A model generated the notes under the pieces. That model had not been told where the DNA came from. It made no database searches and worked only from the letters and a program-made list of their open reading frames with translations. From Ornithinimicrobium faecis (GTDB taxonomy: Bacteria > Actinomycetota > Actinomycetes > Actinomycetales > Dermatophilaceae), in the NCBI RefSeq assembly GCF_023923225.1, contig NZ_CP099489.1, forward strand, positions 3,286,001 through 3,350,000: a stretch of DNA of 64,000 bases. Reading direction: 5' to 3'. A program made the translations under genes and the position numbers. Below, piece after piece: positions 1 to 64,000 of the stretch. Position 1 is the stretch's first letter, and each line of letters starts with the position of its first letter.

Positions 1-322
1 TCCGGCGACCGAGCGCGTCATACAGGGCCTTGCGCGTGGTGTTTCCCTCGTCGTCGCCGGGTGCCTCCTTGGCCGCCGCGATCAGGACGCGCACCGGGCC
101 CCAGGCCCTGTCGAGCATCGCTCGGTAGTCCGCGTCCAGGTCACGGCCCTCGTTGAGGACGGACAAGCTCATCACCGACCAGGTGATGTCCAGGTCGCGG
201 ACCTGTTGGGCCTCCATCAGCCAGCGGGAGGTCATCCAGGCCCACGGGCAGGCCGGGTCGAACCACATCTCGGCCCGGGTGGCGCCCTCACGGGGCGAAG
301 TGTTTGAAGTCGGGGTGCTCAT
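1..322 (-). CDS. DsbA-like thiol-disulfide reductase, mycothiol-dependent nitroreductase (Rv2466c) family, 3' part missing
   Basis: The gene starts at an ATG at 322 and runs off the left edge, leaving about 107 N-terminal codons. The beginning of a thioredoxin fold is visible: a beta strand WFDPACPWAW carrying a Cys-Pro-Trp active-site start, followed by a helix (TSRWLMEA) and a second strand (ITWSVMSLSVLNE). This layout is typical of the actinobacterial DsbA/FrnE-like family that includes the mycothiol-dependent reductase Rv2466c of Mycobacterium tuberculosis. The second active-site position is Ala (CPWA), so only one cysteine is seen, as in many family members. It is divergent from pepN, 75 bp away. 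Exact substrate is unknown. Confidence 0.75.
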   Translation of the reverse strand, partial: MSTPTSNTSPREGATRAEMWFDPACPWAWMTSRWLMEAQQVRDLDITWSVMSLSVLNEGRDLDADYRAMLDRAWGPVRVLIAAAKEAPGDDEGNTTRKALYDALGRR

Positions 323-397
323 GGCACCATCGTTGCACCGAAGGCGTCGCGAACGAACGCGGCCCTCGCCACCACCCGCAGAGCACAGGAGCCTTGC

Positions 398-2995
<2,598 letters not shown>

Positions 2996-3006
2996 CCCAA
3001 AAAATA

Positions 3007-3117
3007 GGGAGGTTTCGTACACCCCACCCGCCTTTTCAGGGAGGTTTCGTACACCCCGCCCGACTTTTCAGGGAGGTTTCGTACACCCACCCGCCTTTCA
3101 GGGAGGTCTCGCACAGC
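3007..3117. repeat. 32-bp iterated intergenic repeat, four units (locus A)
   Basis: Four near-identical copies of a unit beginning AGGGAGGTTTCGTACACC start at 3007, 3039, 3070 and 3100, spaced 32, 31 and 30 bp, joined by a pyrimidine-rich spacer ending CTTTTC. They begin 11 bp after the pepN stop. The fourth unit is degenerate (GGTCTCGCAC). Related units occur at 21765-21840, 21957-22005 (reverse) and 35438-35487. No unit is palindromic and no long ORF is convincing here. Confidence 0.9.
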
Positions 3118-3178
3118 CCTCGCTGGCGCGGAGGATGGGTCCGCTCCCGGGGTGAGGCAACCACTCGGCATACCGGAA

Positions 3179-3209
3179 GGCCCCGCACCTCACACAGAGG
3201 TGCGGGGCC
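3179..3209. terminator. Bidirectional terminator between pepN and malQ
   Basis: A perfect 13-bp GC-rich stem (GGCCCCGCACCTC paired with GAGGTGCGGGGCC) with a 5-base loop sits in the convergent gap 15 bp from the malQ stop. T-runs are weak (CCGTTCCC on the plus side), as is common in high-GC actinobacteria. It probably serves both genes. Confidence 0.85.
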
Positions 3210-3224
3210 GTTCCCGTCCCCTGC

Positions 3225-5384
3225 TCAGGCCTCGCGCGAGACCGTCCGAGCGAGCCGGCGGGCCGAGCGCCAGGCAAAGAGCTCCTCGAGCATGACCGGG
3301 CGGCCCTCGGTGCCGGCGAGCGGGACCCGCCAGTTGGGATACTCCTCGTCCGTGCCGGGCTGGTTGATGACGCGGGTGTCCTGGGCCAGGTCACTGACCG
3401 AGACGCCGATCAACTTGGAGGCGGTGAACCCGAGGAACCGGTGCAGCGCCTCGACCTGCTCGGCGACCGAGGCACCCTCGCGCACCAGCCCGCGGCGCCG
3501 CAGGTCGGCCAACACCTCCCCGCGGGCGGCCTCGTCGGCGGCCTTCTCCTCCTCCAGCGACCGGTCAAGCAGCCCGAGGGAGTGCCGCAGGTCGACGTGC
3601 ACGCCAGCCAGGTAGCCGGCGGTCGGCGGCAGGTCGTGGGTGGTCACGGTGGCCAGGCACAGCTCGCGATAGTTCTCCGGCGGAACCAGCCCGCCCCCGC
3701 CGTCCCAGTCCCGCTCGAACCACAGGATGGACGTGCCGAGGATGCCGGACTCGGTGAGATAGTCACGCACCCACGGCTCGACGGTCCCGAGGTCCTCTCC
3801 GACCACGACCGCCCCGGCCCGGTGGGCCTCGAGCATGAGTATGCCGATCATCGCCTCGTGGTCGTAGCGCACGTAGGTGCCCTCCCCGGCCGAGGTCCCC
3901 TCCGGGATCCACCAGAGGCGGAACAGACCAATGACGTGGTCGACCCGCAGCCCGCCGGCATCACGCAGGACGGCCCGGATCATCTCGCGGTAGGGCGCGT
4001 AGCCGAGCTCGGCTAGCTTGTCCGGACGCCACGGCGGTTGCGACCAGTCCTGACCGAGCTGGTTGTACTGGTCGGCGGGGGCCCCCACGGTGACGTTGCG
4101 GGCGAGGGCGTCGCCCAGGGCCCAGGTGTCCGCCCCGTGCGGGTGCACCCCGACCGCCAGGTCGTGGAAGATGCCCAAGCGCATGCCGGTGTCGGTGACC
4201 TCGCGCTGCACCGTGGCGAGCTGCTCCGCCAGGATCCACTGCAACCAGCAGTGGAACTCGACCTCCGCAGCGTGCTCCTCCCGGAACTTCTCGACGGCTG
4301 CACCGCGTGGGTCCTGGAACTGCTCCGGCCACTCCCGCCAGTCAGACCCGTGCAAGCCGAACAGGGCGGCCCACACTGCGTAGTCGACCAGTCCCTGCCC
4401 CTCCCGCTCCACGAAGGCGTGAAAGGCCCGCTCACGCCGGACCGATCGGGCCTGCCGAAAGACCATCCGCAGGGCGGCCTCCTTGACGACCCACACCGCG
4501 TCGCGCTCGAGGAAGTCGAGCTCGTTGAAGCGCTGGGCATCATCGGCGTGCCACTCGACCAACTGACGCTCGGCGGCCGAGAGGTAGGCGACCTCGGGCA
4601 CGTCCTCGACCCGGATATAGATCGGGTTGACGAACCGCCGCGTCGTCGGCAGATAGGGCGAGGGCTCCATGGGCGGGTGCGGTTCGGCCGCGTGCAGCGG
4701 GTTGACCAGCGCAAAGTCCGCGCCCAGTCCGGCAGCCCACGCACCGAGATCAGCCAGGTCAGCCAAGTCGCCCGTCCCCCAGGAACGGCGCGAACGCATC
4801 GCATAGAGCTGGGTCATCACGCCCCACGCCTGCTCGCCATCGCGCTGCAGGAACTCGGGCAGCTCGAGCTTGGCGGGCGCCACGACCAGGGGCATCGTGT
4901 GCGCGGTCGGACTGGCCGTGGAGGCACCCTGCGTGGACGTCTCCTGCGCGCGCACCTCGACCGTGTGCCAGCCCAACGGCAGTGAGTCGGACAGCTGCAC
5001 CTCAAACTGGCTGAGCGTGCGGCCGTCGACCTGCTTGTTGACCGCACCGCGCGTGTGCGCGACCTCCACGACGCCGTCACCCTCGAGGACGATTCGCACG
5101 GTGAACTCGGTCTTGGCGGGCAGGTGGACGGGGAGGCGGTGTGCGGTGCCAGCCCGCATGACCGCGACCGGTGGCAGGACTCGTCGCCATGGGTCCTCGT
5201 GCAGGGCAACCAGGCCCGCCTTGATCTGCTCGTCGTCGGCCGCGGGGACGCCGAGGGCCTCCAGCACCGCTCTGATCGTTGACTCCTCGACCTCTCGGTG
5301 ATGGCCCTGCCAGTCCCAGAACTCGGTCGCCACCCCGTGCCCCTGAGCGAGCTCAGCAAGGTGGGTGGGCAGAGCAGATGTCAC
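3225..5384 (-). CDS. malQ: 4-alpha-glucanotransferase (amylomaltase, GH77)
   Basis: This 719-residue enzyme transfers alpha-1,4-glucan chains between malto-oligosaccharides in glycogen and maltodextrin metabolism. GH77 motifs are in order: NPLHA, RVDHVIG with nucleophile Asp482, GEDLGTV with acid/base Glu530, and TTHDLP with stabiliser Asp584. The long N-terminal region of about 150 residues is typical of actinobacterial and enteric MalQ. I chose the GTG at 5384 because a GAGAGG ribosome-binding site precedes it and conserved sequence begins there; the frame stays open 25 codons further upstream. It converges on pepN and diverges from the mscS-type gene. A GH13 glucosidase about 13 kb away could share substrates. 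Confidence 0.93.
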   Translation of the reverse strand: MTSALPTHLAELAQGHGVATEFWDWQGHHREVEESTIRAVLEALGVPAADDEQIKAGLVALHEDPWRRVLPPVAVMRAGTAHRLPVHLPAKTEFTVRIVLEGDGVVEVAHTRGAVNKQVDGRTLSQFEVQLSDSLPLGWHTVEVRAQETSTQGASTASPTAHTMPLVVAPAKLELPEFLQRDGEQAWGVMTQLYAMRSRRSWGTGDLADLADLGAWAAGLGADFALVNPLHAAEPHPPMEPSPYLPTTRRFVNPIYIRVEDVPEVAYLSAAERQLVEWHADDAQRFNELDFLERDAVWVVKEAALRMVFRQARSVRRERAFHAFVEREGQGLVDYAVWAALFGLHGSDWREWPEQFQDPRGAAVEKFREEHAAEVEFHCWLQWILAEQLATVQREVTDTGMRLGIFHDLAVGVHPHGADTWALGDALARNVTVGAPADQYNQLGQDWSQPPWRPDKLAELGYAPYREMIRAVLRDAGGLRVDHVIGLFRLWWIPEGTSAGEGTYVRYDHEAMIGILMLEAHRAGAVVVGEDLGTVEPWVRDYLTESGILGTSILWFERDWDGGGGLVPPENYRELCLATVTTHDLPPTAGYLAGVHVDLRHSLGLLDRSLEEEKAADEAARGEVLADLRRRGLVREGASVAEQVEALHRFLGFTASKLIGVSVSDLAQDTRVINQPGTDEEYPNWRVPLAGTEGRPVMLEELFAWRSARRLARTVSREA

Positions 5385-5461
5385 GTGGGTGCCTCTCGAG
5401 TTGGTCTGGGTTGTCGGGCCAGTCTGCCAGTCGCGGCAGCCTGGTTTGCGACACTGCACGT

Positions 5462-6340
5462 ATGCCGTTCACCTCCTGGTCCGAATTCGGCACCTGGCTG
5501 CTGGGGGCACCCCTGCTGGTGGTGCTCACCATCCTGCTCGCCCTGGTCGCCCGCTGGCTCGCCCATCGGGCGATCCGGGGGGTGGTCGATAACGCGGTCA
5601 AGCGCGCCGACGAGAAGCGCATGAACACCGGCGAGCGGCTGCTCGGCGTCGATGCCGAGCGGCGGCGGCAACGGGCGCTGACCATGGGGTCACTGCTCAA
5701 GAGCGTGGCGACCTTCGTCATCGCGACCATCGCGGTCCTGACCGTGATGTCGCTGATCGGGTTGCCACTCGGACCGTTGCTCGCCAGCGCCGGCGTGGGC
5801 GGCGTGGCCCTCGGTTTCGGCGCCCAGTCGCTGGTCAAGGACTTCCTGTCGGGCATCTTCATGATCGTTGAGGACCAATACGGCGTCGGCGACATGATCG
5901 ACACCGGCGAGGCGGTCGGCGTCGTCGAGGAGGTCTCGCTGCGCGTGACCCGACTGCGGGACCTGACCGGCGTCGTGTGGTTCATCCGCAACGGCGAGAT
6001 CATCCGGATCGGCAACCAGAGCCAGGGCTGGGCGATGGCCTCCATCGACCTGCAGGTTGCCGCCACGGAGAAGCCGTCTGTGGTCATCCCCATCATCGAG
6101 CGCGTGCTCGAGGAGTATTACGCCGATCCCGAGGTCAAGGGCAAGGTCCTAGAGCCGCCCACCGTCGGCGGGGTCGACTCGGTGGCTGCCGGCGCCATGA
6201 CGATCCGGGTCTTCGCCAAGTGCGTGCCCGGACAACAGTGGGGCGTTCCCCGTCAGATCCGCGAGAAGGCCAAGGTCGCCTTCGACGCCGAGGGCATCGC
6301 CCTGCCCCCCGTCCCCTTTGGCCCCACCCCTACCCCCTAG
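5462..6340 (+). CDS. Small-conductance mechanosensitive channel (MscS family)
   Basis: This 292-residue inner-membrane protein should open under membrane tension to release solutes in hypo-osmotic shock. Predicted membrane segments lie near residues 14-34, 80-102 and 105-130; the last is the Gly/Ala-rich pore helix (SAGVGGVALGFGAQ). The conserved beta-domain signature follows (DFLSGIFMIVEDQYGVGDMI) and then the alpha/beta C-terminal domain. The start is the ATG at 5462, 77 bp from the divergent malQ start; no strong ribosome-binding site is visible. The initiation region itself carries the GTATGCC heptamer enriched in this window. The gene ends directly in the repeat region at 6342. Confidence 0.9.
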   Translation: MPFTSWSEFGTWLLGAPLLVVLTILLALVARWLAHRAIRGVVDNAVKRADEKRMNTGERLLGVDAERRRQRALTMGSLLKSVATFVIATIAVLTVMSLIGLPLGPLLASAGVGGVALGFGAQSLVKDFLSGIFMIVEDQYGVGDMIDTGEAVGVVEEVSLRVTRLRDLTGVVWFIRNGEIIRIGNQSQGWAMASIDLQVAATEKPSVVIPIIERVLEEYYADPEVKGKVLEPPTVGGVDSVAAGAMTIRVFAKCVPGQQWGVPRQIREKAKVAFDAEGIALPPVPFGPTPTP

Positions 6341-6341
6341 A

Positions 6342-6618
6342 TCGACCGAGCGCGCGGGGTTGCGAAATCTGACCCCACCGAGCGCACGGCGCGGCGAGAT
6401 CTGACCCCACCGAGCGCACGGGCTCCGAAGACCCGAGTATGCCGAGGTGTTCACAGATGTGGACCAGCGTCACTGGGTCAGTGGTCTAGGACGCGACAGC
6501 GCCACACCGCGCGCCCGGTCAGGTCCACGACCGCCACACCGCGCGCCCGGTCAGGTCCACGACCACCACACCGCGCGCCCGGTCGGGTCTAGGACCGACG
6601 CCCCGCGCGCTCGGTCGA
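6342..6618. repeat. Inverted pair of 32-bp tandem-repeat arrays
   Basis: A perfect 18-bp inverted repeat (TCGACCGAGCGCGCGGGG at 6342-6359 and its complement at 6601-6618) bounds this intergenic block. Inside each end lie iterations of a 32-bp unit. On the left the core ACCGAGCGC recurs at 6345, 6377 and 6409. On the right units beginning CCACACCGCGCGCCCGG start at 6502, 6534 and 6566. The right units are degraded reverse complements of the left units, so the whole could fold into a long cruciform or hairpin. The 60-bp centre (about 6435-6500) is unique and carries one GTATGCCGAG. No gene is convincing here. Confidence 0.9.
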
Positions 6619-6626
6619 GATTTCAT

Positions 6627-6654
6627 TATAAAGAACTCTTGCGCAAGAACTCTT
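6627..6654 (+). promoter_or_regulatory. Tandem operator and likely -10 region for the ArsR-type regulator
   Basis: Two identical copies of AAGAACTCTT at 6631-6640 and 6645-6654 are separated by GCGC, giving a centre TTGCGCAA. Each half is itself 8/10 palindromic. A TATAAA hexamer at 6627-6632 abuts the first copy and could be the -10 element. This AT-rich island stands out in very GC-rich DNA 20 bp before the regulator start, so autoregulation is likely. Confidence 0.65.
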
Positions 6655-6673
6655 TAGGATGCATTATGGAGGC

Positions 6674-7246
6674 ATGACCTCACACGACCAGAGCATCAGT
6701 GACCCCGAGCGCATCCGCGCCCTGGCGCACCCTGTGCGGCTGGAACTGCTCGACTTCCTCGCCGACGTGGAGGACGCGACGGCGACTCAGTGCGCCGAGC
6801 ACATCGACGAGTCGGTCGCCAGTTGCTCCTTCCACCTGCGGATGCTGCACAAGCACGGCTTCATCGAGCGCGCGGAGTCCCGCGGCAGGGAGAAGCCGTG
6901 GCGGGTGGTTAAGGGCGGCTACGACCTGCGCCCCCGGCCCGAGCAACCGGGCTCGGCCGTGGCCGTCTCCGAGGTCGCCTCACTCTTCCTGACCCGGGAG
7001 TCCGAGCGGATCCGCGGGTTCCTCTCCCAGTTTCAGCACGAGGACCACGAGTGGACGGAGGCGACGACTCTGACGTCGGGCTCGTTCTGGGCCACCGCCG
7101 AGGAGGCAGCACTGTTCTGCAAGGACCTGCGCAACCTGACCGAACGCTTCGCCGGTCGATCGGAAGACCCGACCCTGCGTCCCGAGGGCGCCCGTCTGAT
7201 GCGCACGTTCAGCGTCGTCAACCCCGACCCGGAGGCCCAGCGATGA
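6674..7246 (+). CDS. ArsR-type winged-helix transcriptional regulator
   Basis: This 190-residue protein begins with an HTH_20/ArsR-like winged helix (residues about 8-85; RIRALAHPVRLELLDFL, then the recognition helix in DESVASCSFHLRMLHKHGFI). The C-terminal 100 residues are helical and of the type found in actinobacterial regulators paired with MFS exporters. The cysteine in the recognition helix is not part of a clear metal site. The ATG at 6674 has TGGAGG just upstream; an in-frame ATG 15 bp earlier lacks one. The stop overlaps the MFS start by ATGA, so it probably represses its own operon through the AAGAACTCTT operator. The ligand is unknown. Confidence 0.85.
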   Translation: MTSHDQSISDPERIRALAHPVRLELLDFLADVEDATATQCAEHIDESVASCSFHLRMLHKHGFIERAESRGREKPWRVVKGGYDLRPRPEQPGSAVAVSEVASLFLTRESERIRGFLSQFQHEDHEWTEATTLTSGSFWATAEEAALFCKDLRNLTERFAGRSEDPTLRPEGARLMRTFSVVNPDPEAQR

Positions 7247-8499
7247 GCGCCACGCCACAGGCCGCTCCCCCCAGACGGCGCCGCGGCCCAGCGGCCCTGC
7301 AGAGCCCCGGCTTCCGCCGCCTCACCACCGCCTGGGTCTTCACCAACCTCGCCGACAGCGCGCTCTATCTGATGCTCGCGGTCTGGCTCAAGGACCTGAC
7401 CGGCTCCGACGCCGCGGCTGCCCTCACCTTCGCGATGATGGGCCTCCCGGCCCTGCTCGCGCCTTTCCTCGGGCAGCTCGCCGACCGATTCTCCCGCAAG
7501 CGGACGCTGGTGGCGGCCAATGTCATCGTCGCGGCCGTCGTGCTCACCCTGCTGCGGGTCGACGACGGGAGCCAGATCGTGTGGATCTATGCCGTCGTGC
7601 TCGTCTATGCCGCCGTCTCCTATCTGACCGCGGCCGCACAGTCCGGCCTGGTGCGCGACCTGCTCCCCGACGACCAGCTCGCCTCGGGCAACGGGCTGCT
7701 GTCCAGCATCGACCAGTCCCTGCGCCTGGTCTCGCCACTGCTGGGTGCGGCTCTGTATGCCGTGTGGGGACCGCATGCGGTCGTCCTCCTGACGGCCATC
7801 GCTTTCCTCATCGCTGCGGGCCTGCTGACCACCGTCCGCGTCACCGAGTCCGAGCCGGAGACTGCGGAGGAGCGCGGCAGCTACTGGACCGAGCTCACCG
7901 CTGGCTTCCGGCACCTGGCCGCCCTGCCCGTGCTCGGCCGGCTCACCATCATCCTGGCGATCGCCTTCGGCGTCACCGGTCTGGTCAATGTCGCAATCTT
8001 CCCGATCATCGAGCAGGGCCTCGGGCTGCCACCAGAGGCACTCGGGCCACTGACCAGCCTGCAGGGCATCGGGGCAGTCGTCGCGGGACTGACCGCTGCC
8101 ACCGTGATCGGCCGGTGGGGTGAGGTGCGGGTGTTCGCGATCGGCGTCACCCTCCTGGCCCTCGGGATGGCCCCGACGATGACCTCCAGCCTCCCCGCGG
8201 TGCTCGTGGGGCTGGCGGCGGTCGGCTTCGGGGTCACCTGGACGGTCGTCTCCTTCATCACGCTGCGCCAGCGCCTGACCCCGCCGCGGCTGCAGGGCCG
8301 CACCGGCGCGGCCACCGCCATCGCGATCAACCTCCCGCAGACCCTGGTGACACTCGTCGGGGCCGCGATCCTCGGACTGGTCGACTACCGCCTGATGATC
8401 GTGGTGACCGTGGTCCTGGCCCTCGGCTCCCTGCTGCTCCTGCCGCGCTCGCAGCGGGATTCGGCACCCACGCCCGCTCCTGAGACACTGGCCGGGTGA
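7243..8499 (+). CDS. MFS transporter, drug-exporter type
   Basis: This 418-residue protein has about twelve predicted transmembrane helices, with a charged cytoplasmic N-terminus (APPRRRRGPAALQ) and the MFS loop 2-3 motif in variant form (GQLADRFSRKRTL, residues about 78-90). It belongs to the EntS/macrolide-efflux-like group often controlled by an adjacent ArsR-family regulator. Its start overlaps the regulator stop and its stop overlaps the haemoglobin start, so the three genes are translationally coupled. The substrate cannot be read from the sequence. Confidence 0.85.
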   Translation: MSATPQAAPPRRRRGPAALQSPGFRRLTTAWVFTNLADSALYLMLAVWLKDLTGSDAAAALTFAMMGLPALLAPFLGQLADRFSRKRTLVAANVIVAAVVLTLLRVDDGSQIVWIYAVVLVYAAVSYLTAAAQSGLVRDLLPDDQLASGNGLLSSIDQSLRLVSPLLGAALYAVWGPHAVVLLTAIAFLIAAGLLTTVRVTESEPETAEERGSYWTELTAGFRHLAALPVLGRLTIILAIAFGVTGLVNVAIFPIIEQGLGLPPEALGPLTSLQGIGAVVAGLTAATVIGRWGEVRVFAIGVTLLALGMAPTMTSSLPAVLVGLAAVGFGVTWTVVSFITLRQRLTPPRLQGRTGAATAIAINLPQTLVTLVGAAILGLVDYRLMIVVTVVLALGSLLLLPRSQRDSAPTPAPETLAG

Positions 8500-8897
8500 G
8501 CCAGGCAGAGTTGGAGCAGCAGGAGACCTACTACGACCGCGTCGGCGGCCACGAGACCTTCGTCAAGCTGGTCCACGAGTTCTACAAGGGGGTCGCGACC
8601 GACGAGCCCCTGCGCGAGCTCTATCCCGAGGAGGACCTGGGCCCGGCTGAGGAGCGGCTGCGGCTGTTCCTGGAACAGTACTGGGGTGGCCCCAAGACCT
8701 ACTCGGAGACCCGCGGCCACCCGCGGCTGCGGATGCGGCACGTCGACTACAAGGTGACCCCGACCCAGCGCGACCGCTGGCTCAAGCACATGAATGCCGC
8801 CATCGACACCCTCGAGCTGGCTCCGCTGGACGACGAGCTCATGCGCGGCTACATGGCGCACGCCGCCAACTTCATGATCAACGCCGAGGACGACTGA
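8496..8897 (+). CDS. glbO: Group II truncated haemoglobin (GlbO/trHbO type)
   Basis: This 133-residue haem protein matches group II truncated globins: TYYDRVGG near the start, the Tyr-containing B helix (HEFYKGV), and the F-helix signature GHPRLRMRH with proximal His75, followed by a Trp at the G8 region (RDRWLKHM). Actinobacterial GlbO proteins bind O2, CO and NO and are implicated in respiration or redox defence. It starts with GTG overlapping the MFS stop by 4 bp, so it seems to belong to the ArsR-MFS operon, and is followed 8 bp later by an alpha/beta hydrolase. Confidence 0.92.
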   Translation: MSQAELEQQETYYDRVGGHETFVKLVHEFYKGVATDEPLRELYPEEDLGPAEERLRLFLEQYWGGPKTYSETRGHPRLRMRHVDYKVTPTQRDRWLKHMNAAIDTLELAPLDDELMRGYMAHAANFMINAEDD

Positions 8898-8905
8898 CCG
8901 ACCGT

Positions 8906-9883
8906 ATGCCGAGGCACCGGCCCCCGGACGACTCACCTGAGGCGTCGGGCTTCACTGCGGCGGACCGCCGCTACGAGCGGCACGTCCGCCCACTCCCGCA
9001 CCCGGTGCGACGAAGCCGCGAGGACTGGGTCTGGCGGGACCGCGACGGGCGGGCGCAGTGGCTGCTTAACGTCGAGCACGTGGGCGCTGACGACGCACCG
9101 GTCCGTGTGATCCTGGTCCACGGCGCGGGCGGCAACGCCGCGGCAATGTGGCCGTTCGCCGCGCACCTGAGCCTGCTGGGGACACGCGTCACCGTGGTCG
9201 ATCTGCCGGGCTACGGTCGCAGTCGGCAAGTGCGCGGGCGGCCCGGCAGCGTGCGCTATCCGGACTGGCAGCAGGTCCTCATCGACCTGGTGCACGGTGA
9301 GGCCGATGATCGTCCCCTGGTCCTGGTCGGCGCCAGCATGGGCGGGATGCTCGCGCTCGACACCGCCGCTGTCACTGACCTGGCTGACCGGGTGATCGTG
9401 ACCTGTCTGCTGGACGTCACGCATCCGAAGGTCCGGGCGGGTGTCGTGCGGTGGCGCTGGCTGACGCTCGGCCTCCCCCTGCTCCACCTGGCCCGCGGCC
9501 CGCTGGCGCGGGTGCCCATCCCGATCCGCTGGCTGACGCCGATGGCGACGATCTCCAACTCCCCCGGCCTGGCCGCCGAGGTGCTGCGCGCCCCTCGAGG
9601 CGGCGGAGGCTCAATGCCGTTGGGGTGGTTCCGCACCTTCCTGGCGAGCGGCCCCGCCGTGCCACCTGAGGAGGTCAGCCAGCCCCTCGGCATACTGCTG
9701 CACCCGGGCGAGGACCGGTGGACCGCACCGGAGCTGAGCGAGGACTTCCTGGCCAGGCTGGCCGCGCCCACGCGGTCGGTCCGCCTCGCCGGTTGCGGGC
9801 ACTTCCCGGTCGAGGAGCCCGGCTTCCAGCAGTTGCTTGATGAGGTGGCCGCCGAGTTGTCCGCGCTGCGGGGCGGCACCTGA
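8906..9883 (+). CDS. Alpha/beta-fold hydrolase
   Basis: This 325-residue protein shows the alpha/beta hydrolase landmarks: the oxyanion HGAGG motif at residues 72-76, the nucleophile elbow GASMGG with Ser144, an acid in the region HPGEDRW and the catalytic His in AGCGHFPVEEPG. The fold suggests an esterase or lipase-like enzyme without defining a substrate. The first 40 residues are polar and poorly conserved. The ATG at 8906 lies inside a copy of the GTATGCCGAG motif, so a later start cannot be excluded. It is the last gene of the ArsR-MFS-globin group. Confidence 0.8.
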   Translation: MPRHRPPDDSPEASGFTAADRRYERHVRPLPHPVRRSREDWVWRDRDGRAQWLLNVEHVGADDAPVRVILVHGAGGNAAAMWPFAAHLSLLGTRVTVVDLPGYGRSRQVRGRPGSVRYPDWQQVLIDLVHGEADDRPLVLVGASMGGMLALDTAAVTDLADRVIVTCLLDVTHPKVRAGVVRWRWLTLGLPLLHLARGPLARVPIPIRWLTPMATISNSPGLAAEVLRAPRGGGGSMPLGWFRTFLASGPAVPPEEVSQPLGILLHPGEDRWTAPELSEDFLARLAAPTRSVRLAGCGHFPVEEPGFQQLLDEVAAELSALRGGT

Positions 9884-9931
9884 GGCAACCTTTTGGGCAG
9901 CCACCGGGTCGAGTGGGCAAGGGAGGTCACG

Positions 9932-10510
9932 ATGACACGACGCACCAGCCGGGGGAAGACACCAGCGCCGCCACCAGGCTTCACCGAGTTCGTGGTGGGG
10001 CGCAGCGGCTCGCTGTTCCGCACCGCTGTCCTGCTCACCCGGGACCCGCACTCGGCCCAGGACCTGCTCCAGACCGCCCTCACCAAGGTGTGGCGCAACT
10101 GGGACCGCATCCAGGGTGAGCCGGAGGCCTACACCCGCCGGATCATCCTCAACCAGTTCCTCACCGACCGTTCCCGGCGGTGGACCGGCGAGCACCCGAC
10201 CGAGTTCCTGCCGGAGGAGCCGGTGCACAACCGCCTGGAGCGGGTCCCGGACGACCCGGCTCGCGTAGTCACCGACCGCGAGACGCTGTCCGACGCGATC
10301 GGCACGCTGCCGCCACGGCAGCGGGCCGTGATCGTCCTGCGCTACTTCCACGACCTGAGCGAGGTCCAGATCGCCGAGGCGATGGGGACCAGCACCGGCA
10401 CGGTCAAGTCGCAACACAGCAAGGCCCTGGCGGCCCTGCGCATTAGCGAGCACCTGGAGGACGCTCCGAGCATCGGAGCCCCCTCCGCCATCGGGAGGGA
10501 AGAGGCATGA
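9932..10510 (+). CDS. ECF RNA polymerase sigma factor, SigE family
   Basis: This 192-residue protein has sigma region 2 at about residues 14-85 (SLFRTAVLLTRDPHSAQDLLQTALTKVWRNW) and region 4 at about 110-165 (TLPPRQRAVIVLRYFHDLSEVQIAEAMGTSTGTVKSQ), the pattern of the actinobacterial SigE-family ECF sigma factors. The ATG at 9932 follows a GGGAGG ribosome-binding site. The stop overlaps the next gene by ATGA, which pairs it with a membrane-anchored protein that may act as its anti-sigma factor or envelope sensor. The promoter consensus it reads is unknown. Confidence 0.92.
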   Translation: MTRRTSRGKTPAPPPGFTEFVVGRSGSLFRTAVLLTRDPHSAQDLLQTALTKVWRNWDRIQGEPEAYTRRIILNQFLTDRSRRWTGEHPTEFLPEEPVHNRLERVPDDPARVVTDRETLSDAIGTLPPRQRAVIVLRYFHDLSEVQIAEAMGTSTGTVKSQHSKALAALRISEHLEDAPSIGAPSAIGREEA

Positions 10511-12501
10511 ACACCACCACTGACCTGCGGCGTTCCCTTGAGGAGACCGCCCAACACTATGACGCACCAGACCCGCACACACTGCTGCGCGGCGTGCGGG
10601 AGGACATCGCCACCGGCCGTGACCGGGGCAAGGGCCGCCTGGTCGCCGCGGCGGCCGCGGTCGCCCTGGTCGCCGGTGGCGGCTGGGCATTGACTCAGGG
10701 GCTGGGCTCCGACGAGGAGACTGGCACGATGCAGCCTGCCGACGAGGCGTGGGAGCTGGTCAACGGGGCACCGCCGGAGTATGCCGACGGGCTGGCCCTG
10801 GTGGACACCGTCGAGCTGGGAGCCACCGAGGATGGCGCCGTCGTGCTGGAGCCAGAGCCAGTCGTGGGACCGTCCTTCGCAGTCGCCTGGTGCCACGGTG
10901 AGCCAGACGACCCGCCCGAGCCCGCTGCACTGGTGGGTCCGGAAGACGGTGAAGAGGTAGTGCCACTTCATTGCACCACCCAGGACGGACAGCAAGGGGG
11001 ACTGCCAGAACCGCTGCCCGATCTCGCGGAGGGAGTCGACTTTGGGGTCCACCGGGCTCATGATCTCAGCACCCAGGACGTGACCGTCGGCATCTACCGC
11101 GAAGCGACCGTGTCCGAGTTCCCCTACCCCGACCAGCAGGACGTCCCCGAGGCGCCTGAGCACGACGTCATGATCGACGCGTCGTCGCCTCTGGTTGAGC
11201 GAGCCATTCCAGCGACACCGCTCGAGGAGGGGTCCACCGGCGGGTCCTCCGGACCGCTGGGGCACAATGCCCTGCCGGGCGCCTCCGTCGCCTCGCACGA
11301 GGGCACCACGTTGACGACCTGGGCCGGGGAGCCGGGGCGGCTGCTGGTGGAGGTCAACGGGACCGTGATCACCAACGACGGCGAGGGCCTGTCCCAGCCG
11401 GCGACCCCGGGCCCGTGGCAGGACGCCGACCCCGACCTGCGCGGTGGCTACTGGCACACCTGGCACGCCGGTGCCACCACCCGGGAGTTCGACCTGAGCC
11501 CCGCCGCCCTGGCGCAGCACGGCATACAGGTCAGCGAGGGTGAGTCGGTGACGGTCACCGCCCACGCCGCCTTCCCGCGGGACGCCTGGCAGGTCGGCAT
11601 CGACCAGCCGGAGGGCGTCTCCGAGGCGGCCGACCTGACAACTGTTGACCCGACCGAGGTGCTGCCCGCCTTTGCCTACGGCTATGAGCAGGTCACGGCC
11701 GTGTCCGTGCCCGCCGACGGGGTGCCGCACACCGTCGAGGTGGGCGATGTGGACCCGACCGAGCTGGTCTGGGTGGCGCAGTGCCCGGAGTCCGCGACCA
11801 TGACGCAGGTGCAGGTCGGCAGCCAGACCACCGAGTGCTCTGCGGGCCTGGAGTGGCTGCTCGCCGTCCAGGACGCGGGACTCGTGACCGGCGAGCTCCC
11901 CGAGGTCCGGGTCGCGGCCGGCGCCGAGCCGGTGATCGTGGCGGCCTACGCCCCCCGGGTCTGGGAGGACTACCCCTTCGAGGAGTCCACCGACCCGCTG
12001 GCCGCGAGCGAGACCGTGGCCATGGTGGCGCCGCCGCCCGTGGACGGGGCAGCCCCGCCTGAGTTGGCCGGGAGTCATGGCCCGACGGCGGTCTACCGCG
12101 AGGTGGCGACGGTCAGCACCGAGGACCTCGACGCCGACGGACGCGCGGAGGTCACGGTCCCCTCGAGCACCGACCTGAGCATCTGGCTGGAGACCACTGG
12201 GGCCTCCCGGCTGCAGCTGGAGATTGACGGGACGCCGATCGACCAACTGCTCCCCACACCGGATCAGCCGGTCATGCCGGGCACGCTCCAGGCCCACCAG
12301 CTCCTGGTCCGCGACGGCTGGTACTCCACCTGGACGACCGGAACGTCCGGCCACGAGCTCCGACTCGATGGCGCAAACAGCCAGACCGGGGAGGGCGAGC
12401 GCGACGAGCCCACGGTGACCATCGAGGTCGAGGCCGCCGACGGCGCGGAGGTCGACCTGACCTTCTTCGAGTTCGTGCTCGAGGAGGACTTCGAGGGCTG
12501 A
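10507..12501 (+). CDS. Membrane-anchored protein coupled to the ECF sigma factor; putative anti-sigma factor with duplicated extracytoplasmic domain
   Basis: This 664-residue protein has a cytoplasmic N-terminus of about 45 residues, one transmembrane helix (LVAAAAAVALVAGGGWAL, about 46-63) and some 600 extracytoplasmic residues. Membrane position and ATGA coupling to the sigma gene are typical of anti-sigma factors, though no zinc HxxxCxxC motif is present in the N-terminus. The exterior appears to be two related halves. Each has a strand ending in Trp plus Cys followed by a second Cys (AWC...HC near 130-155; AQC...EC near 425-440) and a Trp-rich block (GGYWHTWHAG; GWYSTWTTG). The cysteines may form disulfides. 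It may sense envelope stress. No family name is assigned. Confidence 0.7.
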   Translation: MNTTTDLRRSLEETAQHYDAPDPHTLLRGVREDIATGRDRGKGRLVAAAAAVALVAGGGWALTQGLGSDEETGTMQPADEAWELVNGAPPEYADGLALVDTVELGATEDGAVVLEPEPVVGPSFAVAWCHGEPDDPPEPAALVGPEDGEEVVPLHCTTQDGQQGGLPEPLPDLAEGVDFGVHRAHDLSTQDVTVGIYREATVSEFPYPDQQDVPEAPEHDVMIDASSPLVERAIPATPLEEGSTGGSSGPLGHNALPGASVASHEGTTLTTWAGEPGRLLVEVNGTVITNDGEGLSQPATPGPWQDADPDLRGGYWHTWHAGATTREFDLSPAALAQHGIQVSEGESVTVTAHAAFPRDAWQVGIDQPEGVSEAADLTTVDPTEVLPAFAYGYEQVTAVSVPADGVPHTVEVGDVDPTELVWVAQCPESATMTQVQVGSQTTECSAGLEWLLAVQDAGLVTGELPEVRVAAGAEPVIVAAYAPRVWEDYPFEESTDPLAASETVAMVAPPPVDGAAPPELAGSHGPTAVYREVATVSTEDLDADGRAEVTVPSSTDLSIWLETTGASRLQLEIDGTPIDQLLPTPDQPVMPGTLQAHQLLVRDGWYSTWTTGTSGHELRLDGANSQTGEGERDEPTVTIEVEAADGAEVDLTFFEFVLEEDFEG

Positions 12502-12530
12502 GCGGCCCAGCCCGGGTGGAACATGAGACC

Positions 12531-12576
12531 AGATGTGCGCGGTGAGCAGGATCCATCGTCGTCGCCGCGCACATCT
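12531..12576 (+). terminator. Hairpin terminator after the sigma-factor operon
   Basis: A perfect 12-bp stem (AGATGTGCGCGG at 12531-12542, complement at 12565-12576) with a 22-base loop begins 29 bp after the stop of the sigma partner gene. There is no T-run after it. It lies just outside the IS110 left end. Confidence 0.7.
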
Positions 12577-12629
12577 ACTCGCAGGTTCTGGCGTCGCGCC
12601 CACCCCGTGATGCGTTATCCACAGTGATG

Positions 12630-12815
12630 ATTGGAGCGCCGTCGTTACGCTCGATGGAAGTCCCGCCCGGCTGACCCGGTTATCCACTGGCTTTTGGTGC
12701 CTTTGGCCTGATCTGTCGCCGGGCGGGGCGCGCACCAGCCGGACGGAAGCGTGACCTGATAGGAGCCTGGCCTGGCCTCGTCACTGTGCTGTCCGCCCGA
12801 CCGGTGGTGCGTGTC
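12630..12815 (+). ncRNA. Predicted IS110 bridge RNA
   Basis: Three hairpins precede the transposase in the order known for IS110 bridge RNAs. A 5' stem-loop is GAGCG/CGCTC (12634-12652). The target loop is closed by a perfect 10-bp stem, CCCGCCCGGC/GCCGGGCGGG (12662-12671 with 12718-12727). The donor loop is closed by an 11-bp stem with one bulge (12731-12742 with 12801-12811). Guides match the DNA as follows: GTTATCCAC (12679-12687) is identical to the left flank at 12614-12622; GGCCTGAT (12705-12712) is complementary to 13946-13953; ATAGGAGC (12759-12766) is identical to the right end at 13938-13945; 12778-12788 is complementary to 12620-12630 with one G-U pair. Transcript ends are estimates. 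Confidence 0.8.
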
Positions 12816-12851
12816 CACCCAAACGGATTCGAGCCGGAAGGACACCAAACC

Positions 12852-13931
12852 ATGGTGACATCTATTGCAGTGATCGGCGGGATCGATACCCACGCTGACA
12901 CCCATGCCCTGGCCGTGATCGACAGTCGGGGCCAGTTGCTGGGCACCACCACCGTGCCGGCTACCGCAGCCGGGAACCGGCAGGCGCTTGCTTGGCTGGC
13001 CTCTCACGGCACCGTCCACAGCGTGGGCGTTGAGGGCACCGGGTCCTACGGTGCCCAACTCGCCCGGCACCTAACCGCCCACGATCTCAAAGTGATCGAG
13101 GTCGACCGCGCCGACCGCAAGACCCGGCGACGCAAGGGCAAGAGCGACCCGCTGGACGCCGAGGCTGCCGCTCGCGCCGTGCTCGCTGGCGTAGCCACGG
13201 GTGTGCCGAAGACCCGTACCGGGCCGGTGGAGTCGCTGCGTGCCCTCAAGGCGACGAAGCGGGCTGCGATGAAAGCGCAGGTCGCTGCCCGATCCGCCCT
13301 GGTCCAGATGGTCATCACCGCACCCCAGTCTGTGCGCGACCAACTCGACGGACTCAAGGGCACCGCACGGGTCGAGGCCTGCGCACGGTTGCGGCCCGAC
13401 CGAACCCTCCTGCACGACCCGGTCCACGCGGTCAAGCTCGCCCTGCGCCGCACTGCCCGCCGCTGCCAGGTGCTGGCCGAGGAGATCGCCGAACTGAACA
13501 CCGACATCGAAGCACTAGTCTCCTCCACCGCGCCCCGCTTGCTGGACGCCTTCGGCGTCGGAGCGGACACCGCTGCCCAGTTGCTCATCACCGCCGGCGA
13601 CAACCCCGAGCGGATCCGCTCCGAGGCATCCTTCGCCGCCCTATGCGGCGTCAGCCCGATCCCCGCCTCCTCCGGACGCACCGACCGCCACCGGCTCAAT
13701 CGTGGCGGAGACAGACTTGCCAACGAAGCGCTCTGGCGCATCGTCATGGTCCGCCTCAGCCACGACCCCAAGACGAAGGCCTACCTCGCCAGACGCAGTC
13801 AGCAAGGCCTCAGGAAACGCGAGATCATCCGTTGCCTCAAGCGCTACATCGTCCGCGAACTCCTACCCATCATCCGAGCCGAACTCTCCCCGGCCACCGA
13901 CAATCACAACCCACTTCACGAAGCGGCTTGA
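12852..13931 (+). CDS. IS110-family transposase (DEDD RuvC-like domain plus Tnp domain)
   Basis: The 359-residue recombinase directs RNA-guided transposition of its element. The RuvC-like domain carries Asp12, Glu61 (VGVEGTGSYG), Asp99 and Asp102 (KSDPLDAEAAARA), matching the DEDD tetrad. The C-terminal transposase domain (about 225-345) has the conserved Ser pair in the PASSGRT motif (273-274), expected to supply the catalytic serine, followed by HRLNRGGDRLAN. The ATG at 12852 is about 40 bases after the bridge-RNA fold. The frame is intact, so the copy may be active. The right end of the element is only 15 bp past the stop. Confidence 0.93.
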   Translation: MVTSIAVIGGIDTHADTHALAVIDSRGQLLGTTTVPATAAGNRQALAWLASHGTVHSVGVEGTGSYGAQLARHLTAHDLKVIEVDRADRKTRRRKGKSDPLDAEAAARAVLAGVATGVPKTRTGPVESLRALKATKRAAMKAQVAARSALVQMVITAPQSVRDQLDGLKGTARVEACARLRPDRTLLHDPVHAVKLALRRTARRCQVLAEEIAELNTDIEALVSSTAPRLLDAFGVGADTAAQLLITAGDNPERIRSEASFAALCGVSPIPASSGRTDRHRLNRGGDRLANEALWRIVMVRLSHDPKTKAYLARRSQQGLRKREIIRCLKRYIVRELLPIIRAELSPATDNHNPLHEAA

Positions 13932-13933
13932 CA
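13928..13933 (+). promoter_or_regulatory. Outward -35 (TTGACA) at the IS110 right end, possible junction promoter half
   Basis: A consensus TTGACA overlaps the transposase stop codon. If the element circularises with a single CA core, it lies 17 bp from GATGAT at 12626-12631 in the left end, giving a full promoter at the head of the bridge RNA. Junction promoters of this kind are known for IS110-type elements; here the pairing is inference. Confidence 0.5.
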
Positions 13934-14036
13934 AGACATAGGAGCATCAGGCCGGGACCGCCCTGTCCGTCGTCTGTGCCACCGTGGGGTCCGCACCTGC
14001 CGCGAGGGGCAGGGCATAAGCGAGGGAGGGGATCGT

Positions 14037-15233
14037 ATGTCGACAGCTGCGGCCGGTGCACACCGCACCGGCGACCTGGGACAGCGACTGGGGCACCTGA
14101 TCGAGCAGGCGTGGGACAACGGCTGGGAGCCGATGGACCTGCACCGCGTCGCCGTGCGCAACACCAAGCCTGCGGCGATCGCGCTCCTTGGCGACCTGAT
14201 CGCGGCCGACCTTGCACGCTATGCGGCACTGACGGTCGAAGAGCGTTGGCACGCTCAGCTGGACGAGATGGAAGCGTCTGTCTGGTGGCGCCCGGACGAG
14301 GACCCCGTGACAGCTCGCGCCAGGCTGGTCAAGGGTGGCTGGGCCGCCCTGCACCAGGCCGGCCGTGAGCTGGAGGCGTGGCTGCGCGGTCTGCCGGCGC
14401 TCGAGGTGATCGGGGCGCGTCCCGGCCGGGCGAGCGCCCGGAAGACCCCAGGCCCTGCGGTCGACGAACGACTCCTCGGCAAGGTCCGCCTGATGCTGGC
14501 CAAGGCCGAGTCGACCACCTTCCCCGAGGAGGCCGAGACCTTCACCGCCGCGGCACAGAAGCTGATGACCAGGCACAGCATCGACCGCGCCCTGCTGGAG
14601 CAGGGAAAGGACAGTCATGACGGACCCGCAGCGATCCGGGTCGGAGTGGACCGCCCCTATGAGTCGGCGCGGTTCCACCTGATCTCCGCCATCGCGACAG
14701 CCAACCGGTGCAAGGCGGTGTGGCAGAAAGGACTCGGGTTCAGCACGGTGGTCGGCTTCCCGACCGACCTGCGCGCTGTCGAGCTGCTGTTCACCTCGCT
14801 GATGGTCCAGGCCACGTCGGCCATGGCCGCGGCTGGGTCGCGCGAGCACTGGTCCGGGCAGAACCGCACCCGGTCGTTCCGCAACAGCTTCCTGACCGCC
14901 TTCGCGGTCCGGATCGGCGAGCGGCTGGACCTGGCAGCTCAGCAGGCCCAGCAGGAGGGTGAGCAGGAGCGGGCCGAGGTCGGGCACCTGGACCCCGGCG
15001 TCCCCGGAGGATCGGCGTCCCGGCTCAGCGACCCGCCGCGCAACGACCGCACGGCCCTGGTGCTCGCCGCGCGCGACAAGGAGGTGGAAGACGCCGTGGC
15101 AGAACGCTTTCCGCGTCTGCAGACCCAGCGCAGCCGAGCCACCCTCGACGCAGAGGGCTGGGTCTCCGGCACCACGGCCGCAGACCGGGCCGACCTGGGG
15201 GCGCCGGGCCGACTCGGCAGAACCGGCAGCTAG
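14037..15233 (+). CDS. DUF2786 domain-containing protein
   Basis: This 398-residue protein carries a DUF2786 motif at about residues 144-182 (LLGKVRLMLAKAESTTFPEEAETFTAAAQKLM, ending in RHSID), preceded by a 140-residue helical region and followed by an alpha/beta region with conserved Trp and Arg residues (EHWSGQNRTRSFRNSF near 283). The family is widespread in actinobacteria and phages; its biochemical function is not established. The ATG at 14037 follows a purine-rich GAGGGAGG site. It begins 90 bp after the IS110 right end and overlaps the convergent tetR gene by 4 bp. Confidence 0.8.
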   Translation: MSTAAAGAHRTGDLGQRLGHLIEQAWDNGWEPMDLHRVAVRNTKPAAIALLGDLIAADLARYAALTVEERWHAQLDEMEASVWWRPDEDPVTARARLVKGGWAALHQAGRELEAWLRGLPALEVIGARPGRASARKTPGPAVDERLLGKVRLMLAKAESTTFPEEAETFTAAAQKLMTRHSIDRALLEQGKDSHDGPAAIRVGVDRPYESARFHLISAIATANRCKAVWQKGLGFSTVVGFPTDLRAVELLFTSLMVQATSAMAAAGSREHWSGQNRTRSFRNSFLTAFAVRIGERLDLAAQQAQQEGEQERAEVGHLDPGVPGGSASRLSDPPRNDRTALVLAARDKEVEDAVAERFPRLQTQRSRATLDAEGWVSGTTAADRADLGAPGRLGRTGS

Positions 15234-15988
15234 TCGCGGGGGCGGGCTGCCTGCCGGGCCGCGAGCCCCTCGATCAGCAGCTCCAGCCCGAACTCATACT
15301 CCATGCCCACGCCCGTCTCGTCCTCGAGCACCGGGCCACCGGCGTAGCCGCCGGCCAGGAAGAGGGGTGCCGCATAGGGCAGCCGCTCTGCCGTGATCAC
15401 CTCACCGAGCTCGGCCATCGCGTCCGGCCCGAACTCCAGGTCCTCCTGGTCGGCGAGGTCCCGCTCCAGGGTGGAGAAGCTGGAGACGTAGGAACTAATG
15501 ACCAGGACGAGGCTGATGATCTCGTCCTCGCTCAACTCCAGGGCGCGCACCGCCTCCATCCCCCGGTCAACGACCTCCATCGTCCCCGGGAGGAGCACCG
15601 ACACGGGCCCCCGCTGGACCTCGAGCAGCCAGGGATGCTCGCGATACATGCCCTGGAGCTCGGCGACCCAGTTGCGCAGATTTTCCCTCCAGTCGTCCCC
15701 GCTCTTCGTCCGCGGCGGCAGGAGCCAGTCCGCACCGCACATGAGCAGGAGAAGCTCATCCTTGTTGGCGACATAGCGATACAGCGACATCGTGGTGAAG
15801 CCCAGGGACTCGGCCACGCGCTGCATGGTCACCGCAGCCAGCCCCTGCTCGTCGGCGATCTCGATGGCCTGCTTCACGATCTTCTCGTGGCTGAGCCCCC
15901 GGCTGGGGCCACGCTGCGGCGCCGCGTGCGCCCCCCACGCGATGGCGACCACCCGTGGCACACCACTGTCCGTCTTCTCACCAGGCAT
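15230..15988 (-). CDS. TetR-family transcriptional regulator
   Basis: This 252-residue regulator has an N-terminal TetR DNA-binding domain (about residues 33-80; IVKQAIEIADEQGLAAVTMQRVAESLGFTTMSLYRYV is the HTH region, quoted here by its ends IVKQAIEIAD and TTMSLYRYV) and a C-terminal TetR_C_11-like ligand domain. It is divergent from a DrrA-like ABC exporter 59 bp away, with TATGTCATA-type repeats between them, so it probably represses both itself and the exporter. The inducer is unknown. Its start is the ATG at 15988, after an extension of about 30 residues before the DNA-binding domain. Confidence 0.85.
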   Translation of the reverse strand: MPGEKTDSGVPRVVAIAWGAHAAPQRGPSRGLSHEKIVKQAIEIADEQGLAAVTMQRVAESLGFTTMSLYRYVANKDELLLLMCGADWLLPPRTKSGDDWRENLRNWVAELQGMYREHPWLLEVQRGPVSVLLPGTMEVVDRGMEAVRALELSEDEIISLVLVISSYVSSFSTLERDLADQEDLEFGPDAMAELGEVITAERLPYAAPLFLAGGYAGGPVLEDETGVGMEYEFGLELLIEGLAARQAARPRD

Positions 15989-16026
15989 GGAGCCAGCCTA
16001 GTCGAATAACTGTGTACGTGACACGC

Positions 16027-16059
16027 TGTGTATGTCATACTCTGTTTATGTCATACACA
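16027..16059. promoter_or_regulatory. Inverted-repeat operator in the tetR/ABC divergent region
   Basis: TGTGTATGTCATAC (16027-16040) is repeated in inverted orientation as TTATGTCATACACA (16046-16059), matching at 12 of 14 positions with a 5-base spacer. A further half-like TGTGTACGTGACAC precedes it. The right arm covers the proposed ATG of the ABC gene (16048), so a repressor bound here would block both transcription and start access. Confidence 0.7.
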
Positions 16060-17019
16060 GACAACACTGTCACAGACAACACCACGACAGACGAGACCGT
16101 GATCGAGGTGTCCGGGCTGCACAAGGGCTACGGCGGCACCGAGGTGCTGCAAGGTCTGGACCTCTCCCTCGGACCCGGCGTGCACGCGCTGCTCGGACCC
16201 AATGGCGCGGGCAAGACGACCCTCGTCAACATCCTGACCACGCTGGTCCCCCACGACAAGGGCACCGTCAAGGTGCTGGGCATGGACACCCGCACCGACG
16301 CCCACCGCATCCGGCACCGGATCAGCGCCACCGGTCAGTTCGCCGCCGTGGACGAGGTTCTCACCGGGCGCGAGAACCTGGTGATGATGGCTCGCCTGCT
16401 GGGCCTGCGACCACGGGCGGCGCGCCGCCGGGCCGACGAGCTGCTCACCCGGTTTGACCTGGAGCAGGCAGCCAGCCGCGCGGCACGCACCTACTCCGGA
16501 GGCATGCGCCGCCGGCTCGACCTGGCGGTGAGCCTGATCTGGCCGCCGCAGGCGCTCTTCCTCGACGAGCCGACCACCGGACTGGACACCCGCAGCCGCC
16601 TCGCGCTGTGGGAGCAGATCCGCGCACTGGCTGCCGAGGGCACCAACGTCTTCCTCACCACGCAATATCTCGAGGAGGCCGACCAGCTGGCCGACCAGAT
16701 CGCCGTCCTCGACGGCGGCCGGATCGTGGCCAACGGCACCGCTGCCCACCTCAAGGCCCTGGTGGGCAGCGACGTGGTGCGCGCTCTCGACGCGGCCGGC
16801 ACCGTCCGGCGTGAGGCACCGACCGATGGGACAGCCGCCGATCTGGCGAGGGTCACTGCAGACCTGGCCGCGACCGACCCGACCTGGCGCGTGGAGCTGC
16901 ACCGGCCGACCCTCGACGACGCCTTCCTGCAGCTCACCGGCCACGCCGCCACGGACGCGGCCGACCCCACCGACAGCGCCACTGACGAGCACGACATGAT
17001 CCTGGAGACCACCCGATGA
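16048..17019 (+). CDS. ABC transporter ATP-binding protein, DrrA-like exporter type
   Basis: This 323-residue ATPase shows Walker A GPNGAGKT (50-57), the Q-loop, signature YSGGMRRRLDLA and Walker B ALFLDEPTTGLD, followed by a C-terminal DUF4162-like extension typical of DrrA daunorubicin-resistance exporters. It should power the ABC-2 permease encoded next, overlapping by ATGA. The ATG at 16048 has no ribosome-binding site and lies inside the operator, so the mRNA may be leaderless; a GTG at 16099 is the alternative start. It is divergent from tetR. Confidence 0.88.
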   Translation: MSYTDNTVTDNTTTDETVIEVSGLHKGYGGTEVLQGLDLSLGPGVHALLGPNGAGKTTLVNILTTLVPHDKGTVKVLGMDTRTDAHRIRHRISATGQFAAVDEVLTGRENLVMMARLLGLRPRAARRRADELLTRFDLEQAASRAARTYSGGMRRRLDLAVSLIWPPQALFLDEPTTGLDTRSRLALWEQIRALAAEGTNVFLTTQYLEEADQLADQIAVLDGGRIVANGTAAHLKALVGSDVVRALDAAGTVRREAPTDGTAADLARVTADLAATDPTWRVELHRPTLDDAFLQLTGHAATDAADPTDSATDEHDMILETTR

Positions 17020-17861
17020 GCATCCGCACCCAGCCCACCGAGCCGGCCACCGACCCCGCACCCACCCGACCCACGACCACGGGGGCTCCGGCACCCAGCC
17101 GGGGGTCCGGCATACTCACCGCCTCTGGGGTCTTCGTCGGCAGGGCCGCCCGGCACAGCCTGCGCGACGTCGAGTCGATGCTGATGGCGGTCCTCCTGCC
17201 GGTGATGCTGATGCTGATGTTCACCTACGTCTTCGGCGGGGCGATCGCGCCGGGGGGCAGTTACCTGGACTACGTCGTGCCCGGGATCGTCCTGACCTGC
17301 GCTGGGTTCGGGGCCGCCTCGACCGCGGTCGGTGTCGCCCAGGACATGACCACCGGCACGATCAACCGGCTGCGGACCATGCCGGTGCCCAGCGCGACCG
17401 TCCTGGTGGGGCACGTCGTGGCGAGCCTGGCCCGCAACCTGTTCGCCACCGGCGTCGTCCTGCTGGTCGCAGTCCTGATCGGCTTCCGCCCCGAGGCCGG
17501 TCCGCTGGACTGGCTGGGTGCGATCGGGCTGCTGACGCTCTACATCCTGGCCATCACCGCGGTCTTCGCCATGCTCGGCCTGGTGGCCCACTCCCCGGAG
17601 GCGGCCAACGGCTATGGCTTCGTGCTGCTCTTCCTGCCCTATGTCTCCAGCGCGTTCGTGCCCGTCGAGACGATGCCGGGCTGGCTGCAGGGCTTCGCGG
17701 CCCACCAGCCGATCACCCCGGTCATCGAGGCGACGCGGGCGCTCTTCACCGGTGTTGCCCCCGGGTCGGACGCGCTGGTCGCGATCGCGTGGTGCGTCGG
17801 GATCATCGCCTTCGCGGTGGCCCTGACGGCCTACCTCTTCCCCCGCCGGGTGGCCCGCTGA
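17016..17861 (+). CDS. ABC-2 type exporter permease, DrrB-like
   Basis: This 281-residue protein has a proline/threonine-rich cytoplasmic N-terminus of about 30 residues and six predicted membrane helices, with the ABC-2 conserved block (YLDYVVPGIVLTCAGFG) near residues 83-100 and a PPG-type loop (LPYVSSAFVPVETMPGWLQ) near 208-226. It is translationally coupled to the ATPase. Together they form a DrrAB-like exporter under TetR control; a hydrophobic drug or toxic metabolite is the usual cargo of the family, but the substrate here is unknown. Confidence 0.88.
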   Translation: MSIRTQPTEPATDPAPTRPTTTGAPAPSRGSGILTASGVFVGRAARHSLRDVESMLMAVLLPVMLMLMFTYVFGGAIAPGGSYLDYVVPGIVLTCAGFGAASTAVGVAQDMTTGTINRLRTMPVPSATVLVGHVVASLARNLFATGVVLLVAVLIGFRPEAGPLDWLGAIGLLTLYILAITAVFAMLGLVAHSPEAANGYGFVLLFLPYVSSAFVPVETMPGWLQGFAAHQPITPVIEATRALFTGVAPGSDALVAIAWCVGIIAFAVALTAYLFPRRVAR

Positions 17862-17928
17862 GCCGTATGCCGAGGGGCGGGGGCCCCGGATTTCGCCAGG
17901 TGGTCGCGGGTCACCACAATGGTGCCCC

Positions 17929-19671
17929 GTGACCTCCCTAGAGTCCTCAGTTGTGACCGGACGCCTCCACCCCGCCGAGCCCCACGACGCACCCTGGTGG
18001 CGCCACGCGGTGATCTACCAGATCTATCCACGCTCCTGGGCGGACGACAACGGTGACGGCATCGGCGACCTGCCGGGCATCACAGCTCGCCTGCCCTATC
18101 TGGCCGACCTCGGCGTGGACGCCGTCTGGCTCTCGCCGTTCTACGTCTCACCGATGCGCGATGCCGGCTACGACGTCGCCGACTACCGCGACATCGACCC
18201 GGTCTTCGGCACCCTGGCCGACGCCGACGTCCTGATCGAGCAGGCGCACACGCTGGGTCTGCGGGTCATCGTCGACATGGTGCCCAACCACACCTCCAGC
18301 GAGCACGAGTGGTTCCGGGCGGCACTGGACAGCGCACCCGGGTCCGCAGAGCGGGCGCGCTACATGTTCGCCGAGGGCAAGGGCGCGGACGGGTCGGAGC
18401 CACCGAACAACTGGCAGTCCGTCTTCGGGGGCCCGGCCTGGACCCGTGTCACCGAGCCCGGTGACACGCCCGGGCAGTGGTATCTGCACCTCTTCGACCC
18501 GGGTCAGCCCGACCTGAACTGGGAGAACCCCGAGGTCCGGGAGATGTTCCTGGACGTGCTGCGGTTCTGGCTGGACCGTGGCGTGGACGGCTTCCGCATC
18601 GACGTCGCCCACGGCCTGATCAAGGCCGACGGCCTGCCGGACTGGCACGAGCGCACCGGGATGCTCGGCAGCCACGAGGAGGAGCAGGGCGGTGACACCG
18701 ACCAGTCCGACCGGGCACCGATGTGGGACCAGGACGGTGTGCACGAGATCTACCGTCAGTGGCGCGCCCTCTTGGAGAGCTACAACCCCGAGGGGGACCC
18801 CGCCCGCGACCGCATCCTGTGCGCCGAGGCCTGGGTCGAGCCGATGGAGCGCGCCGCGGCCTACGTGCGCCCCGACGAGATGCACCAGGCCTTCAACTTC
18901 GAGTTCCTGGAGTCACCCTGGCGCGCGGACACCCTGCGCGAGGTCATCACCACCTCGATCTCCGCGGCCGATGCGGTGGGCGCGCCGAGCACCTGGGTGC
19001 TGTCCAACCATGACGTCGTGCGCCACGCCACCCGCCTTGGCCTGCCCATCGGTGAGTCTCGCCCCAACGGCATCGGCATCGGCGACGTGCAGCCCAACGC
19101 CCAGCTGGGCGCGCGTCGAGCGCGCGCGGCCACGACGCTGATGCTGGCCCTGCCCGGCTCGGCCTACCTTTACCAGGGCGAGGAGCTCGGCCTGCCCGAC
19201 CACACGGCGATCCCGGACCACCTGCGCCAGGACCCGACCTTTGAGCGCTCCGAGCACCGCGAGCGCGGCCGGGACGGCTGCCGGGTGCCGATCCCCTGGG
19301 AGGCCGGTGCCCCCGGCTATGGCTTCGGCCCCTCGGCGCAGACCTGGCTCCCCCAGCCCGAGATCTATGGCGCCCTGGCCGTCGACCGGCAGCAGGGCGT
19401 CACGGGGTCCTCGCTCGAGTTGTATCGCACCCTGCTGTCCCTGCGCCGCGAGCTGGACCTCGGCGTTGGCGAGCTGACCTGGGACGAGACCTCAGGTGAC
19501 GACGTCGTGTCCTTCCGGATCACCGACCAGGACGGCGAGAGAGTCCGCGTGATCAGCAACCTGGGGGCCGATCCGGTGGCGATTCCCGACGGCGCCGAGG
19601 TGCTCGTCGCCAGCAGCCGCCTGGTCGACGGTGCGGTCCCGACCGACACCACCGTCTGGCTGCGCCGCTGA
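17929..19671 (+). CDS. GH13 alpha-glucosidase / oligo-1,6-glucosidase
   Basis: This 580-residue intracellular enzyme hydrolyses short alpha-glucosides. The GH13 catalytic residues are visible: nucleophile Asp225 (GFRIDVAHG), acid/base Glu300 (CAEAWVEP) and stabiliser Asp362 (LSNHDVVRH), with the first conserved region DMVPNHTSS near residue 120. The N-terminal WWRHAVIYQIYPRSW is typical of the alpha-glucosidase/trehalose-type subfamilies. Two GTG codons near the start are possible; I use 17929. A small C-terminal beta domain ends the protein. It could act with MalQ on maltodextrins, though no transporter is adjacent. Confidence 0.9.
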   Translation: MTSLESSVVTGRLHPAEPHDAPWWRHAVIYQIYPRSWADDNGDGIGDLPGITARLPYLADLGVDAVWLSPFYVSPMRDAGYDVADYRDIDPVFGTLADADVLIEQAHTLGLRVIVDMVPNHTSSEHEWFRAALDSAPGSAERARYMFAEGKGADGSEPPNNWQSVFGGPAWTRVTEPGDTPGQWYLHLFDPGQPDLNWENPEVREMFLDVLRFWLDRGVDGFRIDVAHGLIKADGLPDWHERTGMLGSHEEEQGGDTDQSDRAPMWDQDGVHEIYRQWRALLESYNPEGDPARDRILCAEAWVEPMERAAAYVRPDEMHQAFNFEFLESPWRADTLREVITTSISAADAVGAPSTWVLSNHDVVRHATRLGLPIGESRPNGIGIGDVQPNAQLGARRARAATTLMLALPGSAYLYQGEELGLPDHTAIPDHLRQDPTFERSEHRERGRDGCRVPIPWEAGAPGYGFGPSAQTWLPQPEIYGALAVDRQQGVTGSSLELYRTLLSLRRELDLGVGELTWDETSGDDVVSFRITDQDGERVRVISNLGADPVAIPDGAEVLVASSRLVDGAVPTDTTVWLRR

Positions 19672-19681
19672 CCTCCCGTGC

Positions 19682-19705
19682 TGACCGGTCACTGCTGACC
19701 GGTCA
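19682..19705. repeat. Tandem palindrome TGACCGGTCA, two copies
   Basis: Two 10-bp perfect palindromes TGACCGGTCA occur at 19682-19691 and 19696-19705, 14 bp apart, within a 14-bp direct repeat. They fill the 31-bp convergent gap and the second covers the stop codon of the CNNM gene. They may be protein-binding sites or part of a transcription end. Confidence 0.6.
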
Positions 19706-21013
19706 CTGCGCGGGAGTCTCCCCCGACTCCTGTGCGGTCACGCGGACCCGGGCGATCCGCATACCGTCCATCTGGAGCACCTCCAGCCGCAGGCCCTCGA
19801 CCTCGACCGTGTCGCCGGCCTCGGCCAGCCGGCCGAGGCGCTCCAGAATCAAGCCACCGACGGTGTCATAGTTCTCGTTGGACAGTTCCTTGCCGGTGAG
19901 GTCCTCGAACTCCTCGATATTGAGGACTCCATCGACAGACAGCGAGTCGCCGTGAGCGAGGGTGGCGTCCTCGGCGTCGGTGTCGGCGTCGTACTCGTCA
20001 TACATCTCGCCGACCACCTCCTCGATGAGGTCCTCCATGGTCACGATGCCGTCGGTGCCGCCGTATTCGTCGACCACCAGCGCGATCTGCTGCTTCTCCG
20101 CACGCAGCCGGTTCATCGCGGGCAGCACGTGCAGGCTCCCCGGCAGGGGGACGATCGGTCGGGTGATGTCGGCGATGCGCTGGGTCGGCCACTCCTGCAC
20201 CGGCACGGCGAAGACGTCGCGGATGTGGACGAACCCGAGGATGTCATCGACCGAGCGGCCCGTCACGGGGAACCGGGAGTGGGACGAGGACACGAGCATG
20301 TCGTGAACCGCCTCCACGGTCTCGTCACCGGAGAGGAAGACCACGTCGGTGCGGGGCCGCATGACCCGGTCCAGATTGCGCTCGTGCGCGCGGAAGACGT
20401 CGGTGAGGATGCGGCGGCTGTAGGGACGCAGTCCCTGGTGGCCCTCGATGATCTCGCGCACCTCGTCGGTGGTCATCTCCTCGGCCGTCGCATTCGGGTC
20501 GCCGCCGACAAGGCGGACGACAAGGTTGGTGGAGGCCGACAGCAACCAGATGACCGGACGGGCCAGTTTGGCGAAGATGTTCAGCGGCGGACCAAGGACC
20601 TTGGTGAACGCCACCGCCTGCTGCATCGCCAGGCGCTTGGGCACCAACTCGCCCAGGACCAGGGACAGATAGGCGATCAGCAGGGTCATCGCAATGAGCG
20701 CCACCGTGTCGGCCACCCCCTCCGGGATCCCCCACCCGGTGAGCACCGGCACCAGGTCCGGAGCAATGGTCGAGCCGCCATACGCCGAGGAGAAGAACCC
20801 GGCGACGGTGACACCGATCTGCACCGCCGACAGGAACTGGTTGGGATTGCGCACCAGGGCACCGATCCGCTCCCCGCGCTGACCACTCGCCTCGATCTTG
20901 CGCACCTGCCCATCGCGCAGCGAGACGATCGCCATCTCTGTGCCCGCGAAGACACCGCCGATCAGCACGAAGACCAGCACGAGGCCGAGATTGACCAGAG
21001 TTTGTGAGTCCAC
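19703..21013 (-). CDS. CNNM/CorC-type transporter (HlyC/CorC family, DUF21-CBS-CorC_C)
   Basis: This 436-residue membrane protein has an N-terminal DUF21 domain with about four membrane segments (residues 1-190), a pair of CBS domains (about 205-325; DRVMRPRTDVVFL and FGHIRDVF-type motifs, here FVHIRDVF) and a C-terminal CorC_HlyC domain (about 345-430). Family members are linked to Mg2+/Co2+ efflux or homeostasis; the haemolysin label is historical. The start is the ATG at 21013. It is divergent from an ArsR-like regulator 101 bp away, whose operator could affect both genes. Confidence 0.88.
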   Translation of the reverse strand: MDSQTLVNLGLVLVFVLIGGVFAGTEMAIVSLRDGQVRKIEASGQRGERIGALVRNPNQFLSAVQIGVTVAGFFSSAYGGSTIAPDLVPVLTGWGIPEGVADTVALIAMTLLIAYLSLVLGELVPKRLAMQQAVAFTKVLGPPLNIFAKLARPVIWLLSASTNLVVRLVGGDPNATAEEMTTDEVREIIEGHQGLRPYSRRILTDVFRAHERNLDRVMRPRTDVVFLSGDETVEAVHDMLVSSSHSRFPVTGRSVDDILGFVHIRDVFAVPVQEWPTQRIADITRPIVPLPGSLHVLPAMNRLRAEKQQIALVVDEYGGTDGIVTMEDLIEEVVGEMYDEYDADTDAEDATLAHGDSLSVDGVLNIEEFEDLTGKELSNENYDTVGGLILERLGRLAEAGDTVEVEGLRLEVLQMDGMRIARVRVTAQESGETPAQ

Positions 21014-21069
21014 GCCACGACGCTATCGGCAGACGACGTCGCCAGCCGCATTCTCCACCGGTTCCTGGC

Positions 21070-21085
21070 ATTGAGAGTTCTCAAT
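21070..21085. promoter_or_regulatory. Palindromic operator upstream of the ArsR-like regulator
   Basis: ATTGAGA-GT-TCTCAAT is a perfect 7-bp inverted repeat with a 2-base spacer, 29 bp before the regulator ATG and 57 bp from the divergent CNNM start. Position and symmetry suit a winged-helix dimer site. Confidence 0.6.
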
Positions 21086-21114
21086 CCCAGCGCCCTCGGC
21101 GTTACACTCGGCCC

Positions 21115-21768
21115 ATGACCGGCGACGACGCCGCGGAACTCACGCCTGAGGAGCCTTTGTCCGCGACCCCACGTGACCCCGCAACAGACGGTGTGGGCGA
21201 CGCCGATGCCGGGGCCAACGCCAGTGCCGACACGCCGAAGCATCGAGAGCGGCGCTCGGCAACGGACGCCGAGGCTCGTGCCCTCGCCTCCAGCCTCCGC
21301 CTGCGCATCCTGCGGCTCACCCTGGACGAGCCGCTGACCAACAAGGAGATCGCCGAGGCACTGGACCGCAACCCAGCCTCCGTCCTGCACCACGTGCGCA
21401 CCCTGGTCGACACCGGCTTCCTGCGGGCCGAGGCGGTGCGGCGCGGCACCCGCGGCTCACGCGAGATCCCCTATCGCGCCACCGGCAAGTCCTGGAACCT
21501 CGACACCCACGGCGTGACGGCCGGCCCGATCGTGGAGGCGTTCGTCTCCGAGATCGGCACGGTGCCCGCGCACCAGCGCGAGCTGTCCCGCATGCGCCTC
21601 AACGGCAGCGACCTGGAGGAGTTCCGCAAGCGGCTCTATGAGTTGGTCACCGACTTTTATGAGCGGCCCCGCGACACGCAGTCCGCGCCGCACTCGGTGT
21701 TCATCGCGATGCACCCGGACACCTCGACACCACGTCGCCACGCCCCCGGTCCCCCCGCAAAAGAATAA
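21115..21768 (+). CDS. ArsR/HTH_20-type winged-helix regulator
   Basis: This 217-residue protein has a disordered acidic N-terminus of about 45 residues, then a winged helix (about 50-115; SLRLRILRLTLDEPLTNKEIAEAL and the recognition helix ASVLHHVRTLVDTGFL) and a C-terminal region of about 90 residues with the conserved GTRGSREIPYRATGKSW segment. This arrangement is common among uncharacterised actinobacterial HTH_20 regulators. I place the start at the ATG at 21115, although the frame is open further upstream. Its TAA stop lies within the first unit of a 32-bp intergenic repeat. Confidence 0.8.
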   Translation: MTGDDAAELTPEEPLSATPRDPATDGVGDADAGANASADTPKHRERRSATDAEARALASSLRLRILRLTLDEPLTNKEIAEALDRNPASVLHHVRTLVDTGFLRAEAVRRGTRGSREIPYRATGKSWNLDTHGVTAGPIVEAFVSEIGTVPAHQRELSRMRLNGSDLEEFRKRLYELVTDFYERPRDTQSAPHSVFIAMHPDTSTPRRHAPGPPAKE

Positions 21769-21840
21769 AGGTCTCGTACGCGCTGCCCGTAAAACTGTCA
21801 AGGTCTCGTACACCAGAGCCGGATACTCCGAGAAATCTCT
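21765..21840 (+). repeat. 32-bp iterated intergenic repeat, locus B
   Basis: A unit ATAAAGGTCTCGTACGC begins at the stop codon of the regulator gene, followed exactly 32 bp later (GGT at 21770 and 21802) by AAGGTCTCGTACACC and then by a degenerate third block near 21831. The core AGGTCTCGTAC matches the repeats at 3007-3117 and 35438-35487. The rest of the gap up to 22008 contains no gene that I can support. Confidence 0.8.
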
Positions 21841-21956
21841 TGGGCCGCACGCCGTGGGTCGCACAAGACCACCCACTGCGGCGCTCCTCGACGTGGTGTG
21901 GTGATACCCGCCAGCCGGGATCTCGATGTCTTGCCGGTCTTGGTAGGCGATGCCTC

Positions 21957-22005
21957 GCATACTCTCGGGGCAGGGCGTGCAAGACCTCTATTCTTTTACT
22001 GGGGT
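21957..22005 (-). repeat. Intergenic repeat unit in reverse orientation, locus C
   Basis: Read on the minus strand, this stretch is AAAGAATAGAGGTCTTGCACGC followed by CCTGCCCC, written here in two parts; it matches locus B in sequence order. It begins just after the stop codon of the minus-strand gene at 22009, mirroring locus B, which begins at the stop of the plus-strand gene. Only one clear unit is present. Confidence 0.7.
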
Positions 22006-22008
22006 GGG

Positions 22009-22695
22009 TCAGCGGGTCAGGATGTGACCGACCGGGGTGCTGGCACGCGTCCACGGGCCGGCCCGGAAGACACTGACCTCCGCTCCTGGGCGGACAAAGC
22101 CCAGACCGTAGGCCGCGAGGCCGACTCCCGCGGTCAGTGCCCCGTCGGCGACGGACCGCTCCCAGACTCGCTTGCGCAGCGCCTCGACGGCGTGACCACC
22201 GGACCCTTCGGGCGCTCCCTGGGCGATCTCGGAGATGCCGGCCTTGGCCACCTCGAGCAGGTCGTCGCCGGCGACGATGCCGACCTGCTCCCAGCCGGAG
22301 CGAGCCGGTGTCAGTGCGGTCCACGTCTCGGTGTTCTCCATCGGCGGGACGGGCAACACGGTGCTGAGGTCCCCCGTGCCAGCCCGCCGGGCCAGCCGGT
22401 CACTGATCGCGGCCAGGGGCACCGTGGTGTCCAACTCGGCCACGCCGTGCAGGGCGGTCAGCGGCATGGTCCGCAGGCCGAGCACGACGCCCTGCCCCAC
22501 CAGGCCGCGCCCGGGCAGCACACACACCCACGCAGCCAGGACCCCGCCGCTGACCAGCAGTCGGACCGACCCCTGGGCCATCAGCGTGCGGGCGCGCCGC
22601 ACAAAGGTGCCCAGGTCATGCAGGCTCTCCACGTCCGGGAACTCCAGCGCGGGGCCGCCCGGAGCAGCGCCGCCCGGCGTGAGGTCAGTGGGCAC
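22009..22695 (-). CDS. Conserved hypothetical protein downstream of a thioesterase
   Basis: I do not recognise a family for this 228-residue protein. It looks soluble and alpha/beta, with conserved-looking segments SLHDLGTFVRRARTL, LGLRTMPLTALHGVAELDTTVPLAAISDRL and SGWEQVGIVAGDDLLEVAKAG, and no signal peptide or clear membrane helix. The GTG at 22695 overlaps the stop of the upstream thioesterase gene by 11 bp, so the two are coupled. The association suggests an accessory role in acyl-CoA or lipid metabolism, but this is context only. Its stop is followed immediately by a dispersed repeat unit. Confidence 0.65.
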   Translation of the reverse strand: MPTDLTPGGAAPGGPALEFPDVESLHDLGTFVRRARTLMAQGSVRLLVSGGVLAAWVCVLPGRGLVGQGVVLGLRTMPLTALHGVAELDTTVPLAAISDRLARRAGTGDLSTVLPVPPMENTETWTALTPARSGWEQVGIVAGDDLLEVAKAGISEIAQGAPEGSGGHAVEALRKRVWERSVADGALTAGVGLAAYGLGFVRPGAEVSVFRAGPWTRASTPVGHILTR

Positions 22696-23161
22696 GACGG
22701 TCCTTGTGGCTGCGCAGCAGCAGAGGCTCGCCCGCGACCGACTCCATGGCCGCGCGCTCATGCTCGGCGATCCGGCGGGGCCGCTGAGCGGTCAGGTCAT
22801 AGGTGACCAGAGTGGACTCGGCCTTCGCAAAGGTGAGGTCACTGCCGCGCTGCCCCACGACATACGAGATGTCAAAGCTGGCCCCGCTGATGGCCGAGCA
22901 CCACAACGTCACCAGCGCCGGCTCATAGCTGAAGGTCATCGGCGCCAGATAGTCGATCTCCGAGCGCGCCACCAGCACGCCGTCCTCCAGCAGCGAGCGC
23001 TCCTGGCCGAACCACTCGTGGAAGGCATAGACGCGGGCCTCCTCCAGATAACGCAGATATTGCACGTTGTTGACATGCCCGTAGGCGTCCATGTCTGACC
23101 AGCGCACGGCGACCTCCACGGTCGTGGCGTTGGCAGGCACGGGGATGGCGGGAGGTGGCAT
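22685..23161 (-). CDS. Acyl-CoA thioesterase, 4HBT hot-dog family
   Basis: This 158-residue protein has the 4-hydroxybenzoyl-CoA-thioesterase (FadM/YbgC-like) signature WSDMDAYGHVNNVQYLRYLEEAR with the catalytic Asp, given here by its core DAYGHVNN at residues 25-32, followed by the hot-dog helix (RVYAFHEWF) and sheet. Such enzymes release fatty acids from acyl-CoA. It is the first gene of a two-gene minus-strand unit and diverges from a TesB-type thioesterase 45 bp away, so two thioesterases of different folds share this promoter region. Confidence 0.88.
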   Translation of the reverse strand: MPPPAIPVPANATTVEVAVRWSDMDAYGHVNNVQYLRYLEEARVYAFHEWFGQERSLLEDGVLVARSEIDYLAPMTFSYEPALVTLWCSAISGASFDISYVVGQRGSDLTFAKAESTLVTYDLTAQRPRRIAEHERAAMESVAGEPLLLRSHKDRRAH

Positions 23162-23206
23162 GCGCTCATCCTCTCAGGTGGCCTGCGGTCTACTACAGTT
23201 CGCGGG

Positions 23207-24142
23207 GTGACCCCCACGCCAGAAGACCAGCTGACCGATCTGCTCAACGTGCTCGATCTGACCTTCGAGGGCAAGACCACGGTGCGCGTTGCCTCCCTCG
23301 AGGGCGTGGACGAGGACCTGCACGACAGCGCGGGCGAGGTCTTCGTCGGCAACAGCCAGCCGATGCCGCACGGCCGGGTCTTCGGCGGGCAGGTGCTGTC
23401 CCAGTGCGTCGTCGCCGCCGGGCGCACCGTGGACCTCGACGACGGGGACGGCCAGCGGCACATCCACAGCCTGCACGGCTATTTCCTGCGCCCCGGTGAT
23501 GCCAACAAGCCGATCCGGTTCCTGGTGGACCGGATGCGCGACGGCGGCTCGTTCTCGGCTCGGCGGGTGCACGCGGTCCAGGACGGTCGGATCCTGCTGT
23601 CGATGATCGCCTCCTTCCAGGACCTGTCCGAGGGGCTCGACCACCAGATCCCGATGCCCGACGTCCCCGCCCCCGAGGACCTGCAGCCCGATGCCGAGCT
23701 GCTCGCCCAGATCGACCACCCGTTGGCACGGCACGCTGCTGCCCGCGCGGTCGAGCTGCGCCACGTCGACCCCCAGCTCTATCCCGGCTCCGACGCCGAG
23801 CCCTCGGAGTCGCAGTCGGTGTGGATGCGTCTGCCCGGGGTGCTGCCAGATGACCCGCACCTACACGCCGCGGTGCTGGCCTATGCCTCGGACTACAGCC
23901 TGCTCGAGCCGGTGCTGCGCAAGCACGGCATCATGTGGGGCGACCCCCGCCTGCGCATCGCCAGCCTGGACCACGCCATGTGGTTCCATCGCCCGGCCAG
24001 GGCCGACCAGTGGGTGCTCTACACCCAGGTCTCCCCCTCCGCGCAGGGCGGACGTGGCCTCGGTCAGGGGCACATGTTCACCCGTGACGGCACCCTGCTG
24101 GCCACGGTCGGCCAGGAGGGCATGACCCGGCTCAAGGCGTGA
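23207..24142 (+). CDS. tesB: Acyl-CoA thioesterase II (TesB family)
   Basis: This 311-residue protein contains the double hot-dog TesB fold. The N-terminal half has GQVLSQCVVAAGRTV and the LHGYFLRPGD motif, and the C-terminal half has the conserved segment ASLDHAMWFHRPARADQW (around residues 255-272), which includes the catalytic Asp, and ends GQEGMTR. It hydrolyses medium- to long-chain acyl-CoA. The GTG at 23207 is used. It is divergent from the 4HBT thioesterase. Confidence 0.92.
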   Translation: MTPTPEDQLTDLLNVLDLTFEGKTTVRVASLEGVDEDLHDSAGEVFVGNSQPMPHGRVFGGQVLSQCVVAAGRTVDLDDGDGQRHIHSLHGYFLRPGDANKPIRFLVDRMRDGGSFSARRVHAVQDGRILLSMIASFQDLSEGLDHQIPMPDVPAPEDLQPDAELLAQIDHPLARHAAARAVELRHVDPQLYPGSDAEPSESQSVWMRLPGVLPDDPHLHAAVLAYASDYSLLEPVLRKHGIMWGDPRLRIASLDHAMWFHRPARADQWVLYTQVSPSAQGGRGLGQGHMFTRDGTLLATVGQEGMTRLKA

Positions 24143-24335
24143 GAGACGAGCGACTCCTCGAACTCTGGGCGGACGAGGAGACCCAGCCTCCGCGGGTCAC
24201 CCGCAGGCGCTTCTGGCTCCAGTCGCACAAGCCCACCTGAATGGGGCGGTGACCACTGGACACCGGACGCAGTCCCTCACGATCAAACTGGAATCCCGGG
24301 AAGACCAGGCCCGGGCTCGGGCCGACTGCCTTCAT
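24132..24335 (-). pseudogene. Remnant of a ParS/MbcA-type (Xre-RES) antitoxin toxin-binding domain
   Basis: A 67-codon reading frame starts at 24335 behind GAGGAGG and contains LVFPGFQFDREGLRPV, which resembles the FPxFQFD hallmark of the Xre/MbcA/ParS toxin-binding domain. The frame then loses similarity, while an alternate frame continues with a plausible C-terminal block (LEPEAPAGDPRRLGLL). This suggests a truncated and frameshifted antitoxin gene. No RES-domain toxin is adjacent. The N-terminal HTH is missing. It overlaps the tesB 3' end by 11 bp. Confidence 0.35.
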
Positions 24336-24349
24336 CTGAATGTTCCTCC

Positions 24350-25252
24350 TCAGAGGCCCGCGGCCTGCTCGACCAGCTCACCGACGAGCGCATAGGCTGC
24401 CGGGTCCGTGTCGTTGGCCATGCCGAGCATCACTGTGTCGGTGCCGACCTCGGCCAGGGCACCGAGTTTGTCGACGGCTTGGGCGACGCTGAGGGAGGTC
24501 TCTCCCGAGGGCATGGTGTCGCCCCCGTCCCGGGTCAGGGAGATTCGGCTCAGCACCGAGTGCTCGATGTCCTTGGGGTCGCGACCGAGGTCGGCGCAGT
24601 GCCGCGCGAGCACGTCAAACTTGCCCTTCAGCACCCCCGGCCCGGAGTAGTCGAACAGGTTACAGGCGTCGGCATACTGCGCCACCAGCCGCAGCGTCTT
24701 GCGCTCCCCACCGCCGCCGATCAGCACCGGCGGTCGTCGCACGGGCTGCGGAGAGCTCAGGGGTCGCTCCAGGTGATGGTGCGCCCCGGCATACGGCTCC
24801 TCGTTGCCGTCCCACATCTGCCCAACGATCTGCAGGGTTTCCTCGAGCCGCTCGAACCGCTCGGCGACCGGTGGATAGGGCACGCCGAGCGCGCGGTGCT
24901 CCTCCTCGAACCAGGCCGCCCCGATGCCGAGCCAGGCCCGCCCACCGGAGAGGACGTCGAGGGTGGTCACCGTCTTGGCGAGCAGACCGGGGTGCCGATA
25001 GGTCACCCCGGTCACCATCGCGCCGAGCTCGATCCGCGAGGTGACGCCAGCGGCGAACCCGAGGGTGGTGTAGGCCTCGAGCATCTCCGACTCCGGGGGC
25101 CCGATGTCAGGGATCTGGAGGAAGTGGTCCATCACCCACAGGCTGGACAGCCCGACTGCCTCCGCGTCACGGGCGATGCGGGTGAATGTCGGGCCGATCG
25201 AGGCCGGTGCATCCGGCCACGACCAGTAAGAGACCTGGAGTCCGAGTTTCAT
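24350..25252 (-). CDS. LLM-class F420-dependent oxidoreductase
   Basis: This 300-residue TIM-barrel protein belongs to the bacterial luciferase-like family that uses F420 in actinobacteria. Landmarks are the N-terminal MKLGLQVSYWSW strand, LWVMDHFLQIP near residue 40, the conserved TYRHPGLLAKTVTTLDVLSGGRAWLGIGAAW core (quoted by its motif SGGRAWLGIGAAW), and the VLIGGGGERKTLRLVAQYAD phosphate-binding loop. The start is the ATG at 25252, where family similarity begins; the frame is open about 22 codons upstream. The substrate is unknown. It is followed on the same strand by the antitoxin remnant. Confidence 0.9.
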   Translation of the reverse strand: MKLGLQVSYWSWPDAPASIGPTFTRIARDAEAVGLSSLWVMDHFLQIPDIGPPESEMLEAYTTLGFAAGVTSRIELGAMVTGVTYRHPGLLAKTVTTLDVLSGGRAWLGIGAAWFEEEHRALGVPYPPVAERFERLEETLQIVGQMWDGNEEPYAGAHHHLERPLSSPQPVRRPPVLIGGGGERKTLRLVAQYADACNLFDYSGPGVLKGKFDVLARHCADLGRDPKDIEHSVLSRISLTRDGGDTMPSGETSLSVAQAVDKLGALAEVGTDTVMLGMANDTDPAAYALVGELVEQAAGL

Positions 25253-25290
25253 GACTCCAGTGTGCGGGATTTTGGGCCCCCCGGCCACGG

Positions 25291-25884
25291 TCACCCCTGA
25301 GCGGGCGCGGCCTCCCACGCCGGGTCGCGGCCCGTCAGGCCGATGAGACGGTCCAGGTCCGGGGCGGACTTCGCCACGGGGACCGGCGGGCCGAACAGCC
25401 CGTCGGCCTCCTCCATCGGCGGGAGCGAGGACAGGAAGTCCAGCAGGGCACGCACGTCCGTCTCACGCGGGGTGAAGGGTTGACCGGTGGCGCGGGCCAG
25501 CTCCCAGCCGTGCACGATCAGCTCGTCGAGCACGAACATCCCGGCGACCGGCGCGGGCAGCGGCACGCCGCCCTGAACCGTCTCCCCCTCCCACGCGGAC
25601 GGCTCGGCCCACGCCAGGGCCAGCTCCGTCAACTGCGTGGGGACACGCTGGCGCCAGTCTGGCCGGAGCTGCGCGGCGTCGCCGTCGCGCAGGTCCTCCG
25701 GCGCCACGGGCGTCTTGTGGGCGGCGGACTGGAGGCCGGCGGAGAGTCCGTCGATGTGCTCGAGCAGGTCACCGACGCGATAGCCCTCCGACGGGGTGGG
25801 GCCCGTCAACCGCTCTGCCGGGAGGTTCGCCACGAGCTGCCCGAGGGCATCCGAGGCCGGGCGGAGATCATGAAGTGCGCTCAT
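25291..25884 (-). CDS. DinB/mycothiol-dependent maleylpyruvate-isomerase-like protein (TIGR03086-type)
   Basis: This 197-residue protein resembles the actinobacterial TIGR03086/MDMPI N-terminal family: a four-helix DinB-like bundle with PSEGYRVGDLLEHIDGL near residue 33-50 (first His ligand) and LDELIVHGWELARATGQP near 118-136 (second His). Members are thought to be metal-dependent thiol transferases using mycothiol; the reaction of this one is unknown. It is transcribed with the VOC gene upstream (17-bp gap) and the LLM gene downstream. Confidence 0.8.
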   Translation of the reverse strand: MSALHDLRPASDALGQLVANLPAERLTGPTPSEGYRVGDLLEHIDGLSAGLQSAAHKTPVAPEDLRDGDAAQLRPDWRQRVPTQLTELALAWAEPSAWEGETVQGGVPLPAPVAGMFVLDELIVHGWELARATGQPFTPRETDVRALLDFLSSLPPMEEADGLFGPPVPVAKSAPDLDRLIGLTGRDPAWEAAPAQG

Positions 25885-25901
25885 GGCACCACGTTAAAGG
25901 C

Positions 25902-26636
25902 TCAGGGCGTCCCCGGGTCGGACAGCACGCACAGCTCGTTGCCGGAGGGGTCGCGCAGGACCACCCACGGCTGCCCCTGAGCCCAGTCCTCCGTGGCTCG
26001 CGTCGCACCGAGAGACAGCGCCAGCTCGACGAGACCGGCCTGATCGGGACCACCGGGCTCAGGCCGAACATCCAGGTGCGTGCGATTCTGCCGGATTTTG
26101 GGCTCCGGCTCTGGACAGAGCTCCAGCAGCGGCCCGCGCAGGCTCGGGTGTCGCAAGGACACCGGACCGATGCCCTGCGCGGGCACCCAGCCGGTCAGCG
26201 CGGCATAGAAAGCCCCGTCTCGCTCGGGGTCAGCGCTGTCCAGCGGCAGGGCAGCGATGGGGCCGGTGTTGCGATACGCAGGCCGCTGATCCATGACGCA
26301 GAAGGCATTGCCGTCCGGGTCGGCGAGCACCACCCACGGCACGTCGCCCTGGCCGATGTCGGCGCGCGTGGCCCCCAGGCCCAGCAGTCGCTCCACCACC
26401 GCGGCCTGCTCCTCCGCGTCGCCGCCGAGGAGGTCGAGGTGCAACCGCCAGCTTGGGGGCGGCGGATCAGGCACTCGCTCGATGCAGAGGTCGAGCCAGA
26501 AGTCCCCCAGCTCCAGCCGTCCCTCGAACAGGTCCGGCTCGGACATCCCCGCATCCACCAGGCCGAGCGCACAGGCCCAGAACTCCCCCGTCCGTTGTGG
26601 GTCACGGGCCTGCACGTTGATGTTTTCCAGCACCAT
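25902..26636 (-). CDS. VOC/glyoxalase-like protein with two domains
   Basis: This 244-residue protein has two vicinal-oxygen-chelate domains (about residues 1-115 and 125-240), each ending in a strand of the type WVVLADPDGNAFCVM or WVVLRDPSGNELCVL. Tandem VOC proteins of this glyoxalase_6 type are common in actinobacteria; most lack a defined substrate. I use the ATG at 26636 (MVLENINVQ); an in-frame ATG at 26666 is possible. The frame is open far upstream, but that sequence lacks similarity. It diverges from the arginine deiminase gene. Confidence 0.82.
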   Translation of the reverse strand: MVLENINVQARDPQRTGEFWACALGLVDAGMSEPDLFEGRLELGDFWLDLCIERVPDPPPPSWRLHLDLLGGDAEEQAAVVERLLGLGATRADIGQGDVPWVVLADPDGNAFCVMDQRPAYRNTGPIAALPLDSADPERDGAFYAALTGWVPAQGIGPVSLRHPSLRGPLLELCPEPEPKIRQNRTHLDVRPEPGGPDQAGLVELALSLGATRATEDWAQGQPWVVLRDPSGNELCVLSDPGTP

Positions 26637-26839
26637 GTCGTCCACGTTAGTGGCCGGCACCGACATCCCGGCCGAAACAGCTGTGCCACACCCTTGTGCT
26701 GATCTGTTCCGTGCGGAAGTGTGGGAGTTGAACTCGGGCCCGGTCGTCTGGAGGAAGCGGAGATGTCCGCTGAGACAACACAAATGGGCATCACGACACT
26801 GAGCGTTGCCACAACAACAGAACTCAGGAAGGAACGTCA

Positions 26840-28078
26840 ATGTCGCTCCCCACCCACGGTGTCCACTCCGAGGTCGGCAAGCTCAACAAGGTGCTGGTCT
26901 GTCGACCCGGCCTCAGTCACGAGCGGCTCACCCCGAGCAACAACGACGACCTGCTCTTCGACGACGTCCTCTGGGTGGAGAGCGCCCAGCGCGACCATCA
27001 GGAGTTCGTCGACACCATGCGCTCGCGTGGGGTCGACGTGGTCGAGCTGCACGAGCTGCTGATCGAGACGCTGGCCGTGCCTAGGGCCCGCGAATGGCTC
27101 ATGGATCGCAAACTGACCATCAATGATGTCGGGCTCGGGCTGATCGATGACACCCGTGCCTACCTCGACACGCTGGATGCCACGACCCTGACGGAGTTCC
27201 TCATCGGCGGGCTCTCCACCCGGGAGATGCCCGAGGAGTTCCGCTCGCCCCACCTGGCCCTCGCCCGGAGCTCAGAGGGGGTGACCGAATACCTCATGCC
27301 GCCGCTGCCCAACACCATCTATACCCGCGACACCACCTGCTGGATCTATGGCGGCCTCACCCTCAATCCGCTCTACTGGCCGGCGCGGCACGACGAGACC
27401 CTGCTGATGAAGGCCATTTATCAGTTCCACCCTGCCTACACCGCCAGCACCGTGTGGTGGGGCGACCCGGAGCAGGACTGGGGCCAGTCCACGATCGAGG
27501 GCGGTGACGTGATGCCGATCGGCAATGGTGCCGTGCTCATCGGGATGAGCGAGCGGACCTCGCGGCAAGGAATCACCCAGGTCGCCACGAAACTGTTCGA
27601 GGCAGGGGCCGCGACCCGTGTCGTTGTCGCCGGGATGCCCAAACTGCGCGCCGCCATGCATCTGGACACCGTGTTCACCTTCGCGGACCGCGACGTGGTG
27701 ACCTACTACCCCGACATCGTGGACGGCATCCGCACTGTGTCCCTGCGCCCCGCGGACGACGGGGGCATGGACGTGACCGAGGAGTCCGGCTCGTTCATCG
27801 AGGTGGTCGCCGACGCGCTCAGCCTGCCCAGGCTGCGGACGGTGGAACCCGGTGGCGGCTGGTATGCCGGCGAGCGCCAACAGTGGGACAGCGGCAACAA
27901 CGCGGTGGCCGTCGAGCCCGGGGTGGTCTTCACCTACGACCGCAACACCTACACCAACGAGTTGCTGCGTGCCGAGGGCATCGAGGTCATCCCCATCCGC
28001 GGGGCGGAGCTCGGTCGTGGTCGCGGTGGTGGCCACTGCATGACCTGCCCGATCTCCCGGGACCCCGTGGACTACTGA
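26840..28078 (+). CDS. arcA: Arginine deiminase
   Basis: This 412-residue enzyme converts L-arginine to citrulline and ammonia, the first step of the arginine deiminase pathway. The fold signatures are present: [15 protein letters not shown] at the start, the [13 protein letters not shown] motif near residue 154, [10 protein letters not shown] near 220, and the catalytic Cys400 in [10 protein letters not shown], 12 residues from the end as in Pseudomonas ArcA. An AGGAAGGA ribosome-binding site precedes the ATG. No arcB, arcC or arcD gene lies nearby, so the pathway must be completed elsewhere or the enzyme acts alone. It overlaps the convergent RluA gene by 7 bp. Confidence 0.95.
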
Positions 28079-28995
28079 CCGCGCAGGCCGGGCCCGCCGC
28101 AGACACCAGCGCGCGCCAGCTGCCGTCGCGAGACGAACCGCCGGTGCTCCCCGGTGAGCGGGTCAGTGAAGGCCAGCTCGGCGGCCAGCAGGTGCAGCGG
28201 ACGGCTGAAGTCGTCCGGCGCCACGTCCAGGATCTCGGGATAGAGCGGGTCGTTGACGATCGGGGCACCCAGCCGGGACAGGTGCACTCGCAACTGGTGG
28301 GTGCGCCCGGTCTGCGGGCGCAGACCGACCAGAGCCACCCCCGCCTCCCGCGCAAGGACCTCGATGCCGGTGATCGCGTTGACCTCACCTGGCACCTCCT
28401 GCGCCTGGAGGTGTCCGTGCACCTTCTCGATCCGCGAGCGCACCACGGCGGGCAGGGTCGTGTCCGGCCCGAGAGGCACGAGCGCGCGATAGGTCTTCTC
28501 CACCCGCCGATCCGCGAACAGTTGCTGATAGGCACCGCGCAGCGCCGGATCCTTGGTCACCAGCAGCACCCCGGAGGTCAGACGGTCGAGACGATGGGCA
28601 GGCTGCACGTGCTGCCACCCCGGTTGGCGCCGCAGCCTGGTCACCACGCTCTCGCGCACGTGCCGTCCGCGTGGCATGGTCGCCAGGAAGGGCGGCTTGT
28701 CCACCACCAGCACCCGTTCGTCCTCGTGCAGGACGGTCAGCTCGCCTGGCACCGCGGTCTCGTCGGGCAGGTCCCGGTGCAGATAGACCCACTGCCCCGA
28801 CCGGTATGCCGTGTGCTCGGTGACCACGGTCCCGTCACCGAGGAGCACCTCCCCTGCGGCGAGGCGCCGCTCCACCTCTGCTGCTCCGTTGGTCCGGTCC
28901 AACAGGAACTCGGCGACCGTGCTCCACGAGGCGCCGGTCGGCATACTGATCCGGACCGGGGGCACCCCGTCCCGGTGCGGCAGCGGCGACGTCAT
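28072..28995 (-). CDS. RluA-family RNA pseudouridine synthase
   Basis: This 307-residue enzyme isomerises uridines in rRNA or tRNA. The RluA motif [13 protein letters not shown] places the catalytic Asp at residue 137; [22 protein letters not shown] (quoted by its core GRTHQLRVH) marks the second conserved region. There is a short N-terminal extension of about 85 residues but no clear S4 domain. I use the ATG at 28995 with GAGGTG upstream; a GTG lies immediately before it. The target uridine is not predictable. Confidence 0.9.
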
Positions 28996-29012
28996 CACAC
29001 CTCGGCGCCGCC

Positions 29013-29561
29013 TCATCGGCGGAGCAGGCGCCAGGCAACCAGTGCCACCAGGAGCAGGGCGAGGACGAGCCCGCACGCGAGGGTCGCCAGCGGCGACAGG
29101 TCCCAGCCCGCAACCAGGATCACCCCGGCGATGATGCTGGTGCCGACGCCACCAACCGCCACGAGATAGCCGAGTCCACGCAGGGTCCCCGCGTCGAGCG
29201 GCGGCACCTCCTGCCGCGGGGTTGGCCGGGTCCAGCCGTTGGTGCGGGCCTGCCGGAACATCTCGGTCCCGGCCCCGACGACCAGGCCCAGCAGGGCCAC
29301 GGCAACCCCGCCGACGGCCAGGGCGACGGCGGCGGCCGGGTCCTGGCGCTCGCCGACCGACTCTCCCGACACCGCGAGGACCACGGCTGCGCCACCACAG
29401 GACAGACCAACCAGAAGCAGCAGGCACAGGACCGGCAGCTGGATCGCCGGTCGGGCGACGATGCCGAAGGGATAGTGCGGATCGCCAATCGGGTGGATCA
29501 GCTCCTCAAGCAGGCTCGGCCCCCGGTCCGTCCCGGCCTGCCGGCCATCGGTCGCCCTCAT
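29013..29561 (-). CDS. Hypothetical membrane protein with four transmembrane helices
   Basis: I do not recognise this 182-residue protein. It has a charged N-terminus of about 38 residues and four hydrophobic helices near residues 40-62, 76-98, 128-150 and 155-178, separated by short loops and ending in Arg-Arg. The gene sits between ettA and the RluA synthase gene on the same strand, with 17 to 26 bp gaps, so the three may be co-transcribed. No catalytic motif is visible. Confidence 0.7.
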   Translation of the reverse strand: MRATDGRQAGTDRGPSLLEELIHPIGDPHYPFGIVARPAIQLPVLCLLLLVGLSCGGAAVVLAVSGESVGERQDPAAAVALAVGGVAVALLGLVVGAGTEMFRQARTNGWTRPTPRQEVPPLDAGTLRGLGYLVAVGGVGTSIIAGVILVAGWDLSPLATLACGLVLALLLVALVAWRLLRR

Positions 29562-29587
29562 CCGGTCATCCCCGCTGACGCGCCCGT

Positions 29588-31270
29588 TCAGTCGCGCGTG
29601 AGCTTGCGATAGGTGACGCGGTGCGGACGGGCCGCGTCGGCACCGAGCCGCTCGACCTTGTTCTCCTCATAGGCGCCGTAGTTGCCCTCGAACCAGTGCC
29701 ACGCCGACGGGTTGTCCTCGGTGCCCTCATAGGCCAGCAGGTGCGTGGCCACGCGGTCCAGGAACCACCGGTCGTGACTGATGACGACGGCGCAGCCCGG
29801 GAAGTTGAGCAGCGCGTTCTCCAGTGAGCCGAGCGTCTCGACGTCCAGATCGTTGGTGGGCTCATCCAGGAGCAGCAGGTTGCCGCCCTCCTTGAGCGTC
29901 AGGGCCAGGTTCAGCCGGTTGCGCTCGCCACCAGAGAGGATGCCGGCCTTCTTCTGCTGGTCCGGGCCCTTGAAACCGAACTGGCTGACATAGGCGCGCG
30001 AGGGGATCTCGACGTTGCCGACCTGGATGTAGTCGTTGCCGCCGGAGACGACCTCCCACAGCGACTTGTCTGCGTCGATGCCGCCGCGGGACTGGTCGAC
30101 ATAAGAGATCTTGACCGACTCACCGATCGTGACGGTCCCGTCGTCCGGCTCCTCGAGACCAACGATGGTCTTGAACAGCGTGGTCTTGCCGACACCGTTG
30201 GGGCCGATGACGCCGACGATGCCGTTGCGCGGGAGCGTGAAGGACAGGTCGTCGATGAGGACCCGGTCGCCGAAGCCCTTCTTGAGGTCGCTGACCTCGA
30301 TGACCTGGGCGCCCAGGCGCGGGCCCGGCGGGATCTGGATCTCCTCGAAGTCCAGCTTGCGGGTCTTCTCGGCCTCGGCCGCCATCTCCTCATAGCGGCT
30401 GAGGCGGGCCTTGTTCTTGGTCTGCTTGGCCTTGGCGTTGGAGCGGACCCACTCCAACTCCTTCTCCAGGCGCTTGGCCAGCTTCTGGTCCTTCTTGCCC
30501 TGGACCTCCAGGCGCTCGCGCTTCTTCTCCAGGTAGGTGGAGTAGTTGCCCTCGTAGGCGAGCAGGCGTCCGCGGTCGACCTCGGCGATCCACTGGGCGA
30601 CGTTGTCGAGGAAGTAGCGGTCGTGAGTGACGGCCAGGACCGCGCCAGCGTATTCCTTGAGGTGCTGCTCCAGCCACTGCACGGACTCGGCGTCCAGGTG
30701 GTTGGTGGGCTCATCGAGCAACAGCAAGTCGGGCTTGCTCAGCAGCAGCTTGCACAGCGCGACCCGGCGGCGCTCACCCCCGGAGAGCACGGTCACGTCG
30801 GCATCGCCGGGCGGGCAGCGGAGCGCGTCCATGGCCTGCTCGAGCTGGGCGTCCAGGTCCCAGGCGTCGGCATGGTCGATCTCTTCCTGCAGCTGACCCA
30901 TCTCGGCCATCAGTGCGTCGAAGTCGGCGTCCGGCTCCCCCATGAGCTCGCCGATCTCGTTGAACCGGTCGACCTTGGCCTTGATCTCACCGACACCCTC
31001 CTGGACGTTGCCCAGGACGGTCTTCTCCTCGTTCAGGGGCGGCTCCTGCAGCAGGATGCCGACGGAGTATCCCGGCGAGAGTCGTGCCTCGCCGTTGGAG
31101 GGCTGGTCCATCCCGGCCATGATCTTCAGGATCGTGGACTTGCCGGCACCGTTGGGGCCGACGACGCCGATCTTGGCGCCCGGGTAGAAGGACATCGTGA
31201 CGTCGTCCAGGATCAGCTTCTCGCCGACCGCCTTGCGGGCACGCGTCATCGTGTAAATAAATTCGGCCAT
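29588..31270 (-). CDS. ettA: Energy-dependent translational throttle protein EttA (ABC-F ATPase)
   Basis: This 560-residue ABC-F protein binds the ribosomal E site and gates translation according to ATP level. It has two ABC domains without membrane helices: Walker A GPNGAGKS (38-45) with signature LSGGERRRVALCKLL, and a second Walker A GPNGVGKT with LSGGERNRLNLALTL. The PtIM linker (about residues 245-300) is rich in Lys and Arg. Length and end fit EttA. The ATG at 31270 begins the conserved MAEFIYTM. Upstream lies a long potential stem (31289-31367). Confidence 0.95.
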   Translation of the reverse strand: MAEFIYTMTRARKAVGEKLILDDVTMSFYPGAKIGVVGPNGAGKSTILKIMAGMDQPSNGEARLSPGYSVGILLQEPPLNEEKTVLGNVQEGVGEIKAKVDRFNEIGELMGEPDADFDALMAEMGQLQEEIDHADAWDLDAQLEQAMDALRCPPGDADVTVLSGGERRRVALCKLLLSKPDLLLLDEPTNHLDAESVQWLEQHLKEYAGAVLAVTHDRYFLDNVAQWIAEVDRGRLLAYEGNYSTYLEKKRERLEVQGKKDQKLAKRLEKELEWVRSNAKAKQTKNKARLSRYEEMAAEAEKTRKLDFEEIQIPPGPRLGAQVIEVSDLKKGFGDRVLIDDLSFTLPRNGIVGVIGPNGVGKTTLFKTIVGLEEPDDGTVTIGESVKISYVDQSRGGIDADKSLWEVVSGGNDYIQVGNVEIPSRAYVSQFGFKGPDQQKKAGILSGGERNRLNLALTLKEGGNLLLLDEPTNDLDVETLGSLENALLNFPGCAVVISHDRWFLDRVATHLLAYEGTEDNPSAWHWFEGNYGAYEENKVERLGADAARPHRVTYRKLTRD

Positions 31271-31288
31271 GGTGCTCAGGCTAGCCCT

Positions 31289-31367
31289 CCCCGGTGGCCC
31301 GGCCCGAATCGGTTGTTGCCGAGTGCCGGACTCGTCTGAGGCACCTGACCGGGCCGACCCACCGGGG
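31289..31367. promoter_or_regulatory. Long-range stem in the ettA leader / ssb trailer
   Basis: CCCCGGTGG-cc-CGGCCCG (31289-31306) pairs with CGGGCCG-ac-CCACCGGGG (31350-31367), a 9+7 bp stem with a symmetric 2x2 internal loop and a 43-base apical region containing a smaller GAGT/ACTC hairpin. It lies between the ssb stop and the ettA start on the minus strand, so it could end the ssb transcript or structure the ettA leader. Confidence 0.6.
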
Positions 31368-31401
31368 AACGGGACGACCCGGGGCCACACCGGCGGCAGC
31401 C

Positions 31402-31914
31402 TCAGGCGCTGAGGACCGCCGGGATGCGCTCGGCGGCCTCATCGACGTCCTCGTCGAGGTCCTCGGGCGGCTCGCTGTCAAACCCCTGGGGGTCGCCGGG
31501 CGTGGCTCCCAGCACGTTGGGGTCGTCCATCGGGTCGTCGCCCTCCAGTCGCGGACGCTTAATGTTGGTGTAGTCGGCCTGTCCCCAGTTCAGGTCCGGG
31601 CCGACCGAGTTGGCCTCGATGCGGGCGGTCATCCCCTGCTTGTCGTTGCTCTCCCACTTCACCAGCCGCAGCCGGCCCTGGACGATGACCGGTGTGCCTC
31701 GCTCCAGCGACTCGATGGCGTTGATCGCCAGGTTGCGGAACGTGGAGACGCTGAAGAAGCTTGCGCCGGTCTCGATGTACATCTTGCGCTCACGGTCGTA
31801 GTAACCGTGGTTGACCGCGACATCGAAGTTGGCGAACACGTCGTTGTTCTTGGTGTGACCATAGGTCGGCTTGGCGGTCAGCCTGCCCACCACGGTGACG
31901 GTTGCGTCGCTCAT
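31402..31914 (-). CDS. ssb: Single-stranded DNA-binding protein (Ssb-type OB-fold)
   Basis: This 170-residue protein has an N-terminal OB fold (about residues 1-105; VTVVGRLTAKP, FSVSTFRNLAINAIESLERGTPVIVQGRL core) and an acidic C-terminal tail. The tail ends in IPAVLSA rather than the usual DDDIPF tip, so it may not recruit the standard repair partners and may be the secondary SSB of an actinobacterium rather than the replicative one. The ATG at 31914 has a GGAAGGGG site upstream. It is preceded by a hairpin and followed by the ettA leader stem. Confidence 0.88.
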   Translation of the reverse strand: MSDATVTVVGRLTAKPTYGHTKNNDVFANFDVAVNHGYYDRERKMYIETGASFFSVSTFRNLAINAIESLERGTPVIVQGRLRLVKWESNDKQGMTARIEANSVGPDLNWGQADYTNIKRPRLEGDDPMDDPNVLGATPGDPQGFDSEPPEDLDEDVDEAAERIPAVLSA

Positions 31915-31952
31915 CTGATTCCCCTTCCGGTTGCCCCACGGATTGTGGGCTC

Positions 31953-31975
31953 GACCCCACTGTGGTGGTGGGGTC
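31953..31975 (-). terminator. Hairpin between the GTPase operon and ssb
   Basis: A perfect 8-bp stem GACCCCAC/GTGGGGTC with a 7-base loop lies in the 132-bp gap upstream of ssb, about 70 bp past the end of the second GTPase gene. No T-run follows on the minus strand, so termination is plausible but not certain. The remaining gap holds no gene. Confidence 0.55.
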
Positions 31976-32046
31976 ACCGGCCCGGCAGAGGTCAGTGCAA
32001 GGTTGTGGATGACGCAGGCCGGTGGTTCGGCCTGTGGACAGGGCGG

Positions 32047-33672
32047 TCAGCGCGCGGCGGCCTGCAGTTGCTGACGTGTCTGCGTGTGGCGGGCCAGCAC
32101 GGCGCTGACCGGCTCACTGACGTGCTTGCGGGAGACTTCAGCGACCGAGGTGGCCAGCCGCTCCTCGATGGCACGTCGGCGGCGCCGGGACCCAACCCGA
32201 GCGGCCGCTCGGGAGATCATGGCCAACAGCAGCCCGAGCAGCACTCCCCCGGCCAGCATCAGCACGGGGATCGGCAACGGTCCCCACGTCGGCACCTCCT
32301 GCGGCATCTGCAGGAACCCGAGCGCTCCGAGGACCACCAGCCAGACCAGCCCGGCGATCGCGGTCAGTGCCAGCAGCCACTGCAGCAGGTTGGCGCCCTC
32401 CCACCAGAGCGGGTTGCGCGCCCGCAGCGGGGTGCTCATGACCGCTTGGTCGAGCGCGTCAGCCAGCGCCTCGTCCTGCGGTGTCGCGGCCGCGGCCACG
32501 GCATCGCCCCACCTCGGGGGCAGGCCAGCGCCTGCGGCCTCACCCACCTGGCGGGTGGCCAGGTCGACGGCCGAGCGCGCGGCCGGGCTGGGCGGAGGCA
32601 GGGAGGAGCGCCCCAGGGCGGTCCTGACGTCGGCATCGGTGATCGCGGGTCGCTCGGCGGTCCCGCCGAGCCGCAGCCGGCGCAGCGGGTCGGGTCGCAG
32701 GGCACTGACCCAGCGGGTGAACAGCCACCCGACGTGTTGGCCCGCCTGACGCAGATAGTCACGCTGCACCGCGTCGAGGACGACCGGCACACCGGCGGCC
32801 TGCTTCAAGGAGGTGACCAGTTTCTGGTCGGCGTCCTTGCTCAGGGTGGGATCCGCGTCGGCGACACCACGCAGCAAGTTGCGCGCGGTGCCCTTGACGT
32901 CCCCGATGAGGCGCTGCTCGGCGGCGTTGCGGTGGGCCACGACCGCACCGATCGCCGACGTGAGCTCATCGAGCCCGTGGCGCAGCCGCGCTGAGGTGCC
33001 GATCACCTCGAAGTCACCCGCGCCATCCGCGGCAATGAGTCGCGCCAGGTCGGCCTTGATCCGCTCGACGCCACCGTCCTGCTGGATCCGGTCCACCTGG
33101 TTGAGCACGACGAGCATGACTGCCTCGTGATCCTGCAGCGGGGCGAGGTAGTCATTGTGCAGGCGAGCATCGGCATACTTCTGCGGGTCGGTGACCCAGA
33201 CGAAGACGTCGGAGCGCTCCAGGATGCGGTCTGCCTCAACCCGGTGTGACTCCTGCGTGGAGTCGAAGTCCGGCAGGTCCACCAGGATCAGGCCGTCCAG
33301 CGCCTTGTCCGCGTCGCGCACATGGTGGCGCGCCTCGATGCCCAGCCAGTCGAGCAGCTCAGCGGGGTTGTCGTCCCCGCCCCAGATCGCGGCCGTGGCT
33401 TTTGAGGTGGTCGGACGGCGCGCGCCGATCACGGAGACCTCGTCACCGACGAGGGCATTGAACAGCGTCGACTTGCCCGAGCCGGTCGCACCGGCCAGGG
33501 CGACGACGGTGCGGCCGCCCTTGAGGGCCCACCGCTCCTCGATCTTGGACACCAGAGCGGTCCCGGCCTGCACCGCGTCGGGCTCCAACTCCTGACCGCC
33601 CGCCCGAAGCCCATCGTTGAGCTGCTCCGTGCGCCACTGCAGGGTCTGCTGCCGGGTGCCACCGCGACTCAT
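32047..33672 (-). CDS. Dynamin-like GTPase, second of a coupled pair
   Basis: This 541-residue protein has a GTPase domain with G1 GATGSGKST (residues about 60-68), a threonine pair in RRPTTSK for G2, G3 DLPDFDST and G4 NQVD, followed by a helical region and two hydrophobic segments near 420-440 and 455-480 (LLQWLLALTAIAGLVWLVVLGALGF and IPVLMLAGGVLLGLLLAMIS, given by position). This fits the actinobacterial dynamin-like/YfjP GTPases that come in pairs, such as DynA-DynB of Streptomyces, which support septation membranes. Its start overlaps the previous GTPase stop by ATGA, suggesting a hetero-oligomer. Confidence 0.8.
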   Translation of the reverse strand: MSRGGTRQQTLQWRTEQLNDGLRAGGQELEPDAVQAGTALVSKIEERWALKGGRTVVALAGATGSGKSTLFNALVGDEVSVIGARRPTTSKATAAIWGGDDNPAELLDWLGIEARHHVRDADKALDGLILVDLPDFDSTQESHRVEADRILERSDVFVWVTDPQKYADARLHNDYLAPLQDHEAVMLVVLNQVDRIQQDGGVERIKADLARLIAADGAGDFEVIGTSARLRHGLDELTSAIGAVVAHRNAAEQRLIGDVKGTARNLLRGVADADPTLSKDADQKLVTSLKQAAGVPVVLDAVQRDYLRQAGQHVGWLFTRWVSALRPDPLRRLRLGGTAERPAITDADVRTALGRSSLPPPSPAARSAVDLATRQVGEAAGAGLPPRWGDAVAAAATPQDEALADALDQAVMSTPLRARNPLWWEGANLLQWLLALTAIAGLVWLVVLGALGFLQMPQEVPTWGPLPIPVLMLAGGVLLGLLLAMISRAAARVGSRRRRRAIEERLATSVAEVSRKHVSEPVSAVLARHTQTRQQLQAAAR

Positions 33673-35375
33673 CGGGCCTCCTCCACCTGCTCGGCCGCAG
33701 CCGAGAGCTCGGTGACCGCCTCCGCGGACAGTTGCACCTCGTCCAGGACGGCCTCATACCGAGCCAGCTCCGCGTCATACAGGTCAGAAACCTTGGCCAG
33801 CAAGGCTTTTCGTGCCCGGGCCGCCAGTTCGCGCACCGCCTGGTCTCCGAAGATCGCCTCGAGCAGCCGCTGGGCCAGGACCGCCGAGCCGCCGGCGATG
33901 CCGACCTCGACACCGGTCAGGCCGGCGGTGGAGGTGAAGACGATCAGCATCAGCATGACCGCGAGCGCGTTGACACCGAAGGCGAGATAGCGGGCGGTGG
34001 TGCGCTTCCCGCCTGCCTCGGCGCGCACCATCTCCAGCACCTCGCCCTGCCAGTCGCGGATGGTCCGCTCGACGCGCTCCTCGATGCCGGCGCTGGCCTT
34101 GGCGAGCTCGCTGTGCTCGAGCACCAGCGCGGCGCCTCCGTCGGTGCTCTTCCAGCTGCGGCTCGCGGTGCTGGCGGCCACCTGGGCATGGGAGGTGATC
34201 AGCGCCGCGGCACCGGTCTGGATCGCCTCGCCGAGGTTGTCGGTGGTGACCTTCTTGCCGGTGAAGAAGGTGGTGAGGCGGTCGCGCAGGTGACTGATGC
34301 CGACCTCGATCTGGCGCAGGAACTCGCCCGTGCCAACCAACTCCTGCCAGCGGGCCAGCACCTCACCGCGCAGCAGCGTGCCGTCCTCCATGCCGTCCTC
34401 GACACCCTGCACGGCATCGACGTATGCCGAGCGCGCGGCCTGGCGCAGACCGTCGCGGGCCGCGAGCTGAGACTGACCGGCCTCGGTCAGCTGCGCTGAC
34501 CGCGCCGACAGCGAGCCGAGTGCCCCCTCCAAGGTGCGTCGGATCACCACCGAGCGTGCCCGGGCGTCGCCAGCGAGGGTGTGCAGCCAGCCGCGCAAGC
34601 GCTCGGTGTCGCGCTCGGAGAGCATGCCGTCCTCGCCGAGAGCGGACTCGGGGATGACGAAGATCGGGGACTTGGCCAGACCCTGCTCGCGCAGCATCTC
34701 TGCGAGGTGGACGCGGATGTCCTCCATCGCCTCCGGCGGGACCCGGTCCAGCACGATGGCCACGCTGGTGCCGCGCTCGGCGGCCTCGCGCAGCAGTGTC
34801 CACGGGACCGCATCGGCATAACGGGCAGCGGTCGTGACGAACAGCCACAGGTCGGCGGCAGCGAGCAGCTGGCGGGCCAGGTCACGGTTGGAGGTCACCA
34901 CCGAGTCGATGTCTGGGGCGTCGAGCAGTCCCAGGCCCGACGGCAGCATGGCCGAGGCGGTGAGTCGGACCGACCCGGGGTCGTCCTCGTCGGTCACCGA
35001 ACCGGTCACCCGCGACAGGCCGGGCAGAATGCGGTCGCCGGTGAACCAGCTCTTGTCGTCGGGGTGGTGCACCAGCACCGAGGCTCGGGTGGTCGGTCGC
35101 AGCACTCCCGCGCGGCTGACCTCCTCCCCCACGAGCGAGTTGACGAGCGTGGATTTGCCGGCGCCGGTTGACCCGCCGACGACGCACAGCAAAGGCGCGT
35201 CCAGCGAGCGCAGCCGGGGCAGGACATAGTCGTCGAGCTGATGGACCAGGTCGCCCCGGGTCTGGCGAGCCTCGGCTGCGCTTGGCAGGTCGAGGGTCAG
35301 CTGGATCCGCTCGGCGGCGGCGCGCAGTCGCTCGACCGCGGGCAGCAGCTCTCCTGCGGAGTCCGTGTCAGTCAC
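33669..35375 (-). CDS. Dynamin-like GTPase, first of a coupled pair
   Basis: This 568-residue protein has G1 GGSTGAGKST (about residues 71-80), RPTT for G2, a G3-like LLDAPDID and a weak G4 (LDRV in place of N/TKxD). A long helical region follows, with two hydrophobic segments near residues 470-490 and 495-512. The layout matches bacterial dynamin-like proteins. I start at the GTG at 35375, where conserved sequence begins; the frame extends 32 codons upstream through a dispersed repeat. It is coupled to the second GTPase, and the two probably form one membrane-remodelling complex. Nucleotide specificity may be altered given the weak G4. Confidence 0.8.
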   Translation of the reverse strand: MTDTDSAGELLPAVERLRAAAERIQLTLDLPSAAEARQTRGDLVHQLDDYVLPRLRSLDAPLLCVVGGSTGAGKSTLVNSLVGEEVSRAGVLRPTTRASVLVHHPDDKSWFTGDRILPGLSRVTGSVTDEDDPGSVRLTASAMLPSGLGLLDAPDIDSVVTSNRDLARQLLAAADLWLFVTTAARYADAVPWTLLREAAERGTSVAIVLDRVPPEAMEDIRVHLAEMLREQGLAKSPIFVIPESALGEDGMLSERDTERLRGWLHTLAGDARARSVVIRRTLEGALGSLSARSAQLTEAGQSQLAARDGLRQAARSAYVDAVQGVEDGMEDGTLLRGEVLARWQELVGTGEFLRQIEVGISHLRDRLTTFFTGKKVTTDNLGEAIQTGAAALITSHAQVAASTASRSWKSTDGGAALVLEHSELAKASAGIEERVERTIRDWQGEVLEMVRAEAGGKRTTARYLAFGVNALAVMLMLIVFTSTAGLTGVEVGIAGGSAVLAQRLLEAIFGDQAVRELAARARKALLAKVSDLYDAELARYEAVLDEVQLSAEAVTELSAAAEQVEEAR

Positions 35376-35437
35376 GACCCAAGATTGCCGCCTCTTGCCT
35401 GTTAGGACAAACCAGACCCGCCCCCACCCGCAAAAAG

Positions 35438-35487
35438 ATAAAGGTTTCGCACGCCATTCCCGGATTTTCATAGAGGTCTCGCACGCG
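35438..35487. repeat. 32-bp iterated intergenic repeat, locus D
   Basis: Two units, ATAAAGGTTTCGCACGCC at 35438 and ATAGAGGTCTCGCACGCG at 35470, are spaced exactly 32 bp and joined by a spacer ending GATTTTC. They share the AGGTYTCGYAC core of the units at 3007-3117 and 21765-21840. The locus lies between tRNA-Arg and the first GTPase gene, reading opposite to both. Confidence 0.8.
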
Positions 35488-35542
35488 ACCTCGCGGCGGC
35501 GAGCGGGCGGCAGACGGACGACGGTGTCGACTCAGGCCGTGG

Positions 35543-35615
<73 letters not shown>

Positions 35616-35707
35616 CTGGCCCGCAGCGGCGAGCCGGTGTCCCAGTCTAAGTGCGTGACCGGAGGCGGGCAGCGGCGGCACAGCAGGCGCGACTACGCTC
35701 AGCACCC

Positions 35708-36853
35708 ATGGAGCACCCTGAGCCGTCGGTCGGCCCCGAGGCCCCCCTGGGCGAGTTGCGCGATCAGATCGACGCGGTCGACAAGCAGGTCATGGATCTC
35801 CTGGCCCGGCGCCTGGAGCTGGTGGCTGAGGTCGGTGAGTTGAAGGGACAGCACGGGCTGCCGATCTATGCCCCCGACCGCGAGCGCGCGATGATCGCAG
35901 CACGTCGCGCGGAGGCCGAGCGCCGCGGACTGCCGCCCGACCTCATCGAGGACGTCCTGCGGCGCTGTATGCGCGAGGCCTATGCGCACGAGAAGAACCT
36001 CGGCTTCACCAGACAGGCCCCCGACCTGCGGCACATCGTGATCGTCGGCGGTTCCGGTCAGATGGGCCAGTTGTTCGGGCGGATGTTGCGTCTGTCGGGC
36101 TATGACGTGCACAGCCTCGACCGCGACGACTGGGACCGTGCTGACGAGTTGCTCTCCGACGCCGGGATGGTGCTGGTCAGTGTCCCGATCCAGGACACGG
36201 TCTCAGTGATCGAGCGGCTGCCCACGCTTCCCGATGACTGCCTGCTGGTCGACCTCACCTCGACCAAGGCCGGACCGATGGCCGCCATGCTGGCGGCCCA
36301 CCCTGGCCCGGTCCTGGGCCTGCACCCGATGTTCGGACCCGACGTGGACAACCTGGCCAAGCAGGTGGTTGCCTACGTCCCTGGCCGCGACCCCGAGGCC
36401 AGCACCTGGCTGTTGGAGCAGATCCGGCTGTGGGGCGCCCGCCTGCACCAGGTCTCGGCCGCGGACCACGACCACGCCATGGGCCTGATCCAGGCGCAAC
36501 GGCACTTCGCGACCTTCGCCGACGGACTGCATCTCATCCGTGAGGATCGGTCACTGGACGAGCTGCTTGCGCTGTCCTCGCCGATCTACCGCCTGGAGCT
36601 GATCATGATCGGCCGGTTGTTCGGGCAGAACCCCGAGCTCTATGCCGACATCATCATGTCCTCGCCGGACAACCTGGCCCTGATCGAGCGCTATCACGAC
36701 CGGTTCGCCGAGGCCCTGGAGATCCTGCGGGCCGGTGACCGGGAGGCGTTCATCGCCCGCTTCCGCGAGATCGGTGAGTGGTTCGGCCCGCACGCCGGGC
36801 GGTTCAGGGCGGAGAGTCAGTCCCTGCTGGCCCACGCCGACGCGCAGCGCTGA
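35708..36853 (+). CDS. tyrA: Bifunctional chorismate mutase / prephenate dehydrogenase (T-protein)
   Basis: This 381-residue protein fuses an AroQ-type chorismate mutase (about residues 14-95; [23 protein letters not shown]) to a prephenate dehydrogenase (about 105-375; NAD-binding [14 protein letters not shown] at 113-126). It would turn chorismate into 4-hydroxyphenylpyruvate for tyrosine. The order and the long runs [43 protein letters not shown] and YADIIMSS are nearly those of the enteric T-protein, which is unusual in an actinobacterium. A second, monofunctional tyrA lies at 58718. The start is the ATG at 35708; the ribosome-binding site is weak. Confidence 0.95.
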
Positions 36854-36934
36854 GCAGCCTGCCGAGCGGTCGGTGAGAGTGCCTGTCTCAGCGGCTCGCT
36901 AGGATGCCTCCATCGCCGAGAAGGGGACGGTTAT

Positions 36935-37975
36935 GTGGGGACAACCGACGACATGACAGTTCAGAGCGCCAGGGAGCACGGCCGGGGACGCGAGTGGCCA
37001 CCGCCGATGTGGCGCCGACCCTCGGTGTGGGTGTGCGCCGTCCTTGCGCTGACGCTGGTGGCGATCGCGGGCACCTGGTGGTGGCAGCGGGAGAAGCCGC
37101 GACGGGTGGCCGAGGACTTCCTGCAAGCGCAAGCCGACGGTGACCTGGAGCGGGCCGCCGACCTCGGCCCACAACCGCTCTGGAAGCCAGAAGACGACAC
37201 CATCCGCACCGTGACCATCCCGGGAAGCGCCGGCCCCGCCATCACCGACTGGACCATCGACGAGATCGAGCGCCTCGAGGGATGGACGCGGGTGGAGGCG
37301 ACCATTGTGTCGGCGTCCGGAGAGCACCCTGTCGAGCTCACTGTCAACGACGGCCACCTCGACCCAGTGGACTATCCGAGCGTCAAGTTCCACGTGCCCA
37401 CCGCCAGCGGTGCCATCACCGTCAACGACGAGCGCGTCGGCCTGTCCAACCTGTATGGCATGACGCTGGGCGGTCTGGGCATCGGCACCATCTACCTCTC
37501 CCCCGGCACCCACACCCTCGCGCTGCCAGACCTCAGCAGCTTCGTGACCTCCCAACCGCAGACCGTGACCCTGCCACCCGACTTCAGTTCAATGTCCTCG
37601 GCCGAGGACGTGGATCTGACCTACGAGCTCACAGGAGAGGGCGAGGCGGAGATCGAGCGGCTCTTCCGCGAGCTCGTCGAGGAGTGCACGACCGGTGACC
37701 AGCCGGCAGAGGCCGACTGCCCCATCTCCACCGATGACATCTTCCTCGGCGGCGGAGAGCCTCCAGACGGCACCTGGGAGATCGCCTCGTGGCCCGACCT
37801 GCAGATGGAGCCGGTCGATCACAACGACGGCTGGTGGGTCGAGACAGCGAGGGCTGGTGAGGCGGTGTTCACGGTCGCGGAGGGCCCGAGCGCGGAGCAG
37901 ACGGAGCGGGTTGTCCGGCTCAGTTTCACCTCCCGGGTGGAGCTACAGGCCGACGGGTCGCTGGCCTTCGCCTAG
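36935..37975 (+). CDS. Hypothetical protein with one N-terminal membrane anchor and extracytoplasmic domain
   Basis: I do not recognise this 346-residue protein. It has a cytoplasmic N-terminus of about 30 residues, one transmembrane helix (SVWVCAVLALTLVAIAGTWWW, about 31-50; quoted by position) and a mostly beta extracytoplasmic part. A PxxxA-like lead AEDFLQAQADGDLERAADLG resembles the short helical repeats that start NTF2-like or TcaA-like domains of cell-wall stress proteins. Two Cys in EECTTGD...ADCP (about residues 249-260) may form a disulfide. The GTG at 36935 has an AAGGGG site 8 bases upstream; an ATG at 36953 is the alternative. Confidence 0.65.
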   Translation: MGTTDDMTVQSAREHGRGREWPPPMWRRPSVWVCAVLALTLVAIAGTWWWQREKPRRVAEDFLQAQADGDLERAADLGPQPLWKPEDDTIRTVTIPGSAGPAITDWTIDEIERLEGWTRVEATIVSASGEHPVELTVNDGHLDPVDYPSVKFHVPTASGAITVNDERVGLSNLYGMTLGGLGIGTIYLSPGTHTLALPDLSSFVTSQPQTVTLPPDFSSMSSAEDVDLTYELTGEGEAEIERLFRELVEECTTGDQPAEADCPISTDDIFLGGGEPPDGTWEIASWPDLQMEPVDHNDGWWVETARAGEAVFTVAEGPSAEQTERVVRLSFTSRVELQADGSLAFA

Positions 37976-38033
37976 CCGCCCGGCTCGCGGATGGCGCAGA
38001 TGCCCGCTGAGGCCCGACGCCTCTGGATGGACC

Positions 38034-39095
38034 TCACCGGCTCCCCACCCAGCGCTCCCAGGGACGGGAGGGACTCTGCACGGGCGCGATCTCGGCATAC
38101 TCCTGGGCCAGCTGCACGCTGGCGCCGACCACTTCCTCCAGGGAGTCGGCCGGACTCTGCTCGATCAGTTGCGCGAGTTCCTGCACCACCCGACCGACGT
38201 ATGCCGGCCCCTGGGTCCACACGGCCGTCACCATCTCCACGGCCTGGGCGCCGCTGAGGAGGAAGCGGAGGACGTCACCAGCGTCCCGGGCGCCGTTGGT
38301 GCCAACGAGGGGCAGCACTCCCCCGGTCGCCCGGAAGGCCTTGCTGACCGCATAGAGCGACATCGGCAGCGTCCGGGGCGAACTGTAGGCACCCCAGGAG
38401 CCCAGCACCGGCTCGAAGGTGCGGATGTCCGGCAGGAATCCGTGCTGGCGTCCGTTGAGCACGACAACGTCTGCCCCAGCGTTGCGACCCGCCTCCACGA
38501 GTGCCGGCGTGAGCACACCTGCATCCGGCAGCTTCAACAGCAGCAGCCCCTCGCACACGTCTCGGGTGGACCTGACCAGCTCGGTCACCAGCTCCGCGGA
38601 CGACAGCGCGGTGACTGCCCCAGAGGCGGCCTCCCGTGCGTGCGGTGCGCCCACATTGACCTCCACGTGAGACGTCACAGAGCTCAGCGCACGGACAATC
38701 TCACGGGCGGCCCCGATCTCACCGATCGTGATGCTGCCGATGAGCAGGGAGTTGTGCGCCTCCCCAACCGCGCGGGCGTCCTCCAGGATGCCCAACCAGT
38801 CCTCGAGGGACTGCTGCACGAGGCCCGAGCGGTTCAGGAGCGCGGCCGAAGGACCCGCCAGCTCCGGCGCGACGGGCGACCAGTCCTCGTCAAGCAGGAC
38901 ATAGTCGGCGATGTCGAGTTGCCTGCTGGCTGCCGGATTCTCGTTGATCGACTTGGCGACCACCGCACCGGCACCGGACCGCAGGCACTGCACCAGCCCA
39001 CCACGGCTCATGGTGAGCTCGGAACTGCCCACCCAGACAGGGTTGCTAACGGGGACCCCGGCGATCGAGGTGGCCAGCGACGCAGGTGCGCTCAC
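38034..39095 (-). CDS. Dihydroorotate-dehydrogenase-like flavoprotein (PyrD-like TIM barrel) in the catabolic operon
   Basis: This 353-residue protein has the class-1 PyrD/DPD barrel layout: an N-terminal strand (IAGVPVSNPVWVGSS), AVVAKSI near residue 45, LLLLKLPDAG near 190, VVLNGRQHG near 215 and the C-terminal FMN-phosphate region LVGTNGARDAGDVLRFLLSGAQAVEM. The usual N-x-S-C-P catalytic motif is replaced by NVGAPHA, so the catalytic base is missing or different. It is unlikely to be the biosynthetic PyrD. The GTG at 39095 overlaps the ABC ATPase stop by GTGA. It is the last gene of the nine-gene operon and may reduce or oxidise a pathway intermediate. Confidence 0.75.
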   Translation of the reverse strand: MSAPASLATSIAGVPVSNPVWVGSSELTMSRGGLVQCLRSGAGAVVAKSINENPAASRQLDIADYVLLDEDWSPVAPELAGPSAALLNRSGLVQQSLEDWLGILEDARAVGEAHNSLLIGSITIGEIGAAREIVRALSSVTSHVEVNVGAPHAREAASGAVTALSSAELVTELVRSTRDVCEGLLLLKLPDAGVLTPALVEAGRNAGADVVVLNGRQHGFLPDIRTFEPVLGSWGAYSSPRTLPMSLYAVSKAFRATGGVLPLVGTNGARDAGDVLRFLLSGAQAVEMVTAVWTQGPAYVGRVVQELAQLIEQSPADSLEEVVGASVQLAQEYAEIAPVQSPSRPWERWVGSR

Positions 39096-40210
39096 GGGAT
39101 GACGATGCGCTGCGACTGCGGCCGCCACCACAGCTTGATCTCGTCGCCCACGTCTGGGGTGGCGCTGCCCGGGGACAGCTTGGCGGTGATGAGCTCGTCC
39201 CGGTCAGTGGTGCGGGCCACGACCCGCTGGAAGGAGCCGACATACTCCACGTCGTGGACCCTGACACTGATCGAGGGTGTGCCCGCTGGCACGGGCTCAT
39301 CGTGCGCCACCTGCATGTGCTCAGGGCGGACCACGACATAAGCCGACTTCGCCTCAGCCACCCCCGGGGCGACCGTCTCGGGCACCGCCGGCCAGGCCAG
39401 CTCCCCGTAGGACACGTGGTCAGCTCCCGGTGTCACCCGGAAGGTGTTGGAGTCGCCCAGGAAGCGGGCCGCGAACAAGGTGTTGGGCCGCTCGTAGAGC
39501 TCCTCGGGCGTCCCCACCTGCTCCACGCCACCCTCCCGGAACAGCACGATGCGGTCGGAGAGGGTCATGGCCTCCTCCTGGTCGTGGGTCACGAACACGA
39601 AGGTCGAGCCCACCTCCCGGTGGATGCGCCGCAACTCGAGCTGGAGTGCCGCCCGCAGGTTCTTGTCGAGGGCGCCCAGCGGCTCGTCGAGCAGCAGTGC
39701 CCGCGGGTTGAAGACGATCGAGCGAGCCAGGGCGACCCGCTGCTGCTGACCACCGGAGAGCTGCTTGGGCAGTGCCGCCTCCCGACCGGTGAGCTGGACC
39801 AGCTCGAGGACCGCGGCGACGCGCTCCTTGATCTGCGCCCGGCCAACCTTGCGCTCTCGCAACGGATAAGCCACGTTCTGCGCCACCGTCATGTGGGGAA
39901 AGAGCGCATAGTTCTGGAAGAGCATGCCCAGGTTGCGCTTGTAGGCCGGCAGGTGGCTGACGTCGACACCATCGAGGCTGACGGTGCCGCGCGTGACGGT
40001 CTCCAGGCCGGCGATCATGTTCAGGGTCGTCGTCTTGCCCGACCCGGACGGGCCGAGGAAGGACACAAACTCTCCACCCCCGATCTCCAGGTCGACGTCG
40101 GCGACGGCTGGACGCTCCAGGCCATAGTCCTTGGTCACCCCGCTCAGCGAGATGTGGGTGCCCTCGGTCCTGATGGACGACGTCTCGGGGCTCTGCGTGG
40201 CAGTGCTCAT
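39092..40210 (-). CDS. ABC transporter ATP-binding protein, PotA-like
   Basis: This 372-residue ATPase has Walker A GPSGSGKT (53-60), signature LSGGQQQRVALARS, Walker B ALLLDEPLGALD and a C-terminal TOBE domain (about 285-370; VVRPEHMQV), the plan of spermidine/putrescine-, iron- and 2-aminoethylphosphonate-type importers. It should energise the two permeases encoded just upstream. The ATG at 40210 starts at MSTATQSPE; the frame is open much further upstream through the permease gene but out of its reading frame. It is coupled to the DHODH-like gene. Confidence 0.92.
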   Translation of the reverse strand: MSTATQSPETSSIRTEGTHISLSGVTKDYGLERPAVADVDLEIGGGEFVSFLGPSGSGKTTTLNMIAGLETVTRGTVSLDGVDVSHLPAYKRNLGMLFQNYALFPHMTVAQNVAYPLRERKVGRAQIKERVAAVLELVQLTGREAALPKQLSGGQQQRVALARSIVFNPRALLLDEPLGALDKNLRAALQLELRRIHREVGSTFVFVTHDQEEAMTLSDRIVLFREGGVEQVGTPEELYERPNTLFAARFLGDSNTFRVTPGADHVSYGELAWPAVPETVAPGVAEAKSAYVVVRPEHMQVAHDEPVPAGTPSISVRVHDVEYVGSFQRVVARTTDRDELITAKLSPGSATPDVGDEIKLWWRPQSQRIVIP

Positions 40211-40227
40211 GGTGGTTGCCTTTCGGT

Positions 40228-41085
40228 CTACTTCTTGCGCCGTGCCAGGCGAAGAAGTTGCGGCGTGAGGATCAGGAGGGTGGCCAGGACCACCAGGATG
40301 GACGAGGCCGCGGCGACGGTCGGGTCGATCTCGATCGTCACGGAGTTGAACATGCGGACGGGCAGGGTCTCGAACAGTGGTGAGCGGATGAACAGCGCCA
40401 CCACCACCTCGTCCAGTGAGGTGACGAACGCGAAGACCGCCCCGGAGAGGACTCCCGGCAGGATCAGCGGCAGCTGCACGCGCCAGAAGGCGCGCAGCGG
40501 ACTCGCTCCGAGCGAGCTTGCGGCCCGCAGCAGGTTGGTGTCGAACCCGCTGAGGCTCGCGGTCACCGCGACCAGGACGTAGGGCAACGCCATGGCCGTG
40601 TGGATGAGGACATAGCCCCAGAAGGAGCCGACCATCTGCCAGTTGAGGTAGGCGATGTAGACCACGACGGCGATGACGATGCCCGGAGCCACCAGCGGCA
40701 GCATCAGGAAGGACCGGACGGCCTCGGCCCAGCGTGCCCGCGTCCTGGACAGCCCGACAGCGGCTGCGGTGCCGATCAGGGTCGCGACGACCATGACCGA
40801 GAAGGCGACCTTGAGCGAGTTGCTCAGGGCCTTGAGCCACCGGTCGTCGGTGAAGAAGCTCTCATACCAGCGCAACGACCACTCGTCGGGCGGGAACTGG
40901 AAGGTGGCACCGGCCGAGAAGCTCATCGGGATCACGACCAGGGTCGGCAGGATCAGATAGATCGCCACGAGGACGCCGACGATCTTCAGCCACAGCGGGA
41001 TTGCGTCGACCGGCTTCTGTTTGCGAGGGGGTCGGCCCCCTTCCTCGGTATGCCGAGGGGCCGGGCTCTGCGTGCGTGTCGCCAT
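40228..41085 (-). CDS. ABC transporter permease, PotC-like
   Basis: This 285-residue protein has six predicted membrane helices and the EAA-type cytoplasmic loop (LLRAASSLGASPLRAFWRVQLPLILPG, about residues 190-216; quoted by its core SLGASPLRAFWRV) that contacts the ATPase. The order in the operon matches PotD-B-C-A importers. The N-terminal 30 residues are charged; the codons for PAPRHTEEG contain the GTATGCCGAG motif on the complementary strand. The start at 41085 lies 5 bp after the preceding permease stop. Confidence 0.9.
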   Translation of the reverse strand: MATRTQSPAPRHTEEGGRPPRKQKPVDAIPLWLKIVGVLVAIYLILPTLVVIPMSFSAGATFQFPPDEWSLRWYESFFTDDRWLKALSNSLKVAFSVMVVATLIGTAAAVGLSRTRARWAEAVRSFLMLPLVAPGIVIAVVVYIAYLNWQMVGSFWGYVLIHTAMALPYVLVAVTASLSGFDTNLLRAASSLGASPLRAFWRVQLPLILPGVLSGAVFAFVTSLDEVVVALFIRSPLFETLPVRMFNSVTIEIDPTVAAASSILVVLATLLILTPQLLRLARRKK

Positions 41086-41090
41086 GGTCC

Positions 41091-41969
41091 TCACTTCCCC
41101 TTCGCGACGCTGGCGCCGCCCAGTGCTGAGACGCTGCCGCCCAGGCGGTTGGCCACCGTCACCAGAGCGAGTGTGAACAGCAGCACCACGATGCCCAGCG
41201 CACCGGCCGCGGCGAAGTCGAGCAGCTGCAGGGTCCGCTGGCCAAGCAGCTGGGCCACCAGAGACTGCTGCGGTGACCCGAGGATCGCCGGGGTGACATA
41301 GAAGCCGAAGCTCAGCGCAAAGACCAGGATCGAGCCGGAGACCACGCCACCGACCGACAAGGGCAGGAAGACCTTGCGGAAGGCTCGAATCGGGGTCGAG
41401 CCGAGCGCCTGGGCCGCGAGCAGGAGCTTGCGATCGATGCCGGCCATGTGGCTGTAGAGCGGCAGGACCATGAAGGGCAACATCACCTGGATCATCGCGA
41501 CTGCGACACCCGCGACGGTGCCGTGCAGGACCACACCATCGATGCCCACCGCGGAGAACATCTTGTCGACCGGCCCACCGCGCTGGACCAGGATCAGCCA
41601 CGCGAAGTTGCGGGCGGTCATCGAGGTCCAGAACGGCACGAGGACGGCAGTGAGCATCAGGATCCGCATGGTCGTGCCGACGCGAGTCATCAGATAGGCA
41701 AACGGATAGCCCAGGATGACCGTCCCGAGCGTGACGATCAATGAGGTCATCAGCGTCCGCCCCACGATGGTCAGGGTGATGCCGTCGGTGAACAGGTCTG
41801 TGTAGTGGCTCAGCCCGAAGCTGGGGTCGGTCAGACTGCGCCAAAAGCTCATCGCCAGGGGCGCCAGGACGGCGAAGCCCATGAGGACCAGCGCCGGGAC
41901 CAGGAGCCCCGGGCCGCTCCACCGGGCACGCCGCCTCTGTCGGCCCTGCGTCACTGCCGCAACAGCCAT
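41091..41969 (-). CDS. ABC transporter permease, PotB-like
   Basis: This 292-residue protein has about six membrane helices and the permease loop LLLAAQALGSTPIRAFRKVFLPLSVGG (about residues 198-224; core ALGSTPIRAFRKV). The N-terminus is basic (TQGRQRRRARW) as expected for a cytoplasmic end. It begins 3 bp after the stop of the substrate-binding protein gene and, with the second permease, forms the membrane channel of the importer. Confidence 0.9.
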   Translation of the reverse strand: MAVAAVTQGRQRRRARWSGPGLLVPALVLMGFAVLAPLAMSFWRSLTDPSFGLSHYTDLFTDGITLTIVGRTLMTSLIVTLGTVILGYPFAYLMTRVGTTMRILMLTAVLVPFWTSMTARNFAWLILVQRGGPVDKMFSAVGIDGVVLHGTVAGVAVAMIQVMLPFMVLPLYSHMAGIDRKLLLAAQALGSTPIRAFRKVFLPLSVGGVVSGSILVFALSFGFYVTPAILGSPQQSLVAQLLGQRTLQLLDFAAAGALGIVVLLFTLALVTVANRLGGSVSALGGASVAKGK

Positions 41970-41972
41970 GGG

Positions 41973-43061
41973 TCAGCCGTTGAGCCAGGTGTTGAAGCGG
42001 TCCGCCACGTCAGTGACATTCTCGCCCCACCACTCGGCGTCCGTGGTGATCACTCCGCCGGTGTTGACCTCTTCATCGAAGGCGTTGACCTCCGTGGCGG
42101 TTTCGTCCAACTCGATGACCGCCTCCTTGTTGGTCGGGGAGACACCCGCTGCCTCGGCGAAGCCGGCCGACTGCTCCGGCTCCAGCGTGAACTCGATGAA
42201 GTCCATCGCAGCCTCCTTGTTGGGGGCGCCCTTGGGCACGACCAGGGTGTGGAAGGTGACCATGGTCTGATCCCAGATGGGCGCGAACGGTGCCCCCTCG
42301 TCCAGGGAAGCCTTGGTGCGGGCCGACACCAGCATCATCATGTCGACCTGGTTGCCGGTGGCCAGCTGCAGCATGGCGCCGTTGTTGGCGGCGAAGGTCG
42401 TCTGGTCGCGGACGGTGTCCCACTTGGCCAGCGCACGGTCGACATCAAGCGGATAGAGCTCCTCCGGCGTCACGCCATCGGCCATCAGCGCATACTCCAG
42501 CATGCCGTTGGTGACGTCGTTGACCACACCACGCTGGCCCGGGAACTTTTCGGTGTCAAAGAAGTCGGCGACCGTCGAGGGCGCAGAGGCCGGGTCCGGC
42601 CACTTGTCGGTGTTGTAGCTAATGATCAGCGCGAACTGGTAGGAGCCGAAGTAGCACTCGCCGACGAGGGCCTCGTCGAACTGGGAGGTGTCCACATTGG
42701 GCAGGTCGAGCGGCTCCACCAGCTCATCGCAGTAGTCCGCCGCGAAGAAGGGGTTGACGTCGGCCAGGTCCCACTGCACGTTGCCGGACTCGACCTGTGC
42801 CTTGATCATGGCCGTGTCCGACGGGGACGTGTTGGCGAAGGTGATGCCGGGGTTCTCGGCGGAGTAAGGCTCCTGCCATGCCTTGACCTGGCCGGCCTCG
42901 AACGTGCCGCCGTAGGACGCATAGGTCAGAGTCTGGGCGTCTCCGTCGCCAGAGGCCGCGCCGCCGTCGCCGGAACCGCCAGAGCCCGTGCCGCAGGCGG
43001 CCAGGAGCATGGTGACCGACGCCAAACCGGCGACGGCTGTCAGAGTGCGAGAGCTTTTCAT
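41973..43061 (-). CDS. ABC transporter substrate-binding lipoprotein, PotD-like
   Basis: This 362-residue lipoprotein has a signal peptide ending in the lipobox LLAAC (Cys23), a Gly/Ser/Asp linker, and a periplasmic-binding-protein type 2 fold beginning LTYASYGGTFEAGQVKAW. The family covers polyamine, thiamine, phosphonate and related ligands. Residues that contact polyamines in PotD are not obviously kept, so the ligand is open. It is preceded by the aldolase gene and followed by both permease genes. Confidence 0.9.
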   Translation of the reverse strand: MKSSRTLTAVAGLASVTMLLAACGTGSGGSGDGGAASGDGDAQTLTYASYGGTFEAGQVKAWQEPYSAENPGITFANTSPSDTAMIKAQVESGNVQWDLADVNPFFAADYCDELVEPLDLPNVDTSQFDEALVGECYFGSYQFALIISYNTDKWPDPASAPSTVADFFDTEKFPGQRGVVNDVTNGMLEYALMADGVTPEELYPLDVDRALAKWDTVRDQTTFAANNGAMLQLATGNQVDMMMLVSARTKASLDEGAPFAPIWDQTMVTFHTLVVPKGAPNKEAAMDFIEFTLEPEQSAGFAEAAGVSPTNKEAVIELDETATEVNAFDEEVNTGGVITTDAEWWGENVTDVADRFNTWLNG

Positions 43062-43092
43062 GGGGGTTCTCCTAGAGGGGTGGGTCTGAGGT

Positions 43093-43851
43093 TCAGACCG
43101 TTGAGTGGAAGGTGCTGATGAGATTCCGGGCCCCCAGCCCGAGGATGGTGGCGTCGTTGCTCACCATGACGAAGTCGAAGCCTTCCTGCGCCAACGCGCG
43201 TGCCTGGGCCGGGTCGCCGACTGCTGTGCCACACGCAAGCCCGGCATCATGGGCAGCCGCGAGCGCCTGGCCCATGGCCTCGCGCACGGCAGGGTCGGTG
43301 ACCGGCACGCCCATCGCGACGGACAGATCTGCCGGTCCCACGAACAGAGCGCTGACACCGCTGGCCGCGATGGCTGCGACGTTCTCGAGCGCGGTCGGGC
43401 TCTCCAGCTGGACGATGACGCCCTGCTCGGTGGACCGTTGCAGGTAGTCCCCCATCGGGACCAGGCCCCAGTCACCTGCGCGACTGGTCGGCCCGACGCC
43501 GCGGCGTCCGGCCGGCTCGTGACGGGCCGCCGCCACGACGGCGGCAGCCTCGTCGGCCGTGTCGACGTGCGGGACCAGCACGCCGGCAGCGCCGGCGTCC
43601 AGGCAGCGCTGGATCCAGCTCTGCGTGTGGTCCGGGGTGCGCACGAACGGCACGATGTCGTGGCCGCGGGCCACGGCGATCAGCTGGGCCGCCGTCTCCA
43701 GGGACATCGGCGAGTGCTCCAGGTCGAGCACGAGGAAGTCAAAGCCCGCCAGTGCCATCAGCTCGACGCCCTCGGGGGCCGAGAGCTTCACCCAGGTGCC
43801 GACGGGCGTCCCGTCGCCTGCGATGAGCTGCTCGAGGGTGCGGGCACTCAT
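43093..43851 (-). CDS. HpcH/HpaI-family class II pyruvate aldolase
   Basis: This 252-residue protein shows the HpcH/HpaI pattern: GTWVKLSAPEGVELMALAGFDFLVLDLEHSP near the N-terminus (core DFLVLDLEHSP, residues about 33-43), RTPDHTQSWIQRCLDAGAAGVLVPHV, QLESPTALENV with the metal-binding Glu, and FVGPADLS with the metal-binding Asp. Such enzymes split 2-oxo-4-hydroxy acids into pyruvate and an aldehyde. It probably performs the last carbon-carbon cleavage in the operon. It overlaps the cupin stop by 4 bp. Confidence 0.9.
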   Translation of the reverse strand: MSARTLEQLIAGDGTPVGTWVKLSAPEGVELMALAGFDFLVLDLEHSPMSLETAAQLIAVARGHDIVPFVRTPDHTQSWIQRCLDAGAAGVLVPHVDTADEAAAVVAAARHEPAGRRGVGPTSRAGDWGLVPMGDYLQRSTEQGVIVQLESPTALENVAAIAASGVSALFVGPADLSVAMGVPVTDPAVREAMGQALAAAHDAGLACGTAVGDPAQARALAQEGFDFVMVSNDATILGLGARNLISTFHSTV

Positions 43852-44774
43852 GCGGACTGCTCGGACTCTGCAGGCTGGGGCTGTGGGTAGTCCTCGGCGT
43901 TGAGCACCCAGCCGTCCATGGCCGAGAAGTCCTCACGCGGCGGGCAGAAGATGTCGACCATCCGGTTCAGTCCCAGGCCGACGGCCTCGCTGGTGTGCAC
44001 CGTGGGCGGCGGGATGATCGTGGCCGAGGGGGCACCGATGTGCTGGTGCTGGTCCTCCCACCACTCGCTGCGCCGTGGCGTCCAGGAGTTGCGGATGTGG
44101 TGGACGTAGGAACCCTCCAGGACGAACGAGCACTGCTCGAAGTCGTCGTGGTGGTGGGGCGACAACTTCTCCGGGTCACGCGGCCCCTGCTGCTCGTCCA
44201 GGAAGTTGATCATGAACGAGGACGTCCGATAGATCCGGCCGAAGCGGCCCGGCTCTGCCTCCACGCGTTCGGGCAGATACACGCGCAACCTGGCCCCACC
44301 GACCGGGTCCGGCCACGGAACGAGAGGCGCCACGATCGGGTCAGCCTCGGCATACGCCTCGGCATTGGCCGCGCGCTCCACCAGGGGCGAGCGGACGTCG
44401 AAGAGGCGGGACACGACGGTCGTGGCGTGCGCCTCGACGCGACTGTCACCAGGGGGCACGACGATCACGGCGTGCTCGCTGACCTCCTCGGTCTCCTCGC
44501 CCGCCAGGACGCTCACGTGGGCCGTGGACTCGGTGAGCAGCACGACATACTCGTGCTCCGCCCCCGTGACCTGCAGGCTGTCGCCGGCCTGGAGGCGGGT
44601 CTGGCTGAGCACGAAGTTCTGGCCGCGGAAGAACCAGGTGGGGCTGCCGGCCTCGGTCTGCTCGGCCGGCGCGTGCAGGTCGAACTGATAGAACGTCGGC
44701 CGCCGCGCACCGGTCGTCGGGGCTGCCTGCGGGCTGGAGGCGAGGTTGGCCCGGGGGTCGTTGCCGTAGGACAC
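43848..44774 (-). CDS. Cupin-fold protein of the catabolic operon
   Basis: This 308-residue protein appears to have two beta-barrel halves. The second contains a cupin-like metal site: SPHHHDDFEQCSFVLEGSYVHHIRN (around residues 200-224; core HHHDDFEQ) followed by the late PPTVHTSEAVG His. It may be a metal-dependent isomerase, lyase or dioxygenase; no named family is assigned. The GTG at 44774 follows an AAGGAG site and fits the conserved beginning, although the frame is open further upstream. It lies 13 bp after the DUF6282 gene and overlaps the aldolase gene. Confidence 0.75.
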   Translation of the reverse strand: MSYGNDPRANLASSPQAAPTTGARRPTFYQFDLHAPAEQTEAGSPTWFFRGQNFVLSQTRLQAGDSLQVTGAEHEYVVLLTESTAHVSVLAGEETEEVSEHAVIVVPPGDSRVEAHATTVVSRLFDVRSPLVERAANAEAYAEADPIVAPLVPWPDPVGGARLRVYLPERVEAEPGRFGRIYRTSSFMINFLDEQQGPRDPEKLSPHHHDDFEQCSFVLEGSYVHHIRNSWTPRRSEWWEDQHQHIGAPSATIIPPPTVHTSEAVGLGLNRMVDIFCPPREDFSAMDGWVLNAEDYPQPQPAESEQSA

Positions 44775-44787
44775 GAGAACTCCTTGG

Positions 44788-45666
44788 TCAGATGTTGAGC
44801 AGGTGGGAAGGGTTGTCGCGGACCATCTGCTGCAGGTCGCGCTCGGGCAGACCCAGGTCCAGCAGCGCCCCGCACACACGCAGGAAGGCGTCGACTGGCT
44901 TGGGCATGCCGCGCTGGCCAAAGTCGGAGGAGAGCACGGTGTGCTCCGGGCCGAGCTGGGAGATCCAGTTGTAGAGGTTCTCAATGGGCCACTGCATGCT
45001 TGCCGCGGGGTCATACATGTGCATCTCGTGCTCGATGAAGGCACCCAGGTCGATGTACTTGCGACACTGCTCCGGCTCCGCTCCGATCACGAAGTCCGGG
45101 TGGCTGACGACCATCCGATCGATGCCCTTCTCCTTGGCAGCCGTGAACACCATCTCGATGTCCTCGGGATACATGTGTCCCCCGTTGAGAACGGCACCGG
45201 CCTCGGCGATCTGGTCCAGGACCGGACTGACCTCGGGCACCAGCTCGCCGTCAACGCTCACGACGGTCTTCTCGACCGTGAGGTTCACCGTCGGGGTCGG
45301 GAAGCCTGCATGCTCTGGGTGGCAGTCGATGTGCCGGCCGGAGGAGAAGGTCGGGAACCACACGACCTTGCCGCCCATCTGCAGGCACATCTGGACGGCC
45401 CACGGGTTCAGACCACCGACCATGCCGTTGAGGGCAATGCCGCCGAAGGCCTGGGTCGGGATGTTGCGGAGCTCGCCCTCGAGGGCCAGCAGGTCCATCA
45501 CGGTGTTGTGGTGGTGGGACTTGACCACGATGGCCTTCATCTGCAGGCGCTCGTGCGCGTCGCGGGCCGCCTCGGCGTGATTGAACTCCCGCGGGAACGG
45601 GCTGGGGCCGGAGTGGACGTGCATGTCCACCATGCCGGAGAGGACCTTTTCAATCGCAGAAGCCAT
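44788..45666 (-). CDS. DUF6282 TIM-barrel protein, amidohydrolase-like
   Basis: This 292-residue protein opens with VDMHVHSGPSPFPREF (residues 13-28), the HxH metal-binding start of amidohydrolase-like barrels, and carries further candidate ligands in VVKSHHHNTVMDL, LNGGHMYPEDIE, VVSHPDF and SSDFGQRGM, the last giving the C-terminal Asp. This is the DUF6282 pattern. A hydrolytic ring opening or deamidation is likely but unproved. It follows the IclR gene by 31 bp and is the first enzyme of the operon. Confidence 0.78.
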   Translation of the reverse strand: MASAIEKVLSGMVDMHVHSGPSPFPREFNHAEAARDAHERLQMKAIVVKSHHHNTVMDLLALEGELRNIPTQAFGGIALNGMVGGLNPWAVQMCLQMGGKVVWFPTFSSGRHIDCHPEHAGFPTPTVNLTVEKTVVSVDGELVPEVSPVLDQIAEAGAVLNGGHMYPEDIEMVFTAAKEKGIDRMVVSHPDFVIGAEPEQCRKYIDLGAFIEHEMHMYDPAASMQWPIENLYNWISQLGPEHTVLSSDFGQRGMPKPVDAFLRVCGALLDLGLPERDLQQMVRDNPSHLLNI

Positions 45667-45697
45667 GCGTTTCTCCTTGCTGAGAGGGTTGTGTTGG

Positions 45698-46465
45698 TCA
45701 GGCCGTGGCGTCGGGGGCGGCACCCGGATAGGCACCGTCGAAGCCGAGCTGCTGGCTGAGTTCGTGGGCCACCGCACCCAGACGGCCGGCGAGCGTCTCC
45801 TGCTCGGCCCCAAGGACGGAGGCATCGGTGCCGATGATCGCCAGGGTCGCGGCGATGCCACGGGCGTTGAAGACCGGCACGGCAATGGTGCTGAGTCCGA
45901 CGACCGAGCCGGAATAGACGACGAAGCCGTCTGACTGCGCGCGTGCCATGTCTGCCTCGATCTCCTCGCGCCGTTCGGGCACCAGCGACAGCAGCCGCTC
46001 CACGGTGCGGGGGTCCTGCTGGAACGCGAGGAACACGCGGGTCTGGGCGGCGTTCAGGGGCAGGGCCGAGCCGATGCGCACCTGGACCTGGATGAGTTGA
46101 TCCGGCACCTCAACACGGGTGACGACGGGCGCGAGACCGCCCCACACGCTCAGCACGACTGTCTGGCTGACCTCACGGCAGAGGTCCTGCATGGCAACGC
46201 CAGCGGCCTCCACCACGTGCAGGGAGTTCAGCGCCATCGTCCCGAGCTGGGCCAGCAGGGGCCCCGGCGCGTATTCGCCCTCGCCCACGCGCTCGATCAG
46301 GTCCGCGTTCACCATCGAGTTGAGGTAGCGGTGCAGCGTCGACCGGCCGACCCCGAGCTCCTTGGCCAGGGGGGCGACGCGCAGTCGGCTGCCGGGCTCA
46401 AGCTGACGCAGGATCTGCGCACAGCGAGCAATCACCTGGATGTCGGCGCTATCGCGATCGACCAT
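45698..46465 (-). CDS. IclR-family transcriptional regulator
   Basis: This 255-residue regulator has an N-terminal winged helix (about residues 10-65; LRVAPLAKELGVGRSTLHRYLNSMVNADLI) and a C-terminal IclR effector domain with the SVWGGLAPVVTRVE and FNARGIAATLAIIG strands. IclR proteins often control catabolism of aromatic or organic acids and bind a pathway metabolite. It is the promoter-proximal gene of the 38.0-46.5 kb operon. Two inverted repeats lie upstream. It should be the specific sensor for the unknown substrate. Confidence 0.9.
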   Translation of the reverse strand: MVDRDSADIQVIARCAQILRQLEPGSRLRVAPLAKELGVGRSTLHRYLNSMVNADLIERVGEGEYAPGPLLAQLGTMALNSLHVVEAAGVAMQDLCREVSQTVVLSVWGGLAPVVTRVEVPDQLIQVQVRIGSALPLNAAQTRVFLAFQQDPRTVERLLSLVPERREEIEADMARAQSDGFVVYSGSVVGLSTIAVPVFNARGIAATLAIIGTDASVLGAEQETLAGRLGAVAHELSQQLGFDGAYPGAAPDATA

Positions 46466-46486
46466 GGTGAGCTCCTTTGCCTGACT

Positions 46487-46525
46487 GTCTCACTAGACGA
46501 GACTGCGTGTCCTGAGAGTAGGACA
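46487..46525. promoter_or_regulatory. Inverted repeats upstream of the IclR operon
   Basis: GTCTC-actagac-GAGAC (46487-46503) and TGTCCT-gagagt-AGGACA (46508-46525) are perfect inverted repeats 22 to 60 bp upstream of the IclR start. Their size fits IclR-type operators; either or both could be the binding site. Confidence 0.6.
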
Positions 46526-46569
46526 TCATTGAGCCAGAGGTCAAGGCATGGGAACGTTTCTGCACAAGA

Positions 46570-46591
46570 AAGCCCCACTTACGTGGGGCTT
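46570..46591 (-). terminator. Terminator after the PrsW-like gene
   Basis: A perfect 9-bp stem AAGCCCCAC/GTGGGGCTT with a TTAC loop lies 65 bp past the stop of the PrsW-like gene; on the minus strand it is followed by a short TTTCTT run. It separates that gene from the IclR operon. Confidence 0.85.
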
Positions 46592-46655
46592 GATTCCGAG
46601 CAGTGAGACAGGACGCCCTGCTCTTGCGAGCGTCGGGGGGCGCGAGGTCCCGGCG

Positions 46656-47873
46656 CTAACGCTTGTGCGGCACCGGGTGGATGTGCTGGGAGACCAGTGG
46701 CTGTGGCGTCTGCAGCGGGGGCGCGAAGACGGCTCGGCGGGCCTGCACGGTGTGCAGGAGGGCCCGCTCCCGGTGCCGCCAGACCGGGTCGTTGTCACCC
46801 CGCTCCAGGTGGTGCCGGGCGATCGCGAGCTCGCTGGACTCGTCCTGGAAGGCCTCCATCGCCGCCTCGGCTCGGCTGCCTCCGACGCCCTGGGCCCAGG
46901 CTCGCGCCCTGCGACGCTCACGCGGGGAGACCAGCATCGCGACCTCGGCTGGCGTGAACCAGCCGTTGAGGCCATAGCCGGTCAGGTGCTCGCGCAGCAT
47001 CGCCCGCTCCTGCCGGCGGGAGAAGACCAGCAGCACGATGAAGCCGATGAACAGTGGCACCTGCACCACGACGTAGACGAGCAGGAAACCGTCGGTGCTG
47101 CTCAACGCGGCAAAGTTCCACAGGAAGTGCAGGAACACCGCCGCGAGATAGCCCAGCACGGGCACGAAGGCGAACCGCCAGTGCCGGCGATAGGCGATCA
47201 ACCCCAGCGCGAGGCCGAAGCACGCGGTGAACATGGGGTGGGCGAACGGACTCATCAGGCAGCGCAGCACGAACAGTCCGACCAGCCCCGGCGTCCCCAT
47301 CTCGTTGAAGGCACCGCCCAGATAGATGATGTTCTCGATGAAGGCGAAGCCCACCGCGACCATGCCGGCATAGACGAGGCCGTCGACGATCCCGTTGAAC
47401 TCACGCCGCGCGAACAGGAAGATCATCAGCACCCCGAGACACTTCAGCGCCTCCTCCGCGATCGGCGCGACAAGGACGGCGCTGGTGAACACCGGGTCGA
47501 GATGCAGGCCGGCAAAGAAGGCCATCCCAAACTCGTTGAGGATCAGCGTCCCGGCCGTGCTGACGAGCGCACCCCACAAGAACGCGAACCACATGATGCG
47601 CGCGGGCTCAGCCTCGAGCCGGTCGACCCACAGCAGCACGGGCACCACGATGCCGAGCACCGTTGAGGCCGTGAGGAGCCCGAGCATCGCCGCTGTGACC
47701 CCGGTGCTGTCGGTGACCAGGACGGACAGGAACAGCCCACACAGCGCAAACAGGGTGATCACGATCCCCGTCAGGACGGACCGTCGCAGGGTCCGTCTCG
47801 GGGTGACATTGGCGGGCTCACCCTGGAACCCGGCATACGGGCCGTGCGCCCGACTCGGACCTGACTGCGACAT
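46656..47873 (-). CDS. PrsW-family intramembrane glutamic protease
   Basis: This 405-residue membrane protein has about eight hydrophobic helices between residues 28 and 285 and a soluble C-terminal tail of about 120 residues. The PrsW/CAAX-like motifs are present: APIAEEALKCLG with the paired glutamates, FAFIENIIYLGG, and AHPMFTACFGLALG with a conserved His. PrsW cleaves anti-sigma factors in Bacillus; the target here is unknown. The ATG at 47873 is the first of the conserved part. It diverges from orn and ends before a clear terminator. Confidence 0.88.
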   Translation of the reverse strand: MSQSGPSRAHGPYAGFQGEPANVTPRRTLRRSVLTGIVITLFALCGLFLSVLVTDSTGVTAAMLGLLTASTVLGIVVPVLLWVDRLEAEPARIMWFAFLWGALVSTAGTLILNEFGMAFFAGLHLDPVFTSAVLVAPIAEEALKCLGVLMIFLFARREFNGIVDGLVYAGMVAVGFAFIENIIYLGGAFNEMGTPGLVGLFVLRCLMSPFAHPMFTACFGLALGLIAYRRHWRFAFVPVLGYLAAVFLHFLWNFAALSSTDGFLLVYVVVQVPLFIGFIVLLVFSRRQERAMLREHLTGYGLNGWFTPAEVAMLVSPRERRRARAWAQGVGGSRAEAAMEAFQDESSELAIARHHLERGDNDPVWRHRERALLHTVQARRAVFAPPLQTPQPLVSQHIHPVPHKR

Positions 47874-47913
47874 GGGCGTCACGCTACCTGCCCCGCTGAG
47901 TAGGGTGGGTGTC

Positions 47914-48543
47914 GTGACCGAACCACTGAGCAAGGCCCAAGCCGACCGGATCGTGTGGATCGACTGCGAGATGACCGGCCTGGACATCGTCAACGACGCG
48001 CTCATCGAGGTCGCCACCCTGGTGACCGACTTCGAGCTCAACGTGCTCGGCGAGGGGGTGGATCTGGTTATCCGCCCGCCGGATGCCGCGCTGCAGATCA
48101 TGGGCGACTTCGTCCGCCAGATGCACACCGACAGTGGGCTGCTGGACAAGTTGGCCGAGGGCACCACGATCGCCGACGCCCAGGCACAGGTGCTGGACTA
48201 CGTGCGCCACTGGGTGCCCGAGTCCCGCAAGGCACCGCTCGGCGGCAACACGGTGAGCACGGATCGTGCGTTCCTCACCCGTGACATGCCCGAGCTGGAG
48301 TCGCACCTGCACTACCGCATCATCGACGTCTCCTCGATCAAGGAGCTGTCCCGTCGCTGGTTCCCGCGGGCCTACTTCGCGGCCCCGGCCAAGACCGGGG
48401 GCCACCGCGCGCTGGGTGACATCCGGGACAGCATCACCGAGCTGCGTTACTACCGCCAGGCGGTCTTTCAGCCCCAGCCTGGCATGGAGTCCTCCGCACT
48501 GAAGGAGCTGGCCGCCACGGTGGCCACCGACCACGACAACTGA
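47914..48543 (+). CDS. orn: Oligoribonuclease
   Basis: This 209-residue 3'-5' exoribonuclease degrades short oligoribonucleotides, including pGpG from cyclic-di-GMP breakdown. DEDDh residues are visible: WIDCEMTGLD near the start, the middle NTVSTDRAFL, and HRALGDIRDSI at the end with His and Asp. Length is slightly above E. coli Orn (181) through a C-terminal extension. The GTG at 47914 is used. It is 40 bp from the divergent PrsW-like gene. Confidence 0.95.
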   Translation: MTEPLSKAQADRIVWIDCEMTGLDIVNDALIEVATLVTDFELNVLGEGVDLVIRPPDAALQIMGDFVRQMHTDSGLLDKLAEGTTIADAQAQVLDYVRHWVPESRKAPLGGNTVSTDRAFLTRDMPELESHLHYRIIDVSSIKELSRRWFPRAYFAAPAKTGGHRALGDIRDSITELRYYRQAVFQPQPGMESSALKELAATVATDHDN

Positions 48544-48600
48544 CAGAACAAGCCGTATGCCGAGGCGCCAGTTGATCCATTCTGCGCCGCTGCAGCGGTG

Positions 48601-48689
48601 GCCGGCTGAGTCTCGCCGGCTCTGTTCGGAACCACGGCGCGGAGCAGGTACGATGGTCGCCGTTGCCTGAACGCCTCGGCGTCGGCAAC
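48601..48689 (+). promoter_or_regulatory. Leader of tRNA-His: possible promoter and hairpins
   Basis: GCCGGC repeats at 48601 and 48615 can pair and may end the orn transcript. TACGAT at 48649-48654 could be a -10 element. A nested hairpin GTTGCC/GGCAAC with inner ACGCC/GGCGT (48662-48689) ends 7 bp before the tRNA. The promoter reading is inference. Confidence 0.4.
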
Positions 48690-48696
48690 ACCGATG

Positions 48697-48772
48697 GTGG
48701 GTGTAGCTCAGCAGGTAGAGCGCCGCGTTGTGGTCGCGGATGTCGCGGGTTCAAGTCCCGTCACTCACCCCA
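48697..48772 (+). tRNA. tRNA-His (anticodon GTG)
   Basis: The sequence folds into a cloverleaf: acceptor GTGGGTG with CACTCAC (one G-U), D arm with AGCTCAGCAGGTAGAG, anticodon loop TTGTGGT with GTG, and T arm GCGGG-TTCAAGT-CCCGT. A G at 48696 can serve as the G-1 typical of tRNA-His, opposite C73, and CCA appears to be encoded (48770-48772). Confidence 0.95.
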
Positions 48773-49311
48773 GCAGCGCCCCGGCAGCGGAACCTTGGTT
48801 CCGGGCCGGGGCGCTTTTCATGCGGGCAACCGGCGTCGCTGGGCCGGGGCCACTGCCAGAGGCCGTACAGCGCCAGGATGTTGCCGTCCAGCTCGATCTC
48901 TGGGTCCTGCTGCGGGTCGGTCCACGGCACCTCGGTCTTCTTCTGCAGGAAGTGATTTGGCACCGGCGTTGCGGGGGTCGGTGCGCTGCCGTCCAGCGCC
49001 GCCTGCACGTCGGCGACAAAGCCCTTGAGGAACTTGTCGTTGGCCCGGCCGTCCAGCAACGCCTTGGGCGTGCGCGGATCCGTGCCGACCGCCACCTGCA
49101 CGCGGGCGCTCGCCCCTGCCTCCTCCACCCAGACCTGCAGGAACTTGGGGTTGGACATCTTGGGCTTCTCGCGCACCACCAGCTTGCGTCCCTCGTTGTG
49201 CGCGGCCAGGACGTGATGGTTCTTGGCGTTCTGGACGACCCCGAGGGCCGCCTGGAACACCGTGTCGGCTGGTTGAGCGAAGGCAACGGTGTCCTGTTTG
49301 ACCGAGCGCAT
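48751..49311 (-). CDS. Hypothetical protein whose 3' end overlaps tRNA-His antisense
   Basis: I do not recognise a named family for this 186-residue protein. Residues 1-135 look like a compact alpha/beta domain (VAFAQPADTVFQAALGVVQNA, VVREKPKMSNPKFLQVWVEEAGASARVQVAVGTDP in order), followed by an Arg/Gly/Pro-rich tail that seems to be read-through across the tRNA-His terminator and into the T arm of the tRNA. The start is the ATG at 49311 with GAGGA upstream. The conserved part could end near residue 150; the real stop is still the first in-frame one. Function unknown. Confidence 0.65.
   Translation of the reverse strand: MRSVKQDTVAFAQPADTVFQAALGVVQNAKNHHVLAAHNEGRKLVVREKPKMSNPKFLQVWVEEAGASARVQVAVGTDPRTPKALLDGRANDKFLKGFVADVQAALDGSAPTPATPVPNHFLQKKTEVPWTDPQQDPEIELDGNILALYGLWQWPRPSDAGCPHEKRPGPEPRFRCRGAAGVSDGT
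48775..48818 (+). terminator. Terminator after tRNA-His
   Basis: AGCGCCCCGG (48775-48784) pairs perfectly with CCGGGGCGCT (48806-48815), followed by TTTT. It begins 3 bp after the CCA end. The same DNA encodes the C-terminal tail of the minus-strand gene. Confidence 0.9.
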
Positions 49312-49413
49312 ACATTCCTCCTCGTGGATGACTCATCACCCACACTGCTAGTCGTTGATGTCTCGCGTCCCCTCCGACGCCGGGAACCTGGGCGCGGTTC
49401 CCGAAATTGCCAG

Positions 49414-49434
49414 GTGATACTATTTTGATATCAC
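49414..49434. promoter_or_regulatory. AT-rich inverted repeat upstream of the SPFH gene
   Basis: GTGATA and TATCAC (49414-49419 and 49429-49434) form a 6-bp inverted repeat with a 9-base AT-rich spacer that contains TATTTT, a possible -10. It is 25 bp before the SPFH start and may be the operator for the ribbon-helix-helix protein of the same operon. Confidence 0.55.
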
Positions 49435-49458
49435 TTTAAGCGAAGCAAGGGGACGACG

Positions 49459-50442
49459 ATGAACGAGCAGACACCAGCACCCGACGAGGCCGTGGGCGGC
49501 ACCCCGGCCGGCACCCCGGTGGGGCACGACGGCACCCGCGTCAACGCCACAGAGCGTGCCGCGTGGTCCATCGACGGGTTTGCGGGCCTGGTGATCTCCC
49601 TGGCCATCATCGGTCTCGGCCTCTGGCAGATGATCGCCGGCGTCATCTCCGCCACCGAGGCCGTCGACAGTTTCGGCAGTGTCGGCGGCGCCGTCGCACA
49701 GATCGTCATCGGCGCGGTCGTGTTCACCGTCGGCACCATCCTGGCCTCCTCGCTCACGGTGATCGCACCCGGGCACACCAAGGTCGTGCAGTTCTTCGGT
49801 CGCTATATCGGCACGGTGCGCAAGACCGGCCTGCGGATGATCGTGCCGCTGGCCACCCGCAAGAATGTGTCGGTCCGGGTGCACAACTTCGAGACCAGCG
49901 ACCTGAAGGTCAACGAGGCCGACGGCAACCCCATCAACATCGCGGCCATCGTGGTGTGGCAGGTTGCCGACACAGCCCGCGCAACCTTCAGCGTCGAGGA
50001 CTACGAGGACTTCGTGGCCGTCCAGGCCGAGTCGGCGCTGCGCCACGTGGCGATGAGTCACCCCTATGACAACGATGCCCACGAGGTCACGCTGCGCGGC
50101 GACACAGAGGTCATCAACGCAGAGCTCGCCCGGGAGGTCGCCGAGCGCATCACGCTGGCCGGTCTCGAGGTCATCGAGGTCCGGATCTCGTCGCTGGCCT
50201 ACTCCCCCGAGATCGCCCAGGCCATGCTGCAGCGTCAGCAGGCCTCGGCGATCATCGCCGCCCGCGAGAAGATCGTGGAGGGCGCCGTGGGCATGGTCGA
50301 GGGTGCGCTCCAGCGGCTGGAGGCCAAGGGCATCGTGGAGCTCGACGACGAGCGCCGGGCCGCGATGGTCTCCAACCTGCTCGTGGTGCTCTGCTCCGAG
50401 CGCGGCACCACGCCGGTCGTCAACGCCGGATCGCTCTACTAA
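49459..50442 (+). CDS. SPFH/Band 7 domain membrane protein
   Basis: This 327-residue protein has two membrane helices (about residues 40-62 and 73-97) and an SPFH domain (about 100-290; [31 protein letters not shown], quoted by its start [10 protein letters not shown]), ending in a coiled region with [24 protein letters not shown] proteins scaffold membrane microdomains. It is followed 32 bp later by a small ribbon-helix-helix protein. This SPFH-RHH pair recurs in actinobacteria, but its role is not defined. Confidence 0.88.
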
Positions 50443-50474
50443 GCGACGCACGACGGTGATCCGGGTGGGACCAC

Positions 50475-50729
50475 ATGGCTGAGCCGGACCCCCAGCACAA
50501 GGCAGGGCGGGACCGGGCCAGAACCGACCGCAAGTCGGTCCTGCTCCGGCTTGACCCGGCCGTCCACGAGGCCCTCCAGCACTGGGCCGCTGACGAGTTG
50601 CGCAGCGTGAACGCCCAGATCGAGATCATCCTGCGCGACGCGCTCAAGAAGGCGGGTCGGGCACCCCGCGGGGTGAAGCCGCTCCCCCGTCGTGGCCGGC
50701 CGCGGCAGGGCCCTGAGGAGGGCAGCTGA
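50475..50729 (+). CDS. Small ribbon-helix-helix (Arc/HicB-like) DNA-binding protein
   Basis: This 84-residue protein has a ribbon-helix-helix domain at about residues 19-62: the beta strand KSVLLRLDP, helix VHEALQHWAADE and helix SVNAQIEIILRDAL. The basic tail (PRGVKPLPRRGRPRQG) may add DNA contacts. It resembles Arc-type repressors and antitoxin-like RHH proteins, but no toxin gene is adjacent. It probably autoregulates the SPFH operon. Confidence 0.8.
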   Translation: MAEPDPQHKAGRDRARTDRKSVLLRLDPAVHEALQHWAADELRSVNAQIEIILRDALKKAGRAPRGVKPLPRRGRPRQGPEEGS

Positions 50730-50753
50730 GCCCACCGGACAGGTCGTGCCAGT

Positions 50754-51947
50754 TCAGGCTCCCACAGTCGAGCCCGGCATCCGCGCTGCCTCGGCAAACT
50801 GCGCGCTGATCGCGGCGACCTGCCTGCGGCCCGCGACGGTGCGCATGATGACGTCGCGCGCGGTGGTCATCACGGCGCTGTCCCACGAGGTGATGTTGCC
50901 GATGCTCCGCGAGGTCTTCTGCAACGCCTCCGCCTCCGGCTTCCGAGACCGACCATAGGTGTCGAGCACCCTGGCGACCTGGTGAGCGTCGGTGAGGTCG
51001 ACGCCGCGCAGGAGGTCGGCCAGGGCGATGGCGTCGAGCATCGCCTGCGCGGACCCGCGCCCGAGGTTCGGGGTCGTCGCGTGCGCGGCATCCCCGAGCA
51101 GGAAGACCCGCCCGCGCCCCCAGGTCTCCATCGGCTCCAGGTCACGCACCGTGTGGTGGATGAGCGCGTGGGCCGGGGTTGCGTCGATCACCGATGCGAC
51201 ACCCTCGGGAAAGGCGTCGAAACGGCGGAGCAGATCGGCCTTGAGCACGTTGAGGTCGCCGCCCAGTGGCACGGTGGGTTTCTTGAGGCCAACGAGCCAA
51301 TAGAGCATGCCGTCGCCGCAGTCGCCGATGGCGATCCGGTTGCCCCGCCCGAAAAACATCGAGAACACGTTGTTCCCGAAGGGTGCCGGATGCTCCACCA
51401 GGGAGCGTGCATACCGGTAGGACGCGGTGCGGATGCGCACCTCGGGAAACAGGTCGCGGCGCACGGTCGAGTTGATGCCGTCCGCTGCGATCAACAGATC
51501 GGCCTCATCGGTCGTGCCGTCCTCGAACTGCACTCGCACCAACTCGTCGACCTGCTCGAACGAGGTGACCCGGCGCCCGAGGTGGACAGCATCGTCGTCG
51601 ATCCCGGTGGCGAGGGCGTCGATCAGCGCGGTGCGGGGGATCATCACCGGGGTCGGCGCGCCGTGCTCCCGGGCCAATCCGGCCAGGTCCGCAGAGTAGA
51701 GCGGGGCACCCCGAGCATTGAAGAACCGGTGGTGATGGACCTCCGCTCCCCCGGCGCGCACCGCGTCGGCCACACCGAGCCGTCGCAGCGCCTGCATGCC
51801 AGTCACCCAGACCTGGATGCCGGCACCCACCTCGCTGAACTGCTCCGCCTGCTCATAAACGACTGCGTTCACCCCGGCCCGCCGGAGCGCGATGCTCGCG
51901 CACAAGCCTCCGATGCCGCCGCCGAGGATGATGACTTTCCCGCCCAT
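50754..51947 (-). CDS. FAD-dependent aromatic-ring monooxygenase (UbiH/salicylate hydroxylase type)
   Basis: This 397-residue flavoprotein has the N-terminal dinucleotide motif LGGGIGGLCASIALRRAG (GGGIGG at residues 9-14), a middle DG-type region (LLIADGINSTVRR near 155) and the C-terminal FAD motif FLLGDAAHATTPNLGRGSAQAM (core GDAAHATTP). This is the group A hydroxylase plan used on phenolic or polyketide substrates; one substrate family cannot be named. It is divergent from a TetR gene, which very likely controls it. Confidence 0.88.
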   Translation of the reverse strand: MGGKVIILGGGIGGLCASIALRRAGVNAVVYEQAEQFSEVGAGIQVWVTGMQALRRLGVADAVRAGGAEVHHHRFFNARGAPLYSADLAGLAREHGAPTPVMIPRTALIDALATGIDDDAVHLGRRVTSFEQVDELVRVQFEDGTTDEADLLIAADGINSTVRRDLFPEVRIRTASYRYARSLVEHPAPFGNNVFSMFFGRGNRIAIGDCGDGMLYWLVGLKKPTVPLGGDLNVLKADLLRRFDAFPEGVASVIDATPAHALIHHTVRDLEPMETWGRGRVFLLGDAAHATTPNLGRGSAQAMLDAIALADLLRGVDLTDAHQVARVLDTYGRSRKPEAEALQKTSRSIGNITSWDSAVMTTARDVIMRTVAGRRQVAAISAQFAEAARMPGSTVGA

Positions 51948-51957
51948 GAGAGCCTCC

Positions 51958-52009
51958 GTTGTTAGTAATCAGTCAATAACAACACTATCGTATGTTATCC
52001 ACTGATAAC
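51958..52009. promoter_or_regulatory. Two palindromic operators between the monooxygenase and tetR
   Basis: GTTGTTA (51958-51964) and TAACAAC (51977-51983) form a 7-bp inverted repeat with a 12-base spacer, and GTTATC-cact-GATAAC (51994-52009) is a second perfect inverted repeat next to the tetR start. The 70-bp AT-rich gap should hold both divergent promoters. Confidence 0.65.
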
Positions 52010-52017
52010 CTGACAAC

Positions 52018-52626
52018 GTGAACCCTCCCCGTCAGCGCCTGCCTGCCGCCGAGCGGCGCGAATCGATCCTCACTGCCGCCGCCGAGGTCTTCGGTGAGCG
52101 CGGATACGCCGCGGCCACCACCGACGCGATCGCCCAGATCGCAGGCATCAGTCAGGCCTACGTCATCCGCACCTTCGGCTCGAAGGAGGCGCTGTTCATC
52201 GCCACCGCGGAGCGCGTGGTCGAACGCGTGGCAGACGCCTTTCGCGCAGTGATCGCCGAGGGTGGGCCGCAGGAGCAGATCGAGCCGCGGCTGGGCGAGG
52301 CGTATGTGCGTCTGGCCGAGGACCGAGGCACCCTTGTGACGCTCCTGCACCTGTTCACCCTGGGTCATGACACCGGGATCGGGCCGGTCGCCCGCGAGGG
52401 CTTCCTGCGCATCTACACGATCCTGCGCGACGAGGCCGGACTCTCCGCAACCCGCGCCACCGCCTTCCTCGGCAACGGCATGCTCGTCAGCACCATCCTC
52501 GGGCTGCACCTGCCCGCCAGCACCGACGACCCGGCGGTCTCGGAGCTGCTCGGGTCCACGTTCCGCGAGAACACTGCCCTGGTCACTGAGCTCTTTGGCA
52601 GCGCGACGGCGGCCAACAACACCTGA
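52018..52626 (+). CDS. TetR/AcrR-family transcriptional regulator
   Basis: This 202-residue regulator has an N-terminal TetR domain (about residues 12-58; ILTAAAEVFGERGYAAATTDAIAQIAGIS then the recognition helix QAYVIRTFGSKEAL) and a helical ligand domain. It is divergent from the FAD monooxygenase with two inverted repeats between them, so it probably represses the enzyme until its substrate appears. The GTG at 52018 is used. Its C-terminus is close to AcrR-type proteins of streptomycetes. Confidence 0.88.
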   Translation: MNPPRQRLPAAERRESILTAAAEVFGERGYAAATTDAIAQIAGISQAYVIRTFGSKEALFIATAERVVERVADAFRAVIAEGGPQEQIEPRLGEAYVRLAEDRGTLVTLLHLFTLGHDTGIGPVAREGFLRIYTILRDEAGLSATRATAFLGNGMLVSTILGLHLPASTDDPAVSELLGSTFRENTALVTELFGSATAANNT

Positions 52627-52648
52627 CCCCCGGCGCTGCCGCGTGCGC

Positions 52649-53059
52649 CTACGCCGAGGACGGCACGCGGCCCACCTCAGGGGCACTCCAGATCTCGCCG
52701 CCGCGGGTCCGCTCGAGGAAGGTCCGCACCGTGTCGCGGCTGGCGGTGAGACAGTCGATCCGCTGCTCCAGGGCGCTCAGCTGCTGAGCCAGCAGCGCCG
52801 CCACCTCATCCGAGCAGGTCGGCTCCTCGCGCCGGCAGGCATCCTCGGTCTCCAGGAGCACCTTGACCAGCCGGGTGGGGATCCCAGCCTGCACCAGCCC
52901 CGCGATCCGCTCGACCCGATCGACGTGCCCGTCGGCATAGGTGCGATAGCCGTTCGACTCCCGGTCGGCGGTCAGCAGCCCTTGTGCCTCGTAATAGCGG
53001 ATGAGCCGTGTGGCGACCCCCGTGCGTCGGGCGACCTCGCCGATCTTCACCGCAACCAT
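52649..53059 (-). CDS. MerR-family transcriptional regulator
   Basis: This 136-residue regulator begins with a MerR winged helix (residues 1-70; KIGEVARRTGVATRLIRYYEAQGLL then RESNGYRTY) followed by a long coiled helix. A CRREEPTCSDE segment gives two Cys nine positions apart, which might bind metal or act in redox sensing, but the standard metal-binding Cys patterns of MerR or CueR are absent. The ATG at 53059 lies at the end of the divergent promoter; frame extension upstream is spurious. It should control the MFS gene. Confidence 0.9.
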   Translation of the reverse strand: MVAVKIGEVARRTGVATRLIRYYEAQGLLTADRESNGYRTYADGHVDRVERIAGLVQAGIPTRLVKVLLETEDACRREEPTCSDEVAALLAQQLSALEQRIDCLTASRDTVRTFLERTRGGEIWSAPEVGRVPSSA

Positions 53060-53084
53060 CTCCTCGCGTGCACTCGAAACAACC

Positions 53085-53106
53085 TTGACATTGACACTAA
53101 TGTCAA
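53085..53106. promoter_or_regulatory. Dyad symmetry of MerR type between merR and the MFS gene
   Basis: TTGACAT and ATGTCAA (53085-53091 and 53100-53106) form a perfect 7-bp inverted repeat with an 8-base spacer. TTGACA doubles as a -35-like hexamer, and TCTACC or nearby bases may form the -10. Such overlapping dyads are typical of MerR operators. Confidence 0.65.
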
Positions 53107-53123
53107 AGTCTACCGTCGTGGAC

Positions 53124-54347
53124 ATGACGACACCAGGCCTGACCTCCGAGACCGATCGCTCGACCGCCGAGAGCGACCAGCTGCCATGGCGGGCGCTGCT
53201 CACCCTCGGCGCGGCCACGATGGTGATGGTCAGCGGCGAGATGCTCCCCACGGCGGTGCTCACCACCATGGGGGCTGGCCTCGGGGTGTCCGAGGCCAGC
53301 ACCGGTCTGCTGGTCAGCCTGTGGGCCCTGGTGGTCGTGGTCGCCAGCTTCCCCCTGGTGCGGCTGACCAGGACGTGGGACCGGACCGCCGTCATCACCG
53401 GGAGCATGCTGGCGTTTGCCGTGTCGGCCGCGCTGACCGCCCTGGCGCCGACGTATGCCGTGGCGCTGGCCAGCCGGGTCATCGGCGCCGCCGCAGTGGG
53501 CCTGCTCTGGTCGACGGTCAACGCCCACGTGGCCGACCTGGTGCCGGATCGGCAACTGGCCCGCGCGACCGCCATCGTGCTCGGTGGCGGGACGCTGGGT
53601 CTGGTCGTCGGCACGCCGGTCGGCCGGTTCGTCGCCGACCTGGCCGGGTGGCGGGCGTCCTTCTGGTTGCTGGCCGGGCTCGGCCTCGTCGTCGCCTGGC
53701 TCGTCCCCAGAGTCACGTCGAGCCAGGCATCCTCCAAGGACCGCGACGAGGCACCTGGCCAGGCACGAGGCACCGGCCAGGTCGGATCCATGGTGGCGGT
53801 CGCCGCACTCGTCGCGCTCGTGCTCGTCGGTCACTTCGGCGCCTACACCTACATCACGGTCCTGGGCGAGCAGCCGGCCACCCTGGTGGCCGGAGGCATC
53901 GGCACACTGCTGCTGGTCTTCGGACTGTCCTCCGCTGCCGGGGTGGCCCTGGCCGCTCGCATCGGGCACCGGACGTCCAGCGCCCTCGTGGTGGGCTCGG
54001 CGGCCACCGCAGCGGCTCTGCTCAGTCTCGTGGTCACCCAGGGGCATGCCGTCGGAGGACTGGTGGTCGTGGTGGCCTGGGGCCTGGCCTCCGGGACCGT
54101 GGCCCCGCTCGCGCAGACCCTGATCCTGCGTCTCGCCGGCCCCGAGCACCGCTCCCTCGCCGGGGCCCTGATCCCGGTGCTCTTCAATGCCGGCATCGCC
54201 GCAGGGGCGGCACTCGCGTCAGCCGTCGTTTCCCACAGCGGCGTCGACGCCCTCCCTGTCCCGGCCGCCGTGCTGGTCGCGGCCGCAGCCGCGGGTCTGC
54301 TGGTCGTGTCGCTCAACAACTCACAGAAATTGGCTCAGTCTGGCTAA
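53124..54347 (+). CDS. MFS transporter, DHA1 drug-efflux type
   Basis: This 407-residue protein has about twelve predicted helices, with the DHA1 motif in loop 2-3 in weak form (RLTRTWDRTAVIT) and helix 5 motif C (GTLGLVVGTPVGRFVADL). The family exports drugs or arabinose-like sugars. Control by the divergent MerR regulator suggests an inducible multidrug exporter. The ATG at 53124 follows a GTCGTGG region; a GTG two codons earlier is possible. The gene converges on the YihY gene with a 26-bp gap. Confidence 0.88.
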   Translation: MTTPGLTSETDRSTAESDQLPWRALLTLGAATMVMVSGEMLPTAVLTTMGAGLGVSEASTGLLVSLWALVVVVASFPLVRLTRTWDRTAVITGSMLAFAVSAALTALAPTYAVALASRVIGAAAVGLLWSTVNAHVADLVPDRQLARATAIVLGGGTLGLVVGTPVGRFVADLAGWRASFWLLAGLGLVVAWLVPRVTSSQASSKDRDEAPGQARGTGQVGSMVAVAALVALVLVGHFGAYTYITVLGEQPATLVAGGIGTLLLVFGLSSAAGVALAARIGHRTSSALVVGSAATAAALLSLVVTQGHAVGGLVVVVAWGLASGTVAPLAQTLILRLAGPEHRSLAGALIPVLFNAGIAAGAALASAVVSHSGVDALPVPAAVLVAAAAAGLLVVSLNNSQKLAQSG

Positions 54348-54373
54348 GTCCCAATTCCCGCAGCTGCCATCCC

Positions 54374-55381
54374 TTAGCGGTCAGGGTCACTCTCGCGACT
54401 CGCCTCGATGCGGATGCGCCGGTTCTCCTCGACGATCTCCTGCTGCTTCTCCGCCTTCTTGACCAGCTGGCGGTCATCGCGTGGCGACAGCTGCAGATCC
54501 TCCTCGGCCGGCAGCCCGGCCCGCAGCTCACGCCCTCGCTCGAACTCGGCGTCAAACTCGGCCCCGAACAGCAGGGCCACGTTGATCACCCAGAGCAGCA
54601 GGAGCATCAGGATCGCACCGGCCATCGCGCCGTAGGTCGCTGAGTAGTTGCCGAAGTTGGCCAGATAGAAGCCATAACCTGCGACCGCGATCACCATCAC
54701 CACGATCGCCACCAGCGCCCCGGGGCTGAACCAGCGGAACTTGCGCTTGAGGTTCGGAGTGCCCCAATAGAGCAGCCCGATGATGCCCACCACGATGACG
54801 AACAGGAAGGGCCACTTGGCGATGCCCCAGACCATGGTCGCCTGCTCGCCGAGCCCGATGACGCCGAAGATCGCCTCGGCAATGCCACCGGACAGCGCGA
54901 GCGACAGGGCGACGACGACCACGAGCAGCAGCACGACCAGGGTGATCAGCACCATGATCGGGCGCAGCTTCCAGACCGGCCGCCCCTCCTGCACGTCGAA
55001 GATGGCGTTCATCGCCCGGGAGAAGGCGTTGACATAGTTCGAGGCCGCCCAGAGGGCACCAGCCAGACCGATAAACAGGGCGATCCCGGCTCCCCCGGTG
55101 CCCTGCAGGTTGTTGATATAGCTCTCGATCGGCGCCAGCTGGTCCTCGGAAGCGCCGAGATCGGTGGCGACGTCCAGCAGCGCCTGCGTGGTCGAGGGGC
55201 CCTGCCCGAAGACACCGAGGAGCGAGGTGAGCGCCAAGATGGCGGGGAAGAGCGAGAGCACGCTGTAGTAGGTCAGCGCCGCCGCCAGGTCCGTCGCCCC
55301 GTCGTCAGTGAACTCAGCGATCGTGCGCTTGAACACCTTCCACAGGCTCACCTTCTGCGGTGCACTCGTCTCAGCACTCAC
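54374..55381 (-). CDS. YihY/virulence factor BrkB family membrane protein
   Basis: This 335-residue protein has the YihY/BrkB pattern: an N-terminal amphipathic start (DDGATDLAAALTYYSVLSLFPAIL), about six membrane helices, GGAGIALFIGLAGALWAASNYV in the middle and a conserved Tyr-rich end (YSATYGAMAGAI), followed by a charged coiled tail of about 55 residues. The family was once called ribonuclease BN in error; its function is unclear. The GTG at 55381 has GGGGAGAGG upstream. Confidence 0.9.
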   Translation of the reverse strand: MSAETSAPQKVSLWKVFKRTIAEFTDDGATDLAAALTYYSVLSLFPAILALTSLLGVFGQGPSTTQALLDVATDLGASEDQLAPIESYINNLQGTGGAGIALFIGLAGALWAASNYVNAFSRAMNAIFDVQEGRPVWKLRPIMVLITLVVLLLVVVVALSLALSGGIAEAIFGVIGLGEQATMVWGIAKWPFLFVIVVGIIGLLYWGTPNLKRKFRWFSPGALVAIVVMVIAVAGYGFYLANFGNYSATYGAMAGAILMLLLLWVINVALLFGAEFDAEFERGRELRAGLPAEEDLQLSPRDDRQLVKKAEKQQEIVEENRRIRIEASRESDPDR

Positions 55382-55558
55382 GGCCTCTCCCCTCGAGTTG
55401 GTGTCGGGTCCAGCGGCCCAGTGTGCCAAAGGTCGCGATGTTGCGCCGCGCGAAACCGGGAGTATGCCGAGGCACGCCCTGGCAGGCCAGCTTCCCGGGG
55501 GCTGTGGGTGGGGTCGGTGGGTGACCGACCACGAAGGTGACGTGCACGGCATACAAAA

Positions 55559-55591
55559 GGTCCCCAGCCGGACGTATCCGAACTGGGGACC
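55559..55591 (-). terminator. Terminator after tRNA-Lys
   Basis: GGTCCCCAG (55559-55567) pairs perfectly with CTGGGGACC (55583-55591). On the minus strand the stem is followed by TTTT. It ends 7 bp past the tRNA-Lys 3' end. Confidence 0.9.
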
Positions 55592-55597
55592 TGGTGG

Positions 55598-55670
<73 letters not shown>

Positions 55671-55739
55671 GCGACGCAGAACTTTAGCACCGGCAGGCTG
55701 CCTGACAGAAATCGTGGGACGTGCGTCAAGATGGAGCCC

Positions 55740-56798
55740 ATGCGTGCACTCGTGAAGACCACCGCCGGTCCCGGGCTGGAGCTCCTCGACGTCCCCGAGC
55801 CCGAGGCGGGCCCCGGCGAGGTCAAGATCAAGGTGCTGCGGGCCGGACTGTGCGGCACCGACCTGCACATCGAGTCCTGGGACGACTGGGCGGCGAGCAT
55901 GCTCAAGCCGCCGCTGGTCGTGGGGCACGAGTTCTATGGCGAGATCGTCGCGGTCGGGGAGGGCGTGGCGACCGGGGACGGGAAGTACGACCTGCGGGTC
56001 GGCATGCGCGTCTCTGCCGAGGGTCACGTGATCTGCGGGCGGTGCCGCAACTGCCGAGCTGGCCGCCAGCAGATGTGTGTGCAGACCTCCAGCCTCGGCG
56101 TGAACCGCGACGGCGCCTTCGCCGACTATGTGGTCGTGCCGGCCGCCAACGTCTGGGAGCAGCCGGACGCCATCGACCCTGACCTCGGCGCCGTCTTCGA
56201 TCCACTGGGCAACGCGGTGCACACGGCGCTGAGCTTCCCGATGTCCGGCGACGATGTGCTGATCACCGGTGCCGGCCCGATCGGCGTGATGGCCACCGCG
56301 ATCTCCCGGCACATCGGCGCGCGCTACATCGTGGTCACCGACGTCTCCGACCACCGCCTCGCCCTGGCGAGGGCGGCCGGTGCCGACCGCGTGGTCAACG
56401 TCGCCCGCGACCGGGTCCGCCCGGTGCAGGCAGAGCTCGGCATGGCCGAGGGGTTCGACGTGGGTCTGGAGATGTCCGGCTCCCCCAGCGCCCTGTCGGA
56501 GATGGTGGAGAACGCCACCCACGGCGCGAAGGTCGCACTGCTGGGACTGCCCAAGGAGCCGTTCGCGATCGACTGGGGACCGGTGATCACGCGGATGATC
56601 ACGATCAAGGGCATCTACGGCCGCGAGATGTATGACACGTGGTATCGGATGACGTTCATGCTGCAGACCTCCGAGGTCCTGCGCGAGCGCATCCGCTCGG
56701 TCATCACCCACCGCTTCCCGGCTGAGCAGTGGCAGGACGCGTTTGCCGCCGCCAGGTCGGGTGAGGTGGGCAAAGTCATTATGGATTGGAGCTCATGA
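55740..56798 (+). CDS. tdh: L-threonine 3-dehydrogenase
   Basis: This 352-residue zinc enzyme oxidises L-threonine to 2-amino-3-ketobutyrate. The medium-chain dehydrogenase features are present: catalytic zinc site AGLCGTDLH and GHEFYGEI, structural zinc cysteines in CGRCRNCRAGRQQMC, and the NAD-binding VLITGAGPIGVMA. The tail segment YGREMYDTWYRM is typical of Tdh. The start is the ATG at 55740, with another in-frame ATG 9 bp upstream. It is followed by kbl, forming the threonine-to-glycine pathway. Confidence 0.95.
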   Translation: MRALVKTTAGPGLELLDVPEPEAGPGEVKIKVLRAGLCGTDLHIESWDDWAASMLKPPLVVGHEFYGEIVAVGEGVATGDGKYDLRVGMRVSAEGHVICGRCRNCRAGRQQMCVQTSSLGVNRDGAFADYVVVPAANVWEQPDAIDPDLGAVFDPLGNAVHTALSFPMSGDDVLITGAGPIGVMATAISRHIGARYIVVTDVSDHRLALARAAGADRVVNVARDRVRPVQAELGMAEGFDVGLEMSGSPSALSEMVENATHGAKVALLGLPKEPFAIDWGPVITRMITIKGIYGREMYDTWYRMTFMLQTSEVLRERIRSVITHRFPAEQWQDAFAAARSGEVGKVIMDWSS

Positions 56799-56879
56799 CA
56801 GGGGTCGGAGGACACGAGCTTGCGAGGCCCGGACGGCCCCGCGGAATGAGCGCAAAAGATATGAGCTGAGGAGAACACC

Positions 56880-58079
<1,200 letters not shown>

Positions 58080-58091
58080 GCACCCTCACTC

Positions 58092-58721
58092 GTGAAGACC
58101 CTCGAAAGATATCTCCAGGACCGCCGGACCAGCAGCGTCGAGGACATCGCCTTCGGGCTGGCCACCCTCATCTTCGCAATTCTGGTCGTCAAGGTGCTCC
58201 CCCTGGTGGCGCACCTGGACCCCGTGCTGCAGATCCTCGGCTCAGCCCTCAGCCTGGCTGTGCTGGTGCGGCTGCTCGGCTGGGCCTTCCTGTGGGTGCG
58301 CAGCCGGCGGATCCGCGGCTCCTGGGTCTACCGCTCCAGCGCCGCCAACTGGGGTCTGGCCCGCATCAGTCTGACCGGATCAACACTGCGTTATGAGGTG
58401 CAGCTCTTCGAGACCTTGGCGGGCCTTCGCTCAGCGCTGGACGGTCAGCCCGTCAGCGACGGTGACTTCCTGGGCCACACCACCTCGACGTTCTGTGAAT
58501 ACGACGACCACCAGGTCAACATCCGTTATGAGGTCAGCCAGGCGTCCACCCGCTATGAGCCGCGCGCCGGCTTCCTGGTGCTGCGACCTGCGGGCCCCGA
58601 GGCAGGGCACCACATGGTCGGCTACTGGACCTCCACGAGCGGCACCGGCAGCGGGGAGATCTATCTGAGCCGGCCCGAGCGGATCGACGAGATCCATCAC
58701 GCCGCGGAGAAGGACCAGTGA
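58092..58721 (+). CDS. Two-TM protein with C-terminal beta domain, resembling CBASS Cap15
   Basis: This 209-residue protein has two membrane helices (about residues 21-41 and 46-67) and a soluble domain of about 130 residues rich in beta strands: GSWVYRSSAANWG, ARISLTGSTLRYEV, STFCEYDDHQVNIRYEV, then HHMVGYWTSTSGTGSGEIYLSRP. Order and motifs (GxW start, late GYWTxxxxxGxIxL) recall the S-2TMbeta/Cap15 effectors of cyclic-nucleotide immunity, which disrupt membranes. No CD-NTase gene is nearby; it sits between kbl and tyrA. The GTG at 58092 is used. A solitary housekeeping relative is equally possible. Confidence 0.5.
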   Translation: MKTLERYLQDRRTSSVEDIAFGLATLIFAILVVKVLPLVAHLDPVLQILGSALSLAVLVRLLGWAFLWVRSRRIRGSWVYRSSAANWGLARISLTGSTLRYEVQLFETLAGLRSALDGQPVSDGDFLGHTTSTFCEYDDHQVNIRYEVSQASTRYEPRAGFLVLRPAGPEAGHHMVGYWTSTSGTGSGEIYLSRPERIDEIHHAAEKDQ

Positions 58722-59677
58722 CGCAGGTGCCCCCGCAGGTCAACTCCTGCGCGGTCGTCGGGCTGGGCCTGATCGGGGGCTCGTTCGCGCTGCGCATGCT
58801 GCAGCTGGGGGTGGCGGTGCACGGGTGGGACCCCGATGCCGAGACCCGCACGCAGGCCGCCGCGGCAGGGATTCAGATCGCCGAGACCATCAGCGCCCTC
58901 CCGCGCACGGACCTCGCCCTCCTGGCCGGTCCGACGAGCACCGTCGTCGATCAGCTGCGCCGCGGCGAGGTGCCGCAGGCCACGGTGCTGATCGATGCGT
59001 GCAGCGCCAAGGGCGTGATCGCCGACGCGGCGCTCGGGTCCGGGCTGACTCACCTGGTGCCGTGCCACCCGATGGCGGGCACCGAGCACAGCGGCTTCGC
59101 CGCGGCGCAGGCAGATCTGCTCACGGACGCCGTCTGGGCGATCACCCCAGTCCCCGGCAACGACCTTGAGAGCATCCACACGGCGCTCTCCACCGTGGTC
59201 GGTGCGTTCGAGTCCCGGGCCGCGCTGATCAGCCCGCAGGTGCACGACGAGGCCGTGGCGGCGGTCTCCCACGTGCCGCACGCGACCGGCCAGGCGCTGG
59301 TGCGCGGTGTGCTCCGCTCCGCCCACCCAGATCTGACAGCAGCCCTTGCTGCCGGGTCCTTCCGCGACGCGACCCGGGTGCTGCGCGGCGACGTGGACAA
59401 GACGGTCGAGTTGCTGACCCAGAACCGCGGCGCCGTGCTCGAGCAGCTCGCGGCTCTCACCGAGGACCTCAACCACCTGCAGTCACTGCTCTCGGATGAG
59501 CAGGACGACGCCGTGCACGACTGGTTTGCCCACGCGCCAGAGGTAGGGGCCGGCGAGCGTTCGCTGCCGCTGGACTCCGGGGCCGACCTGGCGGAGTTGC
59601 TAGAGGCCGGAGCCGAGGGCTATCTCGTCACCGGGCTTGGCGCCCAACTCACCCTGGTGCGGCCCACAAGCAGCTAG
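58718..59677 (+). CDS. tyrA: Prephenate dehydrogenase, monofunctional
   Basis: This 319-residue protein has an N-terminal NAD-binding fold (AVVGLGLIGGSFALRM, residues 12-27), the LTHLVPCHPMAGTEHSG motif with the substrate-binding His near 118, and a helical dimerisation domain. It oxidises prephenate to 4-hydroxyphenylpyruvate and lacks a chorismate mutase domain. This is the kind of TyrA usual in actinobacteria, so the T-protein at 35.7 kb would be the extra copy. It overlaps the 2TM gene by GTGA. Confidence 0.9.
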   Translation: MTQVPPQVNSCAVVGLGLIGGSFALRMLQLGVAVHGWDPDAETRTQAAAAGIQIAETISALPRTDLALLAGPTSTVVDQLRRGEVPQATVLIDACSAKGVIADAALGSGLTHLVPCHPMAGTEHSGFAAAQADLLTDAVWAITPVPGNDLESIHTALSTVVGAFESRAALISPQVHDEAVAAVSHVPHATGQALVRGVLRSAHPDLTAALAAGSFRDATRVLRGDVDKTVELLTQNRGAVLEQLAALTEDLNHLQSLLSDEQDDAVHDWFAHAPEVGAGERSLPLDSGADLAELLEAGAEGYLVTGLGAQLTLVRPTSS

Positions 59678-59883
59678 CGAGCGTTGGAGTCTGGCCGACC
59701 GGGGTCGGCGTGCCACGCGATGTGCCCGTCCTGGCCCTCAAAGGCCACGAGCGCCCCGCACGCCCTGCAGACCGGCATCCTCGGGCCGCGATCGCTGAGC
59801 GTGAACTCTGGGCGCAGCGGTGGGCTCGTGAGACCGAAGAAGGACCGTGCAGAGTTGACCAGAGACATGGACGGCATCCTCAC
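59674..59883 (-). CDS. Small hypothetical protein with possible zinc motif
   Basis: This 69-residue protein carries VCRACGALVAFEGQDGHIAWH near residues 38-58 (core CRACG...HIAWH), where two Cys and two His may bind zinc. It resembles the short zinc-ribbon-like proteins of actinobacteria but no family is named. The GTG at 59883 overlaps the stop of the upstream DUF1905 gene as GTGA, which supports it as a real gene. Its own stop overlaps the convergent tyrA stop by 4 bp. Confidence 0.6.
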   Translation of the reverse strand: MRMPSMSLVNSARSFFGLTSPPLRPEFTLSDRGPRMPVCRACGALVAFEGQDGHIAWHADPGRPDSNAR

Positions 59884-60224
59884 ACGGGGCGCTGGGTCAG
59901 GTTCATTCGGGCCGTGATCACCTCGCCCGGCTCGATGCCGGCCGCACGGCGGACAGCCACCCGCAACGGGAGGAGATAGCGCCCGTCCTTGGGGAACAGT
60001 GCTGTGCTGAAGTCGGTCTGCCCGATCCGCACCTCAACGGCCACCTGGCCCCAATACTCCAGGCCGCGTGCCGCCTCCTTGATGTCCTCACTCTCCTCAA
60101 CCGGGATGTCGAGGAACCAGAACGGTGCGGGACCGCGCCACTCGATGACCGGACCGGTGCAGGTGAACTCCACCCGACAGTCATACCGGAACACCAGGAT
60201 GCCGTCCACCGTGCGCACCGCCAT
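59880..60224 (-). CDS. DUF1905 domain protein
   Basis: This 114-residue protein matches DUF1905: VEFTCTGPVIEWRGPAPFWFLDIP near the start (core WRGPAPFWFLDIP), VAVEVRIGQTDFSTALFPKDGRYLLPL in the middle (core FPKDGRYLLPL) and VRRAAGIEPGEVI near the end. The family adopts a small beta barrel whose function is not known. The ATG at 60224 begins MAVRTV; the much longer open frame upstream is spurious. It is coupled to the 69-residue gene. Confidence 0.85.
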   Translation of the reverse strand: MAVRTVDGILVFRYDCRVEFTCTGPVIEWRGPAPFWFLDIPVEESEDIKEAARGLEYWGQVAVEVRIGQTDFSTALFPKDGRYLLPLRVAVRRAAGIEPGEVITARMNLTQRPV

Positions 60225-60278
60225 CCGGCGTGATGAGACCCTGTTCACCCACCCGCGCGAGCGATACGCTGACTGTTC

Positions 60279-61103
60279 ATGAAACCCACCCGGACAATGA
60301 CGTCCCTGGCAGCCGTGACTGCCCTGCTGTTCCCGCTCGCAGCTCTCACCGCGCCAGCCTCGGCGGCACCGCCATCCTTCACCTACGACGCCATCGGTGA
60401 CTCCTACGCCGCCGGCTCCGGAGCTCCTGATGGCGCCGCGTATGCCGAGGTGCTGGACGGCCGGATGCGCATCGCCCTCGATGACTTCGCCGCGGTCCCC
60501 GGCGCGACGGCCGGCCCGTCTGGCAACAGCCTGGAGGCTCAGCTCGGTGCTCTCGATGCCGACACCGACCTGGTGACGCTGACCATCGGCGGCAACGACA
60601 TTCCGTGGAGCCAGACCGTGACGGTGTGCCTTGCGACCGCTGACGCGATCTGCCTGGCCACCATCGCCGGTGTCGAGGCGCAGATCCAGACCGCGCTGCC
60701 GGCCGTGCTGGACGCCGCCTACGCCCAGGTGGCCGACGCTGCCCCTGAGTCGCACGTCGTGGTCACTGGCTACGCCCACCTGTTCTCCCCCGACGCCGGG
60801 GCGTATGAGGTGCCCCTGACACCCGAGCTGACCCTGCAGATGTCGGTCGTTGAGCAACAAGCCGCCAACGATGCGGCTGACCTGCTCAATGCGGTCATCG
60901 CCGAGCGAGCTGAGGCCCACGGCTTCGACTTCGTGGACATCACGTCGCGTTTCGCCGGCCACGGTGCCAACGCCGACGACCCGTGGGTGCACGGCGTCGT
61001 CCCGACCAGTCCCGGGGAGTCCTTCCACCCCAACGCCAGGGGCTACCGTGCCCACGCCGCGGCGCTGACCGCCGACATCAACCCCAGGGACCTGCGCGGC
61101 TAG
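60279..61103 (+). CDS. Secreted SGNH/GDSL-family hydrolase
   Basis: This 274-residue protein has a signal peptide with a hydrophobic core (LAAVTALLFPLAALTAP) and likely cleavage after ASA (residue 29). The SGNH blocks follow: block I GDSYAAGSG with Ser42, block III GGNDIPW, and block V SFHPNARGYRAHA with the catalytic His. Cysteines in VCLATADAICLA may pair. It is a secreted esterase or lipase of the Streptomyces SCO-type family. It diverges from the DUF1905 gene. Confidence 0.92.
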   Translation: MKPTRTMTSLAAVTALLFPLAALTAPASAAPPSFTYDAIGDSYAAGSGAPDGAAYAEVLDGRMRIALDDFAAVPGATAGPSGNSLEAQLGALDADTDLVTLTIGGNDIPWSQTVTVCLATADAICLATIAGVEAQIQTALPAVLDAAYAQVADAAPESHVVVTGYAHLFSPDAGAYEVPLTPELTLQMSVVEQQAANDAADLLNAVIAERAEAHGFDFVDITSRFAGHGANADDPWVHGVVPTSPGESFHPNARGYRAHAAALTADINPRDLRG

Positions 61104-61112
61104 CCTGGGGCG

Positions 61113-61700
61113 GTGACCGAACACTTCCGAGGCGATGACCGCAGCAACTACGAGCGCATGGTTGCCGGAGACCTCTACATCGCCGACGACCCGAGGATCG
61201 AGACCGAGGGACGCCGCGCCATCGAGTTGGCCGCCGACTACGGCACGGCCTATCTGGAGGACGTCGAGGCGGCTCAGCTGGTGCTCACGGAACTCGTCGG
61301 CGAACTCGGCGAGGGCGTCCACATTCGGCCACCGCTCTACGTTGACTACGGCCGCAACCTCACCATCGGCGAGGGCACCTTCATCAACTTCGGGCTGACG
61401 GCGCTCGATGTCGCGTCGATCACGATCGGCAAGGACTGCCAGATTGCCACCCACGTGCAACTGCTGACTGCCTGGCACCCGGTGGAGCCGGGCCCGCGCC
61501 GAGCCGGTCTCGAGGCAGCCTCCCCCATCACCATCGGCGACAACGTCTGGATCGGCGGCGGCGCGATCGTGCTCCCGGGCGTCAGCATCGGTGACAACTC
61601 GGTGATCGGCGCTGGTGCTGTCGTGACCAAGGACGTCCCGGCCAACGTGGTCGCGGTCGGCAACCCGGCGCGCGTGATCAAGACTTTCGATGCACCGTGA
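61113..61700 (+). CDS. Sugar O-acetyltransferase (maltose/galactoside acetyltransferase type)
   Basis: This 195-residue enzyme has the N-terminal Mac domain (MVAGDLYIADDPRI region) and a left-handed beta-helix of hexapeptide repeats (about residues 70-190: ITIGKDCQIATHVQLL, ITIGDNVWIGGGAIVLPGVSIGDNSVIGAG by position), with catalytic His in the loop TAWHPVEP. It would acetylate a sugar from acetyl-CoA. The GTG at 61113 starts 9 bp after the SGNH stop; its TGA overlaps the MFS start. Confidence 0.92.
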   Translation: MTEHFRGDDRSNYERMVAGDLYIADDPRIETEGRRAIELAADYGTAYLEDVEAAQLVLTELVGELGEGVHIRPPLYVDYGRNLTIGEGTFINFGLTALDVASITIGKDCQIATHVQLLTAWHPVEPGPRRAGLEAASPITIGDNVWIGGGAIVLPGVSIGDNSVIGAGAVVTKDVPANVVAVGNPARVIKTFDAP

Positions 61701-62944
61701 CCACACCGGCTGAGCACCCAGGGCCGGACCACTCGGGGCCGGACCACTCGGGGCACGCCCGGCCTATCGGCCCGGCGTTCGCGCTCGTCGCGGCGATCCT
61801 GATTGCGATCAACCTGCGCCCCGGTGCCTCCTCGGTGGGTCCGGTGCTGGAGGAACTCACCGCTGGGCTCGGCATGAGCACTGCCGTGGCCGGGTTCGTG
61901 ACCGCGCTCCCTGGTCTGTGCTTCGGTGCGGTTGGCGCGATTGCCGTGCTCGTGGCCCGACGCATCGGCATGACGACGGGCATCGTCCTCGGTCTGGTCT
62001 CCGTGGTCCTGGGGCTGATCGTGCGGGCCACCGTCGACAACACCGCAGCTTTTCTGGCCCTGACCACGCTGGCCCTTGGGGGCGCGGCGATCGGCAACGT
62101 GCTGGTGCCCGCCTGGATCAAGCGACAGCCACGTGACGTCCGGCTCATGACGGCCTACAGCGTGGGGTTGACTGCTGGTGGAGCCCTGGCCTCCGCCCTG
62201 GTCGCCCCGATCAGTTCAGGCTCGAGCCTGGGCTGGCGCGCAGGCCTGGGGGTGTGGGGGCTGCTCGCCCTCGCCGCCGTCGTCCCATGGACCGTCATCG
62301 CACTGCGAGAGCGCAAGACGCCTGGGGGACGCGGCAGCCGGAGCCGCACGGACCACGCCGGGCGGATCTATCGCTCCCCCAGCGCGATCGCACTCGCCGT
62401 GATCCTCGGCGTCCAGTCGATGAACGCCTACATCCAGTTCGGTTGGCTCCCGCAGATCTATCGGGATGCCGGCCTGTCGGCCGGCTACGCCGGTCTGCTC
62501 ATGTCGCTGCTCACGTCGCTGACCCTGATCGGTGCGCTGATCATGCCCACTGTGATCGCCCGCTCTCCCTCGCTGCACCCGTGGATGTATGCGTTCGGCG
62601 CGCTGCTGATCATCGGGAACGCCGGGTTGCTGCTGGCTCCGGCGACCCTGCCCTGGCTCTGGGCGGTGATCCTGGGCGCGTCCGGTTTTGCCTTCCCGAC
62701 CGCGATCGCGCTGATCACCGCGCGGACCCGCGACCCGCAGGTCACTGCCCGGCTGTCGGGGTTCGTGCAACCCCTGGGTTACATGTTCGCAGCGATCGGT
62801 CCGTTCGTCGTCGGCCTGATCTACGAGGCGACCGGCACCTGGACCATCGTCCTGATCCTGCTCATGGCCAGCGGCGTCGTGCTCACCCTGGCCGGGCTGC
62901 GAGTCTCCCGACCCGCCTGGGTGGACGACGAGCTCGGCGCCTAG
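61697..62944 (+). CDS. MFS transporter, CynX/NimT type
   Basis: This 415-residue protein has about twelve helices and the CynX/NimT features: a conserved NLRPGASSVGPVLEEL after helix 1 (core NLRPGASSVGP), and a cyanate-permease-like segment in the second half (GFVQPLGYMFAAIGPFVVG). Relatives carry cyanate or 2-nitroimidazole; substrate here is unknown. The GTG at 61697 overlaps the acetyltransferase stop, so the SGNH, acetyltransferase and MFS genes form one operon. Confidence 0.88.
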   Translation: MTTPAEHPGPDHSGPDHSGHARPIGPAFALVAAILIAINLRPGASSVGPVLEELTAGLGMSTAVAGFVTALPGLCFGAVGAIAVLVARRIGMTTGIVLGLVSVVLGLIVRATVDNTAAFLALTTLALGGAAIGNVLVPAWIKRQPRDVRLMTAYSVGLTAGGALASALVAPISSGSSLGWRAGLGVWGLLALAAVVPWTVIALRERKTPGGRGSRSRTDHAGRIYRSPSAIALAVILGVQSMNAYIQFGWLPQIYRDAGLSAGYAGLLMSLLTSLTLIGALIMPTVIARSPSLHPWMYAFGALLIIGNAGLLLAPATLPWLWAVILGASGFAFPTAIALITARTRDPQVTARLSGFVQPLGYMFAAIGPFVVGLIYEATGTWTIVLILLMASGVVLTLAGLRVSRPAWVDDELGA

Positions 62945-63342
62945 CCTCGGGACTGGAGCAGGTCCAGCACCTGGTCGAGTGTGCTCTGGATCGAGTCGAA
63001 CCGGCCGTCGTGATCGACCAGTTTGCTCTCGATGGCCTCGAACCTGCCGTCGTGACTGACCAATGTCCTCTCGATCGCCTCGAACCTGCCGTCGATCGCC
63101 TCGAACTTGTTGTCGATGGCGTCAAACCTGCCGTCGATCGCCTCGAACTTGTTGTCGATCGCCTCAAACCTGCCATCGATCGCCACAAGCCTGTTGTCGA
63201 GACCGTCCACCTTGGTCTCAAGCGAGGCAACGTGGTTGGTGAGCTGCACCTGGGTCTTCGAGATGTCTGTCAGCATGTCGTAGATGTCGTGCACGTCGTT
63301 GTCCAGCTGGCGGACTTTCTTCTCGATCTCCGACGTCGTCAT
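62941..63342 (-). CDS. Heptad-repeat coiled-coil protein
   Basis: This 133-residue protein is almost entirely a coiled coil. From about residue 49 it is built of 7-residue units such as IDGRFEA and IDNKFEA, alternating, with later units IERTLVS and HDGRFDS. The encoding DNA repeats with a 42-bp period (about 63070-63190), so unit number could vary. The N-terminal 45 residues form a longer helix (EIEKKVRQLDNDVHDIYDML). There is no signal or membrane helix. Similar stalk proteins are common but unnamed. It overlaps the MFS stop by 4 bp. Confidence 0.75.
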   Translation of the reverse strand: MTTSEIEKKVRQLDNDVHDIYDMLTDISKTQVQLTNHVASLETKVDGLDNRLVAIDGRFEAIDNKFEAIDGRFDAIDNKFEAIDGRFEAIERTLVSHDGRFEAIESKLVDHDGRFDSIQSTLDQVLDLLQSRG

Positions 63343-63387
63343 CCCCCGACTCTAGATCCATCGACGGCAACAAACTAGGCGCTGCTC

Positions 63388-64000
63388 TCAATCTGTGGAT
63401 AACGGGCGGCGCGCACGCACCAGCCAGCCGCGCCCCGGCGCATACGGCAGGTCCCCGACCTGCACGCCCTCGAACCCGGCCGCGACCAACGAGGACTCGA
63501 ACTCCTCCTGGGACCGGAAACGCAGCGTCGAGGCGGACACCACATCGCTCCCGCCCGGGAACTCGTTGTGCGCGGTGAAACTGACCAGCAGCGGGTCCTC
63601 GCGCACGTCGGTCACCTCCATCCACTCGGTCAACGGGCCCAGCCCGGGCACGTCCGTGGTCGCGCGCGTGCTCTCCGGGGTCCAGCCCTCCCACCCGCGC
63701 ACGGCCGGCACCCGGCTCTCGAAGGCCAGGTGCCCGCCAGGTCGCAGTGCCGCGTGGACCGCCTCGAGGGTCTGCGCCCAGGCATCATCGGTGAGGAAGA
63801 CCTGGGCGACGTTCGCCGTCATCGTGGCGAGGTCCACCTGCAGCGGCGGCAGCGCCGTGGCGTCACCGTGCACCCAGGTGACGTGCTCGGCATACTCCTT
63901 GCCCCGGGCCACGTCCAGGCTGGCACCCGCCGGGTCGACCCCAGTCACCTCGATCCCTCGCTGCGCCAGCAGTATGCCGAAGGTGCCGGTCCCGCAGCCG
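63388..64000 (-). CDS. SAM-dependent methyltransferase, 5' part missing
   Basis: The gene runs in from beyond the right edge, leaving about 204 C-terminal codons. A class I methyltransferase fold is clear: GCGTGTFGILLAQRGIEVTGVDPAG (SAM motif I; core GCGTGTFGILL), VHGDATALPPLQVDLATM and TLEAVHAALRPGGHLAFESR. The substrate-binding second half (GPLTEWMEVTDVRED) is of the methyltransferase_25 type. The codons for GIL in motif I use ATA inside the GGCATAC heptamer. The start cannot be placed. Confidence 0.88.
   Translation of the reverse strand, partial: GCGTGTFGILLAQRGIEVTGVDPAGASLDVARGKEYAEHVTWVHGDATALPPLQVDLATMTANVAQVFLTDDAWAQTLEAVHAALRPGGHLAFESRVPAVRGWEGWTPESTRATTDVPGLGPLTEWMEVTDVREDPLLVSFTAHNEFPGGSDVVSASTLRFRSQEEFESSLVAAGFEGVQVGDLPYAPGRGWLVRARRPLSTD

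Follow-up and report, generated by a model that had tools for sequence, protein, structure and literature searches.

The insertion sequence and its recombinase

The window (the whole 64,000-nucleotide stretch analysed here) carries an insertion sequence of the IS110 group, about 1.33 kb in length, on the forward strand at 12623-13948. A noncoding left end of 229 nt precedes its single gene, and the right end is 17 nt long. The features of the locus, with the flanking target sequences, are as follows.

12614-12622, forward: left target (flank), GTTATCCAC, identical to the left target guide and recognizable in empty-site orthologues
12623-12630, forward: start of the element, with the right-donor sequence AGTGATGA; AGTGA or a variant follows the left target in relatives
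12659-12827, forward: predicted bridge RNA, target-binding loop followed by donor-binding loop (model R1, fold and covariation)
12679-12687, forward: left target guide, GTTATCCAC, 9/9 with its own flank at 12614-12622
12705-12710, forward: right target guide, GGCCTG, pairing with CAGGCC at 13948-13953; weak when taken alone
12711-12712, forward: putative target-loop handshake guide, AT, for the right-end AT at 13946-13947 after strand exchange
12759-12766, forward: left donor guide, ATAGGAGC, the same sequence as 13938-13945
12778-12786, forward: right donor guide, TCGTCACTG, pairing with CAGTGATGA at 12622-12630 with one G-U
12787-12788, forward: putative donor-loop handshake guide, TG, which would pair with the left-target CA at 12620-12621 once strands are exchanged
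12852-13931, forward: IS110-family recombinase, 359 aa (NF033542, PF01548, PF02371 and PDB alignments)
13928-13933, forward: TTGACA, a -35-like box that overlaps the recombinase stop codon and in the circle would come to lie next to the left end
13938-13948, forward: right end and terminus of the element, left-donor sequence ATAGGAGCATC, from copies and relatives
13949-13953, forward: right target (flank), AGGCC, from orthologous empty sites
14037-15233: DUF2786 gene (Pfam), downstream of the right flank

The recombinase scores 157.4 bits against NF033542, for which the cut-off is 140, and is matched by both PF01548 and PF02371 (the DEDD RuvC-like and transposase_20 domains). Its best match in the PDB is ISCro4 (9t56; E 2.2e-7), and IS621 (8wt6) is found at E 2.7e-6, with the putative catalytic S274 aligning with the SG motif of 8wt6. 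Residues D12, E61, D99 and D102, placed by motif, are presumably the remaining catalytic residues. Protein families, loop order and guides all agree with the original prediction of an IS110 element with a bridge RNA before its transposase. As the element occurs in a single copy in its own 4.62-Mb genome, we infer its mobility from relatives; a megablast comparison returned no match to it on plasmids.

Ends and insertion site

Copies and relatives share the right end ATAGGAGCNTC and diverge directly after it whatever the target, as a comparison of targets demonstrates (a slash marks the junction): GTTRTCCAC/AGG in the window, GTTGTCCAC/AG in a sister element, GGCAAGRTC/GAACGC in L090 and L105, and TACGAC/AACGCG in L093. 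Matches to the DUF2786 gene occur in 12 of the 31 genus genomes, its own among them, and of the 11 orthologous loci elsewhere the five of at least 70% identity present an empty site, T(A/G)TCCAC/AG, which lies 67-91 nt before the start codon (88 in the window). The six orthologues at 44-56% identity present no forward T(A/G)TCCAC within 160 nt before the match, the site being present but inverted in one of them (L169). Window flanks joined at 13949 align better than flanks joined at 13946 with all five empty-site orthologues, the advantage amounting to only 2 points for L165. From the right-end divergence, the empty sites and the better alignment at 13949 it follows that the insertion target, as read from these sequences, is GTTATCCAC/AGGCC.

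On the left, the first bases after the target are AGTGA in 16 of the 31 loci with both ends placed and the variants TGTGAG, TGCGAG, GGTGATG or AGTAATG in the other 15, these loci having been picked by just such a pattern; the base just before the element is a C in 28 of the 31. The last C of the left target is common to target and donor, and CAG at 12622-12624 recurs at 13948-13950. The shared sequence, and with it the putative core, is CAG in this copy, and only C or less in the pairs L090/L105 and L093/L107.

Guides in the two loops

The four matches on which the original prediction was built are all exact and lie where it had placed them, and the order of target loop, donor loop and guides follows that of IS621; what had to be corrected is the right boundary and the guide lengths. 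The supposed right flank at 13946-13953 includes three nucleotides of the element (ATC, 13946-13948), so that the flank begins at 13949, and the supposed left end at 12620-12630 includes three target-derived nucleotides (12620-12622) within the right-donor match. The complementarities themselves are continuous: 12705-12712 is the reverse complement of 13946-13953 over 8 nt, and 12778-12788 is complementary to 12620-12630 with one G-U. Their overrun of 2-3 nt past the boundary is accounted for by handshake guides of 2 nt, an arrangement named by Hiraizumi et al. (PMC11208158). By this analogy the 8-nt right guide would fit as a 6-nt target guide followed by a 2-nt handshake guide, the match of the donor loop being extended likewise. 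The left donor guide match ends before the core, where ATAGGAGC is followed by CTG against ATC.

The strength of the matches was assessed with 20,000 dinucleotide-preserving shuffles of the loops at 12672-12720 and 12750-12800, stretches chosen after the matches had been seen. The left target guide (9/9) was equalled at a frequency of 0.0002, the left donor guide at 0.00005 and the right donor guide (8/9) at 0.0018, while the right target guide was equalled in 0.075 of shuffles at its corrected length of 6 nt and in 0.0065 at the 8 nt read earlier. All four guides together, with the 6-nt right guide, were reached in 0 of 20,000 shuffles, which bears out the earlier judgement that such matches are hard to get by chance, except that the right target guide alone is weak.

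Structure of the predicted bridge RNA

The leader at 12614-12855 folds better than all of 200 shuffles (z -3.36). RNAalifold, applied to 26 aligned leaders (alignment A2, picked by eye from 32 non-redundant rows), gave 19 pairs in five helices that surround both loops. In these stems 94.3% of cells are paired, compared with 30-51% when the strands are slid by 1-3 columns; 45 cells carry double changes against a shuffled mean of 13.4, and the covariation score is 0.304 against 0.141, all counted on the alignment that gave the structure, which favours it. Double changes occur at eight pairs, a number reached by 28 of 500 shuffles. Compensatory changes of the kind that the original prediction asked for are present in the stems.

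Model R1, built from this alignment, matches the window, itself one of the rows of the model, with 131 bits and as the sole match at E <= 0.01 within 64 kb. At the same threshold it finds 66 of 71 IS110 loci outside model building and none of 26 control loci, and 62 of the 66 matches lie directly upstream of the gene (the table being read by eye). Rfam returned nothing at gathering score in the leader, where two weak, unrelated matches have E values of 1.3 and 1.9.

Covariation of guides and flanks

The comparison of guides with flanks started from 110 loci (L003-L111 and the window), of which 39 were kept; 71 were left out, 60 for want of the exact ATAGGAGCNTC right end, seven for want of the exact TAGGAGC guide and four as too short. 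For eight of the 39 no left end was supported, which leaves 31 rows with both ends placed. Left ends in relatives were placed with the help of the donor match, so that the 31-row result is no independent test of the donor loop, and constancy of the donor guide ATAGGAGC cannot be claimed from rows chosen for carrying it.

Where the flank differs between relatives, the left target guide differs with it, the covariation of first loop and insertion site that the original prediction had called for. The guide agrees with its own flank at a mean of 7.8 of 9 positions, compared with 5.6 for swapped flanks. Agreement at 8 or more of the 9 positions is seen in 20 of the 31 rows, or in 15 of the 24 that are non-redundant, and in 5.2% of swapped pairs; the other 11 rows reach only 5-7. 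None of 30 swapped flanks gives the window guide its 9/9. The right guide reaches 7/7 in nine of the 39 rows, 6/7 in 15, the window included, and at most 5/7 in 15; three of 38 swaps are as good for the window, and in L083, L084 and L101 the best match lies at the edge of the scanned stretch, off its usual place. The first loop hence matches the target on both strands, with covariation that is clear for the left guide and weaker for the right. For the donor-loop handshake dinucleotide the fit to the target is exact in 23 of the 31 rows, nine of these with a dinucleotide other than the common TC, and the target-loop handshake, as placed by script, fits in 17 of 39. Among eight rows with a right end other than GCATC, a complementary target-loop handshake was found by script in L003 and L062 and by eye in L006, L007 and L063; inspection by eye found none in L019, L077 and L080.

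A sister element of the same genus, 80% identical, provides multiple insertions. Three full copies are found in one genome (G120) and one in another (G116), and in a fourth copy in G120 the protein match covers only residues 1-252, with the ends in place. Its left guide is GTTGTCCAC, where the window has GTTATCCAC. The same guides are not found at unrelated sites: all five copies lie at GTTGTCCAC with differing outer flanks, at CGCAGAAGTTGTCCAC followed on the right by AG (AGGGTC, AGCCCC, AGGCCC, AGGCTC and AGGCAG). The 16-mer CGCAGAAG, common to the left of all sister copies, was considered as part of the element and rejected, since the same 16-mer occurs at free sites in the genus. A second genus provides further examples: the window's own guide GTTATCCAC recurs on two contig ends of G100, each time at a separate TTATCCAC site, and in locus L148 of G105 guide and flank have both changed to GTTTCCCGC. 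Seven relatives (L090, L105, L093, L107, L088, L089 and L096) are apparently inserted in conserved codons of other transposase genes, read by eye as GK(V/I)ERF and YDNA-like.

The target motif

The target looks like a DnaA box, TTATCCACA being the high-affinity DnaA box of E. coli (PMC5043019), and this resemblance is the less expected part of the finding. TTRTCCACAG occurs at 45 genomic sites, compared with six for the reversed pattern. Two of the 45 lie in the dnaA-dnaN gap, both genes being confirmed by Pfam. Among the 30 of these 45 sites whose flanks were read, one free site (L182) has the perfect 14-nt target.

The extended form of the motif, CGCAGAAGTTRTCCAC, resembles a promoter motif, and the window's own site is without its CGCAGAA part. 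The 62 free exact CGCAGAAG sites were read with their flanks, and for 38 of them an ATG or GTG lies on the opposite strand at a distance of 47-49 nt, with A-N3-T, like a -10 box, in the columns between motif and start codon; it is this start codon spacing and these columns that suggest the promoter-like reading. In these loci (L115-L143 and L203-L242) the dispersed TGTGGAYAACTTCTGCG followed by A-N3-T and a start codon possibly marks the leaderless promoters of a regulon. Besides the DUF2786 protein of the window, seven proteins from such sites were compared with Pfam: they include a Ser/Thr kinase, a PQQ-repeat protein, an AbiEi-like protein (just under the cut-off) and two DUF559 proteins, and two gave no Pfam match. 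The window itself holds a second TTATCCACAG at 63393-63402 on the reverse strand; two copies occurred in none of 100 shuffles.

Tentatively, the elements of two genera may belong to a bridge-RNA clade whose left target guide corresponds to the host DnaA box (TTRTCCACA), and which might aim at a replication-initiator or promoter motif and so find conserved landing sites in each host, a broader reading that we put forward with some reserve. The literature searched on IS110, bridge RNA and DnaA yielded no prior description of a DnaA-box-like target of an IS110 element, and the available text of a report on such an element in Kocuria (PMC12500396) does not mention a DnaA-box target.

Discussion

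We are highly confident that the locus is an IS110-group insertion sequence consisting of a recombinase and an upstream bridge RNA, the loops of which would pair with the target and with the joined ends. The partner of the first loop would be GTTATCCAC/AGGCC, and that of the second the junction of the element's own ends, ATAGGAGCATC/AGTGATGA. By analogy with IS621, the element would leave as a circle, and the junction of its right and left ends would restore a promoter from which the RNA is made; circle and target would be held together by recombinase and RNA, top strands would be swapped next to the shared C, and the handshake guides would then pair with the recombined strands. In 48 of the 50 loci whose right end was located, TTGAC stands no more than 16 nt ahead of that end, and in the circle junction of this element GATGAT, 18 nt beyond the right-end TTGACA, makes a poor -10.

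It might instead be argued that the matches arose by chance in a GC-rich hairpin and that sites are selected by the protein alone, a reading to which the right target guide lends itself, both in the shuffles and in the relatives that match it poorly. The joint result of the shuffles and the covariation of the stems speak against it, and the stems together with the covariation of guides and flanks refute it in the main; we consider it very improbable. Scarcely more credible is the boundary as drawn earlier, by which the target would be GTTATCCAC/ATCAGGCC and the right target guide would be 8 nt long. GGCCTGAT is indeed complementary to ATCAGGCC over 8 nt, but relatives that use other targets carry ATC in their right end as well, and the triplet is absent from the five orthologous empty sites. 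Furthermore, GTTRTCCACATCAGG is found with at most one mismatch in only 3 of 31 genomes of the genus, at one site each, with three sites also for the reversed control, whereas CGCAGAAGTTRTCCAC, at the same tolerance, is present in 28 of the 31, its reversed controls giving none. The ends of relatives, the empty sites and these motif counts lead us to reject that boundary.

Decay of the element, with movement lost while ends and RNA still match, deserves more weight, given the single copy in its genome. The open 359-aa frame with the expected putative catalytic motifs, the match of all guides and the several copies of the sister element make it unlikely. A well-bounded element with empty sites, a sister and natural re-targeting makes the guide rules readable from sequence. 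If the target is truly a DnaA box, a mobile element would be reading the regulatory code of its host via a guide RNA.

The bridge-RNA mechanism is already known, such RNAs having been predicted in 85.7% of IS110 elements, a family said often to target repetitive elements (PMC11208160); the additions made here are this element, its small differences from IS621 and its DnaA-box-like target. With IS621 (PMC11208160, PMC11208158) it shares a DEDD-Ser recombinase, a bridge RNA encoded in the left end ahead of the gene, a target loop before the donor loop, four guides with (here putative) handshake guides, a -35 or -35-like box in the right end and a dispersed genomic target. It differs in its distant protein, in its donor ATAGGAGCATC/AGTGATGA, in a left donor guide match that stops before the terminal ATC, outside the core, and in a contiguous right donor guide of 9 nt, with both handshake guides fitting the product over 2 nt. 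The core is CT in IS621 and here a shared C (CAG in this copy), and the REP target of IS621 is replaced by a DnaA-box-like one. In vitro, recombination by IS621 became cleaner when its RNA was engineered to have fuller handshake pairing and a longer right guide (PMC11208158); as both handshake guides fit the product here, the element is a reasonable candidate for assay. ISCro4 (PDB 9t56), compared by its protein, is likewise an IS110 recombinase, of solved structure, but distant in sequence. The seekRNA of ISEc21 and IS1111-type elements (PMC11187229) resembles the RNA described here as an IS110-type noncoding RNA upstream of the gene that matches the target on both strands and has been re-programmed naturally from one relative to another. 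In members of the IS1111 group, however, the RNA usually lies downstream, with guides reversed and subterminal repeats (PMC11187229), whereas here it lies upstream and the right end, in which an IS1111 RNA would reside, is 17 nt long.
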